Shown: in pieces, positions 1-45,676 of the stretch
Layout: each line of letters begins with the position of its first letter
Position numbering within the stretch: position 1 is the first letter of the stretch
From: a virus
Strand: one strand, 5' to 3'
DNA: 45,676 nucleotides
IMG/VR virus record: IMGVR_UViG_3300042317_001089
Span: 1-45,676 of that record
Made by a program: the position numbers and the translations under genes
The notes under the pieces: model-generated
What the model saw: only the letters and a program-made list of their open reading frames with translations
The model's database searches: none
What the model was told of the DNA's origin: nothing

Positions 1-102
1 CGGACGATGTGCCGCTACATTCAGGCCAACTCGCGGATGGCGATGCTCGGGCTGGACTTGGAGCGGTGGGGCGACGAGGCCGCGCGGCGGCTGTCTGCCT
101 GA
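1..102 (+). CDS. C-terminal end of an unidentified protein (partial)
   Basis: An open frame runs from the first base to a TGA at 100-102 and gives 33 residues, ending in ERWGDEAARRLSA. It is basic and looks helical. The start lies outside the window. No family is recognisable from so little sequence. It is on the same strand as the packaging genes that follow, so it may be the last gene of the preceding operon or a small regulator next to the packaging start. Confidence 0.45.
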   Translation, partial: RTMCRYIQANSRMAMLGLDLERWGDEAARRLSA

Positions 103-234
103 ATGACGCTACAGCGGCGAGAGCGGGTCATGCCTGACCAATCATGGCCCTGCTCATTGATGGGCTGGCATTGCTGCAAGCCCGGCTGCCTGCGGCTCTA
201 GGCTGAAGAGACAGCCACTCAGGAAGAGCTAGCC

Positions 235-540
235 ATGCCGCTGCGGGTGCCACGCTACAAGGCTCCAAGGATCAAGGCTTTCAGCCTGGGCGAGCAGCGG
301 CCCAACGCTGCGGTCCGCGGCTATTGCGACCTCAAGCATCGAGCATGGCGAGAGGCTGTGCTCTTGGCTGATGGGTATATGTGTCGCGAGTGTGGTCGTG
401 TGTGTGGCCGCAAAGGCGAGGCTCATGCTGACCACAAGATCCCTGTGAAGGTCAGGCCGGACCTCCGCTATGAAGTATCAAATGGCCAATGCTTGTGCGC
501 GTCATGCCATCAGCGGAAGACGAACCGCGAGAGTCGATAG
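235..540 (+). CDS. HNH endonuclease, packaging-associated
   Basis: This 101-residue protein has the compact HNH layout of phage packaging regions. A CxxC (C50, C53) and a second CxxC (C88, C91) would hold one zinc ion. Between them lie the ADH segment with catalytic H67, the asparagine N83 and the CHQRK end. HNH proteins beside the terminase are known in HK97-like cos phages to help TerL cut at cos, so a role in genome cutting at packaging is likely but inferred. A purine-rich AGGAAGAG site at 221-228 sits at good distance from the ATG. About 130 bases upstream hold no other gene that I can see. Confidence 0.85.
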   Translation: MPLRVPRYKAPRIKAFSLGEQRPNAAVRGYCDLKHRAWREAVLLADGYMCRECGRVCGRKGEAHADHKIPVKVRPDLRYEVSNGQCLCASCHQRKTNRESR

Positions 541-713
541 GTTTGCGAGTGCGAGGCCGCTGCCCACACTTTGAGCAAACGCCACCCCCTATGCCGGTTT
601 TGAGGCAAAAAGGCTTGTACGAGAAAAACCAACTGCTCTGGGGTCAACGTGCGAGCGAAAGTAATGCCTTGGGGGTGGGTCTGGCGATTTGACACGTTGC
701 TGATTTTGGCGGC

Positions 714-1730
714 ATGGAAAGATCATGCCGAGACTGCAACGCCGCTTTGTACAAAAAGCCGGGGGCGAGGAACTGGCCGCAGCGGTGCGGCCGATGTGCT
801 GAACATCGCCGGTTGCAGTTGCAGTCCACTGCAAGCAAGGCAATACACACGCGAATAGCGGAGGCGAGATCCCGGGCCTGCTGCATAGATTGCGGAGCCA
901 AGCTGTCAGTCGATGTGCGGCGAGGGCCGGTCACCAAGCGGTGCACTAAATGCAGGAATGCTTCTAGGCTCCGATCCGCAACGAAGCGACGCGAGTCAGG
1001 TGCCGCGTACATACACAGCAAGGCGTGCCTAGTGTGCTGCCGCGATTTCAAGACGGCACGGCCGCAGCAAAAATACTGCTCCCACGAGTGCGCGCACCTC
1101 GCCGACAGGAGACGCTGCACCGTGAAGTGCTCACGAGTTGCGTGCGGCAAGGAATTTGAGGCTAAGTTCGGCAGATCGAAAGGGCGCCGGTTCTGTTCCT
1201 GGGAATGCTTTCAAGATGGTCGCGCGTCGGCGCAAAACGAATGCCACGGCTGTGGCCGGTTGTTCAAGCGGAAGACTTACAAGTTTGAGTGGCAGGGCAA
1301 AAACAAATACTGTTCCAGAGACTGCTACCTTGACCATCGCTGGGGGAAGAACCGACCCCGCAGACAGTCTCCGCTGTCGGCGGTCGAGAGGGCGTGCCGC
1401 AGCTCTTTGGCCACATCGCTACGAAAGCGATGTAAGCACTACGGCGTGCCTTTCGACCCGGCGTGCACGCGCGAGGCCGTCTGCGAGCGTGATGGCTGGG
1501 TCTGCCAGCAATGCGGCGTTAAATGCCATAAAGGAAGACATAGGTTCAACAAGCGAACACGCAAGTCGAGCAAGCGGAACGCCGAGCACGACCACATTGT
1601 TCCGCTGTCGTGGCGAGATCCGACAAAAGGCAACACGTTTGAGAACTCGCAATGTCTGTGCCGTAAATGCAACGGCCGAAAATACAATTTCGGCGGCGGC
1701 CAGATGAGGCTCAATCTGGTGGAGTGCTGA
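714..1730 (+). CDS. Large multi-zinc HNH endonuclease
   Basis: A 338-residue protein whose last ~80 residues are an HNH nuclease: CxxC at C264/C267, the HDH core at 292-294, N311, and CxxC at C316/C319. Ahead of it are about five small zinc-ribbon-like units made of paired cysteines (C5/C8 with C25/C28; C57/C60 with C77/C80; C105/C108 with C122/C126; around C144 with C161/C165; C177/C180 with C200/C204). Such arrays usually bind nucleic acid or protein. The gene separates the small HNH gene from TerS, which is typical of an inserted homing-type nuclease, though it ends only three bases before TerS. There is no clear Shine-Dalgarno; TTGACA at 690-695 may belong to its own promoter. It is either a mobile HNH or a second packaging nuclease. 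Confidence 0.8.
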   Translation: MERSCRDCNAALYKKPGARNWPQRCGRCAEHRRLQLQSTASKAIHTRIAEARSRACCIDCGAKLSVDVRRGPVTKRCTKCRNASRLRSATKRRESGAAYIHSKACLVCCRDFKTARPQQKYCSHECAHLADRRRCTVKCSRVACGKEFEAKFGRSKGRRFCSWECFQDGRASAQNECHGCGRLFKRKTYKFEWQGKNKYCSRDCYLDHRWGKNRPRRQSPLSAVERACRSSLATSLRKRCKHYGVPFDPACTREAVCERDGWVCQQCGVKCHKGRHRFNKRTRKSSKRNAEHDHIVPLSWRDPTKGNTFENSQCLCRKCNGRKYNFGGGQMRLNLVEC

Positions 1731-1733
1731 ATC

Positions 1734-2225
1734 ATGGGAAGACGCGGGCCTAGACCAACCCCGACGCAACTGAAGATTCTGCGGGGGAATCCAGGCAAGC
1801 AGCGGCTCAATGACGCCGAGCCCGCCCCGCCATCCAGCGGCATCGTCATGCCTCCGCACCTGGGGGAGGTCGCCGCCACTCGCTGGCGGGAACTACTCCC
1901 GATGCTCGAAGGCGTCCGCGTGATGACCCGGGCCGATGTCGAGGCGCTCGCCCGGTATTGCGACACGTGGGAGTGGTGGCTTGCAGTGCGCGAGAAACTG
2001 AAGAAGGAAGGCGATACCTACCCGATCCTCAACGACGGCGGCGAGGTGAAGTACATCGCCCAGCGGCCAGAGGTTTCGATCGCTCACAAACTGGCCCAGC
2101 AGTTGCGGCAACTGGAAGCGGATTTTGGCTTGTCGCCAGCCGCCCGGGCGTCGCTAAAGGTGGAGCCGGATGCCAAGCAAGAAAGCAAGCTCGCTTCGTT
2201 CCTTGCCAGAAAAAAGGCGACGTGA
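1734..2225 (+). CDS. terS: Terminase small subunit, P27 family
   Basis: A 163-residue protein opening with the P27-family signature: RRGPRPTPTQLKILRGNPGK followed by an EPAPP-type segment. The rest is helical with a basic tail. TerS recognises the packaging site on DNA and loads TerL. It begins three bases after the HNH stop and overlaps TerL by 56 bases, so the two subunits are probably made together. Length and motif fit the family well. Confidence 0.92.
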   Translation: MGRRGPRPTPTQLKILRGNPGKQRLNDAEPAPPSSGIVMPPHLGEVAATRWRELLPMLEGVRVMTRADVEALARYCDTWEWWLAVREKLKKEGDTYPILNDGGEVKYIAQRPEVSIAHKLAQQLRQLEADFGLSPAARASLKVEPDAKQESKLASFLARKKAT

Positions 2226-3792
2226 GGCCGTCAAGGGCTTCACGTACAACGACGAACAGCCGAAGCTCGTGCAGCAGTTCCTCGAAGCGGTCTGCTGCCA
2301 CACGAAGGACTCCCCGACTGCGCGTGCGGGCGATCCGATGCGCCTGCTCAAGTGGCACATCGAAGACGTGATCGAGCCGCTCTACGGGTGGCAAGGAACC
2401 GACAACAAGCGTCGCTATCGTTTGGCGTACATAGAGGTGCCCAAGAAGAATGCCAAAAGTACGCTGCTCTCCTGCCTTTCCGTCTGGCACCTTCTGATGG
2501 AGGGCCAGGGCGAGTTGGGTTGCATCGCCGCAAAGGACCGCAACCAAGCGGCGATCATCTTTGACGAAACGGCCGCGATGGTGAAGCGGTCGCCTGAACT
2601 GAAGTCGGTGCTCGAAGTCATCGACAGCCGCAAGACGATCTACTGCGCCGCCACCGACTCCAATCTGCGGGTGATCTCCCGCGACGCCGGTGCCGCCGAA
2701 GGCCCGTCGTACTCGTTTGTGTTTTGCGACGAGCTGCACGCGTGGCCCGACAGGCGTCTATTCGAGGCGCTGCGGTACTCCGGCCGATCCAGACCCGAAC
2801 CGCTGCTCTGCACGATCACCACGGCCGGAGACCGCCGCGACACGATTTGCTGGGAGCAGCACGAGTACGCGGAACAGGTCATCGCCGACCCGAACTACGA
2901 CCCCCGGTTCTACGGCAAGATTTTTGCGGCGAAGGCCGACGGGACCGACGACTACTTTGCCCCGGCCGTGTGGCGGCGCTGCAATCCCGGCATGGGTATC
3001 ACCATGACCGAGGAGTCATTCGCCGCGGATGCCCAGGAGGCCAGGAACAAGAGTACGAAACTCAACGGGTGGCTGCGTTACTCCCTTGGTGTCTGGGTCG
3101 AGAGTTCGCAGCGGTGGATCGACCCGGAGAAGTGGGCCGCGTGTTCTGGCGAGCCGGTCGAGCCGCTGGCCGGGCGGAAGTGCATCATCGGCATGGACTT
3201 GTCGAAGAGCACCGACTTGTCGGCGTGCGTGGCGTTGTTCCCCAACGAAGACGGCACGTTTGACATTGACCCGATGTTTTGGGCTCCCCGCGATTTGATC
3301 ATGGAGCGGGAGCGGACGGATCGGCAGCCGTTCCAGCACTGGGTCAATCAAGGCTGGATCAAGGCGACGGACGGCAACGTCATCGACCACGCCTCAATCC
3401 GCGAATACGTCCTCGAATACTCAAAGAAGCACCAAGTGCAAAAGGTGCTGATGGACATCAGCGGAGCCGTCCAGTTGTCGGTGGAACTGCAAGGGGCCGG
3501 GCTGGACGTGGAATCATACGGGCAAGGGTTTCGGCACATGAGCAGTCCCACGAAGCTGCTTGAGTCGCTGACGCTCCAACAGAGGATCCGCCACGGCGGC
3601 AACCCGGTGCTCTCGTGGATGGCCGGTTGCGTCACGGTGGAGACAAATGCGTTCGAGGACGTTCGCCCCGTGAAGAAAAAGAGCACCGGCCGCATCGACG
3701 GCATCGTGGCCTTGATATTCGCTCTGGGCTATTGGGAAGCAAACAGCATCACGAACGCGGCCGGTAACGGCCCAGAAATCTTCTTCATATGA
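2170..3792 (+). CDS. terL: Terminase large subunit (packaging ATPase and nuclease)
   Basis: A 540-residue HK97/P27-type large terminase. The ATPase half has a deviant Walker A (VPKKNAKST, residues 90-98) and a Walker B ending in the acidic pair D187-E188 (FVFCDELHAW). The nuclease half shows the three RNase H-like acidic positions D343 (IGMDLSKST), D429 (LMDIS) and D510 (RIDG). It pumps DNA into the prohead and cuts it. GGAG at 2162-2165 precedes the ATG, which lies inside terS. The stop overlaps the portal start as ATGA, so portal translation is coupled. Confidence 0.95.
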   Translation: MPSKKASSLRSLPEKRRREAVKGFTYNDEQPKLVQQFLEAVCCHTKDSPTARAGDPMRLLKWHIEDVIEPLYGWQGTDNKRRYRLAYIEVPKKNAKSTLLSCLSVWHLLMEGQGELGCIAAKDRNQAAIIFDETAAMVKRSPELKSVLEVIDSRKTIYCAATDSNLRVISRDAGAAEGPSYSFVFCDELHAWPDRRLFEALRYSGRSRPEPLLCTITTAGDRRDTICWEQHEYAEQVIADPNYDPRFYGKIFAAKADGTDDYFAPAVWRRCNPGMGITMTEESFAADAQEARNKSTKLNGWLRYSLGVWVESSQRWIDPEKWAACSGEPVEPLAGRKCIIGMDLSKSTDLSACVALFPNEDGTFDIDPMFWAPRDLIMERERTDRQPFQHWVNQGWIKATDGNVIDHASIREYVLEYSKKHQVQKVLMDISGAVQLSVELQGAGLDVESYGQGFRHMSSPTKLLESLTLQQRIRHGGNPVLSWMAGCVTVETNAFEDVRPVKKKSTGRIDGIVALIFALGYWEANSITNAAGNGPEIFFI

Positions 3793-5642
3793 TCGCCAAG
3801 AACAAAGAACACCGCATCCTCTGGCTCCCCGGCGAGGCCCGCATGTGGGATGAGGACGGCGACTCGCGGAGTTCGTCGGGCGTCCGCATCGACTCGAACA
3901 ATGCCCACCAAGTCGCCGCCGTTTTCGCGTGCCTGCGGGTGATCGCGGAGACTGTGGCGAGCCTGCCGCTGCACGTCTTGGAGCGGACGCCTGGGGGTGG
4001 CAAGCGGGTCGCCCGCGAACTGCCGCTCTATCGCCAACTTCACGCCCAGCCGAACGGGTGGCAGACGAGCTTCGAGTGGCGGGAGCAGGCCGTCTTTCAC
4101 GTCGGCCTCTGGGGCAACGCGTTTTCGGAATTGAAAGCCGGGCAGATCGTGCCGCTGCATCCCAGCCGGATGAAGGTCGAGCGGATCGAAAACGGCAAGA
4201 TTCGCTACAAGTTCCGCGAAGACAAGGGCACGGAGACGGTCTACTCGAACGAGCAGATCCTCCAGATTCGCGGCCCCTCCGACGACGGCATCAACGGGAT
4301 GTCGATTGTGGAGGAGTGCAAGGACGCCATCGCACTAGCCCGGGCTTGCGAGTTGCACGGGGCTCGATTTTTCGCAGCCGGTGCCCGCCCCGGGTTTGTA
4401 CTCTTGACGGACGGCAACTTGAACGCGGAGGCCCGCGAGGCGCTGCGGTCGCAGTGGGACCGGCGTCATGGCGGCGTGGGAAATTCCCACAACACGGCCG
4501 TGCTCACGGGCGGGCTCAAGCCCTACGAGATCCCGCAGTCGAGCAATTCGGATGCGCAGTTTTTGGAGCTGCGGCGTTACCAGTTGGACGAGATCGCCCG
4601 ACTCTTCCGGGTGCCCGGTCATCTACTCGGGTCTGGTGCTGGCAGTGCCCAGGCCGACATTGAGTTCGTGCAGCACACGATCCTCCCGTGGCTGCGTCGA
4701 TTTGAGTCGGCGTTCATGCGCGACCTCATCGAAGACGACGATCGGTATCTGATCGAGTTCGACGTGCGCGGGCTCCTCCGCGGCGACTCTTCGAGCCGGT
4801 CGGCCTACTACCGGGCAATGTGGGACATCGGCGTCTTGAACACCGACGACATCCGCGAACTGGAAAACATGGACCCGGTCGAAGGCGGCGATGTTCGCTA
4901 TCGGCCGCTCAACATGGGCACGCTTGGCGAGAAGCCCACCGAAGGCGACGTGCTGGCCCAGCAGCAGCCGGGCAGCGGCATCGACGGGCAGGCGGTCGAG
5001 GGCGGGCTGGCCGCTGCGGCTGGCGAGCCGGTGGTGCCCGCGACGCCGGGCGAGTCTGCGGAGACGAGCCTGACGACGGCGGAGGTCTCGTCGCTCCTGA
5101 CCGTGGTCAAGCAAATCACCGACGGGATGCTGTCGGTGGATGCCGCCAGGGCGATCATCGCTGCAGCGTTCCCTGTGCTGTCTGCGGCCCGTGTCGAGAC
5201 GATCCTGCAAGGCGTCGCGGTCAAGCAGGAAGAGCCGCCACAGGCTCCCGCAGCCCCGGCGGCAGCGCCCCCTGCGGCCCGCTCGCAATCGGTCGAGTCT
5301 CGTGCCCTCACGATCAGCATAGACTTCGACCGCACGTTTGCGGCAGACCCGACCATGTGGGGCGAGTTCGCCCGCAAGGCGGTGTCCGAAGGCAACACGG
5401 TCGTGATGATCTCCCGCCGCCCCGAGGAGGACCGCCAGACCGTGACGGACGCGCTGGGCGACTACGCGGAGGCGTTCTCTCAGGTATTGCTGGTGGGTGG
5501 CGACACGCTCAAGGCCGACGCGGCCCAGGCGGCTGGCATCGACGTAGACGTGTGGGTGGATGACAGCCCGCAGACGATCACGCCCGCGGAGCCGTGCGAC
5601 GAGTGCGAGGACAAGCCGAAGTCGCGGAGCCGCCGTAAGTGA
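3789..5642 (+). CDS. Portal protein fused to a C-terminal HAD-like domain
   Basis: Residues 1 to about 390 are an HK97-family portal (landmarks: AAVFACLRVIAETVASLPL near the N terminus, RLFRVPGHLLG, and YRAMWDIGVLNTDDIRELE). The portal forms the dodecameric DNA gate of the head. A low-complexity Ala/Pro-rich linker follows (about 395-505). The last ~105 residues carry all four HAD-superfamily motifs in order: DxDxT at D512/D514 (IDFDRTF), Ser542 after a hydrophobic strand (VVMIS), Lys575, and the acidic pair D591-D592 (VWVDDSP). The domain therefore looks catalytically complete, as a phosphatase or related phosphotransferase. Family portals are usually 380-500 residues, so this tail is an addition. 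It would sit on the head interior or at the vertex; its substrate is unknown. Confidence 0.9.
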   Translation: MIAKNKEHRILWLPGEARMWDEDGDSRSSSGVRIDSNNAHQVAAVFACLRVIAETVASLPLHVLERTPGGGKRVARELPLYRQLHAQPNGWQTSFEWREQAVFHVGLWGNAFSELKAGQIVPLHPSRMKVERIENGKIRYKFREDKGTETVYSNEQILQIRGPSDDGINGMSIVEECKDAIALARACELHGARFFAAGARPGFVLLTDGNLNAEAREALRSQWDRRHGGVGNSHNTAVLTGGLKPYEIPQSSNSDAQFLELRRYQLDEIARLFRVPGHLLGSGAGSAQADIEFVQHTILPWLRRFESAFMRDLIEDDDRYLIEFDVRGLLRGDSSSRSAYYRAMWDIGVLNTDDIRELENMDPVEGGDVRYRPLNMGTLGEKPTEGDVLAQQQPGSGIDGQAVEGGLAAAAGEPVVPATPGESAETSLTTAEVSSLLTVVKQITDGMLSVDAARAIIAAAFPVLSAARVETILQGVAVKQEEPPQAPAAPAAAPPAARSQSVESRALTISIDFDRTFAADPTMWGEFARKAVSEGNTVVMISRRPEEDRQTVTDALGDYAEAFSQVLLVGGDTLKADAAQAAGIDVDVWVDDSPQTITPAEPCDECEDKPKSRSRRK

Positions 5643-6763
5643 TCGCCGTCTTTCGCCCAACGCGACAGGGAGACGCCGACGCCGTGCTGCGGTGCGTCCG
5701 CATTCTGCGGGCTGTGCAGGCGGTGATTGAGCGGCGCGGCTTTTGCCCGACGGGTGAAGGCGGCGGGATCGACAATTCCTGTGCGACGAATAAGGGCGGT
5801 GGCGGCGGCGATGACGATTCCTCTCGACCGCCGCACGGGACATCGGCCGACGATGCCGCCAGCAGCACGACGATCAAGAGCGAGGCTGGCGACATCGTGC
5901 AGACTGACCGCTCCGACGTGAACGGCGAGGAATACCTCGATGAGATTGAACGCGACGGCGAAGACCGCGGCCTTGTCGTGGAGTTTGACCAAGCCCAGGA
6001 GATGCAGGAAAGCGCCGACTTAGACGTGGAAGACAGCAACACGGTGGCGGCATACGCTGGGGCGGCATACGAATACTTCACAGGCCAAGATGTAAACAAC
6101 AGCAACGCCGACGAGGTTATCGACTCTTACGGCTTTGACCACGGATCTTTCGACAGCGAAACGGCATCCTTAATGGTTGATGACAGGATGTTCGAGGCAG
6201 AGCGCGAGTGGGAGGAACTGGATAAGACTGAGTGGAATCAAGATTGGGATTCCCTGTCAGAAGACGAGCAGGAAGAGTCAAAGGATGAGTGGATGAACGA
6301 CAAGCGCATGGAGGTCGAGGGAGAGGTGGAAAAGCTTCGCGACGAGGCGCGGTCGGCCGCTGTAGAGTCCATGCGCCGGGAGCTAGAAAGCGGTACGGCA
6401 GCCTCAACTCTTGCCTGCTGCATGCAACTGTACCGCGGAATCCGTGTGCCGGAGGTGACGCTAAATCAGATGTTGCAGGACGGCTACGTTGTGCATGAAG
6501 GCTGCAACAGTTGGACAACGTCTAGGGGCACCGCCAAGAACTTCAGCGGAGGATCGTCGTCTAGCAGTGGCGTAGACAGGCCCAGCATCGTGCTTGTCGC
6601 GCGAAAACCTCGCGTCGGCCTTGTCAACACAAACGATTCGCTTGACGAGAAGGAAGTCATTCGACCGCCGTCGCGAATGCGAATCCAGCGGGTCGTCAAG
6701 ACAAAAACGAAAATCTTTCTGTATGTCGATGAAGACGAGGACTATAAGGCGGAAGCAAACTAA
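5639..6763 (+). CDS. ADP-ribosyltransferase-like protein (R-S-E type), head-associated
   Basis: A 374-residue acidic protein starting at a GTG that overlaps the portal stop (GTGA). The C-terminal ~115 residues match the R-S-E class of mono-ADP-ribosyltransferases: R266 in LYRG, the S-T-S-like strand S291-W-T-T-S295, and the ExE turn E337-K-E339 followed by VIRPPSRMRIQRV, as in C3/VIP2-like exoenzymes. These enzymes move ADP-ribose from NAD+ to a target protein. The middle is very acidic and helical. The N terminus has a Cys-rich linker (FCPTGEGGG then IDNSC and NKGGG) that resembles one in the next gene. Its place between portal and protease suggests it rides in the capsid and enters the cell with DNA, like T4 Alt; this is inference. 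Target unknown. Confidence 0.78.
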   Translation: MIAVFRPTRQGDADAVLRCVRILRAVQAVIERRGFCPTGEGGGIDNSCATNKGGGGGDDDSSRPPHGTSADDAASSTTIKSEAGDIVQTDRSDVNGEEYLDEIERDGEDRGLVVEFDQAQEMQESADLDVEDSNTVAAYAGAAYEYFTGQDVNNSNADEVIDSYGFDHGSFDSETASLMVDDRMFEAEREWEELDKTEWNQDWDSLSEDEQEESKDEWMNDKRMEVEGEVEKLRDEARSAAVESMRRELESGTAASTLACCMQLYRGIRVPEVTLNQMLQDGYVVHEGCNSWTTSRGTAKNFSGGSSSSSGVDRPSIVLVARKPRVGLVNTNDSLDEKEVIRPPSRMRIQRVVKTKTKIFLYVDEDEDYKAEAN

Positions 6764-8112
6764 TGGCTTTGGAGAAGTTTGTATCCACTGAGAAGTCGCT
6801 GGGCTCGCCGTCGTGGCAGAAGCCCCAGCACATTCTTGACGCGATCAAGAAGGTCAAATCTAGGTCCGTAGACGCCCGCGCATGGTGCAAAGGTGCATCG
6901 CCGCCGGATAACTCATGCCCTCCATCGAACAAGGGCAAGGGCAAGTCTGGCGATAAGGGCGGCGGCGTCAAAAAGGGTGCGAAGCCAGCGAAGAAAACGG
7001 GCGACAAGCCACGCAAGGGCGGTCGCAAAAAGGGCTTTGATCCGGCAAAGTCTTCTGCCGCGATCGTGAAGAAACTCGCCGCCGTAGACGCGAAGGTCTC
7101 AAAGAAGATCGATGCGGCTACGAAGAAAGAGGAAAAGGCGAAGGCTGCTACCGCCAAGGCATTCGACAAAATACGTTCATTCGATACGGCGTGGGTTGCC
7201 GCTAGAGATGCGCTTGATAAAGATCCAGGCAGCGCGTCAAAGAAGCGAGCACTTGATCGGATAGACAAGCAGATGCAGGCTGCGGCGCAGGCACACGCAA
7301 AAAACAAAGATGCGTATCAATCCGCAAGGCAGCAGCGAGAACTTGCCGTACAAGATCGAGCCAAGGCAGGCCGCGAAGTGTTGCGTCAAGAAATCTCTCG
7401 GGAGATTCTGGAGATTGCAGGCACGGACGGCCTCGCGACCATCTACGAATCATCCAAGGCGACAATCCAGAAGACTCACGCCGACAGGCTCAAGAAGGTC
7501 AGAGACCCGGAGGCCAGGGCTAGAGTGGCAGACGCCTACGCTTTCATGCTTGAGCACACCAATCCGGCTATTCATGCTGGGGCGTTGCAGCCAAATCTCT
7601 CAATGCGCGGCAATGTGCGGGCCTATGCGAGACGCGGCGGCTTTGACAGAGAGACGTTTGAGCCTACCGGCGTTCCCGAGGTCGTTGTCTCCTCTCGCGA
7701 ATCGCCAAGCGTGATCGCCCACGAGATCGGGCATTGCGTTGAGTACAACCCGGAAGCTACCCGGCTGGCTCAAGAGTTCAGGACGCGACGCACCGCCGGG
7801 TCGCAGGAGGTTTCGTTTCGCAGCAAGTTTGGCCGCGGCTACAAGAGCGACGAGCGCGGTGCACCGGACGATTTCAAGAAGGCGCACCTTGCTGCCGGGT
7901 ATGACGACAAGGAAGCAGAGCACCGGGCTCACTACACCGGAAAGCGATACACAAGCGGCAGCACCGAAGTGATTTCGATGGGCGTGGAGTTGCTCAAGAA
8001 AGATCCGGCGGCGTTTGCGAAATCCGACCCTGAATGGTTTGCCTTCACTACTGGCATAATGACGGGACGGTTATTGAACGAGTCGAGACAAAAGAAAAAG
8101 GCCCGAGCGTGA
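6763..8112 (+). CDS. Zincin-like metallopeptidase protein, head-associated
   Basis: A 449-residue protein coupled to the previous gene by TAATG. The N-terminal ~125 residues are strongly basic (Lys/Gly/Ala repeats) and carry a WCKGASPPDNSC...NKG linker like that of the gene before. The middle (about 130-260) is helical and coiled-coil-like. A metallopeptidase core follows: H320-E321-I-G-H324-C-V-E327, the HExxHxxE zinc signature, after a strand reading EVVVSSRESPSVIAHE. Similar zincin domains occur in head-associated MuF-type phage proteins. It may trim a virion protein or act as an injected effector in the host. The lysine-rich N terminus could bind packaged DNA. Catalytic residues look intact; substrate unknown. 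Confidence 0.75.
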   Translation: MALEKFVSTEKSLGSPSWQKPQHILDAIKKVKSRSVDARAWCKGASPPDNSCPPSNKGKGKSGDKGGGVKKGAKPAKKTGDKPRKGGRKKGFDPAKSSAAIVKKLAAVDAKVSKKIDAATKKEEKAKAATAKAFDKIRSFDTAWVAARDALDKDPGSASKKRALDRIDKQMQAAAQAHAKNKDAYQSARQQRELAVQDRAKAGREVLRQEISREILEIAGTDGLATIYESSKATIQKTHADRLKKVRDPEARARVADAYAFMLEHTNPAIHAGALQPNLSMRGNVRAYARRGGFDRETFEPTGVPEVVVSSRESPSVIAHEIGHCVEYNPEATRLAQEFRTRRTAGSQEVSFRSKFGRGYKSDERGAPDDFKKAHLAAGYDDKEAEHRAHYTGKRYTSGSTEVISMGVELLKKDPAAFAKSDPEWFAFTTGIMTGRLLNESRQKKKARA

Positions 8113-8375
8113 AGGCTGTAATCACTGCCGGTGAAACAGTGATCGAACTGTCGGAGTCCGTCGCCGAGACGGGGCCGCGTTTCGTCGTCTCCGGTCGCAT
8201 CTCGCCGCAACTGAAAGCCGCTGTTGAGTCGATGGTAGAGGCGGCCGATGCGTCTTACGACTCGCCCGCCTACGGCACTCGAATCGGCTGGGCAGCGTCT
8301 AGCGTTGTGGATTTCTTGGGAGGCACGTTTGTGATTGAAGACGAGCCGCCAGAGGAAGACGGGGTCGTGTACTGA
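8109..8375 (+). CDS. Small protein of unknown function beside the zincin gene
   Basis: An 88-residue protein. I place the start at GTG 8109, which overlaps the zincin stop as GTGA and has a purine-rich AAAAAGG at 8095-8101; an in-frame ATG further upstream would only extend into the zincin gene. The N-terminal half looks like beta strands (KAVITAGETVIELSESV, RFVVSGRISPQLK) and the tail is acidic (EDEPPEEDG). No family recognised. Because it is coupled to the zincin gene it may be a partner, inhibitor or scaffold-like protein; none of these is shown by the sequence. It overlaps the in-frame upstream ATG of the prohead protease. Confidence 0.6.
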   Translation: MKAVITAGETVIELSESVAETGPRFVVSGRISPQLKAAVESMVEAADASYDSPAYGTRIGWAASSVVDFLGGTFVIEDEPPEEDGVVY

Positions 8376-8401
8376 TGGCAAGCGACAACAGGAGCGAGAG
8401 A

Positions 8402-9061
8402 ATGAACATCGAACGCCGATCCCTAATCCTTGACGAGATCGAATCCGACACGCCGCTGCTCGCTGTCGAGACGCGGAGTGATGAAGGCGGCGACGAGTCC
8501 CGCGAGTGGATCGTCGGCTACGCCGCCAAGTTCGGCGTCTTGTCCCTCGACCTAGGCGACTTCGTGGAACGCCTGGACCCCGGTGCGTTCGGCCTTGTCT
8601 CCGAGCGTCGCGGCCGCAAGAAGCCGCTCCAGACCCGGGCCTTGTGGAACCACGACCCGAATTTCCCCCTCGCCCGCTACCCCGAGACGCTGCGGCTGAC
8701 CGTGGACGACGTGGGCTTGCGGTACGAGTTCCCGGTGCCCGACACGACCTACGGCCGCGACATCGCCGCGAACATTCGGGCGGGGATCGTGAAGGGATCG
8801 TCGTTCGCGTTCCAAGTCTCGTCAGGTGGTGATGAGTGGAGCATGGAAGAGGGCCGCAGCGTGCGGACGATCAAGCGGGTCGATTCGCTGATTGACGTTT
8901 CCCCGACCACGTTCCCGGCCTACCCCGATAGCGACGTGGCCGTTGCCAAGCGTTCCTATGATCAGTTCCTCAAGCGGCAGGCTCACGTGATTGCGAAGCA
9001 CACTGCCGCCATCGGAAAGATCGGCCAGATCAAAGACTTCTTGAGGACGCATGGCCGCTAA
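8402..9061 (+). CDS. Prohead (capsid maturation) protease, HK97 S78 type
   Basis: A 219-residue HK97 gp4-like serine protease. It shows GYAAKFGVLS, the ERLDPGAF strand, NHD with catalytic-type H84, the GSSFAF box with serine at 133/134, and the DVSPTTFPAYPDSDVAV strand that ends the family core. It cleaves the capsid delta domain and itself inside the prohead. The start at 8402 is preferred because AGGAG at 8390-8394 lies seven bases upstream; an in-frame ATG at 8375 (TGATG with the previous stop) would add nine residues but has no good ribosome site. Confidence 0.93.
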   Translation: MNIERRSLILDEIESDTPLLAVETRSDEGGDESREWIVGYAAKFGVLSLDLGDFVERLDPGAFGLVSERRGRKKPLQTRALWNHDPNFPLARYPETLRLTVDDVGLRYEFPVPDTTYGRDIAANIRAGIVKGSSFAFQVSSGGDEWSMEEGRSVRTIKRVDSLIDVSPTTFPAYPDSDVAVAKRSYDQFLKRQAHVIAKHTAAIGKIGQIKDFLRTHGR

Positions 9062-9224
9062 GAGCGGGGATTCCTGCCCCAAGTGCACCGCGGGCCGGTT
9101 GCTGGTCGCATCCAGCCAGCGGCAGGGGGAGTACCAAATTCGGTACTTGCGCTGCCGCGATTGCGGCTGCACCGACAAGCACGTGCTGCCCGCGGTCGAG
9201 GTTCGCCGCGCGAAGGCGGGCTAG
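9051..9224 (+). CDS. Small zinc-ribbon protein
   Basis: A 57-residue protein beginning MAAKSGDSCPKC and containing a second Cys cluster CRDCGC, so two CxxC knuckles about 22 residues apart, as in zinc ribbons. It overlaps the end of the protease gene by 11 bases and has GAGGA at 9043-9047. Short ribbons like this are common in GC-rich phages between protease and capsid genes. Its role is unknown; DNA or protein binding is plausible. Confidence 0.65.
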   Translation: MAAKSGDSCPKCTAGRLLVASSQRQGEYQIRYLRCRDCGCTDKHVLPAVEVRRAKAG

Positions 9225-9285
9225 GGTTCGTTTACTGCCCGCCCATCTTTTTCTGCAAGGGTTGGGGCGTGTCTCCATAGCGTGA

Positions 9286-9317
9286 GGGTATCGGCGGCAT
9301 CGGTCGCCGCAATACCC
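9286..9317 (+). promoter_or_regulatory. Hairpin in the leader of the capsid gene
   Basis: GGGTAT-CGGCG (9286-9296) can pair with CGCCG-(CA)-ATACCC (9305-9317) around an eight-base loop, 20 bases before the capsid GTG and just upstream of its AGGAG site (9324-9328). There is no T-run, so it is not a normal terminator. It may stabilise the capsid mRNA 5' end or be a processing site. The 112-base gap 9225-9336 holds no other gene; no clear promoter was seen. Confidence 0.4.
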
Positions 9318-9336
9318 GAACACAGGAGACGCTCAC

Positions 9337-10692
9337 GTGGCTGTCGAAAAGCTCAAGGCTCTGCTCGATGAACTGGCTGCCGTTGTCGCCGAGATGGAGG
9401 CGATGACCGAGGACGCCCCCGAGGGCGAAGACGCGGCCCCGATGACCGAGGAGCAGGAGGCGTCGCTCCGCTCGCTCGAAGTGAAGGCCGACAAGCTCCG
9501 CGAGCGGATCGAGTTCGTGCAGCGCGTCCAGGCCAAGGAAGCCGAACTGCGGTCCGTGCTGGAGCGTTCCGCACCCGTCAAGGCGATTGAGACCCCCACC
9601 GAGGAGACCCCCGTGGAAAAGCGTACCGTCCATGCCGTGCCGAAGAGCCACGGCGTCCTTCGCGCGTTCAAGGATTCCGAGACCGCGTACCGCGCCGGTA
9701 TGCACCTCCGCGGCTATGTCTTCGGCGATGCCGAGGCCCGTCGGTGGTGTGCCGACCACGGTGTCGAGCAGCGTGCCCAGGCCGGTGGCATCAACAGTCT
9801 CGGCGGCGTGCTGACCAGCCCCGAGATGTCAAGCGAGATCATCCGGCTCGTGGAGGAGTTCGGCTCCTTCCCTGCGAACGCTCGCCGTGTGTCGATGAAC
9901 TCCGACACGCTCGTCGTGGCCCGCCGGACCGGCGGCCTTGCGGCGAGGCCCGTCGGTGAGAACGTCGAAGTGACCGCTTCGGACGTGACGTTCGACAACA
10001 TCGAACTGAACGCGAAGATTTGGGGCGTGGCCAACCGCGTGCCCAACTCGCTGCTTGAAGACTCGATCATCGACCTCGCCGACGCGATGGCGGTGGAGAT
10101 CGCCCAGGCTTACGCCGAAGCGTTCGACAACGCGGGCTGGGCGGGCGACGGCACCTCGGCCCACCACGGTGTCGAGGGCGTGTCCACGAAGATCCTGAAG
10201 TCGGCTCACTCGAAGTCGGTCGTCACCGCCCCGAGCGGCGACAACGTCTTCGCGGAGCTGGAGCTGAAGTCGTTCACGGACCTCGTGAGCCGCCTCCCGC
10301 TCTACGCCCGTCGGCAGGCCAAGTTTTACGTGAGCCCGGCCGGTTACGGTGCGTCGATGCTGCGGCTCATGGTGGCCTCGGCTGGCAACAACGTGGCCGA
10401 CATCGCGGGCGGTGCTGGCCTCCAGTTCCTCGGCTTCCCGGTTGTGCTCGTTCACTCGCTCACCAGCGATCTGACCGGCACGGGCGGCAAGGTGGCTTGC
10501 CTGTTCGGCGACCTCTCGCAGGCCGCGACGTTCGGCGAGCGGCGGGCCGTCTCGATCCGTACCGCCAGCGAGCGGTACATCGAGTTCGACCAGACGTTGA
10601 CCTTTGCGACCACCCGCAACGCGATGGTGGTGCACGACCTCGGCTCGACCACGGTGGCCGGTCCGATCGTCGCCCTCAAGTTCGCCGCCTAA
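9337..10692 (+). CDS. Major capsid protein, HK97 fold
   Basis: A 451-residue HK97-type major capsid protein starting at GTG with AGGAG at 9324-9328. Residues 1 to about 95 form the acidic, coiled-coil delta domain that scaffolds assembly and is removed by the prohead protease; the cut is probably near the KRTVHAVP segment around residues 95-103. The mature part has family features: LGGVLTSPEMSSEIIRLVEE, RTGGLAARPVGENVEVTASD, and KIWGVANRVPNSLLEDSIID for the long spine helix, then AEAFDNAGWAGDGT. It forms the icosahedral shell. Confidence 0.95.
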   Translation: MAVEKLKALLDELAAVVAEMEAMTEDAPEGEDAAPMTEEQEASLRSLEVKADKLRERIEFVQRVQAKEAELRSVLERSAPVKAIETPTEETPVEKRTVHAVPKSHGVLRAFKDSETAYRAGMHLRGYVFGDAEARRWCADHGVEQRAQAGGINSLGGVLTSPEMSSEIIRLVEEFGSFPANARRVSMNSDTLVVARRTGGLAARPVGENVEVTASDVTFDNIELNAKIWGVANRVPNSLLEDSIIDLADAMAVEIAQAYAEAFDNAGWAGDGTSAHHGVEGVSTKILKSAHSKSVVTAPSGDNVFAELELKSFTDLVSRLPLYARRQAKFYVSPAGYGASMLRLMVASAGNNVADIAGGAGLQFLGFPVVLVHSLTSDLTGTGGKVACLFGDLSQAATFGERRAVSIRTASERYIEFDQTLTFATTRNAMVVHDLGSTTVAGPIVALKFAA

Positions 10693-10722
10693 TTTCGACC
10701 CCCTCAAGGAGACCCTGACCCT

Positions 10723-11172
10723 ATGAACCACGTTGCTGCCACCCGGAGCGTTGAGAAGGTCGAGACGAACGTCGCCTCGTCCGCTACTCACTCGCTCGAA
10801 ATCGACACGCTCGGATTTGCCTACGCGTCGATTGACGTTGCGTTTTCCCCCTTCGCCGGTGCAAGCGGCCCCACGGCTGCCGCCACGGTGCTTCGTCTCG
10901 CTCAGTCCGACGTGTCGGGCTCGGGGCAGACGAACATCAGCGGCATGGTCGGCGGGACCGACTACGCCGTGGCCGCCGGTACGACCGCGACGGGCGGCGT
11001 GGGTTACTCCCACCGCTTCGACGTGGATCTCCGCGGCAAGAAGCGTTACCTGACGGTCTACGCGACCCCCGCCAGCGCGTGCGGCGTCGTGACCGTCGCT
11101 CGCCTGTCGAAGGGCGAGGCGGGTCCGGTTGACGCGACCAGCAAGGGCGTCAACACGCAGGCCGTCGGCTGA
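10723..11172 (+). CDS. Probable capsid decoration/head structural protein
   Basis: A 149-residue protein rich in Ala, Thr, Ser and Gly with alternating beta pattern (HSLEIDTLGFAYASIDVAF, TVLRLAQSDVSGSG, KKRYLTVYATPASACGVVTVARLS). It follows the capsid gene by 30 bases, has AAGGAG at 10705-10710, and is followed by a strong terminator. Location and composition suit a head decoration or cement protein, but no motif proves it. Confidence 0.65.
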   Translation: MNHVAATRSVEKVETNVASSATHSLEIDTLGFAYASIDVAFSPFAGASGPTAAATVLRLAQSDVSGSGQTNISGMVGGTDYAVAAGTTATGGVGYSHRFDVDLRGKKRYLTVYATPASACGVVTVARLSKGEAGPVDATSKGVNTQAVG

Positions 11173-11197
11173 TCGCTTGACAGCGTGACCAAAGTGA

Positions 11198-11239
11198 ACG
11201 GCGGGGTAGGCAATCGCCTGCCCCGCCGTTTCTCTTTTT
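11198..11239 (+). terminator. Rho-independent terminator after the capsid operon
   Basis: A 14-bp stem (left arm 11198-11211, right arm 11216-11229, one G-T wobble) closes a four-base AATC loop and is followed by TTTCTCTTTTT. This is the clearest intrinsic terminator in the window. It would let capsid and decoration proteins be made in excess over the downstream connector and tail genes. Confidence 0.88.
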
Positions 11240-11249
11240 GGAGCGATCC

Positions 11250-11987
11250 ATGCTTGTGCAAGTCGGCGGTTCGTCGGTCGAGGTGCGGTGCGAGGCGATC
11301 CTGTCGGGGCCGCGTTTCGGGCCGCTCATCAACGTGTTCGGGTTCATCGAGTCGATGATGCCGCTGCACATCCGGCCGACGCTCGGCCAGGGGGCGTTTT
11401 GGAGTCAGGTGCTCACGCGAATGCTGGAGCAGTTCCAAGACACGACCGAGTACATCATCACGCTAGATATGGACAGCTTCGTAAGTCGCGAGTCGATTGA
11501 GCACCTATTCGCGATGGCGATGACCTTCCAGTGCGACGCCCTCGCCCCGCTGCAGACGAAAAGAGAGGACGGCAGGCCGATGCTCACGCTCCTCGACACG
11601 CTGGACAACCCGCCGGAGGGCGGCACGACGAGCCTGCCGATTGAGTGGTTCGGTGCCCCGGTCCAGCAAGTCGATACGGCGCATTTCGGCTGCACGATCA
11701 TCAGCACCGCCGCTTTGAAGCGGATGAAGAAGCCGTGGTTTCAGGAGACGCCCGATCCGAATGGCTCGTGGCATGACGGCCGTACTGATGCTGATATTGG
11801 CTTTTGGCGGCAGTGGAAGGCATCTGGCAACCGGCTCTACGTGACGCCCCGCGTGTGCATCGGGCACGGCGAATACGTAGTCACGTGGCCCGGCAAGAAT
11901 TTCGCCTCGCCCGTCTTCCAGTACACGACCGAGTGGCAGGAGACGAAAAAGCCGCCGAAAACTGCATGGAGCCTGCCGCAGGAATGA
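11250..11987 (+). CDS. Glycosyltransferase-like protein (GT-A fold)
   Basis: A 245-residue protein. The start is ATG 11250 with GGAG at 11240-11243. The N-terminal half ends in a strand with a DxD motif (YIITLDMDSF, D73-M-D75), the nucleotide-sugar/metal site of GT-A glycosyltransferases, then SIEHLFAMAM. A second region reads HFGCTIISTAALKRMKKPWF and DADIGFWRQWKASG, typical of GT2-like enzymes. It lies between the capsid terminator and the connector genes, so it may glycosylate a virion protein, DNA base or host surface sugar. The acceptor cannot be told from sequence. Confidence 0.75.
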   Translation: MLVQVGGSSVEVRCEAILSGPRFGPLINVFGFIESMMPLHIRPTLGQGAFWSQVLTRMLEQFQDTTEYIITLDMDSFVSRESIEHLFAMAMTFQCDALAPLQTKREDGRPMLTLLDTLDNPPEGGTTSLPIEWFGAPVQQVDTAHFGCTIISTAALKRMKKPWFQETPDPNGSWHDGRTDADIGFWRQWKASGNRLYVTPRVCIGHGEYVVTWPGKNFASPVFQYTTEWQETKKPPKTAWSLPQE

Positions 11988-12175
11988 AAATAAAACTGGT
12001 CAAGGTAGTCAGGTCGTACCGCAAGGGCGACGTGATCGAGATTGAGGATTCAGCCGGGCGGCTCTTGATCGCCGACGGCTACGCGGTCGAGGAGCGGCAG
12101 CGGAATCTGATCGAGACGGCGACCGTTGAGGAGCGATCCGAGACGGCCGACCTGAACCCCCGGAGAAAGCCGTGA
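11984..12175 (+). CDS. Small head-tail region protein
   Basis: A 63-residue protein starting at an ATG overlapping the previous stop (ATGA). The first half is a small beta protein (MKIKLVKVVRSYRKGDVIEI, then LLIADGYAVEE) with a charged tail. Similar small proteins sit between capsid and connector genes in many siphoviruses. No function known. Its TGA overlaps the GTG of the connector gene. Confidence 0.6.
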   Translation: MKIKLVKVVRSYRKGDVIEIEDSAGRLLIADGYAVEERQRNLIETATVEERSETADLNPRRKP

Positions 12176-12741
12176 GATACCGCAGCCTCAAACGCACGAC
12201 CGCCCCGGTTGTCGAGCCCGTGTCGCTGGCCGACGCCAAGGCACACTGCCGCGTGGACTCGCAAGCCGACGATTCCTTGATCGTGGGCTACATCCAGACG
12301 GCTCGCGAGCTTGTCGAGGACTACCTCGACCGCAGCCTTGTGACCCAGCAATACGTCATGCGGCTGGACTCATTCCCGCCGGAGATCGAACTGCCCCGCC
12401 CGCCAATGAGTGCGACGACGACCGCCGTCGCCGTCACCTACACCGCCTCGACCGGCGAGACCGTCACGCTACCGCCCACCGAGTACCGGGTGGATCGCGA
12501 CGCCACCCCGGGGCGGATCCGCACGCTCTACAACGGCTCCTGGCCCTCGCACCTCTTGGACACCAACTCTGTCACGGTCACGTGGTGGGCGGGCTACGGC
12601 TCGTCGGCTGACGTTCCGCAGCGGGTGAAGTCGGCCATGCTGATGACGATCCTGGCCCTCTACGACGGCCGTGGGGATGCCCAGTTGCCACCCGGGGCGA
12701 AGGCTCTACTCGATACCGTGTCGTGGGGGTCTTACACGTGA
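12172..12741 (+). CDS. Head-tail connector protein, HK97 gp6-like
   Basis: A 189-residue protein with the gp6-like adaptor layout: VSLADAKAHCRVDSQADDSLIVGYIQTARELVEDYLDR is the typical N-terminal helix pair, followed by a beta part (STGETVTLPPTEYRVD) and a C-terminal helix (RVKSAMLMTILALYDGRGD). It should form the ring under the portal. Start is GTG, overlapping the previous stop as GTGA, with CGGAGA upstream. Confidence 0.87.
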   Translation: MRYRSLKRTTAPVVEPVSLADAKAHCRVDSQADDSLIVGYIQTARELVEDYLDRSLVTQQYVMRLDSFPPEIELPRPPMSATTTAVAVTYTASTGETVTLPPTEYRVDRDATPGRIRTLYNGSWPSHLLDTNSVTVTWWAGYGSSADVPQRVKSAMLMTILALYDGRGDAQLPPGAKALLDTVSWGSYT

Positions 12742-13055
12742 TCAACGCCGGGCAGATGCGCGAGCGGGTGACGGCCCAGGTCGCCACGCAGACGACCAAC
12801 ACGCTCGGCGAGCCCATCCCCACGTGGAGCGAGTTCGCGACCGTGTGGGCCAGCGTCGAAGGCGTGACGGCTCGCGAGTTGCTCCTAGCGGGCCAGCAGC
12901 AGACTGAGATTTCGCACCGCGTGCGGATGCGGTATCTGCCCGGGCTCACCGGCCAGATGCGGCTTCTGTGGCGGGGCCGCACGCTTGAGATCATGTCGAT
13001 TCTGGAGCACGACAACCGCAGCGTTCACGAGTTGATCTGCCAGGAGACGAGCTGA
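12738..13055 (+). CDS. Head closure (head-tail joining) protein
   Basis: A 105-residue protein starting at GTG 12738, which overlaps the connector stop. It matches the small phage head-tail joining family (SPP1 gp16-like): an RERVTAQVAT strand, PTWSEFATVWASVEGVTARE, then HRVRMRYLPGLTGQMRLLWRGRTLEIMSI. It would close the connector after packaging and bind the tail. Its stop overlaps the next start (TGATG). Confidence 0.85.
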   Translation: MINAGQMRERVTAQVATQTTNTLGEPIPTWSEFATVWASVEGVTARELLLAGQQQTEISHRVRMRYLPGLTGQMRLLWRGRTLEIMSILEHDNRSVHELICQETS

Positions 13056-13909
13056 TGGCCGTTGCCGGTGCCAAGATCAGCGTCGAGTTCCCCGAACTAG
13101 AGAAACTCCGCGCGGGGATCCGCAATCTGGGCGACAAGGCCGCCGCGGCCCAACTCCTCGGCGATGCCCTCTATAAGGCCGTATACCCGGCGTTTCTCAG
13201 GCTGGGCGAGGTGACGCCCATTGGCCCGACTCGCAACATGCGCCGGGCGGTCGATCTGAAAGTGAAGACCTACGCTCGCACTGGAAACGCGGTCGCGCTC
13301 TTCGGGTATCGCCGGGCTGGTGCCGATGACAGCCAGAGCGCGCAGGGCGGCACGATCCAAGCCGGTCCTGACCGGGCGTTTCATCAGTGGTGGCTTGAGT
13401 TCGGGACCAAGCCCCGGGTCATCGACAAGCCGACACCTCCGAAGCGGTATTTCCGCAGTTCCTACGTGAAGGGCGGATTCCTGCGAAAGGCCCACACGCG
13501 GATCCGCAACGGGAAGCCGGTGACAGTGCGTGCCCACCCCGTGACTGCTCACGCGGTGAGTGCCCACAACGTCACGGAACTGCGGCCCTCCTACTTCGCG
13601 AGCAGTTTCAACGAACTGGGGCCGTTTGAAATTCAGAAGGTGCGGGGCGACCGTAAGAAGTTCACGACCAACCCGCCGACCCCGAAAGCGTTCTTCAAGC
13701 GGTCCTCGACGCCGATCATCCTGCCCGCCGTGCAGCCCGGTGGCCGGGCGGGGCTGCCGCCGGTCCAGACGGCATGGAACCAGACAAAGGGGTTGGTGGC
13801 CGAGCGGCTGCAGTCGGAACTGCGGATTTCACTGGAGGCGGCGGTCAAGACGCTCGTCTTCCGCGGGTCTGGCTCAATTACCGGCGCGCTGACGAACGCC
13901 GGGGGCTGA
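13055..13909 (+). CDS. Neck/tail-joining protein, HK97 gp10-like
   Basis: A 284-residue protein, the usual gene after head closure. The N-terminal ~110 residues look like HK97 gp10 (LEKLRAGIRNLGDKAAAAQLLGDAL, TRNMRRAVDLKV, FHQWWLEFGTKPRV), but the protein is about twice the usual ~140 residues. It has a central basic insert rich in Thr/Val/His (GKPVTVRAHPVTAHAVSAHNVTE) and an extra C-terminal segment. Function at the neck is inferred from order and partial similarity. Confidence 0.75.
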   Translation: MAVAGAKISVEFPELEKLRAGIRNLGDKAAAAQLLGDALYKAVYPAFLRLGEVTPIGPTRNMRRAVDLKVKTYARTGNAVALFGYRRAGADDSQSAQGGTIQAGPDRAFHQWWLEFGTKPRVIDKPTPPKRYFRSSYVKGGFLRKAHTRIRNGKPVTVRAHPVTAHAVSAHNVTELRPSYFASSFNELGPFEIQKVRGDRKKFTTNPPTPKAFFKRSSTPIILPAVQPGGRAGLPPVQTAWNQTKGLVAERLQSELRISLEAAVKTLVFRGSGSITGALTNAGG

Positions 13910-13948
13910 CGCTGCAAGCATCGCCTACCTAGGCGGCATGATGCGGGT

Positions 13949-14368
13949 ATGTCGTTCAAAAGCCCCGAGGTCGTGGTTCGCAACGCCCTGGTGGCGAACA
14001 CGGCCGTCGCGGCCGTCGTGGGCACCCGGGTGTTTCCGGTGCTCGCCCCCGCCAGCGCCGACATCCCGTTCCTCACCTACCGCCGCAGCGGCGTCCAGCG
14101 GCAGCACACGCTTTCCGGCCCGATGGGGATGCCGACAGTGATTCTCTCGCTCGATATGTACGCCGAGACCTACGAGGCAGTAAGGGAACTCGCCGACAAG
14201 TGCCGGGTGTGTCTGGATGGGTACGGCACCGCTCAGTCAGACTCAATCGTAGTGAACAACGTCTCGCTCGATAACGAGTCGGACGGGTTCGTGCAGCTAG
14301 CCGGTGGCGACACGCCGCCCGTGTATTCGGTGTCGCAAACGTACTCGATCATCTGGAAGGAGATTTAG
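13949..14368 (+). CDS. Tail completion/terminator protein, DUF3168-like
   Basis: A 139-residue protein with the DUF3168 pattern: LVANTAVAAVVGTRVFPVLAPASADIPFLTYRR, a central TVILSLDMYAETYEAVRELADKCR with the A/E-rich helix, and a final QTYSIIWKE strand. These proteins cap the tail tube and join it to the head. Thirty-nine bases separate it from the previous gene and the ribosome site is weak. Confidence 0.82.
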   Translation: MSFKSPEVVVRNALVANTAVAAVVGTRVFPVLAPASADIPFLTYRRSGVQRQHTLSGPMGMPTVILSLDMYAETYEAVRELADKCRVCLDGYGTAQSDSIVVNNVSLDNESDGFVQLAGGDTPPVYSVSQTYSIIWKEI

Positions 14369-14372
14369 AACA

Positions 14373-14762
14373 ATGTCAGCCACCCCGCATGATGGAGTCG
14401 GCACCTCGCTTCGGCTTGGAGCCGCCCTCTACACGGTCACCAACATCGTCATTTCGTACACCGACCCGACCGCCGACCAAGAGAAGATCGACGTTTCGCA
14501 CCTGGGGCTGACGACCGGCGCGAGCATCAAGACCATCGACCGGCCGCTGCAGGGCAGCACGAGCGACACCGGCCGCACGGTGCAGTTCGACTACCTCGGC
14601 ACGAACATCATCGCGGACGCCTCGACCGGCACGTGCACCATCATCACTGGTGGCAACAATCTGCTGAGCGGCGTGGCTTACACGGTCAACGCCTCAACGC
14701 TGACGCTGGCGACGAACGACGCGATCCGCGGTCAGGCCACCATCCGTATCGCCCGCGTGTAG
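14373..14762 (+). CDS. Tail tube (major tail) protein
   Basis: A 129-residue protein starting at ATG 14373 with AGGAG at 14358-14362. It is mostly beta, with DVSHLGLTTGASIKTIDRPL, a pattern typical of phage tail tube subunits. Being next to the tail completion gene and before the chaperone fits. A second, shorter beta protein follows, so which one is the main tube subunit is not certain. Confidence 0.72.
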   Translation: MSATPHDGVGTSLRLGAALYTVTNIVISYTDPTADQEKIDVSHLGLTTGASIKTIDRPLQGSTSDTGRTVQFDYLGTNIIADASTGTCTIITGGNNLLSGVAYTVNASTLTLATNDAIRGQATIRIARV

Positions 14763-14782
14763 TCGTCTGACGGAGGCCCGTC

Positions 14783-15103
14783 ATGGCGAACGTATGCACG
14801 GGAATCAGCGTCACGTGGAGCGGCCAGACTCTCGGTGAGGTCACCGAGATCGACACCCGCGTGGGCGGCAGCCTGCCGCTCGCGCGGGCGAGCACGTGGT
14901 CGCTTGACGCGGGCACTATATCTCTCAAGTGCCTGTCTACTGCCGCGATTGCAGTCTCCGAGTACGGGAAGAAAGCCACGCTGTCGATTCAGGGTGGCGG
15001 TCTGACCTACTCGACCAAAGCGATTTGCGAATCGCTGCAGATGGCTGGCAAGGTGAACGATGTCGCGCGTTACGCGGCCACCTTCCGCATCGCTATGGAG
15101 TAG
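14783..15103 (+). CDS. Second tail tube-like structural protein
   Basis: A 106-residue beta-rich protein (GISVTWSGQTLGEVTEIDTRVGG, LDAGTISLKCL, GKKATLSIQGGGLTYSTKAICESLQM) preceded by GGAGG at 14771-14775. It sits between the tube-like gene and the chaperone. It could be the tube subunit proper, a paralogue, or a minor tail protein. Confidence 0.65.
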   Translation: MANVCTGISVTWSGQTLGEVTEIDTRVGGSLPLARASTWSLDAGTISLKCLSTAAIAVSEYGKKATLSIQGGGLTYSTKAICESLQMAGKVNDVARYAATFRIAME

Positions 15104-15109
15104 AGACAA

Positions 15110-15454
15110 ATGAGCCTGACCGCTGACCAGATCCTCGCCGCCGACGACGCCTCCCTCCTTGAAGTGAAGGTCAAAGAGTGGGGCGGGTCCGTGTTTATCC
15201 GCGTAATGACGGTTGCCGAGCGTGACGCCTACGAGCGCATGTGGATCGGCAAGCGCGACACCGGCATCGAAAACTTCCGCACGGAGTACCTCCAGCGGGT
15301 GCTGTGCAACGAAAAGGGAGACCTCCTCTTCACGCGCGAGCAAGTCGAGAAGCTCGGGAAGAAGAGCGCCGCCGTGATGACGAGGCTCTTCGACCGTGCG
15401 ATGAAGCACAACGCGATGTCGGAGGGCGATGTGGAGGAGTTGGGAAAAGACTGA
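15110..15454 (+). CDS. Tail assembly chaperone (gpG-like)
   Basis: A 114-residue helical, charged protein in the lambda gpG position, between tube and tape measure. Near its end is a GGGAAAA slippery heptamer (15442-15448) read as G-GGA-AAA, so a fraction of ribosomes should shift -1 into the next open frame and make a longer gpGT-like product. In lambda both forms coat the tape measure and bring tube subunits to it. ATG 15110 follows the previous stop by six bases. Confidence 0.85.
   Translation: MSLTADQILAADDASLLEVKVKEWGGSVFIRVMTVAERDAYERMWIGKRDTGIENFRTEYLQRVLCNEKGDLLFTREQVEKLGKKSAAVMTRLFDRAMKHNAMSEGDVEELGKD
15442..15448 (+). promoter_or_regulatory. Programmed -1 frameshift slippery site
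   Basis: G-GGA-AAA in the frame of the chaperone gene, two codons before its TGA. It has the X-XXY-YYZ form, and lambda's G/GT site (GGGAAAG) differs only in the last base. After a -1 slip the next codons read AGA CTG AAC GTG, joining the downstream frame that stays open to 15762. The direction and the place match G/GT sites of other siphoviruses. Confidence 0.85.
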
Positions 15455-15456
15455 AC

Positions 15457-15762
15457 GTGTCCGAGACGCGGAGGTTCGCCTTCGCGCTCGCCGGGCACCT
15501 GAAGATGACGGTGGCGGAGTTGATGGCTCGGATGTCGAGTCGCGAGTTTACGGAATGGAAGGCTTACACGCGGTTCTTTGAGGCGATCCCCGATTCCTGG
15601 GCGGAGACGGGCCTTGTCGTGTCGGCGGTGCTCGCACCGCACTGTGCGAAAGGCAAGACTCCACCGGCTTCGGACTTCAACCCCATCGAAAAGCCGCCGC
15701 AGCATCCGGCCCAGGCTCGCGACGTGATTTTAGACCTCAAAAAAGCGCTCGGGGTTGAGTAG
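15457..15762 (+). CDS. Tail assembly chaperone frameshift extension (T of GT)
   Basis: This frame is -1 to the chaperone gene and open across its end. As a frameshift product the full protein would run from 15110 to 15762, about 216 residues, with the join after the GK at the slippery site. A GTG at 15457 also allows a separate 101-residue protein, but it has no good ribosome site. The sequence (FAFALAGHLKMTVAELMARMSSREFTEWKAYTRFF) is the well-known tail chaperone C-terminal pattern. Its TAG overlaps the tape measure GTG. Confidence 0.8.
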   Translation: MSETRRFAFALAGHLKMTVAELMARMSSREFTEWKAYTRFFEAIPDSWAETGLVVSAVLAPHCAKGKTPPASDFNPIEKPPQHPAQARDVILDLKKALGVE

Positions 15763-18700
15763 TGTCAACGATTCTCGGACTCGCGTTGAAGGTGACGGGC
15801 GATGCCTCATCGCTCGCGAAGTCGCTTGATCCCGTTGACAAGGCGCTGCAGAGGATCGGTGCGCAGGCGGAGCGGGCCACGGCCGTCTTCGCCCCGTTCA
15901 CGGCGGCGTCGGCTGCCGCGGCCCGGGCGCAGGAGCAGTTCACCGAGAAGTTTGCTACGCTCGCCGATCAGTTTAAGGCTGGTGTCGTCGGGCCGCAGGA
16001 ATACGCCGCTGCGTTCGCCCAACTACGGGAGGAGGCGCAACAGACAGCCGATGCCTTTGAGCGTGGAATCGAGATCACTCAGAGGTACACGACGGCGGAG
16101 GAAGACAGGGCCGCCCAACTCAGGGAGATTGCGGCCCTTCTTGAGCAGGGCGCAATCACTGAGCAGACGGCGGCCCGGGCTCGCGCCGACCTTAGTGGCG
16201 AAAACGCCCGGTCTGCCCAAGCTGCCGTTGATGCGGAGAGGAATCTCGCTGCGCTGCGGCAAGAGGCCGCCCGCATTACCGCGTCCGTCACTACGGAGCA
16301 GGAGGGCAGACAGGCTTCGCTGGAGCGATACAGGGTCGTGCTTGAAGCCGGTCTTATTACGGAGGAGACGTACCGCCGCGCCGTGGAGGAGACTTCTGGA
16401 GCCACGGCCGCAGCGGCAGCGGCGGAGCGCGAGCGACAGTCACTCCTTGAGGAAGGCGCTCGCATCCAACGGCAATATGGCGACCAGACGAAGGTTGTCG
16501 CGGACGAAATCGCTCGATTGGTCGAACTGCAGAAATCCGGCGCGATCGACCAGACGGCCTTGAACAACGTCGCCATCGAAAGGCTCGGCTTGGACAGGCA
16601 GGCGGCAGAGTCGGCTAGGGCAAGAGCTGCCGCAATCGCTGCCGCCGAGCGGCAGCAGGCGCAGGACATCGCAAGGGCGGCTCGAATCGTTGAGGCCAGC
16701 CTGACCACGTCGCAGCGAGCGCAGAACACATACAACGCAGAAATCGCGGAGTATCAACGCCTCCGCGCGAACGGCGCACTCGGCGAGGACGACTTCAACA
16801 ATGCGGTTCGCCGCAGCGCTGAAGCGTTCGCGAAGGTCACTGTCGAAGCGTCTGGCGTGATGGACGTGTTTGAGCGCGGCATTAGAACCACGGAGCAGTT
16901 TGCAACCAACCAAGACGAAGCCGCGGGCAGGATCAGGCTTCTGGTTGAGGAACTGCAGGCCGGTGCCATCCAGGCTCCGACCTTCGAGCGTGCGCTGGCC
17001 GGTATTGCGGGCGTCGATATTTCATCGTCCGAAGACGCGGCCCGGCTGATCCGAGTGCTCGCAGAAAACGCCCGCGATGGGTCTATCGACATCGACCGTG
17101 CTGCACAGTCGCTTGTGCAACTGTCCGATGCCCAAAAGGCCGCGTCGGGATCGCAGCAAGCGCTTGCCGCATCGAGCCGTCAGGCAAACCTCCAGCTCTC
17201 AGAACTGAGCGGGCTTCTGTCGCTGCTCCCCGGGAACATGGGGGCCGTCGCTGGGCGAGTGTCTGCCCTGTCTGGAGCCGTGCAAGGCTTTGAGAAGCTC
17301 GCGGCCGGTGGCCTGAATCGTTCGGTGGAGACGCTGGGCAGTTCGTTCGGAGCCCTTGCCACGCCAGTAGGTGCGGGCGTGGCTGCCATCGCGGGCTTTG
17401 GTGCCGCTGCGGCGTCGATCATCGCAGGGCTGCGGGATCTTGAAGGCCGCGTCGAGGCTCTCGGGTTCGCGGCCCAGCAGGCCGGGACAGACTTCCAGAC
17501 GATTCAGGTGTTGGACGAAGCGGCGCGGCGCACTGGCACGTCGGTTGATGCCTTGGCGAGCGGCGTCCAGAAGTTTGCCGTCACGATCGACAAGGCCCGC
17601 GCAGGGTCCGGGGATGCGGCCGCGGCGTTTCGCGAACTTGGCATCTCACAGGAAGCCCTCGCCAACAGCACGCCGGTGCAGCTCGCAGAGCAGACGGCCG
17701 AAGCCCTGGCGAAGATCGAAGACCCGGCTCGCCGATCGGCCCTACAAGTCGAACTGCTGGGTAAGTCTGGCGAGACGCTGCGGCGAGGCTTCAGCGCGTT
17801 CACGGAGGCGGAGAGTGCGATCGCTCGGTTCGGTGCGACGCTCAGTAGTGCCGACTTCGACTTGATCGCAACGCTCGGGTCAGCGTTTGACGATTTGCAG
17901 ACCTCGCTCGCTGGTCTGTCGCTAACCACGCTCAAGCCGTTTATCGACGCGGTGGCGAGCGGCACAAGCGCACTTGCCGAGTTCTTCGGCACCGCCTCGC
18001 GGGTGTTCACTGGCCTGCTCCGTGTGGCCCAGCCCTTCATCGACGGCTTCGCCGACGGCCTCAAGATCGTCGGGTTTGCGTTTGAGCAAATCAACAACAG
18101 CATCGACTTCGTGTTTGGCACCGCCGAGAAAACGACGGAAGCCGTCGGCAAGGTGCGGCGCGAGGCGGAGAAGCCGCTGGAGCGTGGCTTCGCCAGAGAC
18201 TTCGACCAAGCGATGAAGTCGGTCAACGAACAACTCTCGCGTGCCTCGCTTGAGGCAGAGCGGTTCGGCGTGGCCGGTGCTCGTGCGTTTGCCGAGTACG
18301 ACCGCGTGGTCGAAGGGCTGCGGGAGCGGTTCAACAAGCGAATCATTGACGAGGCAGCGTTCTCAAAGTCGATTGAGCGGGCCAACGAGCAATATCGCCA
18401 GCAGATCGACCTCGCCCGCCGCGCGGCCGAGGAGGTCAGCCGCAAGGTGCAGGCCGACCGCGACGCATCCGACGCACTCATCGAGCAGCAGCGGATTCAG
18501 CAGAATTTCGACGGCGACGCCCAGCGGGCCGAAGCCGCGCAGAACGTGCTGCGGCTGGAGCGAGAAATCGCCCGCGTGCGGCAGGAGATTGCGGGCGTCA
18601 ACCCGTTCGGTGACCTTGCCCGGGCTGGCGAAGAGCGGATCCTGCAACTGCAGAAGATCGCCGAGCAACAGCGGGAGATCGCCAACGGCAACGCACAAAT

Positions 18701-19913
18701 CTCTAACGCGGCCTCGGCTCGCGTGGACGCTCTTCTCAAGGCAACGCAAGAGAGATCGACGCTTGAGCAGCAGATCCTCGACTATGCCGAAGAGCAGGCC
18801 CGGCTTGAGGTCGAGATCAACACCGCCATCATTGAGCGACGCAACGAAGACGAGGCGGCCGCCCGGGCGCGGCTCGCGTCCGTCGAAGGGCTACGCACGG
18901 CAGCCGAAGACCTACAGCAGGCGACTGAGCAGGGCTTTACCGGCGGGTTCAGCCCAGCGTTTCAAGAGACCGACAGGGCCGTTGACGAACTCATCACGAA
19001 GGTGGAGCAGTTCGGCAACGCCGGGGCCATCGCGGCCAAGCAGTTGGAGGATGGCGTCGCGCGGGCGCAAGCGCTGGCCCGGCAGCCCGGCGGGCTCGCG
19101 GTCGATGTGTATCAGCGATTGGTCGCCCAGCAGCAGAAACTCTTTGAAGACAATGTGGCCCGCCTCGAAGAACTGAAGCGGCGTGAGCAGGAAAACGCGC
19201 AACTCGTCTTCCAAGCGAGGGTCGACGCGAACAATCGGGTCGATCAAATCCTCGCGGCGCAGTTAGACAACCGTCAGCGGGCTGAACTTGAGGCGGTGAA
19301 GGAGCGCGAGGAACGCGAGAAGCAGGCCGAACTGAACATCCAGGCGATTCGGGATCGCATCAAGACCCAAGAGCGGGCGCTTGATGCGGCACGCGAGAAC
19401 GCCCGCGAGACCGGCGACCTGCGCGGGCTTCGTGCTGGCGTCGCCCGCCTGAACCAACTGCGACAGGCAGAGCGTGCCGAGCAGCGCATCATCGACGGCC
19501 GTCAGCAGGCCGAACGCATCTCCGTTCAGCAATTCCAGCAAGGCACCTCCGCCGCCCAGCAGTTCCAATCGCTCGTCGCCCGCCAGAACGACGCCTTCCT
19601 GCAAGGCTTCCAGAACGCCTACGCCGGTGCGAACGCCGCCCTGGCCCAGAGCGCCCGCGTCGCGGAGGAGCAGGCCCGCCGGATGGAGGCGCTGACGCGA
19701 CCCACGAACGCCAGCGTAAACGTCGCCGACATTCGCACCGCTGAGGGGCAAGCGCTCGTGCAGGACGTTGCCGCACAGGCCCAAGACCCGGCGCTCATCG
19801 AGGCCCGGCTCCAGACGCGGCTGCTCAACTCTATCGCTGCGGGCATCACGGGGGCCTCGGCCAACTACTTCAACCAGCCGGTGGCAATCGTCGGCGCGGC
19901 GAGAATGGGGTAA
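15762..19913 (+). CDS. Tail tape measure protein
   Basis: The longest gene, 1383 residues, starting at GTG in TAGTG. It is largely helical coiled coil rich in Ala, Glu, Gln and Arg. A hydrophobic Gly/Ala zone lies around residues 480-560 (LSGLLSLLPGNMGAVAGRVSALSG, then VGAGVAAIAGFGAAAASIIAG), as usual for the membrane-entering part of tape measures. Residues about 85-460 carry about six related repeats with the theme L-x-x-G-A-I-x(4)-F/Y-x-x-A. Tape measures set tail length at roughly 0.15 nm per residue, so about 200 nm is expected. No lysozyme or peptidase motif was found. Confidence 0.93.
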   Translation: MSTILGLALKVTGDASSLAKSLDPVDKALQRIGAQAERATAVFAPFTAASAAAARAQEQFTEKFATLADQFKAGVVGPQEYAAAFAQLREEAQQTADAFERGIEITQRYTTAEEDRAAQLREIAALLEQGAITEQTAARARADLSGENARSAQAAVDAERNLAALRQEAARITASVTTEQEGRQASLERYRVVLEAGLITEETYRRAVEETSGATAAAAAAERERQSLLEEGARIQRQYGDQTKVVADEIARLVELQKSGAIDQTALNNVAIERLGLDRQAAESARARAAAIAAAERQQAQDIARAARIVEASLTTSQRAQNTYNAEIAEYQRLRANGALGEDDFNNAVRRSAEAFAKVTVEASGVMDVFERGIRTTEQFATNQDEAAGRIRLLVEELQAGAIQAPTFERALAGIAGVDISSSEDAARLIRVLAENARDGSIDIDRAAQSLVQLSDAQKAASGSQQALAASSRQANLQLSELSGLLSLLPGNMGAVAGRVSALSGAVQGFEKLAAGGLNRSVETLGSSFGALATPVGAGVAAIAGFGAAAASIIAGLRDLEGRVEALGFAAQQAGTDFQTIQVLDEAARRTGTSVDALASGVQKFAVTIDKARAGSGDAAAAFRELGISQEALANSTPVQLAEQTAEALAKIEDPARRSALQVELLGKSGETLRRGFSAFTEAESAIARFGATLSSADFDLIATLGSAFDDLQTSLAGLSLTTLKPFIDAVASGTSALAEFFGTASRVFTGLLRVAQPFIDGFADGLKIVGFAFEQINNSIDFVFGTAEKTTEAVGKVRREAEKPLERGFARDFDQAMKSVNEQLSRASLEAERFGVAGARAFAEYDRVVEGLRERFNKRIIDEAAFSKSIERANEQYRQQIDLARRAAEEVSRKVQADRDASDALIEQQRIQQNFDGDAQRAEAAQNVLRLEREIARVRQEIAGVNPFGDLARAGEERILQLQKIAEQQREIANGNAQISNAASARVDALLKATQERSTLEQQILDYAEEQARLEVEINTAIIERRNEDEAAARARLASVEGLRTAAEDLQQATEQGFTGGFSPAFQETDRAVDELITKVEQFGNAGAIAAKQLEDGVARAQALARQPGGLAVDVYQRLVAQQQKLFEDNVARLEELKRREQENAQLVFQARVDANNRVDQILAAQLDNRQRAELEAVKEREEREKQAELNIQAIRDRIKTQERALDAARENARETGDLRGLRAGVARLNQLRQAERAEQRIIDGRQQAERISVQQFQQGTSAAQQFQSLVARQNDAFLQGFQNAYAGANAALAQSARVAEEQARRMEALTRPTNASVNVADIRTAEGQALVQDVAAQAQDPALIEARLQTRLLNSIAAGITGASANYFNQPVAIVGAARMG

Positions 19914-19916
19914 CGC

Positions 19917-20828
19917 ATGAGCGTTGTATCGACGAAGGAGCTGGCGCAGACGTTCGAGCGTGAGGTCGGCAGGCCCGCCATCGTCAAGCGTCGGGTTGTC
20001 TGCGTTCTCGCCGACGGCACGCTGCAAAACGACCCGGCGACGGAACTGGAAATCCTGGCCGCCGTCTTTAACACGACCACGGGGGTGATCGCGACCTCTG
20101 CGATTTTCGGCGAGCCGCACCCGCGTCTTGCGGCGTGGAAGCTGCGGAAGCTTTGGATCAACGAAGGATTTGAGGGTTCGCCCTATCACGTCGAGGTAGT
20201 GCTGGAATACGGCGTCGTGCGCGACGAGGAGTTCGTGACGCCGACCTCGCGCCCAGCCGTGTGGAGTTTTGAGGGCAGCAGCGGCGAGTTTCCGGCCCTG
20301 CGTTTTTTCGACGGCAGCGGCAACGGCACGACCTACCCGCTGACGAACTCGGCCTTCGACTTCTATCCCGGCTTGATGACCACCGAGAGCGTGGTGCTGA
20401 TGAAGGTCACGAAGAACTTCGCCGCGTTCCCGTCTGGCTGGTACGCCGCGAACAACAGCGTGAACGACGCCAGCTACTTCGGCTGCGCCGCCCACACGAT
20501 CCGCGTGGCTGGCATCGACACCACCTACGAGTACGAGGAGTTTGGCGGCAGTGTCGTGAAGTATTGGAAGGCAACGGCCACTCTGGCCTACCGCCAGAGC
20601 GGCCACAATATGCTGCTGCCAGACGTGGGCTACAACTTCATCGACGGCGGGCAGAAACGTCGTGCGATGGTGTTTGATTTTGAGAACAGCGAGTGGGTGC
20701 CATCGCCGAATCCCGTGGGGCTCAACGGCAGCGGTGGCCTGAACATGACGGGGAACGCGACGGTATTGAATCGTCGCGTGAATCCCGAGGCTAGTTTCGC
20801 AACGGTCTTCGGGACGCCGCCAACATGA
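19917..20828 (+). CDS. Tail tip/distal tail protein, unidentified
   Basis: A 303-residue protein directly after the tape measure, in the distal-tail slot. It has an N-terminal helix and a beta-rich rest with aromatic strands (YHVEVVLEYGVVRDEEFVTP, GWYAANNSVNDASYFGCAAHTI, YKATATLAYRQ-like segments). I do not recognise a family. Location suggests a tail tip or hub component. Confidence 0.6.
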   Translation: MSVVSTKELAQTFEREVGRPAIVKRRVVCVLADGTLQNDPATELEILAAVFNTTTGVIATSAIFGEPHPRLAAWKLRKLWINEGFEGSPYHVEVVLEYGVVRDEEFVTPTSRPAVWSFEGSSGEFPALRFFDGSGNGTTYPLTNSAFDFYPGLMTTESVVLMKVTKNFAAFPSGWYAANNSVNDASYFGCAAHTIRVAGIDTTYEYEEFGGSVVKYWKATATLAYRQSGHNMLLPDVGYNFIDGGQKRRAMVFDFENSEWVPSPNPVGLNGSGGLNMTGNATVLNRRVNPEASFATVFGTPPT

Positions 20829-21400
20829 CGCCGAGCGACCGCGACGCCGTACAGTTCACTCGCGAGTCCGCCGAGCGGATCGCCAATGTGGTGCGCGCCG
20901 CTGAACTGACGCCGACGCGCGGGCGGGCCTTGTCGTTCGATGCGATCCAGCAGGGCGCAAGCCGCAAGACCTTCCGCATGGCCACCTTCACCGGCTCGTG
21001 GTCGATCAATGGCACGAAGACGGTGACGTTCAAAAATCAGACGGCAACGCCGAACGCCGCTTCGGTGGTCAATCTGTTTTTTCCAATCACGAACACGGCA
21101 GCTATCACCCGCGACTGCGCGATCGCGAAAGACGGCACGGCGTGGTATCTGATCGACGTGCCGATGGCGACGGCGACGGCGGTGTTTGTGGCGAGCACCG
21201 CAAGGGCTACTTTCTTTAGCCCTGAAAGCACTTCGCAACTCACGTTTGTCACCGGCGTTTCTGCTGCGCTCAACACGACCGACTGCACTATTACTGTTAC
21301 CGCGCAAACGGCCACGGCCATCAGCATTTCAATGTCTAGCACGCAGACCATTACGATTCTCGGCACTACCGCGACGGCAACGTACCTAACATTCGGGTGA
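20825..21400 (+). CDS. Tail tip-region protein of unknown function
   Basis: A 191-residue protein coupled to the previous gene (ATGA). The N-terminal ~50 residues are helical and polar; the rest is an unusually Thr/Ala-rich beta region (TATAVFVASTARATFF, TTDCTITVTAQTATAISISMSS). Such Thr-rich beta sequences are typical of virion surface or fibre parts. No family recognised. Confidence 0.6.
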   Translation: MTPSDRDAVQFTRESAERIANVVRAAELTPTRGRALSFDAIQQGASRKTFRMATFTGSWSINGTKTVTFKNQTATPNAASVVNLFFPITNTAAITRDCAIAKDGTAWYLIDVPMATATAVFVASTARATFFSPESTSQLTFVTGVSAALNTTDCTITVTAQTATAISISMSSTQTITILGTTATATYLTFG

Positions 21401-21404
21401 GACT

Positions 21405-22118
21405 ATGGCGTGTCCGTGTTGTAGTCCCCCCTGCTGCACCTGCACCGGCCCCTTTTACTTTTACGTCAATGGGAAACTGCTGGAAGCAGCAGACGCAGCA
21501 CTCAACCTCCCGTTTAGCGGAAGAAGCATTCCCGGGATCGGCATTGAGGGCGATGTCGGGACAGTCTATGCAAATCTTGGAAAGGCGAGCGATGTTCAAT
21601 GCGACGGGGACGGAAAATTCTTTGCCCGCATCACCATAGCGCAAAGCGGACATGTACAGTTTGAGGAATTTCGACCAGTTGGCGACGGACAAACAGAGGC
21701 TGATTATGTTGAGGGCACTGTCTCTGAGGCCCGCTACTACAAGTTCACGCTGCCACCAGGCGGCTGTGGAATAATTACAGGAGAATGGATTGCGTTCCCT
21801 GACGAAGCGAACATCGAAGAATATTGGTCAGTGGGCGGGAATACGCTTCGTTACTTTGAGCGCGTGGCTGGAGCCGTTAACGATTCTTCGGAGTTGCATA
21901 TTGCCTGGGGCGATGCCGTAGTTCACGCCAGTTGCAACGTGCTGTGCAGTGGCACAGGTACGGGGTATGGGCTTCCTTTAGAGCCCGCCTCTTGCGAGGG
22001 CGTTTTAGATTGCCAAGGTTCCGATTGCGGATGTCAGCAGATGGAGAGTTCCCCTCCCGGCTCCTACGACATCTTTGGAGTGGCGCATTTCCATTGCCTT
22101 CTCAATCCGCTGCCATGA
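21405..22118 (+). CDS. Cys-rich tail-region protein
   Basis: A 237-residue protein with a striking cysteine cluster at the very start (ACPCCSPPCCTCTG: seven Cys in the first 13 residues) and another near the C terminus (CEGVLDC, GSDCGCQQ). The middle is beta-rich with acidic turns. The cysteines may bind metal or form disulfides once outside the cell. It lies in the tail-tip operon, so a structural or host-contact role is likely but unproven. Confidence 0.6.
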   Translation: MACPCCSPPCCTCTGPFYFYVNGKLLEAADAALNLPFSGRSIPGIGIEGDVGTVYANLGKASDVQCDGDGKFFARITIAQSGHVQFEEFRPVGDGQTEADYVEGTVSEARYYKFTLPPGGCGIITGEWIAFPDEANIEEYWSVGGNTLRYFERVAGAVNDSSELHIAWGDAVVHASCNVLCSGTGTGYGLPLEPASCEGVLDCQGSDCGCQQMESSPPGSYDIFGVAHFHCLLNPLP

Positions 22119-22588
22119 TCGCCTGCCAACTCCAACACCTCGCCGCCCGCTGTCGCCAACGTGGCTACACGCTTGACGAAGTGCGCCCGTGCATCGTCAG
22201 CGAGGACGGCGACACGATCACGGTGGACGAGACGCACAGCAGTTACCCGCGCGAGCCGAAGCCTGGATTTTTTCCGCAGGCCATCCCCTCCCAGCAGCCC
22301 CCCGGCCCCACCAGCGGCCCCGGCACCGAACTGAAGAAGCTCCTGAAGCTCGTCGGCATCACCGCCACGCCGAACTGCTCCTGCAACGCGCGGGCGAAGC
22401 GCATGGATCAAGAGGGCTGCGAGTGGTGCGAGGCCCACCTCGACGAGATCGTGGGCTGGCTGCGCGAGGAGGCGACGAAGCGGAAACTGCCGTTCCTTGA
22501 CGCTGCCGGTAGGGTGCTGGTTCGCCGTGCGATTTCCAACGCACGGAAGGAGGCGGCCCGTGCCGGAGGATCACCACATCACGATTGA
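22115..22588 (+). CDS. Hypothetical protein with a Cys-containing helical domain
   Basis: A 157-residue protein starting at ATG 22115 (overlapping the previous stop). An N-terminal part (YTLDEVRPCIVSEDGDTITV) is followed by a Pro-rich linker, then a helical part with NCSCNARAKRMDQEGCEWCEAHLDEIVGWLREEA; the C-x-C and C-x-x-C pairs could bind a metal. The C terminus is basic and helical. It links tail-tip genes and the small zincin gene. Function unknown. Confidence 0.6.
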   Translation: MIACQLQHLAARCRQRGYTLDEVRPCIVSEDGDTITVDETHSSYPREPKPGFFPQAIPSQQPPGPTSGPGTELKKLLKLVGITATPNCSCNARAKRMDQEGCEWCEAHLDEIVGWLREEATKRKLPFLDAAGRVLVRRAISNARKEAARAGGSPHHD

Positions 22589-22841
22589 CGGCAAGCGCTG
22601 GCTTCTGCGCTTCGTGCCGCTCAAAGGTGACGCCGCCGGGTGGACGTTCTTCGACAACTCCGCCCGCCCCCGCATCCTCATTGACGACAAGCAACGCGGC
22701 TGGTCGCGCGTCGAGACGATCCTGCACGAACTGCTCCACGCGGCTCTCGGCCCGAACATCAGCGAGGAAGCCGTCACCGAGGCGGCCCAGGTGCAGCGGC
22801 GTGTGCTGGCGATGCTCTACACAATGACGCCAAAGGAGTGA
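22560..22841 (+). CDS. Minimal zincin-like metallopeptidase
   Basis: A 93-residue protein from GTG 22560, chosen because AAGGAGG at 22548-22554 lies just upstream. It has HExxH (H56-E57-L-L-H60 in TILHELLHAALG) followed by SEEAVTEAA, whose glutamates could supply the third zinc ligand, as in IrrE- or SprT-like small metallopeptidases. Before it are short strands (ITIDGKRWLLRF, RPRILIDDK). The catalytic motif is complete but substrate and timing are unknown. It overlaps the previous gene by 29 bases. Confidence 0.7.
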   Translation: MPEDHHITIDGKRWLLRFVPLKGDAAGWTFFDNSARPRILIDDKQRGWSRVETILHELLHAALGPNISEEAVTEAAQVQRRVLAMLYTMTPKE

Positions 22842-22844
22842 CGC

Positions 22845-23096
22845 ATGGCGAAGGCGAAGGCGGGGCTGCTCGATGAGATTCGCTCGAACATTCCCAGCGG
22901 CAAGGCGCTCCGTTGGCATGATCGCGTGGCCCCAGAGCACCAAGCGACGCTCGCCGAGATCCGCCGGGCGTACAAGGCGGGTGAACTCGGCACGGGCAAG
23001 AAGCCGGTGGCTAAGGGCATTAGCGTCTACCTCGGCAAGCACGGCATTGCCAGCGTCGGGCATCACGGAGTGCTGCAATGGCTCGAAGAAAAATAG
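22845..23096 (+). CDS. Small hypothetical basic protein
   Basis: An 83-residue basic protein (LLDEIRSNIPSGKALRWHDR, IRRAYKAGELG, KGISVYLGKHGIASVGHHGVLQWLEEK). The final 35 residues could be a small winged-helix, but no family is recognised. It is directly upstream of, and overlaps by 19 bases, the metallophosphoesterase gene. It begins four bases after the zincin stop. Confidence 0.6.
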   Translation: MAKAKAGLLDEIRSNIPSGKALRWHDRVAPEHQATLAEIRRAYKAGELGTGKKPVAKGISVYLGKHGIASVGHHGVLQWLEEK

Positions 23097-24157
23097 CCGA
23101 CGAGATCGCCGCGGGGATCGAGCACGCATCGCAACTGGCCACCGACGCCGAACTGGCGCGGCTGCGGTCCGAGGTGGCAACGTACCGAAATAGGTACAAG
23201 GCCGCCCTCGCCCAGATCGACAAGGAGCGCGAGCGGGCGAACGGCTTGGTCTCGCTGGCGAGCGTCAAACCCGTGACGTTGAGCAAAGGCACCAAGGGTC
23301 GCAAGCGGGTGCGGCACGACGCCACGGCCATCCTCATGCTCTCGGACGTTCACGCCGAAGAGCGGGTGCTGCCTGAAACCGTGAACGGCGAAAACGACTA
23401 CTCGCTCGAAGTGTGTCAGAAGCGGCTCGCCGAATTAGAGGAGCGATTCCTCGACTGCCTTGAACACGAACGGAACCAGGCGGACGTTCGCCGCGTGCTC
23501 ATCTGGTTGGGCGGCGACTTCATCACGGGGCATATCCACCCCGACTGCGTTGAGGTGGCCCAACTCTCGCCGATGAACGCCACCCGCTGGATTGCCGAGC
23601 GGCTGCGCGGGCTCATCGACAGCGTGGCCAAGCACGCCGAGCAGGTGGTCATCTGCACGAACGCAGGCAACCACGGCCGCAGCAACGAGGGCAAGCCGAG
23701 GGTCGCAACAGAACTCGATCATTCGTGGGAGCAGTTGATGTACTTCACGCTTGCCCGCGAAGAGCGAAACAAAAACGTGCAGTGGCAGATTGCCGAGGGG
23801 CACCTGGGCTACGTCAACCTTGATGGCTTCCTCGTCCGCACGACCCACGGTCACTCAATTCGGTTCGCTGGTGGCGTCTACGGCCTCGCGCTGCCCGCCA
23901 GCAAGGCAATCGCCCGATGGGACGCTGGTCGCAAAGCAGACCTGACGATCTTCGGCCACTACCACTCATGGGGCTGGCTGCGTGGTGCGAGATACGTTGC
24001 GAACGGATCGGTAATTGGACATTCCCCATACGCTGATCGGGTTGCTTCTCCTGAGCGCCCATGTCAAGGCATGGCCATTGTCGATCACCGGCGCAACGAA
24101 GTGACGCGAGCGTATCCATTGTTCTGCGACCGTGATCTGCGAAAGGGAAAGAAATGA
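23078..24157 (+). CDS. Calcineurin-like metallophosphoesterase
   Basis: A 359-residue protein with the two-metal phosphoesterase motifs in order: DxH at D90/H92 (LMLSDVHAEE), GD at 146-147 (IWLGGDF), GNHG at 197-200, a THGHS segment, and GHYH in TIFGHYHSWG. The N-terminal ~80 residues are a coiled coil. Phage members of this family may act on nucleotides, 2'-3' cyclic phosphates or DNA ends; the substrate cannot be read here. Not near the main replication block, it is likely expressed with late genes. Confidence 0.85.
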   Translation: MARRKIADEIAAGIEHASQLATDAELARLRSEVATYRNRYKAALAQIDKERERANGLVSLASVKPVTLSKGTKGRKRVRHDATAILMLSDVHAEERVLPETVNGENDYSLEVCQKRLAELEERFLDCLEHERNQADVRRVLIWLGGDFITGHIHPDCVEVAQLSPMNATRWIAERLRGLIDSVAKHAEQVVICTNAGNHGRSNEGKPRVATELDHSWEQLMYFTLAREERNKNVQWQIAEGHLGYVNLDGFLVRTTHGHSIRFAGGVYGLALPASKAIARWDAGRKADLTIFGHYHSWGWLRGARYVANGSVIGHSPYADRVASPERPCQGMAIVDHRRNEVTRAYPLFCDRDLRKGKK

Positions 24158-24651
24158 CAACACTTGAAGCATCGAACGACGCCCTCCGCTCCGCCGTCCG
24201 CGACCGCCTCGACAACACGCCCGCCGACGACCCGAAGCTTCGTGGCTACAAGCGGGAAGGGTGCTGTGACGGCGGCAAGTGCCAGCCGCGCCCGCTGGGC
24301 GATGAGGGATCGCTCCGCGGCGACGGCGTGATGCGGGCCTCGGACGTGCATCCTGTCTCGCAGAGGTATTTCGATCTCCTCGACACGCTCCGCGAGCTTC
24401 ACATCAGCAAGAGCGCCGGGTACGGCTGCCCAGATGGAACCGACCCGCTCTTGAACATCCGCCGCGGCGCGGAGTTCGTCGGGATCCCGGCGTGGCAAGG
24501 CGCGATGGTGCGACTGAGCGACAAGGTGACGCGGCTCGCCGTGTTCAATAAGACGGGGAACTTGCCGCACGAGTCGGTCACTGACAATTTGCTCGACCTC
24601 GCGAGTTATTCGCTCTTAGCCCTCCTGCTTTATCAAGAGGAGAGCGAGTGA
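24154..24651 (+). CDS. DUF1599/MazG-like nucleotide-metabolism protein
   Basis: A 165-residue protein coupled to the phosphoesterase by ATGA. The C-terminal ~100 residues match the all-alpha DUF1599/MazG-like pattern: KSAGYG, DPLLNIRRGAEFVGI, GAMVRLSDKVTRL and ESVTDNLLDLASYSLLAL, where the D/E pairs would bind metal and an NTP. Such proteins hydrolyse or help modify nucleotides. The N terminus has an extra CCDGGKC segment. Assignment rests on motif pattern only. Confidence 0.72.
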   Translation: MTTLEASNDALRSAVRDRLDNTPADDPKLRGYKREGCCDGGKCQPRPLGDEGSLRGDGVMRASDVHPVSQRYFDLLDTLRELHISKSAGYGCPDGTDPLLNIRRGAEFVGIPAWQGAMVRLSDKVTRLAVFNKTGNLPHESVTDNLLDLASYSLLALLLYQEESE

Positions 24652-24848
24652 TCCAGCAACGCGTGCCGTACTCCGAGGACGAAGCGCAAGAGGCGTGGCT
24701 GTTCGTCGGCCGTTTTGGCCCAGCAAACTCGTGGACCGCGACCAACGGCACGGCCGCACGCATGATCGGGCGATTGCTCGAAGAGCGCGAGCGCCTGATG
24801 GCGATCCTGGCGGCGAGGGACAACATCCAGAGACCGGCCGAACAGTGA
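24648..24848 (+). CDS. Small hypothetical protein
   Basis: A 66-residue protein from GTG in a GTGA overlap. Two helical parts are visible (DEAQEAWLFVGRFG and AARMIGRLLEERERLMAILA). No family. It is the last gene before the convergent integrase, with a long hairpin at its stop. Confidence 0.55.
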   Translation: MIQQRVPYSEDEAQEAWLFVGRFGPANSWTATNGTAARMIGRLLEERERLMAILAARDNIQRPAEQ

Positions 24849-24913
24849 CCCGGGCCGGTGGGAGAGGTCGCGGCGTCCGTCCTTTCCGCCTGCGACCCCC
24901 ACCGCGCCCGGGT
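24848..24913. terminator. Bidirectional terminator-like hairpin between convergent genes
   Basis: ACCCGGGC (24848-24855) pairs with GCCCGGGT (24906-24913), and the inner arms CGGTGGG, GGTCGC and GGCG pair with CGCC, GCGACC and CCCACCG with small bulges. The hairpin fills the gap between the 24848 stop and the integrase stop (minus). There is no strong T-run, so it may act by stability alone or protect mRNA ends. Confidence 0.55.
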
Positions 24914-26019
24914 TAGCCTGCCGACTCCTGGGCTGCCGACCACCCGGATAGGAACCCGGAGCGGTAGTTCGCCGAGAGGGCCGGTGGCACCCCGTCTGCG
25001 GCCGCCAGTTCCTCCTGCTGGCCGCGGGCGGGGCAGGGGAGGCCAGCCTCGCCTAGAGCCTTCCCGCGGCAGTGCCCGACCCGCATCGCGGCCTCCCTCG
25101 CCTGGGCTTCGGCGTCGTCGGCCTCGCCGGAAGCCCGATCCGACAATTCGATGCGAGGCAGCATATCCACGTAGCTCCGTGACGGTTTGGCAATCGTGGG
25201 ATCGACGTAGTGGGTGGCGGTTGTTGTAGGCGAGTGGTGTCCGAGGGCCGTGGCGGCCTCGCCCAGCCCCCCGGCGGCAGCCAGATACGAGGCGGCTGAC
25301 TTTCGGAAGCCGTGGTAGCCGCGAGCCTGGACGCCCGCCCGCTTGCAGATGGCTTTGAGGTGATACCAGATATGATTTGGGTCGCGGTCCCACTCCCAGA
25401 CTAGGGCTTTGTCTGCCGATCCACGACGGAGTTTCTTCAGCCACGCGGCGGTCTCTGACGAAATCGGCCTCAAGAGGTCGCGATACCCGCCTTTTCGGTT
25501 CTCGGCACGGAGCAGGATCACTCGCTCATCGAGATCCACGTCGCGCCACTCGACGGCAAGCAGGGCACCGATGCGCTCCGCAGTCTCGAACGCTGCCCGA
25601 ATCAGCGAGGCGTGCCAGAGATTCGCTGGCTTGCCCGCTACGCCCCCAGGATAGGCTAGGGCTGCCCGAATGATGGCTGACACCTCGTCGGCCTTGTACG
25701 CCTTTGGGATGCGTTTTGGGGCACGCATGGGAGGGAGGACGGCCGACGGGGCGACATCGACCCGCCGGAGCCTAAAAAGGTGGTTCCACAAGGCGCAGAT
25801 GTGCGTCCTATCCTTGACGACCGTGGCAACGGACACTTTGTCCTTTCTGGCTGACAGGAACCGCTGCACCGTCACGCCCGTCAAATCCGCGACCACCGGG
25901 TCTCGCCCCAAATGGTCGCGGAACTTTTCGATAGACAGCCGAAACTGAAGGTGTGCCTTTGGCTTCAACCCCCGCAGCGGTCCGTAGTCGTCGTTTAGAA
26001 TGTCAATCAGCCTATCCAT
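24913..26019 (-). CDS. int: Tyrosine recombinase integrase
   Basis: A 368-residue integrase, the only minus-strand gene. The start at 26019 has AGGAGG at 26025-26030 just upstream. Catalytic residues, numbered from this start, are R149 (AERIGALL), K176 (ENRKGG), H236 and R239 (HGFR), H261 (LGHH) and nucleophile Y271 (THYVDP). An N-terminal SAM-like arm occupies about residues 25-95. The tail after the Tyr is unusually long (~95 residues, Ala/Gly/Glu rich). It inserts the phage into the host chromosome. attP is expected nearby, probably 26020-26160. Confidence 0.93.
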   Translation of the reverse strand: MDRLIDILNDDYGPLRGLKPKAHLQFRLSIEKFRDHLGRDPVVADLTGVTVQRFLSARKDKVSVATVVKDRTHICALWNHLFRLRRVDVAPSAVLPPMRAPKRIPKAYKADEVSAIIRAALAYPGGVAGKPANLWHASLIRAAFETAERIGALLAVEWRDVDLDERVILLRAENRKGGYRDLLRPISSETAAWLKKLRRGSADKALVWEWDRDPNHIWYHLKAICKRAGVQARGYHGFRKSAASYLAAAGGLGEAATALGHHSPTTTATHYVDPTIAKPSRSYVDMLPRIELSDRASGEADDAEAQAREAAMRVGHCRGKALGEAGLPCPARGQQEELAAADGVPPALSANYRSGFLSGWSAAQESAG

Positions 26020-26197
26020 GTTTGCCTCCTGTGGTGGCGGCATTGTGCCATGCTGTACAAATGTGAGTCCCCATCGTCTCCATTCGAATTCTGTTCACTA
26101 GTCAGCCTACGGCAGCAGGGTTTCGGTTGGCAAGAAAGCGGGTTTTCGCCTTGCAGTACGCGGTTGACTGTTGCGGCTCCGCTACTACGATTGGGGC
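26020..26197. promoter_or_regulatory. Divergent control region between integrase and early genes
   Basis: 178 bases without a gene, between diverging integrase and HTH genes. It holds AGGAGG for the integrase, a GCAAG (26130-26134) and CTTGC (26150-26154) inverted pair, and a TTGACT (26164-26169) followed at once by a GTTGCG...GCTACTAC element (26170-26188) that recurs upstream of other early genes. Promoters for both directions, operators and attP are expected here. I could not name an attP core. Confidence 0.5.
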
Positions 26198-26512
26198 ATG
26201 ATCGCGATGGCCGTCCAAGATGATTGGGTTTCGGTGGCAAAAGCCGCGAAAATCGCGGGCTGCAGTGAGCAGTACATCCGCCGCGACCTCCTCGCGCACT
26301 TGCCGCGGAACGAAAAGGGCGAGCCCCACGGCGACCGGACAGTCGGCGGCCGCCTCGAAGGCTGGCTGATCAACGGCCGGGCCTGGAGCGTCAGCCGTGC
26401 CTCCGCGGAAGCTCTGCGGGGCACGCTATCCACCCGGGCGACCATCAATGCCGCATCCCGCAAGGTGTCCAGCGGGAAGCGTCGCACCGCCAAGCGGAAG
26501 AAAAGCCGCTAA
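26198..26512 (+). CDS. HTH DNA-binding protein (excisionase- or repressor-like)
   Basis: A 104-residue basic protein. Residues 10-30 (WVSVAKAAKIAGCSEQYIRR) match a MerR/excisionase-type helix-turn-helix; the tail is strongly basic (KRRTAKRKKSR). Diverging from the integrase, it is a good candidate for excisionase or the lysogeny switch regulator. The start could be 26198 or the next in-frame ATG at 26207; neither has a good ribosome site and the promoter-like element lies only about 10 bases upstream, so a leaderless message is possible. Confidence 0.72.
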   Translation: MIAMAVQDDWVSVAKAAKIAGCSEQYIRRDLLAHLPRNEKGEPHGDRTVGGRLEGWLINGRAWSVSRASAEALRGTLSTRATINAASRKVSSGKRRTAKRKKSR

Positions 26513-26556
26513 ATCGCGGGCGAAAAGCCTGTTTCTAGGAAAATGCTCAAGTCCCC

Positions 26557-26584
26557 TTGCACGAAGTTGCGATACTGCTACTAT
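26557..26584 (+). promoter_or_regulatory. Early promoter with repeated element (copy B)
   Basis: TTGCAC (26557-26562), a 16-base spacer and TACTAT (26579-26584) form a sigma-70-like promoter. The spacer and -10 contain GTTGCGATACTGCTACTAT, nearly identical to copies A (26170) and C (27065). It drives the gene at 26637. The conservation of the spacer suggests a regulator binds there. Confidence 0.62.
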
Positions 26585-26636
26585 GTGGGTGTCGGGCGAG
26601 TGAGACCTGACGCAACGGAAAACGGGAGACGGAACG

Positions 26637-26837
26637 ATGGACAACGCCACGAAAGCACTGACAGCTCGAATCGAGACCATGACCGACGAGCAAATCGCCG
26701 ACGTGATGTGCGGCTTGATGAATGACTTTCGCCCCGAGGCCGACGCCGTGTTCGCGGCCTGCATGAAGACCGCTCAGTCGCGGATGGAGTCGGCGAAGTT
26801 TGTGGCCCTCTGCGAAGCCCTTGAGGCCGTTGTCTGA
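26637..26837 (+). CDS. Small early helical protein
   Basis: A 66-residue acidic, all-helical protein (TARIETMTDEQIADVMCGLMNDF, then KTAQSRMESAKFVALCEALEAVV) with two Cys. GGGAG at 26624-26628 precedes the ATG. It has its own promoter (copy B) and is followed by a possible hairpin (GCCACCCGG 26855-26863 with CCGGGTGGC 26883-26891). No family recognised. Confidence 0.6.
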   Translation: MDNATKALTARIETMTDEQIADVMCGLMNDFRPEADAVFAACMKTAQSRMESAKFVALCEALEAVV

Positions 26838-26915
26838 AACCGACCAAGGGTGGGGCCACCCGGCCCGCCGTCCAGCAGCAAACCGGGTGGCACTTTCAAT
26901 CCACGGAGGGCACGC

Positions 26916-27059
26916 ATGAAACGCATTGATTGGGATGAAATGATTCGGTCGCTCGTACTGGTCCGCCTGGGCCAGGAACTCGGCACCGACTCCCCGGCAG
27001 CTCGCGCCGTCCACGACGGCATCTCTGCTGTTTTGACGTTCGTTGGATTTCTTGGTTGA
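26916..27059 (+). CDS. Very small early protein
   Basis: A 47-residue protein from ATG 26916 with GGAGGG at 26905-26910. It is helical (DEMIRSLVLVRLGQELG) and ends in a hydrophobic LTFVGFLG. Its stop sits on the -35 of the next promoter. Function unknown. Confidence 0.5.
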   Translation: MKRIDWDEMIRSLVLVRLGQELGTDSPAARAVHDGISAVLTFVGFLG

Positions 27060-27083
27060 CACAAGTTGCGGTACTGCTACTCT
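27056..27083 (+). promoter_or_regulatory. Early promoter with repeated element (copy C)
   Basis: Consensus-like TTGACA (27056-27061), 16-base spacer and TACTCT (27078-27083). The stretch GTTGCGGTACTGCTACT (27065-27081) matches copy B at all but one position. It drives the prim-pol gene at 27123. Confidence 0.66.
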
Positions 27084-27122
27084 AGGTGGCGAAGCCGCAA
27101 CATCGCGAAGAAAGGCACTGCG

Positions 27123-27656
27123 ATGGACGAAGACTTGAAGGCACTTCTGGGCTACGGGGCGGCCTGTGTTCGCGTCGCCCGCGGCGGCAAGATCCCGCTC
27201 GGCACCGCGTGGAACACGCTCGCCTCGTCAGACCCGGCGACGATTGATCGGTGGCTGGCCGCTGGCGACAACGTCGGCCTGCTCTGCGGCTCCGGAAATC
27301 TCATCGACATCGAATACGACGATCCGGCGGGCCGCGAGACGCTCGCCAGCCTGGGCCTGATCGACATCGACACGCCCACGTGGGCCAGCAGTCGCGGCGA
27401 GCACCGTCTCTTCCGGCTCGCCGAGCCGCTGCCGCCGTGGGGCTGGAAAAAGCTCGCCGGGATCGAGGTGCGGTTGGGCGGCAAACCGGCGCAGAGCGTG
27501 TTGCCGCCCAGCACCCACCCCAGTGGTATCGCGTACCGCTGGCTGGTGAGTCCCGCCGACTGCGAGCCAGCGCGAATTGCGCTAGGTGACTTCAACAGCG
27601 CCGCGCGTTTCGGCCTGAAAAACGAGTGCGAAACGATTTTGGAAAAACTTGCTTGA
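27123..27656 (+). CDS. Stand-alone prim-pol domain protein
   Basis: A 177-residue protein resembling the N-terminal bifunctional primase/polymerase domain. It has the GKIPLGTAWNTLA entry, NVGLLCGSGNLIDIEYDD where motif I would lie (D62-I-E64), SSRGEHRLFR, and the PSTHPSG box with H132. Prim-pol proteins make primers or extend DNA; here no helicase is attached. Motif I has Glu in place of the usual second Asp, so activity is uncertain. Start at ATG 27123, after AAAGG. Confidence 0.75.
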   Translation: MDEDLKALLGYGAACVRVARGGKIPLGTAWNTLASSDPATIDRWLAAGDNVGLLCGSGNLIDIEYDDPAGRETLASLGLIDIDTPTWASSRGEHRLFRLAEPLPPWGWKKLAGIEVRLGGKPAQSVLPPSTHPSGIAYRWLVSPADCEPARIALGDFNSAARFGLKNECETILEKLA

Positions 27657-27680
27657 CGAGATTGCGAATCGAAATACATT
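27653..27680 (+). promoter_or_regulatory. Early promoter (copy D)
   Basis: TTGACG (27653-27658), 16-base spacer, TACATT (27675-27680), with TTGCGAA in the spacer at 27662-27668. It shares TTGAC-N4-TTGCG with the other early copies but not the TACTGCTACT part. It would start the message for 27739 and the recombination genes after it. Confidence 0.58.
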
Positions 27681-27738
27681 TCCGCGACCCACTAAACAGT
27701 TGTGCAGTTCGACCCCTCTAGAGAAAGGACTTTTCCCC

Positions 27739-27993
27739 ATGCTCAACACCGACGCTCACGCCCGCGAATACGCCGGTGCCATCGCCGGGATGGCCGACAC
27801 CTACGGCGCTCGCCCGCAGGAATTCGCGGTCGGCGACTCGCTCACGATCCGCGTGCCCGGCACGGTGAACGCCACCGCCCGCGCCACCGTGATCGAGGTG
27901 CTCAGTGAGAACACGTACCACGTCGCGGCTCATCTGCCGGGCCAGGGCCGCCAGCACTTCGCCGTCACGCCCGACGACGTGATGCCGTTCTAG
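27739..27993 (+). CDS. Small early protein with an SSB-like C-terminal tip
   Basis: An 84-residue protein from ATG 27739 with AAAGGA at 27724-27729. The core is a beta domain (EFAVGDSLTIRVPGTVNATARATVIEVLSENTYHVAA). It ends in DDVMPF, much like the DDxIPF tip by which SSB proteins hold partners, and like the tip of the SSB-like protein at 29371. It may bind the same partner site or be a small OB/SH3-like protein. Confidence 0.6.
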   Translation: MLNTDAHAREYAGAIAGMADTYGARPQEFAVGDSLTIRVPGTVNATARATVIEVLSENTYHVAAHLPGQGRQHFAVTPDDVMPF

Positions 27994-28006
27994 CGAAACG
28001 ACAGGA

Positions 28007-28025
28007 ACCGCGGCGGAGCCGCGGT
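28007..28025 (+). repeat. Perfect short inverted repeat
   Basis: ACCGCGGC (28007-28014) and GCCGCGGT (28018-28025) around a GGA loop, in the 117-base gap before the Sak4-like gene. No T-run follows. It could be an RNA hairpin between coupled messages. Nothing else is seen in the gap apart from a GAAAGG site before 28111. Confidence 0.4.
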
Positions 28026-28110
28026 GACCCACGGAAGGGACCGCCCGGCAATGCAGGACGCGGAGCCGGGTTTTCAAGAACGAAACCAAGAAACGAAAGG
28101 ACACGGAAAG

Positions 28111-29022
28111 ATGGTTCAGATTCGCAAGGCCCGCCGCAGTGCCACACGTTTGCGGCTGTTGCTCGGAAGCCCCAGCGGGGGCGGCAAGACCTACGGCGCT
28201 CTGTTGCTTGCCAAGGGGCTGGGCGGCAAGACGGTCGTGATCGACACGGAGGAAGGATCGTCCGACCTCTACGACACGCTGCATGATTTCGACGTGATCG
28301 ACTTGCGGCCGCCCTTTTCCCCGGAGCGGTACATCGAGGCGATCACGGCAGCCGAGCAGGCTGGCTACGAGGTCATCATCATCGACTCCGTCACGCACTG
28401 CTGGAGCGGCAGCGGCGGGTGCCTGGAGTTGGTGGACGACATCGCCAAGGCCCAGTTTCGCGGCAACACGTGGAGCGCCTTCTCGGTCATCACACCGCGA
28501 TGGCGGGCCTTCGTGGATGCGATTCTCCGCAGCCCGGCGCATGTCATCTGCACGGGCCGCTCCAAAACGGAGACCGCACAGGTTGACGACCACGGCAAGA
28601 AGAAGGTGACCAAGCTCGGTATGAAACTCGAAGCCCGCGACGGGCTTGAGTACGAGTTCACGTGCGTGCTTGACCTCATCCACGACGGCCACTACGCGAC
28701 TGTCAGCAAGGACCGGACGGGGCTTTTCAGCGGTGACCCGAAGCCCATCACGGTCGAGACCGGCAAGCGGCTCGCCGAGTGGCTCGCGGGCGGCCACGAG
28801 CCGACGCCGCGGCTCAAGACCGAGCCGGAGATCGACACCGGCAAGCTGATCGCCGACACGACCGCCGCGATTGCGGTGGCCGCGGTCCCGGCGCTTGAGC
28901 GGCTGCGGCCGAAGATCCTCGCAAAGGTCGCCATCGGCGACCTCACCGAGGGCCAGGGCGACGTGCTCCTGCGGCAGATCGAGGCACGACTGACGGAGTT
29001 GACCGCGGAGGCCGCGTCGTGA
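28111..29022 (+). CDS. RecA-like AAA ATPase, Sak4-type recombinase
   Basis: A 303-residue ATPase with Walker A GSPSGGGKTYG (K26), a TEEGSSDLYD switch and Walker B VIIIDSVTHCW (D92). The core matches the AAA_24/Sak4 family of phage single-strand annealing recombinases, which work with an SSB. The SSB-like gene lies two genes on, supporting this. A longer reading from ATG 28051 is possible, but the 28111 ATG has a good GAAAGG site. It ends GTGA with the next gene. Confidence 0.82.
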   Translation: MVQIRKARRSATRLRLLLGSPSGGGKTYGALLLAKGLGGKTVVIDTEEGSSDLYDTLHDFDVIDLRPPFSPERYIEAITAAEQAGYEVIIIDSVTHCWSGSGGCLELVDDIAKAQFRGNTWSAFSVITPRWRAFVDAILRSPAHVICTGRSKTETAQVDDHGKKKVTKLGMKLEARDGLEYEFTCVLDLIHDGHYATVSKDRTGLFSGDPKPITVETGKRLAEWLAGGHEPTPRLKTEPEIDTGKLIADTTAAIAVAAVPALERLRPKILAKVAIGDLTEGQGDVLLRQIEARLTELTAEAAS

Positions 29023-29369
29023 GGTACAGCGAAACACCGCACGAACCGCGCATTAACGAAGGCGGCCCGCCGAGCACGTTCCGCTGGAACGAGTTCGAGG
29101 CCCGTCTCGACAAGGGCGTGATTCGTTTCGGCGGCGTCAACCCTCGCGAAGGGCGGCGGATGCGTCCGCTGCCGGAGGTGACGAAGGAACAAGCGGAGGC
29201 GTCAGGGGTGCAACTCTTGCAAGCTCTGCAAAGGTTGGTGCGAGAGGTGAGCGAGCGTGGGCTCCTCACTGATCTGGTGGTTGCAAATGCGTGGCTCAGT
29301 GGCATTCGTGCCATCGAAGACGCGTCAAAAGTGTGTGTTGAAACGGAACTCAAAAACGAGGAGCAGTGA
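29019..29369 (+). CDS. Hypothetical protein between Sak4-like and SSB-like genes
   Basis: A 116-residue protein from GTG in a GTGA overlap. The N-terminal ~45 residues look like a small beta unit (TFRWNEFEARLDKGVIRFGG), the rest a long helix pair (VTKEQAEASGVQLLQALQRLVREV). No family. Place in the operon suggests a role in recombination or replication. Confidence 0.6.
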   Translation: MRYSETPHEPRINEGGPPSTFRWNEFEARLDKGVIRFGGVNPREGRRMRPLPEVTKEQAEASGVQLLQALQRLVREVSERGLLTDLVVANAWLSGIRAIEDASKVCVETELKNEEQ

Positions 29370-29370
29370 A

Positions 29371-29847
29371 ATGGATTTCGGAGTAATTCAGGATTCGCCG
29401 GTCGATACGCTGGAACGACCGATCGTTCCGGCTGGTGTTCGCATGATGTCGATTCTCGCGGCAGAGGAAGGGCCGAACGAATACAAGGTCTGTGACGAGA
29501 ACCCGCAGGGCATGTGCCTGAAGCTGCGGCTCACCGACGCCAGCGGCGGTTTCAAATTCATCTTTGACGACCTGCCCCAGCATCTCGGCTGGCGGGCTCG
29601 GCAACTGGCCGACGCGCTGGGCATTCAGCCCGACGCGAGCGGGCGGCTGACCATCGACCCGACGGCGCTCGTCGGTCGCGACGTGAACGTGGAGGTCAGC
29701 CACTACACGGCGAAGAGCGGCAAGGTTTCCGCGACCGTGAAGAAGTATCTGCCTGCGACCACGAAGGCGAAGGCCGCGAGCGGCCCGCGCAAGTCGGTGG
29801 CGCAGAAGATCACGGCGGCCCTGCCCGACGATGAGATCCCGTTCTAG
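29371..29847 (+). CDS. Single-stranded DNA-binding-like protein
   Basis: A 158-residue protein from ATG 29371. The first ~120 residues are beta-rich with LVGRDVNVEVSHYTAKSGKVSATVKKYLP, like the DUF669/OB-type phage SSBs. A short basic linker follows, and the end DDEIPF is the SSB C-terminal tip that recruits helicases, primases and nucleases. It likely coats ssDNA for the Sak4-like ATPase. Family assignment is by tip and context rather than a full OB match. Confidence 0.75.
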   Translation: MDFGVIQDSPVDTLERPIVPAGVRMMSILAAEEGPNEYKVCDENPQGMCLKLRLTDASGGFKFIFDDLPQHLGWRARQLADALGIQPDASGRLTIDPTALVGRDVNVEVSHYTAKSGKVSATVKKYLPATTKAKAASGPRKSVAQKITAALPDDEIPF

Positions 29848-29914
29848 TCGTTTTCGCCCGCCGCGGTGGCGTCGCCACAGCGCCGCCGCGGCTGGTCACC
29901 CGCACATAGTGTGA

Positions 29915-29936
29915 GCCTGGGCTCATCGGCCCAGGC
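29915..29936 (+). repeat. Perfect hairpin in the gap before the second recombinase
   Basis: GCCTGGGC (29915-29922) and GCCCAGGC (29929-29936) with loop TCATCG, in the 149-base gap 29848-29996. Upstream in the same gap, GCCGCGG/CCGCGGC surround GTGGCG-T-CGCCAC. No T-run is present, so these are weak terminators or protein/recombination sites. No promoter was clear in the gap. Confidence 0.5.
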
Positions 29937-29996
29937 GGCGACTGTGCAAGTCGGTCGGCGGGAACTTGTTCGATTGAAGCCCATTGAAGAAGCACC

Positions 29997-30821
29997 ATGA
30001 AAAAGAACATCACGACCTTCGCGGAGATCGCTCCGCTCTACCTTGCCGAACGAATCGTCTCGCAGCACTACGCGTCGAACGTCGCTAGGATCGCGGGCCG
30101 CGTCGGCACGCTCTCGGTCGAGCGGGTGAACCGCTGGCTGACCAAACGAGTCGAGGAAGTCAGCGGCCTGACGGCTAGGGCGGAGCGCGGCGTGCTTCTC
30201 ACGCTCTGGAACTGGGCCTATGACCGCGGCCTCGTGGATACCGCGCCGCGTGGCATCCTCAAGATGAAGGCCCGGCGAAAGCCGACGAAGGCGTGGACGC
30301 TGGGGCAACTCAAGAACTTGATCGCCGCCGCCCAGGCGAAGCGTGGGACGCGGCTCCGCGGCGGTGCTGATCTTGGCGAGTTCCTCGCCTGCTGGATTCT
30401 CGTCGGCTACGAGACCGGCGCGAGGTTCGGCGACGTGATGGCGTTCACGCGCGACCACCTCGACGGCGACACGCTTTCGTGGATTCAGAGCAAGACGGGC
30501 GACCCGATCGTGCGACCGCTCACGCCCGCGTGCCTGACGTTGATCGACGCGATGCTCGCGAAGTCGCCCGACGGCAGGATCCTCGGCTGGGTCTGCAAGC
30601 GACGGATGGCAATGCGGCACATGCGGCTCCTGCTCGACAGCGTCGGCATCGGCGGCAGCTCGAAGTGGTTGAGACGCAGCGGCGCGACCCACTGCGAGAT
30701 GGAAAAGGCCGGAACCGGACGGCTCCACCTGGGGCATCGGTCGCCCGCGCTCTTTGAGCAAGCCTATTGCGATTGGAGCCAGTTGCGCACCAAGACCCCA
30801 CGGACGCCCGCCATTCTCTAG
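29997..30821 (+). CDS. Second tyrosine recombinase, divergent
   Basis: A 274-residue tyrosine recombinase with R143 (TGARFGD), K166 (SKTGDP), R226 in KWLRRSGAT, H247 (LGH) and Y257 (AYCDW). The box-II His of HxxR is replaced by Lys (K223-W-L-R226), a conservative but uncommon change. It is compact and has an N-terminal arm domain. Being in the replication/recombination block, away from the integrase, it may resolve multimers, control copy number or be a decaying integrase. Confidence 0.82.
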   Translation: MKKNITTFAEIAPLYLAERIVSQHYASNVARIAGRVGTLSVERVNRWLTKRVEEVSGLTARAERGVLLTLWNWAYDRGLVDTAPRGILKMKARRKPTKAWTLGQLKNLIAAAQAKRGTRLRGGADLGEFLACWILVGYETGARFGDVMAFTRDHLDGDTLSWIQSKTGDPIVRPLTPACLTLIDAMLAKSPDGRILGWVCKRRMAMRHMRLLLDSVGIGGSSKWLRRSGATHCEMEKAGTGRLHLGHRSPALFEQAYCDWSQLRTKTPRTPAIL

Positions 30822-30847
30822 ACCGACGGCAGCAAAGGATTGCGCCC

Positions 30848-31315
30848 ATGAAAGACGACCAACAATTTATTCGCGACCTCTCCACGAGCCGCATCGCCGT
30901 GAACGAGTTCGCTTCACGGCTCCGCGACAAGGGGTGGCAGATATGGCTGCCGCCTGAGTCAGTGAGGCCAGACGCCACGGTACGCCGCGAGTACGGAGAC
31001 ACGGGCGACATCATGGTGCAGGGTCGCGTCGAGCACAAAGTGCGGACCAATCTACATTTCACCTGTCGCGAGGACTACCCCTACGACACGGTCATCGTGG
31101 ACGAGGTCTACAAGGAAGACTTGAAGGCCGACGACCCGGTGCTGGCCTACATCATTGAGAACGCCAGCCGCACGCACGCCGCCGTGGTCTACGGATGGAA
31201 GCGGCATCTCTGGCAGATCGAGCGCCGCCGCGACCCGATTCAGGGACGCGAGTGCGACTTCTACACGATCCACAAGGATCACGTTCGCTTCTGTCATCCG
31301 TCGGACGCGTTTTGA
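30848..31315 (+). CDS. PD-(D/E)XK-like nuclease protein
   Basis: A 155-residue protein from ATG 30848 with AAAGGA at 30834-30839. It has a helix then GDIMVQGRVEHKVR, giving D54, E62 and K64 in the spacing of a restriction-type nuclease core. A further HLWQIERRRDPIQGRECDFYTI strand follows. It is between the recombinase and the primase-helicase, consistent with a replication or recombination nuclease. The fold call is by motif only. Confidence 0.6.
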   Translation: MKDDQQFIRDLSTSRIAVNEFASRLRDKGWQIWLPPESVRPDATVRREYGDTGDIMVQGRVEHKVRTNLHFTCREDYPYDTVIVDEVYKEDLKADDPVLAYIIENASRTHAAVVYGWKRHLWQIERRRDPIQGRECDFYTIHKDHVRFCHPSDAF

Positions 31316-31326
31316 AAGGCAACAGC

Positions 31327-33081
31327 ATGGACGCTCTCTCCCAGTGCATCGATTTTTTGGGCTCGATCTTCGAGCCCGACGACATCATCGAGTTCAGGCC
31401 GCTGCCCCCCGCGGCTGGCCGTCGGTGGTCTACGCTCACCGAGATCCCCGACATCGTTGAGTGGCTGGAAAGGCTCAACAGCGACGACCACCTTCGGGTG
31501 CACAGTTACTTCGGGGCGAACCCGAGGAAGGCGAAGGGCTCCAGCCAAGCCGAAGGCGTCGCCCTGGCCCGCTGCCTGTTTGCCGATTTCGACGGCGGCA
31601 TCGTGCTCGAAGACGCCTACGCGCGTATCAAGGCGGCCGACCTCCCGTGGCCGACGGCGATCCTTGAGAGCGGCGGCGGCGTGCACGCGTGGTGGCGGCT
31701 CTCGCAGCCGATGACGGACGCGGACGCGTGGCACGAGCGGATGAAGGCTTTGGCCGGGGCTCTCGGCTCCGATCAAAGCGTGTGCGATTGGCCGCGGATT
31801 ATGCGTTTGCCGGGCTTCGTGAATTGGAAGCACGAGCAGAGGCCGCTGGCGGTCCTCAAAGACTGCGACCCGACACGGGTCTATGACCTGAAGCGGTTCC
31901 AGCGGCAGGCCGCGCAGTCGATCGTGGTTGCGCCGAAGAGTCTAAGCGAACTCTCGCGTCGGTTCCTCGAAGAGGGCTACGTCATGACCGCCGGGCGGCG
32001 GCAGACGATGTTTTGCGTCGCCTGCGACCTCGCGGCCCGTGGGTGGAGTGTTGCCGAGGCCACGACGCTGATCATGCGCCGGATGCGGTCTGTCGGCCTC
32101 CGCCAGGACGACCTCGAAGACTGCCCGCGACAGATCGCGAACGCGTGGAAGCGACAGCGGCTCCCGGTGCTCGGCCCGGCCGAAGAGGCCCACCCGGTGC
32201 ACGACGCCGAGACCGAGACGAAAACGCCAACTCTTGTGGACGCGATCGACGCCTGGGTGCAGCAGGAAGAGACCCCGGCTCTGGCGACCGGCATCACGTC
32301 CCTCGACCGGCTCTTTGACGGCGGGCTGCCGCTGGGCCAGATGACGGCGGTGGCGGCGGCCCCCGGCGTCGGCAAGTCTGCCCTCGCGCTACAACTCGCC
32401 CTGTCGGCCCTGAAGGGTCAGGGCGACCTCGTGGCGGCGTGGTGCCTGGGCGAGATGACGCGGGCGGCACTTGCGGCCCGTGCGATCACTCTCTGGGGCG
32501 GCGAGGCCAACGGCCTCACGCTCCAGCAAATCATCAAGAAGGCAGACGGCTCGCGGCAGATCGGTGCCGACCTCGCCAACTCAATTGGCGACCGGCTCAA
32601 ACTCATCGAACCGCCGCTCATCATCGACCGCATCGAACGGGCAGTCGAAAAGGACGGCGTGAAACTTCTGATCGTGGACTACCTCCAGCTCGTGCGCAGC
32701 ACGCGGTCTTATCCCGACAAGACGACCGAGATCAATGACGTGCTGCAGAAACTCCGCGAGATCACGAACACGAAAAACCTCGCCTGCCTGCTGGTCACCA
32801 ACATTGCGAAGGGCGTCGATGCCTCGACCGAGATCGGGAACATCGGGAAGGGGTCGAACCAGATTGATTTCGACGTGGACAACTTTCTCTTCGGCGAGCG
32901 GACGCCAGAGGTCGGCGGCGAAGGCGAGGTGCTGGTGAAGTGGCACTGCAAGAAGCTGCGGCAGGGCCAGCGGAACGACGTGGAACTGTGGTTCCACGGG
33001 CAGTACCAGACGTTTGAGGAAAACGTAGCCGCCGAGTACCCGGAGTTCTCAAACGTCTCCTGGGGGGCTGGCAATGGCTGA
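31327..33081 (+). CDS. Primase-helicase fusion
   Basis: A 584-residue protein. The N-terminal ~200 residues look like a RepB/AEP-type primase: D87-F-D89 in CLFADFDGG, H120 in GGGVHAWWRL and SVCDWPRIMRLPGFVNWK. The C-terminal half is a DnaB/RecA-like helicase with Walker A APGVGKS (K350) and Walker B LLIVDYLQLV (D451). A Glu/Thr-rich linker joins them. It would unwind and prime phage DNA. Start ATG 31327; an in-frame GTG/TTG further upstream would run into the nuclease gene. It overlaps the initiator-like gene by eight bases. Confidence 0.88.
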   Translation: MDALSQCIDFLGSIFEPDDIIEFRPLPPAAGRRWSTLTEIPDIVEWLERLNSDDHLRVHSYFGANPRKAKGSSQAEGVALARCLFADFDGGIVLEDAYARIKAADLPWPTAILESGGGVHAWWRLSQPMTDADAWHERMKALAGALGSDQSVCDWPRIMRLPGFVNWKHEQRPLAVLKDCDPTRVYDLKRFQRQAAQSIVVAPKSLSELSRRFLEEGYVMTAGRRQTMFCVACDLAARGWSVAEATTLIMRRMRSVGLRQDDLEDCPRQIANAWKRQRLPVLGPAEEAHPVHDAETETKTPTLVDAIDAWVQQEETPALATGITSLDRLFDGGLPLGQMTAVAAAPGVGKSALALQLALSALKGQGDLVAAWCLGEMTRAALAARAITLWGGEANGLTLQQIIKKADGSRQIGADLANSIGDRLKLIEPPLIIDRIERAVEKDGVKLLIVDYLQLVRSTRSYPDKTTEINDVLQKLREITNTKNLACLLVTNIAKGVDASTEIGNIGKGSNQIDFDVDNFLFGERTPEVGGEGEVLVKWHCKKLRQGQRNDVELWFHGQYQTFEENVAAEYPEFSNVSWGAGNG

Positions 33082-33715
33082 GAAAAAGCGAGACCCGTCC
33101 GCGAAGGGCGAACTCCGCCGCCGTCACCGGGCTTTGATCGAGGCTGGCATTGTGGCCCGGCTGCGGAGCGAAGGGCGTCTAATGCTCTGCTACGCGCTCT
33201 ATTGGGCGAGTTTCGACAAGTGCACCGTGTCGTTCAGTTTCCGCGGCGCGGCCAAGATGCTGGGCGTACAGCCCAACGCCGCGATGCGTGGCGTTCGGCA
33301 ACTGGTCGAGGCCGGAGCCCTGTCTGAACTGCCCAGGACTGAACACTCGTCAAGGCGTCAGTACGAGATTTTCCCCACGATGGGGGCGCACACGAGCGGT
33401 GTACGGGGCGCACACGATCCGTGTACGGGGGCGCACACGAGCGGTGTACGGAGCGCACACGAGCGGTGTGCGCAGCGCACACGAGCGGTGTACGGAGCGC
33501 ACACGAGCCGTGTGCGCTTATCAAGTATCTCTCTGGGTAATTCAATAATTACCCAGAGAGAGATACAGGGTAAATCAGCCCCCTGCCGGGGCGTTTCGGA
33601 AACGCCCGGCGGGGGCAACCCCGGCACTCTGTCGGGCGAGGAGGGGGACGGCCGCGCGGCTTCCCCGGTTGCACAGGTGAACACACTCACGGAGGAGGTG
33701 CGCAGTGACGGTTGA
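33074..33715 (+). CDS. Winged-helix replication initiator-like protein, contains origin iterons
   Basis: A 213-residue protein. Residues 1 to about 103 are a basic, winged-helix-like region (LCYALYWASFDKCTVSFSFRGAAKMLGVQPNAAMRGVRQL). From residue 105 the frame passes through six DNA iterons that give imperfect protein repeats (GAHTSGVR, SAHERC, RTRAVY), showing DNA rather than protein conservation. The tail is low-complexity. This matches lambda O, where iterons lie inside the initiator gene. It probably binds its own iterons and loads the helicase encoded upstream. Start overlaps the primase-helicase end. Confidence 0.75.
   Translation: MAEKKRDPSAKGELRRRHRALIEAGIVARLRSEGRLMLCYALYWASFDKCTVSFSFRGAAKMLGVQPNAAMRGVRQLVEAGALSELPRTEHSSRRQYEIFPTMGAHTSGVRGAHDPCTGAHTSGVRSAHERCAQRTRAVYGAHTSRVRLSSISLGNSIITQREIQGKSAPCRGVSETPGGGNPGTLSGEEGDGRAASPVAQVNTLTEEVRSDG
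33386..33518 (+). repeat. Six 22-bp dyad iterons, candidate replication origin
   Basis: Units begin at 33386, 33408, 33431, 33453, 33475 and 33497 (steps 22, 23, 22, 22, 22). Each starts GCGCACACGA and ends GTGTAC or GTGTGC; units 4 and 6 carry full 8-bp arms GCGCACAC and GTGTGCGC around five bases. As 22 is not a multiple of three, the coding frame changes from unit to unit. An AT-richer region with a strong stem follows. The layout is that of iteron origins. Confidence 0.85.
33528..33561 (+). repeat. 15-bp perfect inverted repeat next to the iterons
   Basis: TCTCTCTGGGTAATT (33528-33542), loop CAAT, AATTACCCAGAGAGA (33547-33561). It is a perfect 15-bp stem, 10 bases after the last iteron, in a region clearly richer in A/T than the rest. 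It could be the melting or primer-start part of the origin, an operator, or an RNA hairpin inside the gene. No T-run follows. Confidence 0.8.
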
Positions 33716-33941
33716 TGCGGAACACAAGATCACGGACAGGCAGCGGGAGGTCTTTGACTTCATCCGCGACGAGTACCAGGGCCGAGGCTACGGGCTGACC
33801 GTCCGCGAGATCGCGGCCCGCTTCGGCTGGACGAGCCCCAACGCGGCGGCGATTCACCTCAAGCGTCTCAAGACCTACGGGCTGGTGACCTGGGAGCCGA
33901 ACGCCTCGCGCACGATCCGCCCAACGGAGGCCGCGCTATGA
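33705..33941 (+). CDS. LexA N-terminal-type HTH protein
   Basis: A 78-residue protein from GTG 33705 with GGAGGAGG at 33691-33698. It matches the LexA DNA-binding domain: ITDRQREVFDFIRDEYQGRGYGLTVREIAARFGWTSPNAAAIHLKRLKTYGLV. No self-cleaving peptidase part follows, so it cannot be cut in the SOS way by itself. It may block host LexA sites or be a phage repressor. A winged helix (WEPNASRTIRP) ends it. Confidence 0.82.
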   Translation: MTVDAEHKITDRQREVFDFIRDEYQGRGYGLTVREIAARFGWTSPNAAAIHLKRLKTYGLVTWEPNASRTIRPTEAAL

Positions 33942-34129
33942 CCATGCACCGCCCGGTTGACGTGAACGAGATCATCGACCTTTGCGACCGGCACGCCTTG
34001 GACGAGCGTACATCGCTCGATACGGCTCTGGTTTTGCGCATGGCGGCTTTGCGGCTGGAGACCTACCGAGACCGCATCGGAGTGCTCGCGGCCGCCATAG
34101 AGCGAATGGAGGCCCACAGTGACCATTGA
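33938..34129 (+). CDS. Small hypothetical helical protein
   Basis: A 63-residue protein overlapping the LexA-like stop (ATGA). It is mostly helical (DVNEIIDLCDRHALDERTS, ALVLRMAALRLETYRDRIGVLAAAIERMEA). No family. Probably co-expressed with the HTH gene before it. Confidence 0.55.
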   Translation: MTMHRPVDVNEIIDLCDRHALDERTSLDTALVLRMAALRLETYRDRIGVLAAAIERMEAHSDH

Positions 34130-34334
34130 GGCTTGGGTGTGTGTCTCGCTCGGTGCAATTCTCCACGCGGCGACGTTCGCCGTGGGGGTGATGGTTGGGA
34201 TTTCCCTCTCTCGAAAGGACTTGAGAAATGACAGCGATAGCCGAACGAAAGCGACGGAGTTCGCCTACTGGCATGGTGTTGAACGTCGCGACGCTGCGGA
34301 AGGCGTTGGCCACGGTCAAAGACGCCGTCCCTAA
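34119..34334 (+). CDS. Possible small membrane protein overlapping the clamp gene
   Basis: A 71-residue frame from GTG 34119. Residues 5-28 (AWVCVSLGAILHAATFAVGV) make one good membrane helix, with a basic end. The second half overlaps the first 107 bases of the sliding clamp gene in another frame, which lowers confidence. If real it is a single-pass protein of unknown role; otherwise the bases before 34228 form a short leader. Confidence 0.4.
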   Translation: MTIEAWVCVSLGAILHAATFAVGVMVGISLSRKDLRNDSDSRTKATEFAYWHGVERRDAAEGVGHGQRRRP

Positions 34335-35349
34335 GAGGTCGCCGCGGGCGATCCTGCAAAGCGTGCGGCTGGCCGACGGCCTGCTCACCGCCTCGGACGG
34401 CGAACTGCGGATCGACGCGGACCTCCCCGGGTTCGACGGCCCGGCCCTGCTCCTGCCGTTCAACCGGCTGGACGCGATCTTGAAGGCGATCACGTGCGAG
34501 GAGCTGCAGATCACCAGCAGCGGCAACTCGTGCAAGATCGCCACGCAGACGGGCACCTGGGTGCTGCCGACGGAAGACGCCGCGGAGTACCCGGCGGGCG
34601 AGATGCCGGATGCCCCGTCGATCACCCGGCTGCCGACGGACCAGTTCCGCCGCGCGGTCAACGGCGTCGTGTACGCCCACGATGACGAGAGCACGCGGTT
34701 TGCCCTGTCGGCCGTGCAGATCGAGGTGAACGACGGCGTCGTGCACTTCGTCGCGACGGACGGCCGCCGCATTTCGATTGTCGAGATGGAGCACGACCTC
34801 GCGGTCGATGACTCCGAGACGCTGGTGCCAGCCCGGGCGCTGCACATCCTAGCGAAGATCGTGAGCGGCTCCGGCGAGGAGGCCGTGCAGATCGACGCCA
34901 ACGCGTCTGAACTGGTTGCGACCACCCCCGGGATCCGCGTGGCGGCCCGGCTGATCGAAGGGCGGTTCCCGCGTTGGCGTGACGCGGTGCCGTCGCATGA
35001 CACGGAGCCGACGACGGTGCTCATCAGCGAGTTGATGGCGGCGACCACGGCCGCGGCCATCTGCACGAGCGAGTCCAGCCGCGGCGTGGATTTCACGTTC
35101 GCCTCCGACGGCCTCCGACTGCACGGGCAGTCGAGCGGCGTTGGCGAGTCGAGCGTCACGTGCCCGATCGTGGAGTTCGGCCACGAGTGCACGGTCAAGC
35201 TCGACCCGGGATTCGTGCTTGAGTTTCTCGAAGGCTTGCCCGCCGACGGCGAGCCCACGGTCAGCATCCAAGCAAAGGGCGCTGGCGATTCGGTTGTGTT
35301 TCGTTCCGAAGACTTCACAGGAGTAATCGCCCCGCTGGCGAATGACTAA
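34228..35349 (+). CDS. dnaN: DNA polymerase sliding clamp (beta subunit-like)
   Basis: A 373-residue protein of bacterial DnaN length with its three-domain pattern: VLNVATLRKALATVKDAVPKR, RFALSAVQIEVNDGVVHFVATDGRRI at the domain 2 start, RLIEGRFPRW and the last domain ending EDFTGVIAPLAND. It encircles DNA and tethers polymerases. Carrying a clamp without a clear polymerase gene in the window suggests it replaces or competes with the host clamp. Start ATG 34228 has AAAGGA at 34215-34220. Confidence 0.9.
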   Translation: MTAIAERKRRSSPTGMVLNVATLRKALATVKDAVPKRSPRAILQSVRLADGLLTASDGELRIDADLPGFDGPALLLPFNRLDAILKAITCEELQITSSGNSCKIATQTGTWVLPTEDAAEYPAGEMPDAPSITRLPTDQFRRAVNGVVYAHDDESTRFALSAVQIEVNDGVVHFVATDGRRISIVEMEHDLAVDDSETLVPARALHILAKIVSGSGEEAVQIDANASELVATTPGIRVAARLIEGRFPRWRDAVPSHDTEPTTVLISELMAATTAAAICTSESSRGVDFTFASDGLRLHGQSSGVGESSVTCPIVEFGHECTVKLDPGFVLEFLEGLPADGEPTVSIQAKGAGDSVVFRSEDFTGVIAPLAND

Positions 35350-35591
35350 TGACGTGCCCTGACGTGCCAAAGTTGTTTCGGCTGTGGTCTGACGGTGTGA
35401 CGATGGATGAAATCGCCGTGCACTTCGGCGCGTCGCGAACCGTGATCCGTGCGTGGCGGCAGCGATACAAGCTGCCGCCACGGCGGTCGCGGTTCGCACG
35501 CGTGGAGGTCGATCCCACTCCAGACGAGATTGAGCAACGCAAGTTAGAAGTCCGCGAACGGCACCTCGCCGCGATGCGGGCGTTGCGTTGA
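35349..35591 (+). CDS. Small HTH DNA-binding protein
   Basis: An 80-residue protein in TAATG overlap with the clamp. The HTH is LWSDGVTMDEIAVHFGASRT, followed by VIRAWRQRYKLPPRR and a DPTPDEIEQRKLEVRERH helix. This is a common small-phage HTH type; a relative may be the gene at 40677 (also LPPR then a PTPEEIAA helix). It may regulate late or accessory genes. Confidence 0.72.
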   Translation: MTCPDVPKLFRLWSDGVTMDEIAVHFGASRTVIRAWRQRYKLPPRRSRFARVEVDPTPDEIEQRKLEVRERHLAAMRALR

Positions 35592-35623
35592 TCGCTTGAC
35601 GGACTTGCGAACATCCCGCCACG

Positions 35624-35648
35624 GCCGCCAGCGGATCGGCGGCGTTTT
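35624..35648 (+). terminator. Weak terminator-like hairpin after the early block
   Basis: GCCGCC (35624-35629) and GGCGGC (35638-35643) around an eight-base loop, then GTTTT (35644-35648). It is short but in the right place, between the early block and the exported-protein gene. Just upstream GCTTGACGGACTTGCGAA (35594-35611) resembles promoter copy D but lacks a clear -10. Confidence 0.45.
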
Positions 35649-35666
35649 CACTAAGGAGAGTGACCT

Positions 35667-35972
35667 ATGCGTTTTGTCCTGACGATGCTTCTCGCGCTTT
35701 GTGCCTCGGCCGTTGTGGCCGACACGAACGTCTACGCTCGCCGCGTGTTCATCTCGTCGGCCCAGGAGGATGCGGAGGAGATGGCCCGCACCGGGATCAT
35801 GCGGCACTGCGGCCGGAACGGCGGTCGAAGGGAGGGGATCGGGTTCTCAACGTCGAGCCCCAGTTCGGCCTTAAAGTCGTGTTGTTACTACGGCCGCTAC
35901 CGCATCGTGGAGCAGGCCGTCGTCTGGTCGCCCGCGCGTCGCGGATGGTTCGCGGTCATCCGCTACGAGTGA
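35667..35972 (+). CDS. Small exported protein
   Basis: A 101-residue protein with a classic signal peptide (MRFVLTMLLALCASAVVADT; cut expected after about residue 18-19). The ~82-residue mature part has a Cys at HCG and a CC pair in ALKSCCYYGRYRI and ends in a beta strand (GWFAVIRYE). AAGGAG at 35653-35658 precedes ATG 35667. It would be sent to the periplasm or outside. No family recognised. First gene of the accessory block. Confidence 0.65.
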   Translation: MRFVLTMLLALCASAVVADTNVYARRVFISSAQEDAEEMARTGIMRHCGRNGGRREGIGFSTSSPSSALKSCCYYGRYRIVEQAVVWSPARRGWFAVIRYE

Positions 35973-36036
35973 GCGGAGCGTCGCGCCGGGCGGTGTGTGA
36001 TCACGGCACCGCCCGGCGATTGACGCGACAGCCAAG

Positions 36037-36450
36037 ATGCTGCCCATGTTCATCGCGACCGAATCACCGCTGACGCTGGAGCCGGAGGACGCCGAATTCA
36101 TGGCGAAGCACCTCTGTCGCGTCGGCAGCGAGATGCAGCAGGAGTTTGTCCGCTGCGAGTCCGAGACGCCGATGGTTGTGATCTACGGCCCCGAGCCGCT
36201 CGGCTGGGTGGCGACGCACATCTGGCGGAGCCTGCAGACAATCGAGGGCTTCGTGGATCCGCTCCACCGTCGCCGAGGCTTTGCCCGCATTGGGGCGCTG
36301 GTGCTCATCGCCAACGGCTACCTCGACGTGACGAAAGCGGTTGCCGTGTTTTCGCCGGAGTGTGTGGTGCTGGCCCGGTCGTTGGGCTTCACCGACATCC
36401 GACAGTTTCGCCGTAATCGCTACGGCGATTGGGAGCCTGCGCCCGACTGA
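36037..36450 (+). CDS. GNAT-type N-acetyltransferase
   Basis: A 137-residue protein with GNAT features: a GWVATHIW strand, then VDPLHRRRGFARIGALVL, the acetyl-CoA pyrophosphate loop (RRRGFA, residues 78-83), and VAVFSPECVVLARSLGFTDI near the end. It moves an acetyl group to an amine; target unknown. It may modify a host protein or an aminated base or sugar. It stands 64 bases after the exported protein gene; that short gap has no clear feature. Confidence 0.72.
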   Translation: MLPMFIATESPLTLEPEDAEFMAKHLCRVGSEMQQEFVRCESETPMVVIYGPEPLGWVATHIWRSLQTIEGFVDPLHRRRGFARIGALVLIANGYLDVTKAVAVFSPECVVLARSLGFTDIRQFRRNRYGDWEPAPD

Positions 36451-36491
36451 AATCCTGCAAGAGTCGCGGCTGCCGGTGGCAGGATGCGTTT

Positions 36492-37274
36492 ATGCGTTGG
36501 GGCTTTATCCTGTTTTTGTGCTTGGCGTCGTCGGTGCTTGCGGGCACCACCGACGACGCTATCCCCGACGCCCGCTATCTCGATTACGCGACGGGCTTCG
36601 CGCCGTACACGTTGCGGCTCGTGGCCCGCGACCCGAGCGGACGGCTGATGACGGCCTCGGCGGTCGCGATCGCTCCGCACTACGCGCTGACGGCCGCCCA
36701 CGTCGCCGCCGACATCGCCTCGTGCACGCTGGCCAGCGGCAACAAGACCGTGCCGGTCCGTCAGGTCTGGGTGCACGGCGAGTGGCAAGACACCAACCTG
36801 GGCGTGGCCGACATCGCGATCCTGCGGACAGGCGAGGCGTTCGGCCTAGGCTTCTACCCGCCGCTGTGCGATGGTGGCGAAGAGGTCGGCGAGGTCGTCA
36901 GCATCGCGGGCTGGGGCATCACGGGGCGGCTCTCGACGGGCCACACGCACACCGACGGCCGCCTACGGGCGGGCACGAACACGATCGAGCGATTCGAGCG
37001 GGCGGTGATCGTCTGCCTCGCGAAGCCCGGGTCGTCGCCCCTCGAATACTGCATCGCCCCAGGCTGCAGCGGCGGGCCGCTGTTTCTGAGCGGGCGACTC
37101 GCGGGCATCAACTCGTTCACGTCGCGAGACGCTGGCACGGGCAAACTCCGCAGCGGCACCGGCGAGGAGAGCGGGCACACGCGGGTGAGTCTGTACCGCG
37201 AGTGGATCCTGTCCATCGTGGGCGCGGAACTTGACGCCACTTCTACCGTGGCGGCATGGAACAAGACGCAATAG
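36492..37274 (+). CDS. Exported trypsin-like serine protease
   Basis: A 260-residue protein starting at ATG 36492 with AGGA at 36480-36483. It has a signal peptide (MRWGFILFLCLASSVLAG). The chymotrypsin-type triad is H70 (LTAAH), D107 (ADIAIL) and S193 in GCSGGP, where Cys replaces the usual Asp before Ser; VSIAGWG is also typical. It should act outside the cytoplasm. Unlike the prohead protease it is not an assembly gene and looks like a cargo gene altering the host surface or competing phages. Its end overlaps the next small gene. Confidence 0.82.
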   Translation: MRWGFILFLCLASSVLAGTTDDAIPDARYLDYATGFAPYTLRLVARDPSGRLMTASAVAIAPHYALTAAHVAADIASCTLASGNKTVPVRQVWVHGEWQDTNLGVADIAILRTGEAFGLGFYPPLCDGGEEVGEVVSIAGWGITGRLSTGHTHTDGRLRAGTNTIERFERAVIVCLAKPGSSPLEYCIAPGCSGGPLFLSGRLAGINSFTSRDAGTGKLRSGTGEESGHTRVSLYREWILSIVGAELDATSTVAAWNKTQ

Positions 37275-37420
37275 CCACCGTGCTCGCGCAAGTGCTCTTG
37301 GCGATCCGCAATCGCTTGGAGCACGGCAACCCGTCGGCGATCGTGCGGCACGAGCTGGAGACGATCCTGCGTGTCGCGCACGACGAGGCAAGCCTTCAAG
37401 GCGTGGAGTTGCCGCAGTGA
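37256..37420 (+). CDS. Small helical protein upstream of rusA
   Basis: A 54-residue protein from ATG 37256, overlapping the protease end by 19 bases and ending GTGA with the rusA start. It is all helical (AIATVLAQVLLAIRNRLEH, then IVRHELETILRVAHDEAS). No family. Coupling to rusA suggests joint expression. Confidence 0.55.
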   Translation: MEQDAIATVLAQVLLAIRNRLEHGNPSAIVRHELETILRVAHDEASLQGVELPQ

Positions 37421-37815
37421 AGGCCGTGACGTTCGCCGTGCCGGGCAATCCCGTTCCGCAGCCCCGCGTTCGCGTCTCAACGCGTGGCGGATTCGCCCGG
37501 GCCTACGTCCCGAAGCAGCACCCCGTGCACGCCTACCGCGAACAACTCGCCGCCGCAGCGGGCGGGGCCGGGCTCGAAGCAATCGACCACCCGATTGAGG
37601 TCATCATCGACGCCGTGTTCGCCCGGCCGAAGTCGCACATGAACAAAGGCGGCGTGAAGCCCAGCGCGCCGCTGCTGCCCAGGCCCGACGCCGACAACAT
37701 CGGAAAAGCCGTTTTGGATTCGTTGGGCGAGTTCTTTGACGACACGCTGGTGCGTCGGCTGGTGGTCGAGAAGAGCTACAGCACGGAGGGCCGCACGACG
37801 GTGCGGATTCAGTAG
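37417..37815 (+). CDS. rusA: RusA-like Holliday junction resolvase
   Basis: A 132-residue RusA-family protein from GTG 37417. It has the AVPGNPVPQPRVRV N terminus, a basic PKSHMNKGGVKPS loop, and the signature RPDADNIGKAVLDSLGEFF with metal-binding aspartates D91, D93 and D101, then DDT and VEKSY. It cuts four-way junctions made during recombination and replication, clearing branches before packaging. It ends TAGTG with the methyltransferase gene. Confidence 0.9.
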   Translation: MKAVTFAVPGNPVPQPRVRVSTRGGFARAYVPKQHPVHAYREQLAAAAGGAGLEAIDHPIEVIIDAVFARPKSHMNKGGVKPSAPLLPRPDADNIGKAVLDSLGEFFDDTLVRRLVVEKSYSTEGRTTVRIQ

Positions 37816-38444
37816 TGCCTGCTGAAATCACAGTAGCCGACAAGTTCGGCCAAGCCATCCTGCAGACGATCCGTTCCTACGGCTTCGAGACCGTCTTGGA
37901 GATCGGCAGCTTCGACGGCCTGGGCTCAACGCAAGTGTTCATCGAGGCACTGCGGCACGCGGGCGATCCGCACATGGTCTGCCTGGAAACAGACCCGACG
38001 CGATACCGGCACTTGCTCATGCACACGGCGGGCCACCCGTGGGTCAAGTGCCTTTGCCAGCCGAGCATCTCTCGCGACTCGCTCACGGTGCACGACTTCA
38101 ACCGCGACGTGTGGGAGTCGCCGTACAACCGGCTCTTCTACCCTCGCGAGCTTGTCGAGTCGTGGTGGATCGACACGCAGGCGTACTACGCGCAGGGGCG
38201 GCCGGGCTATCTGGAGACGACAGCGGACACGTTCGACGTGATCCTTGTCGATGGCGACGAGTTCAGCGGATACGACGACTACCGGCTCGCGAAGTCACGC
38301 TGCCGGTGCCTGATGCTTGACGACGTGTTCCATGCTTACAAGTGCAACCGGGCACACGCGGAACTGGCCACCGATCCCGAGTGGCGGCTTGAGTGGTCAA
38401 GTGCTGCCGTTCGCAACGGAGCGGCAATTTGGATTCGCAAATGA
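37815..38444 (+). CDS. Class I SAM-dependent methyltransferase-like protein
   Basis: A 209-residue protein from GTG 37815. Motif I is VLEIGSFDGLGST (residues 27-39), followed by VCLETDPTRY with the ribose-binding acid, and FDVILVDGDEFSGYDDYRL then LMLDDVFHAYK, as in Methyltransf_24-type enzymes that act on sugars or small molecules. It heads a four-gene run with glycosyltransferase-like proteins, so a methylated sugar is a reasonable guess. ATGA overlap with the next gene. Confidence 0.7.
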   Translation: MPAEITVADKFGQAILQTIRSYGFETVLEIGSFDGLGSTQVFIEALRHAGDPHMVCLETDPTRYRHLLMHTAGHPWVKCLCQPSISRDSLTVHDFNRDVWESPYNRLFYPRELVESWWIDTQAYYAQGRPGYLETTADTFDVILVDGDEFSGYDDYRLAKSRCRCLMLDDVFHAYKCNRAHAELATDPEWRLEWSSAAVRNGAAIWIRK

Positions 38445-39139
38445 ACATCACCATCAGCGGATACAACCGGCCCGACTACCTCGCCCGCACGTGCGAGGCG
38501 GTGTCGAAGTGCGTCGGCGTTTCAAGCTGCCGCGTCGCCGTGCTCTTAGATCCGTGCGAAGAGACGGAGCAGTCGAAGGAGATCGCCGCCCGGTTCGGCT
38601 TTGAGTGCCTGACCTACACTGAGCACGCGGGATGCAACGACGCGATCTACACGTGCATGAGGTACGGGTTTGAAGTTATGCAGAGCGAGTTTCATCTGCA
38701 CTTTGAGGACGACACGGTGCCGACGCGCGATGCCCTGCTCTGGTTCTCGTGGGCTCGCGACAAGTACCGCCACGATCCGCACGTGATGACGGTGAGCGGC
38801 TACCAGCAACAGAGTAACGGCAAGCCGGAGCAATGCGGCACGCGGCGGTGGTTCACGCCGTGGGGGTGGGGCACGTGGGTCGATCGCTGGGTCGAGATCG
38901 CCCCTCGCTGGACGAGCAAGGAAGGCCCGTCGTGGGACATCATCTTGAACAACGTCATTCGCGGCACGCGGTGGGAGGCGTTCCCGACCGTCAGCCGGAT
39001 TCAAAACATCGGGGCCGAGAAAGGCACGCACGTCTCTGGTCCTGAGTGGCACGCGAAGTACCACCACGTACCCGTGACGGCCGACGATCTGGGCGGCGAG
39101 GTCATCCGCGACTTCGTGGAAGTGGAGCCGCTGCTGTGA
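38441..39139 (+). CDS. Glycosyltransferase-like protein, GNT-I/GT2-like
   Basis: A 232-residue protein. It opens ITISGYNRPDYLARTCEAV, has LHFEDDTVPTRDALLWFSWA with the metal-binding E89-D-D91, and FTPWGWGTWVDRW in the acceptor region. This fits a GT-A enzyme similar to GNT-I-type transferases. Start ATG 38441 overlaps the methyltransferase stop. Substrate unknown. Confidence 0.75.
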   Translation: MNITISGYNRPDYLARTCEAVSKCVGVSSCRVAVLLDPCEETEQSKEIAARFGFECLTYTEHAGCNDAIYTCMRYGFEVMQSEFHLHFEDDTVPTRDALLWFSWARDKYRHDPHVMTVSGYQQQSNGKPEQCGTRRWFTPWGWGTWVDRWVEIAPRWTSKEGPSWDIILNNVIRGTRWEAFPTVSRIQNIGAEKGTHVSGPEWHAKYHHVPVTADDLGGEVIRDFVEVEPLL

Positions 39140-39756
39140 TTCTGCTGGTCGAGCACTACAAGCCGAGCGACCCGGAGCGACTCGCCGAACTGGATGGCAC
39201 GCTCAAGGCAAACATAGAACTTGGCGTCTTTGATGAGATCGTGCCGGTGAGCGCGGGCGAGGACCGACTGCGGTACGGCCACGTGTTCCGTATGTGCGCC
39301 GACAGGTTCGCGGGGCGCGTCTGCGTACTGGCGAACGCCGACATCCAGTTCGACTACACGGCGCGGCTCTTGGGGAGCGTTGTCACAGCGAAACGGCTCG
39401 TGACGTTGACACGCTGGGAATCGCCCGCGACGCCCCGCATGATGGGCCAGTACCGCGACGAGCGTTTCTATTCCGGCTCGCAAGACGTTTGGGCGTTTCT
39501 CGGCGGCGAGTTGGTCGGTGTCGGCGACCGGATTCCGCTGGGCCACATCGGCTGCGACAACGCGCTCGCGGGCGAGACCATGAAGGCGGGCTATGCCGTG
39601 GTGAACCCGGCCATCTCAATCCGCACGTGGCACAACCACAAAAGCACGGGCCGAGGTGAAGGTGAACTGAGCGTCACCGGCACGTATGCGTATCCCGAAT
39701 TGACGACGATGGCGGTAACGGGTCGCATCGTGCACCACGAGTGGCCGCAGGCTTGA
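39136..39756 (+). CDS. Glycosyltransferase-related protein
   Basis: A 206-residue protein from GTG 39136 (GTGA). CVLANADIQFDYTARLL has the aspartate (D69) at the usual GT-A metal position, followed by RFYSGSQDVWAFLGG and GHIGCDNALAGETMKAGYAV, patterns of a nucleotide-sugar transferase that lost or changed the DxD. It is third in the run. Role inferred from neighbours and fold pattern. Confidence 0.62.
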   Translation: MILLVEHYKPSDPERLAELDGTLKANIELGVFDEIVPVSAGEDRLRYGHVFRMCADRFAGRVCVLANADIQFDYTARLLGSVVTAKRLVTLTRWESPATPRMMGQYRDERFYSGSQDVWAFLGGELVGVGDRIPLGHIGCDNALAGETMKAGYAVVNPAISIRTWHNHKSTGRGEGELSVTGTYAYPELTTMAVTGRIVHHEWPQA

Positions 39757-39769
39757 CGCTGTCGGGACG

Positions 39770-40687
39770 ATGAGCGGCATGGCAACCATCACGCTAGACG
39801 AGATCGAGCGGCACCACCCCGACGTGCTGCTCCCGCCCGACCCGGAGTTCGCGGAGGCTTACGCCTATGCGGTGCGCGAGGGCCGCGAGGTCGCAAAGAC
39901 GCAAAGCGTTTCAATGGTGGCCATCTGCCGCAACGCGATGCCGTGGCTGCCGCGCACGCTGGAGCTTGTCGAGCGAACCGGCGCGATGTTCCGCGAGTGG
40001 TCGGCGTTCATCTACGAAAACGACTCGGCCGACGAGACAAAGGACGTGCTCGCCGCGTGGCAAGACGGGCAGCAGCGGCACGCGTCGCTGAATGTCAACG
40101 GCCGCCCGCACCTGAACTACACGACCGCGCCGGTGCGGACGCACGCGCTGGCGGAATACCGGGCAGCGTGTCAGACGTTCGTGCGACACGGCGATAGGCC
40201 CGACTATGTGATCGTGTTTGATACAGACCCGTGGGGCGGGTGGAGCCTGGACGGCATCGCCACGTCGGTCTTCCACATGGAGTACGACCGCAGCCTCTAC
40301 GCTCTCGCGAGCTATTCGTGGGCGGAGGTTCAGCAACTAAAGGGCACCGGACCAATCCACTACGACGCGTTCGCGTGTCGCCTGAATCACTGGCGGCAGC
40401 GAGGTCAAGATTGGTTCCACCTCTGGCACCCGGCGATCGGCTCGCCGCCGGTCGAGGTCAATTCCGCGTTCGGGCAGTTGGCGATCTACGACGGGCGGCG
40501 GTTCCTGCAGGGTCGATACAGCGGCGAAGACTGCGAACACGTGTGCCTGCATCGCAGCCTCAAAGCGCTGGCCGCCGAGAAAGGCGACGACCACTACGAC
40601 GGGCCAAGCAACACCCGGATGGCGATCAACCCGTCGATGCGATGCGTGTCCTTCTGGGTTCCCGACGAGGTGAAGCGTGGCGGGTAA
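39770..40687 (+). CDS. Glycosyltransferase, GT69/GT2-like
   Basis: A 305-residue protein. It has VAICRNAMPWLPRTLELVERTG, FIYENDSADET (residues 81-90) and YVIVFDTDPWGGWS with the DTD metal site at 151-153, as in GT69-type mannosyltransferases. The C-terminal part carries more aromatic and His residues. Start at ATG 39770, or ATG 39779 (MATITL). It ends the sugar cluster. Confidence 0.75.
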   Translation: MSGMATITLDEIERHHPDVLLPPDPEFAEAYAYAVREGREVAKTQSVSMVAICRNAMPWLPRTLELVERTGAMFREWSAFIYENDSADETKDVLAAWQDGQQRHASLNVNGRPHLNYTTAPVRTHALAEYRAACQTFVRHGDRPDYVIVFDTDPWGGWSLDGIATSVFHMEYDRSLYALASYSWAEVQQLKGTGPIHYDAFACRLNHWRQRGQDWFHLWHPAIGSPPVEVNSAFGQLAIYDGRRFLQGRYSGEDCEHVCLHRSLKALAAEKGDDHYDGPSNTRMAINPSMRCVSFWVPDEVKRGG

Positions 40688-41078
40688 CACTTCCAGAATC
40701 GACATTGCGGTGCTCAAGATTCAGTGGGCCAGCCACTCGTCTTACGCATCGCTCTGCACGTTCTGGACAGTGACTCGCGACCAACTAGTGCGGCTCCGCG
40801 ACGTGGTGCCGCTGCCACCAAGGCACGACCGACGGCTGCGATTCAAACCGCCGCGGCCGGAGAAGCCGACGCCGGAGGAGATCGCGGCGAGCGAGGCCAG
40901 CCTTGACCTCGCCCCGATGGTGGCGGCCCGGGCCACGAACGAATCGTCCCTGTGGACGGAAGAGGTCCGGGCGCAGCGGCAAGTGCGGAAGCCGACGGCC
41001 TTCGAGCTTCGCCCCATTGAAGTTCCGCCGGAGGCCCGCGACCTGTTCGATGACCTCAACCGGGAGGCGCAGTGGTGA
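40677..41078 (+). CDS. Possible HTH-type DNA-binding protein
   Basis: A 133-residue protein from GTG 40677, overlapping the glycosyltransferase end by 11 bases. The first ~50 residues (FWTVTRDQLVRLRDVVPLPPRHDR) and the PTPEEIAASEA segment resemble the HTH protein at 35349. The rest is charged and Pro-rich. It may be a transcription factor for the late or lysis genes. Confidence 0.55.
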   Translation: MAGNTSRIDIAVLKIQWASHSSYASLCTFWTVTRDQLVRLRDVVPLPPRHDRRLRFKPPRPEKPTPEEIAASEASLDLAPMVAARATNESSLWTEEVRAQRQVRKPTAFELRPIEVPPEARDLFDDLNREAQW

Positions 41079-41296
41079 GCGATCCCGTGCTCGGCAAGGT
41101 GATCGTGGAGTTTTCCCAGAAATACATTTCCGTGTATCTCTGCGAGGGCGACGGGACGATCAAGGACGCCGATCATTTCCGTTGGCCGGTGCGGCTGGAA
41201 GTAAAAGACGCGCGGCAGGAAACGCGGGATTGCTACCACTTGCTCTACGACTACTCGAACAAGTCAGTCAACCCGGAATCTGCAAGTGACGGCTAG
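41072..41296 (+). CDS. Small hypothetical protein
   Basis: A 74-residue protein from one of two adjacent GTG codons (41072 or 41075; the second overlaps the previous TGA). Beta-rich (LGKVIVEFSQKYISVYLCEGDGTIKD, then HFRWPVRLEVKDAR). No family recognised. A gap of 33 bases to the next gene contains AGGAGA. Confidence 0.5.
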   Translation: MVSDPVLGKVIVEFSQKYISVYLCEGDGTIKDADHFRWPVRLEVKDARQETRDCYHLLYDYSNKSVNPESASDG

Positions 41297-41329
41297 CCTG
41301 CCCCTACCGTGAAGGGAGAGGAGACCGCC

Positions 41330-41638
41330 ATGCAACACCCGTCCTATTCCGCGACCGCCGACGAGTACGAGAAGTACGGCACCAACTTGAACGTGTGGGA
41401 GCAGATCCGCCTGCTCTCTCAGTGGGCTCCGCTACTCTCCTACGGGCAGGCCTTTGCTCAGGCGACCGACCCCTACAAAAAGTCGCTCGTCGTGGCTGAC
41501 GCCGCCGAGTGGGTTGCAAGCAAAACCAACGCACAAGTGGACGACCAGCTCGTGCGGTTGCTGGCCGACATCCTCAAGACGCCGCAGGGCGAGTCCCTCG
41601 TGCGGTGGTGCCTGCTCAAAGCCGAGGAGGCAAAGTGA
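41330..41638 (+). CDS. Hypothetical protein at the head of the lysis region
   Basis: A 102-residue protein from ATG 41330 with AGGAG at 41319-41323. It is helical (NVWEQIRLLSQWAPLLSYGQAFAQ, then DQLVRLLADILKTPQGESLVRWCLLKAEE). No membrane helix. Its end GTGA-couples to the next gene. No family. Confidence 0.55.
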   Translation: MQHPSYSATADEYEKYGTNLNVWEQIRLLSQWAPLLSYGQAFAQATDPYKKSLVVADAAEWVASKTNAQVDDQLVRLLADILKTPQGESLVRWCLLKAEEAK

Positions 41639-41916
41639 ACCTCGATGTTGTTATTCGTGCCGTCGCCGCTCTGGCGGCAGTGGGTATCGTCGCTGGCCCC
41701 GCGATTGCCGCCCTGGCTCGCAAAGCCCAAGCCGGTTGGAAAGAAAACCCGCTGGAAGGCGCAGGTGAAGCGACCGCAGTCGTGACGGCGAGGGATCTGC
41801 ATATCGTCCTCGATCTCGCCACCCGCTTGAAGGCCGCGCAGTGCATGGAAGGCGTTGCGCTCTGCCAGCAACTCCTCGACGTGATGCTCGGCAACACCCC
41901 AAAGGCGAAGAAATGA
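41635..41916 (+). CDS. Small single-pass membrane protein (holin candidate)
   Basis: A 93-residue protein from GTG 41635 with GAGGAGG at 41624-41630. One hydrophobic helix (VIRAVAALAAVGIVAGPAIA, residues 6-25) is followed by a basic, helical cytoplasmic part. It is in the lysis region and of holin size, but one helix alone does not settle it. Overlaps the next gene as ATGA. Confidence 0.55.
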   Translation: MNLDVVIRAVAALAAVGIVAGPAIAALARKAQAGWKENPLEGAGEATAVVTARDLHIVLDLATRLKAAQCMEGVALCQQLLDVMLGNTPKAKK

Positions 41917-42392
41917 GCGTTCGTACTCGGTTCGTTGTTGCGTTTGTACTCGGCTATGTGGCCGCGTTCGGCGTGCCGTCGTTGCCGAGCCTGCCGCGCG
42001 CTGCCGTCTCCGTTACCGATCCGAGCCCTGAGATGAAAGCCAAGGTTGCCGGGATCGCCGCCGCCCTGCGTTCAGCGTCACCCGTTGATCGTGCCGTGTG
42101 GGCCTCGACGTGGGAGAAGGCAGCCATCGTCGTCGCGGGCGATGCCGTCACGACTGAGATCGTGTTCACCGACACGCGGGCGTTGCGGCAGTTTACGGTC
42201 CTCGCTCTCGACATCGCATGGCGTCGGCTCGCGGGCAACCAGCCCGGCAAGTATGTCGGCCTGCGGGAAGCGACGGAGGCCGTGCTGCTCGAAGTGGTGG
42301 GCAAAGAGGTTGCGCCGGTCACGCCCGACATGCGCCGTGCCTACAGCGATGCCGCGAAGGCTATCGCGTGGGCTGGCGTGAATGGGGGGTAA
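41913..42392 (+). CDS. Membrane-anchored or exported protein of lysis region
   Basis: A 159-residue protein with an N-terminal hydrophobic helix (FVVAFVLGYVAAFGVP) and the rest soluble and helical (MKAKVAGIAAALRSASPVDR, RQFTVLALDIAWRRLAG). It is either a signal-anchor protein or an exported one. No family recognised. It immediately precedes the papain-like gene. Confidence 0.55.
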   Translation: MSVRTRFVVAFVLGYVAAFGVPSLPSLPRAAVSVTDPSPEMKAKVAGIAAALRSASPVDRAVWASTWEKAAIVVAGDAVTTEIVFTDTRALRQFTVLALDIAWRRLAGNQPGKYVGLREATEAVLLEVVGKEVAPVTPDMRRAYSDAAKAIAWAGVNGG

Positions 42393-42394
42393 GC

Positions 42395-43315
42395 ATGGCC
42401 GCTCACGCCTTCGGATACGACCCCGATCCGGCCGGTGCCGCTGCGTTCGTGAAGACGCTGGCCCACCCCACGCTCGCCCAGGCTGGGCCTGACCTCGCCA
42501 CCGACCAGCAGACCGACGTGTTTCTGTACGAGGCGCTGCTCAAGTGCCAGCCGTCATGGCAGCGCGGCTCGCAGGGTTCGGTGGGTTCGTGCGTCGGCTG
42601 GGCCGCAGCTCTTTGCGTGGACGTTCTCGCTGCCGCCGACATCGTGTACCGCAAAGAGCCTGAGGTGTGGGCGGGCCGCACGATTGAGGGCAGCCTGTAC
42701 GGCCTGAGTCGGGTCGAGGCGAGGGGCCGCACGTCGAACCCAGGCGGCGACGGCAGCACCGGATTCCACGCGGCGAAGGCGATCAGAGACTTCGGCTGCC
42801 TCCACTATGGCGTCGATTACGGCGGCACGATCTTCGAGGCCCACTCGTCGCAGCGTGAACGGGATTGGGGCAGGAACGGATTGCCCGACACGCTGGAGCC
42901 GTTCGCCAAGGAACGCCGCTGCTCAGAGACCACGCTCGTCACGTCGTTCATGGACGTGGCCCGCGCCGTCTCCAATGGGTACGGATGCGTGGTCTGTTCG
43001 ATGCAAGGCTTCAGTATGAGCCGCGATTCGGAGGGCTTCTGCAAGCCCGGCGGGACTTGGCCGCACGCGATGTTTATCGGTGGTATCCGCTGGGGCAAGC
43101 GACCCGGTGCGCTCATTCTCAATTCGTGGGGCGCGTCGAACACAACGGGCAAACACTTCCCCGAGAACATTCCCGAGCCCGTTCGCGTCTGCTCGTTCTG
43201 GGCCGACGCGGACGTTGTTGACAGGATGGTGAAGGGCGAGGACTCCTACACCTACGCGGGATACTCCGGCTTTCAGCGGACGACGATTGAGAACTGGACC
43301 GGAGGCGTTTTGTGA
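42395..43315 (+). CDS. Papain-like cysteine peptidase, endolysin candidate
   Basis: A 306-residue protein with papain-family (C1) landmarks: Q60 and C66 in QGSVGSCVGWA, H224 in WPHAMFIGGI and N243 in LILNSWG. No signal peptide is seen. The gene is flanked by small membrane and lipoprotein genes, the place of a lysis enzyme. Papain-like peptidases are unusual as endolysins but suit hosts with unusual walls or surface proteins; it could equally be a virion protease. Start ATG 42395. Confidence 0.72.
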   Translation: MAAHAFGYDPDPAGAAAFVKTLAHPTLAQAGPDLATDQQTDVFLYEALLKCQPSWQRGSQGSVGSCVGWAAALCVDVLAAADIVYRKEPEVWAGRTIEGSLYGLSRVEARGRTSNPGGDGSTGFHAAKAIRDFGCLHYGVDYGGTIFEAHSSQRERDWGRNGLPDTLEPFAKERRCSETTLVTSFMDVARAVSNGYGCVVCSMQGFSMSRDSEGFCKPGGTWPHAMFIGGIRWGKRPGALILNSWGASNTTGKHFPENIPEPVRVCSFWADADVVDRMVKGEDSYTYAGYSGFQRTTIENWTGGVL

Positions 43316-43605
43316 AAACTGCGGCCCTCGTCACCGGCACGTTCCTGTTGTTCGCCAACGGCTGCGGCTCGCAGCCCACGGACGACGCGGCGATCACGGC
43401 CGACCTCGCCTGCGAGACGGCGAGGATGGCGGTGAAGCTCCAAGGCGAGATTGCCCCCTCGCCGCCGAAGCCCCCTGCCCCAGCAGGCAAATGCACCAAC
43501 TGTGCCGGAACCGGGATCATCGGCGATGGCAATTCAATACGGATGCAATGCCCGATCTGCAAAGGCACTGGCAAGGCGTGTGCGGACGGGAGGTGCAAAC
43601 CGTGA
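43312..43605 (+). CDS. Lipoprotein with DnaJ-type zinc finger motifs
   Basis: A 97-residue protein from GTG 43312 (GTGA). The N terminus is a lipoprotein-like signal (VTGTFLLFANGC, lipidated Cys18, slightly atypical lipobox). After a Pro-rich linker come two CxxCxGxG units (CTNCAGTG, CPICKGTG) like half of the DnaJ Cys-rich domain, then more Cys. It might be a spanin-like or surface lipoprotein. Function unknown. Confidence 0.6.
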   Translation: MKTAALVTGTFLLFANGCGSQPTDDAAITADLACETARMAVKLQGEIAPSPPKPPAPAGKCTNCAGTGIIGDGNSIRMQCPICKGTGKACADGRCKP

Positions 43606-43961
43606 AACTCACCGACCTCCAAGACTACGTGTGGCGTCGCGCCCCGCTTGGCAAGCACATCATCGGCCGCCGCGTGTTCGCCGATCTCGTGCAGCTCACG
43701 GTCGAGTCGTGGGAGCCGATGAACCTGAACCACGCCACCAGCGACGACGCCACCGCGGCAGTCTGCGGCAGCATTGAGCGGTCGGTAAAGCGGATGCACC
43801 AAGTTCTGAGCGGCAAAGAGCCGCAGGAGTACGGCATCTTCTGGGCTTTCATCCTGCAACTGATGGTGTCGGTCATCATCAAGATCATGTTGGAGTGGTG
43901 GCAGGAACGTGCAAGCAATCGGGTGTGGCTGGTCACAATGCAATCGGAGTTGACGAAATGA
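43602..43961 (+). CDS. Small membrane protein of lysis region
   Basis: A 119-residue protein from GTG 43602. The first ~75 residues are soluble; a hydrophobic helix (FWAFILQLMVSVIIKIMLEW) is near residues 81-100. The membrane helix near the C terminus suggests a tail-anchored protein. No family. Couples to the next gene as ATGA. Confidence 0.52.
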   Translation: MKLTDLQDYVWRRAPLGKHIIGRRVFADLVQLTVESWEPMNLNHATSDDATAAVCGSIERSVKRMHQVLSGKEPQEYGIFWAFILQLMVSVIIKIMLEWWQERASNRVWLVTMQSELTK

Positions 43962-44281
43962 CGAGCGAGGAACTCAAGCAAGGCGTGCTGGATTCCCTGT
44001 TGCGGATTGCCGAGCGGTTCGGCGTGCCGGTGGTTCTCCTCGCGGTCATCATCTGGCTGGGACGGGAGGCAGCGATCACGCTGCACGGGTCGCTGGTCGA
44101 GCCCGTCGTGAAGTCGCATGTGGAGTTTCTAGAGACGACGAGCGAGACGCTCAAAGAGATTTCGTCCGTGCAGACGCAGCAGGCCGCGACGCTGGAAGAA
44201 CTGGCCCACGGGCAGCGAGAGTTGACGGATCGTGTAAAGACGGTGACGGCGCGGGCCGTCGAGACGCCCCCGCAAAACTAG
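43958..44281 (+). CDS. XhlA-like membrane protein (holin-associated candidate)
   Basis: A 107-residue protein: an amphipathic N-terminal helix, one hydrophobic helix (VPVVLLAVIIWLG), then a coiled coil (ETLKEISSVQTQQAATLEELAHGQRELTDR). The arrangement resembles hemolysin XhlA/holin partners, though the membrane helix is not C-terminal here. It ends eight bases before the fibre operon. Confidence 0.55.
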   Translation: MTSEELKQGVLDSLLRIAERFGVPVVLLAVIIWLGREAAITLHGSLVEPVVKSHVEFLETTSETLKEISSVQTQQAATLEELAHGQRELTDRVKTVTARAVETPPQN

Positions 44282-44288
44282 GTGACGC

Positions 44289-44606
44289 ATGGCCTCCTAC
44301 GATCAAACGCCGGGCACGCTCAGTTTGTCGCTCAAGCGAGCCGACGACTTTAGCGTGCTTATCGACTTCAACCCGCTCACGATGACGGGGTACACCGTCA
44401 CGGCGGCGATGACGAGCCTCGTCAGCGGTGCCGAAGTGCAGGCGTTCACGGTCGCGGCGGCCAACGCTGCGGCGGGGCAGTTCAACGTCTCGCTGACCGA
44501 CACGCAGACCGCCGCCCTTGCCCGTGGCACCTACGGGTGGCAGATGAAGTGGACTGAGAACAACGCCACACGCACGGCCCTCACCGGCTTCGTGGAGGTG
44601 CTCTAG
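44289..44606 (+). CDS. Beta-sandwich protein of tail fibre region
   Basis: A 105-residue protein with an all-beta pattern (SLSLKRADDFSVLIDF, YTVTAAMTS, GQFNVSLTDTQTAALARGTYGWQMKW, RTALTGFVEVL) as in small baseplate-upper or fibre-attachment proteins. It ends TAGTG with the fibre gene and likely links fibre to tail. Confidence 0.65.
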   Translation: MASYDQTPGTLSLSLKRADDFSVLIDFNPLTMTGYTVTAAMTSLVSGAEVQAFTVAAANAAAGQFNVSLTDTQTAALARGTYGWQMKWTENNATRTALTGFVEVL

Positions 44607-45676
44607 TGCCGATCAACGCAAACGTGACGAACCAGCAGATCACGGCGAGCGTCGGCGAGACGCAGATCGACGTATCGGTGTCCGGTGGCGTCGGCCCTAC
44701 GGGAACCGCAGGCGCGGCCGCATCGGTGCAGGTCGGCACCGTGACGACCGGCGCTCCGGGATCGTCGGCCTCGGTGGTCAATGCCGGGACGACATCGGCG
44801 GCCGTGCTGAATTTCACGATCCCAGCCGGGGCCACCGGCGCAGTCGGGGCTACCGGCCCGCAAGGAGAGCGCGGCGAGCAAGGCATTCAAGGAATCCAAG
44901 GCGTCGCCGGAATCCAGGGGCCAGCGGGCGTTGCGGGGCCTGCGGGAGTCGCGGGACCCAAGGGCGATAAAGGCGATCAAGGCGACACCGGACCACAAGG
45001 CCCGGCGGGCGCAACCGGCCCAGCGGGCAGCAACGCTACCGCGACGACCGACGCCTCGGCGCTGGTGTCGGGCACGCTCCCCGACGCTCGGCTCTCCTCG
45101 AACATCGCCCGCACCAGCGACATCACGACCGCCGTGGCGAACGTTGTGAACGCAGCCCCGGCTGCGCTCGACACGCTGAACGAGCTCGCGGCGGCACTGG
45201 GCAATGATGCCTCGTTCTCGACCACCGTGACGAACAGCCTCGCCGCGAAAGCCCCGCTCGCCAGCCCGACGTTCACCGGCACGGTCTCGGGCGTCACCAA
45301 GAGCATGGTCGGCCTCGGCAACGTCGATAACACAAGCGACGCCTCGAAGCCCGTCAGCACGGCCACGCAAACAGCTCTCGACGGCAAGGCCGCGACGAGC
45401 CACACGCACGGGTTTCTGTCGGCAAACGGCGACCTGTCGAACGCTTCTGGCGCAGGGACCGCAGCGACGGTTGCAATGGTGGGAATTGCTGGCACACCGA
45501 GCGCCGGAAAACTTGTCGCTGCCACATCAATGGTTGGCCTGAGCGTATCGGCAGTTTCAAACGCCTTATTAGTTACGTACGGCAGCACCGCACTCACGGC
45601 CTGCCAGGGTAACGACTCCCGGCTCTCCGATGCCCGCACACCCCTCTCTCATACGCATAGCGCAAGTCAGATCACC
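44606..45676 (+). CDS. Collagen-like tail fibre protein (partial, 3' end missing)
   Basis: Open to the window end (357 codons), from GTG 44606. Residues ~75-141 are Gly-X-Y triplets (GATGPQGERGEQGIQGIQGV and so on), which form a collagen-like triple helix. After it come helical and beta fibre segments with tail-fibre repeats (ALDTLNELAAALGNDASF, TFTGTVSGVTKSMVGLGNVDNTSD, and HTH motifs LSHTHSASQ). It is a trimeric receptor-binding fibre. The C-terminal receptor-binding end lies beyond the window. Confidence 0.85.
   Translation, partial: MPINANVTNQQITASVGETQIDVSVSGGVGPTGTAGAAASVQVGTVTTGAPGSSASVVNAGTTSAAVLNFTIPAGATGAVGATGPQGERGEQGIQGIQGVAGIQGPAGVAGPAGVAGPKGDKGDQGDTGPQGPAGATGPAGSNATATTDASALVSGTLPDARLSSNIARTSDITTAVANVVNAAPAALDTLNELAAALGNDASFSTTVTNSLAAKAPLASPTFTGTVSGVTKSMVGLGNVDNTSDASKPVSTATQTALDGKAATSHTHGFLSANGDLSNASGAGTAATVAMVGIAGTPSAGKLVAATSMVGLSVSAVSNALLVTYGSTALTACQGNDSRLSDARTPLSHTHSASQIT

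Follow-up and report, generated by a model that had tools for sequence, protein, structure and literature searches.

Here we analysed a stretch of viral DNA of 45,676 nt (IMG/VR record IMGVR_UViG_3300042317_001089, positions 1–45,676), referred to below as the window, in which a gene for a winged helix-turn-helix (wHTH) protein carries a tandem array of dyads and, behind it, an AT-rich element and two hairpins, H1 and H2 (Table 1). The gene directly upstream encodes a fused primase-helicase. Its product matches Pfam RepB_primase (1.4e-8, residues 144–215) and DnaB_C (1.4e-20, residues 363–609), the PHROG DnaB-like helicase (2e-27), and DnaB (4e-12) and a PrimPol AEP domain (6e-4) in the PDB. 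The start of the wHTH gene overlaps the stop of the primase-helicase gene, so the two genes are probably translationally coupled. Among INPHARED phage records, the helicase has matches at the domain level only and the wHTH protein has no close relative, and scans of genome contigs with single-sequence and alignment queries returned no relative of the helicase in a host or prophage.

Several other genes lie near this pair. A second AEP-type primase-polymerase, distinct from the primase part of the fusion protein, is encoded at 27066–27656 (PF09250, 1e-21), and an integrase-like protein at 29997–30821 (PHROG 1.9e-20, no Pfam match), which suggests that the phage may be temperate. The wHTH gene is followed by a gene for a 78-aa LexA-type DNA-binding domain protein without a peptidase part (33705–33941), which follows the array in many relatives, and by a phage-encoded DNA polymerase sliding clamp at 34228–35349 (PHROG processivity factor, 3.5e-50; Pfam beta clamp). 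A trypsin-like protease gene (36429–37274; PF00089, 3e-12) lies downstream of the replication genes. No tRNA genes were found in the window.

Table 1 Features of the candidate origin region and the gene upstream of it
Feature	Position	Strand	Basis and remarks
Primase-helicase gene: N-terminal RepB'-type (AEP) primase domain fused to a DnaB-type helicase domain	31195–33081	+	Pfam, PHROG, PDB
Putative initiator gene, 213 aa	33074–33715	+	ORF; wHTH at residues ~10–100; array and hairpins encode a mostly disordered tail
Iteron array, six dyads, core GNNCAC-N5-GTGNNC	33386–33517		Tandem Repeats Finder, motif scan, period kept in relatives
Dyad cores	33388–33404, 33410–33426, 33433–33449, 33455–33471, 33477–33493, 33499–33515		Motif match
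AT-rich unwinding-element candidate	33518–33567		66% AT versus ~35% AT in the region
Hairpin H1, 18-bp stem with one 2-nt bulge, 4-nt loop, inside the AT-rich element	33525–33566		Complementarity, fold, covariation
CA motifs	33522, 33543, 33554, 33566 (span 33522–33567)	+	~10.5-bp phase; one of the usual five missing here
GC-rich hairpin H2, no T run after it	33578–33616		Fold, covariation

The product of the putative initiator gene is predicted to have a winged helix-turn-helix at residues 10–100, followed by an array-encoded part and a tail that are mostly disordered. An AlphaFold2 model built with 17 relatives has pLDDT values of ~85–96 over residues 11–100 and below 50 for residues 103–126 and 136–213. 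Foldseek on this model returned winged-helix proteins only, mainly repressors and with weak E-values, among them the plasmid initiators 4pt7 and 4pql and the Rep-DUE complex 8ac8. Relatives of the protein fall into Pfam wHTH families (best match HTH_36, 5.8e-7). Pfam and PDB sequence searches did not assign the protein specifically to any known initiator family: it has no PDB sequence match, and Phage_rep_O matched neither the window protein nor appears among the 25 Pfam families listed for its relatives.

The first-pass annotation had described six dyads, 22–23 bp apart, within a wHTH gene directly after the primase-helicase gene, and Tandem Repeats Finder, a motif scan and the ORFs bore this out. 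The dyads follow one another at steps of 22, 23, 22, 22 and 22 bp. Tandem Repeats Finder placed a repeat of period 22 at 33386–33513 (5.8 copies, score 198); no other tandem repeat of the window comes near it in strength. The core motif has seven matches in the whole window against 1.6 expected, a count reached by none of 100 shuffles, and six of the seven form the array; the window has no second array. Autocorrelation of the array at lag 22 was 0.64, against a maximum of 0.42 in shuffles. The proposal that this spacing puts the sites on nearly the same face of the helix holds only approximately, with 22 bp amounting to 2.1 turns of B-DNA and a drift of ~34 degrees per step.

About 50 IMG/VR contigs, from a family of uncultured bacterial viruses, carry this system of wHTH gene and array. 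Using the wHTH protein, a wHTH alignment and the helicase as queries, we obtained ~30 distinct loci, and the array follows the wHTH domain in every one of those that was read. These loci share descent, and their counts are not counts of independent events. We also scanned 2.9 million IMG/VR viral contigs for three consecutive dyads as bare DNA, and 45 contigs matched. All 22 of the newly found ones have a homologous wHTH gene beside the array, upstream of it, which indicates that the bare pattern matched solely this kind of origin among the contigs examined. A DnaB-type helicase is also present in 21 of the 22, the exception lying at a contig edge. The relatives are contig fragments. Depending on the locus, the gene after the wHTH gene encodes a LexA-type HTH or is small and unrelated. 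The LexA-type protein is disfavoured as the binder of the array, since 7 of 18 array-keeping records, some of which may be fragments, did not yield it.

Across these relatives the array has a period of 22–23 bp and usually five to seven dyads, with the CAC-N5-GTG core present in 27 of 30 loci. Missing iterons in close relatives had been named beforehand as an outcome against an origin here; close relatives instead keep the iterons. Variable columns number 4 of 132 in the array and 38 of 312 in the part that codes for the wHTH (Fisher p = 0.002), and the four in the array all fall in the 5-nt spacers. Over the 118 dyads compared (19 loci), conservation of the G at -3 reaches 94% on either side, and the outer bases -2 and -1 vary freely. 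Within a dyad the outer arm bases match in 61.2% of cases versus 62.8% with arms dealt inside the locus (P = 0.85); the spacer does show covariation, between its first and last base (0.64 versus 0.39). Because the outer arm bases do not covary, the dyads appear to be paired half-sites for a protein, and RNA or DNA hairpins formed by the dyads were rejected on the same ground.

The binding site itself varies between lineages. Three loci (L013, L018 and L053) have the half-sites GGGAAC and GTTCC, also GCGCCCCC, and a recognition helix with Glu instead of Gln. Lag-22 autocorrelation is strong in L013 and L018; L053 has its best lag at 21, and weakly. In distant relatives the site sequence is replaced, yet the array keeps its 22-bp period, its position within the gene and the AT-rich element behind it. 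The presumed recognition helix has the form RGxxQ: the third residue after the invariant Arg-Gly is Gln in CAC-type loci, Arg where the half-site is TGGCAC and Glu where it is GGGAAC (L028 included in the comparison). This change of recognition helix with site sequence is consistent with the wHTH protein being the reader of the array, on the strength of only ~2 independent switches. Array length may vary as well. Two loci with near-identical flanks, L042 and L043, have two dyads (L042 3269–3400) and seven dyads (L043 3089–3330), respectively, and the difference of 110 bp shifts the frame of the L042 tail. The shorter array may be a natural contraction or an assembly collapse; if it is real, the full array is not essential.

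In 21 of 22 loci the frame of the putative initiator gene runs open across the array; the exception is L022, where the gene frame ends inside the array. Stops interrupt the other two frames in 9 and 13 of the 22. Over the combined span of array and H1, stops occur in 2 of 22 loci in the gene frame and in 16 and 21 in the other frames. Since the frame stays open, the array DNA appears to have a dual use, with the tail probably translated and the same DNA serving as sites. The repeat had been thought to be kept for DNA binding rather than for protein; in view of the open frame this statement needs to be softened, and both uses coexist.

No 50-mer between 30 and 37 kb is richer in AT than the one directly behind the array, which coincides with the H1 region; the 50-mer at 33519 ranks in the top 0.03% of the window. 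In 18 of 23 loci, likewise, the AT content within 1.2 kb peaks at H1. Its arms at 33528–33542 and 33547–33561 are 100% complementary, and H1 and H2 together fold with a z-score of -9.0 in the window. Compensatory changes in H1 are present in close relatives and family-wide. In all 23 representatives the H1 centre lies 30–33.5 nt past the last dyad, and in 20 of 22 further contigs from the pattern scan it lies 30–34.5 nt past it; in the other two, L087 and L101, H1 was missed by the procedure that picks side or chain automatically. In H1, 95% of the pairs are Watson-Crick, with 26 further pair types, compared with 45% and 11 when arms are dealt among loci, and H2 pairs reach 93.5% with 14 further types, compared with 51% and 8. 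The hairpins were picked for good pairing, so a control with shuffled sequences matters for these counts: H1 beats 100 of 100 shuffled sequences in 19 of 20 loci, and in the remaining locus, L027, it falls short because a bulge blocks the ungapped search. H2 alone often fails to beat its shuffles in single loci, and the evidence for it consists of its position and its covariation across loci. No terminator-like site was found at H2, which has no U tract.

CA dinucleotides are spaced across H1 with a 10.5-bp phase. Their power was 29.5 versus 9.6 in shuffled sequences and was reached by none of 300 shuffles at any period, in a test devised once the pattern had been seen and run on 13 loci picked as diverse. 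Elsewhere between -475 and +420, array and H1 excepted, no segment of 56 nt rose above 16.1 at 10.5–11 bp. The phasing is not a product of the palindrome, since TG has no 10.5-bp phase. In the CAGT clade the H1 stem is mismatched where the CA motif is kept. Nor are the CA motifs simply extra half-sites of the same specificity, since their phasing is kept in the GGGAAC lineage. They may instead reflect bending, or contacts of the helicase or a host factor.

This arrangement resembles the origin of phage lambda, in which iterons lie in the middle of gene O with an AT-rich tract directly 3' and a palindrome after it (PMC5043065, PMC7466680). In the lambda record NC_001416 the iterons occupy 39034–39118 of O at steps of 20, 24 and 23 bp; the tract 3' of them is 80% AT, and the best palindrome (11 of 12 bp) lies 43–70 nt beyond iteron 4. 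Both systems have inverted-repeat iterons about two turns apart, placed in the initiator gene after its DNA-binding part, with an AT-rich tract directly 3' and a palindrome near, and in both the iteron number varies (4 in lambda, 6 in some lambdoid phages). Unlike O, however, the window protein has no match to the O sequence family and no predicted folded C-terminal domain. The window helicase is phage-encoded and upstream, with no P-like loader gene recognised next door, whereas a lambda-type origin recruits the DnaB of the host through a P-type loader encoded beside the initiator, and the palindrome lies within the AT-rich element at a fixed distance, whereas that of lambda follows the AT-rich tract. 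The label "lambda-type" used in the first-pass annotation is therefore apt as a functional analogy, for iterons in an initiator gene with an AT-rich 3' side, and fails as a statement of membership. Phage SPP1 offers a second parallel (PMC6316719): oriL lies in the initiator gene 38, with repeats and an AT-rich unwinding element, and SPP1 also encodes its own DnaB-family helicase (gp40). SPP1 repeats are direct, whereas those of the window are dyads, and no counterpart of the SPP1 loader gp39 or of its second origin oriR was found in the window. Judged from sequence, the plan is closely shared with lambda and the intragenic origin is lambda- and SPP1-like.

We conclude, with a probability of about 0.86, that this locus is a replication origin of a double-stranded DNA phage inside the gene of its own initiator, working by a wHTH protein on the array. 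The array, its period, its dual coding, the hairpins, their geometry and the association with a helicase are read directly from the sequences, and the functional reading draws on this anatomy and on what is established for lambda and SPP1 (PMC5043065, PMC7466680, PMC6316719). By analogy with these, we infer that the putative initiator would bind the iterons, melt the DNA and allow helicase entry. The wHTH protein, probably as dimers, would bind the six dyads about two helical turns apart and wrap them into a nucleoprotein complex like the lambda O-some. This complex would strain and open the adjoining AT-rich element, which would probably stay open or adopt a defined structure with each strand folding back as a hairpin, and the phage's own DnaB-type helicase, encoded just upstream, would enter the opened strand. 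A more active part for H1, in which the array extrudes or holds a folded single-strand landing site where the DnaB-type helicase loads without a dedicated loader, is a tentative idea that we consider rather unlikely; no helicase loader was matched in the ORFs scanned. GC skew, put forward earlier as a check, has no turn at the site and no turning point globally. In phages GC skew is weak evidence.

The window also shares iterons, an initiator, a helicase, a RepB'-type primase and nearby hairpins with oriV of the IncQ plasmid RSF1010, where iterons and RepC are joined by the helicase RepA and by hairpin priming sites read by RepB' (PMC4234260, PMC4434180). An origin of that kind would have the initiator on the iterons and H1 and H2 as single-strand initiation sites for the fused RepB'-type primase, which would prime beside the hairpin. 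The RepB_primase domain of the upstream enzyme and the two conserved hairpins directly after the iterons fit this account, but we regard it as unlikely. In one group of loci (L041–L050), the wHTH gene, the array and H1 are all kept with a DnaB-type helicase that, where read (L044, L046 and L049), has 431–433 aa and no fused AEP primase, so the hairpins cannot depend on the primase-helicase fusion. These phages may have a separate primase gene elsewhere. H1 also lies in an AT-rich element and keeps a fixed distance to the array, and in this it differs from an independent priming site. RSF1010 differs further in having three separate proteins where the window has primase and helicase fused, and its iterons are not reported inside the initiator gene (PMC4234260, PMC4434180). 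The stem-loop origin of pRN1 and phage BIP-1 (PMC4234260) likewise combines an AEP primase-helicase and a wHTH element with a stem-loop that covaries and lies downstream of the replication gene; there, however, the helicase is of the SF3 type, no iteron array is present, the wHTH lies within the replication protein and the stem-loop is ~100 nt.

The array could also be an operator or a partition centromere, with the wHTH protein repressing its own operon or segregating a plasmid-like prophage and replication starting elsewhere. Such proteins often bind dyads close to their own genes, the Foldseek matches are mainly repressors and the next gene is a LexA-type HTH. We hold this to be very unlikely: a sigma-70-like promoter was not found, the ORFs scanned contain no ParA-like ATPase, and the array always occurs with a DnaB-type helicase and an AT-rich H1 where the contig reaches far enough. 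Finally, the elements could act in RNA, with H1 and H2 as transcript hairpins (attenuator, stabiliser or terminator) and the array as a coding repeat. Hairpins that covary and lie at a gene's 3' end are typical of RNA elements, and the frame is open through the array; a step of 22, however, breaks codon periodicity, the dyad arms lack covariation and no match was found in Rfam, nor a U tract. H1 is in addition AT-rich and locked in its distance to the array, and the 10.5-bp CA phasing is a property of duplex DNA, all of which makes a role at the RNA level very unlikely.

Taken as an origin of replication, the system serves a phage-encoded DnaB-type helicase, with or without a RepB'-like primase fusion, and this origin design connects phages whose primase and helicase are fused with others whose DnaB-type helicase carries no such fusion. 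Three dyads at 22-bp steps provide a DNA signature for this kind of origin. The ~50 contigs form a natural series of one design, in which spacing, geometry and secondary structure are constant and the binding-site sequence varies with the initiator. Such a series lets the reading of the site by the initiator be separated from the needs of melting and helicase entry.
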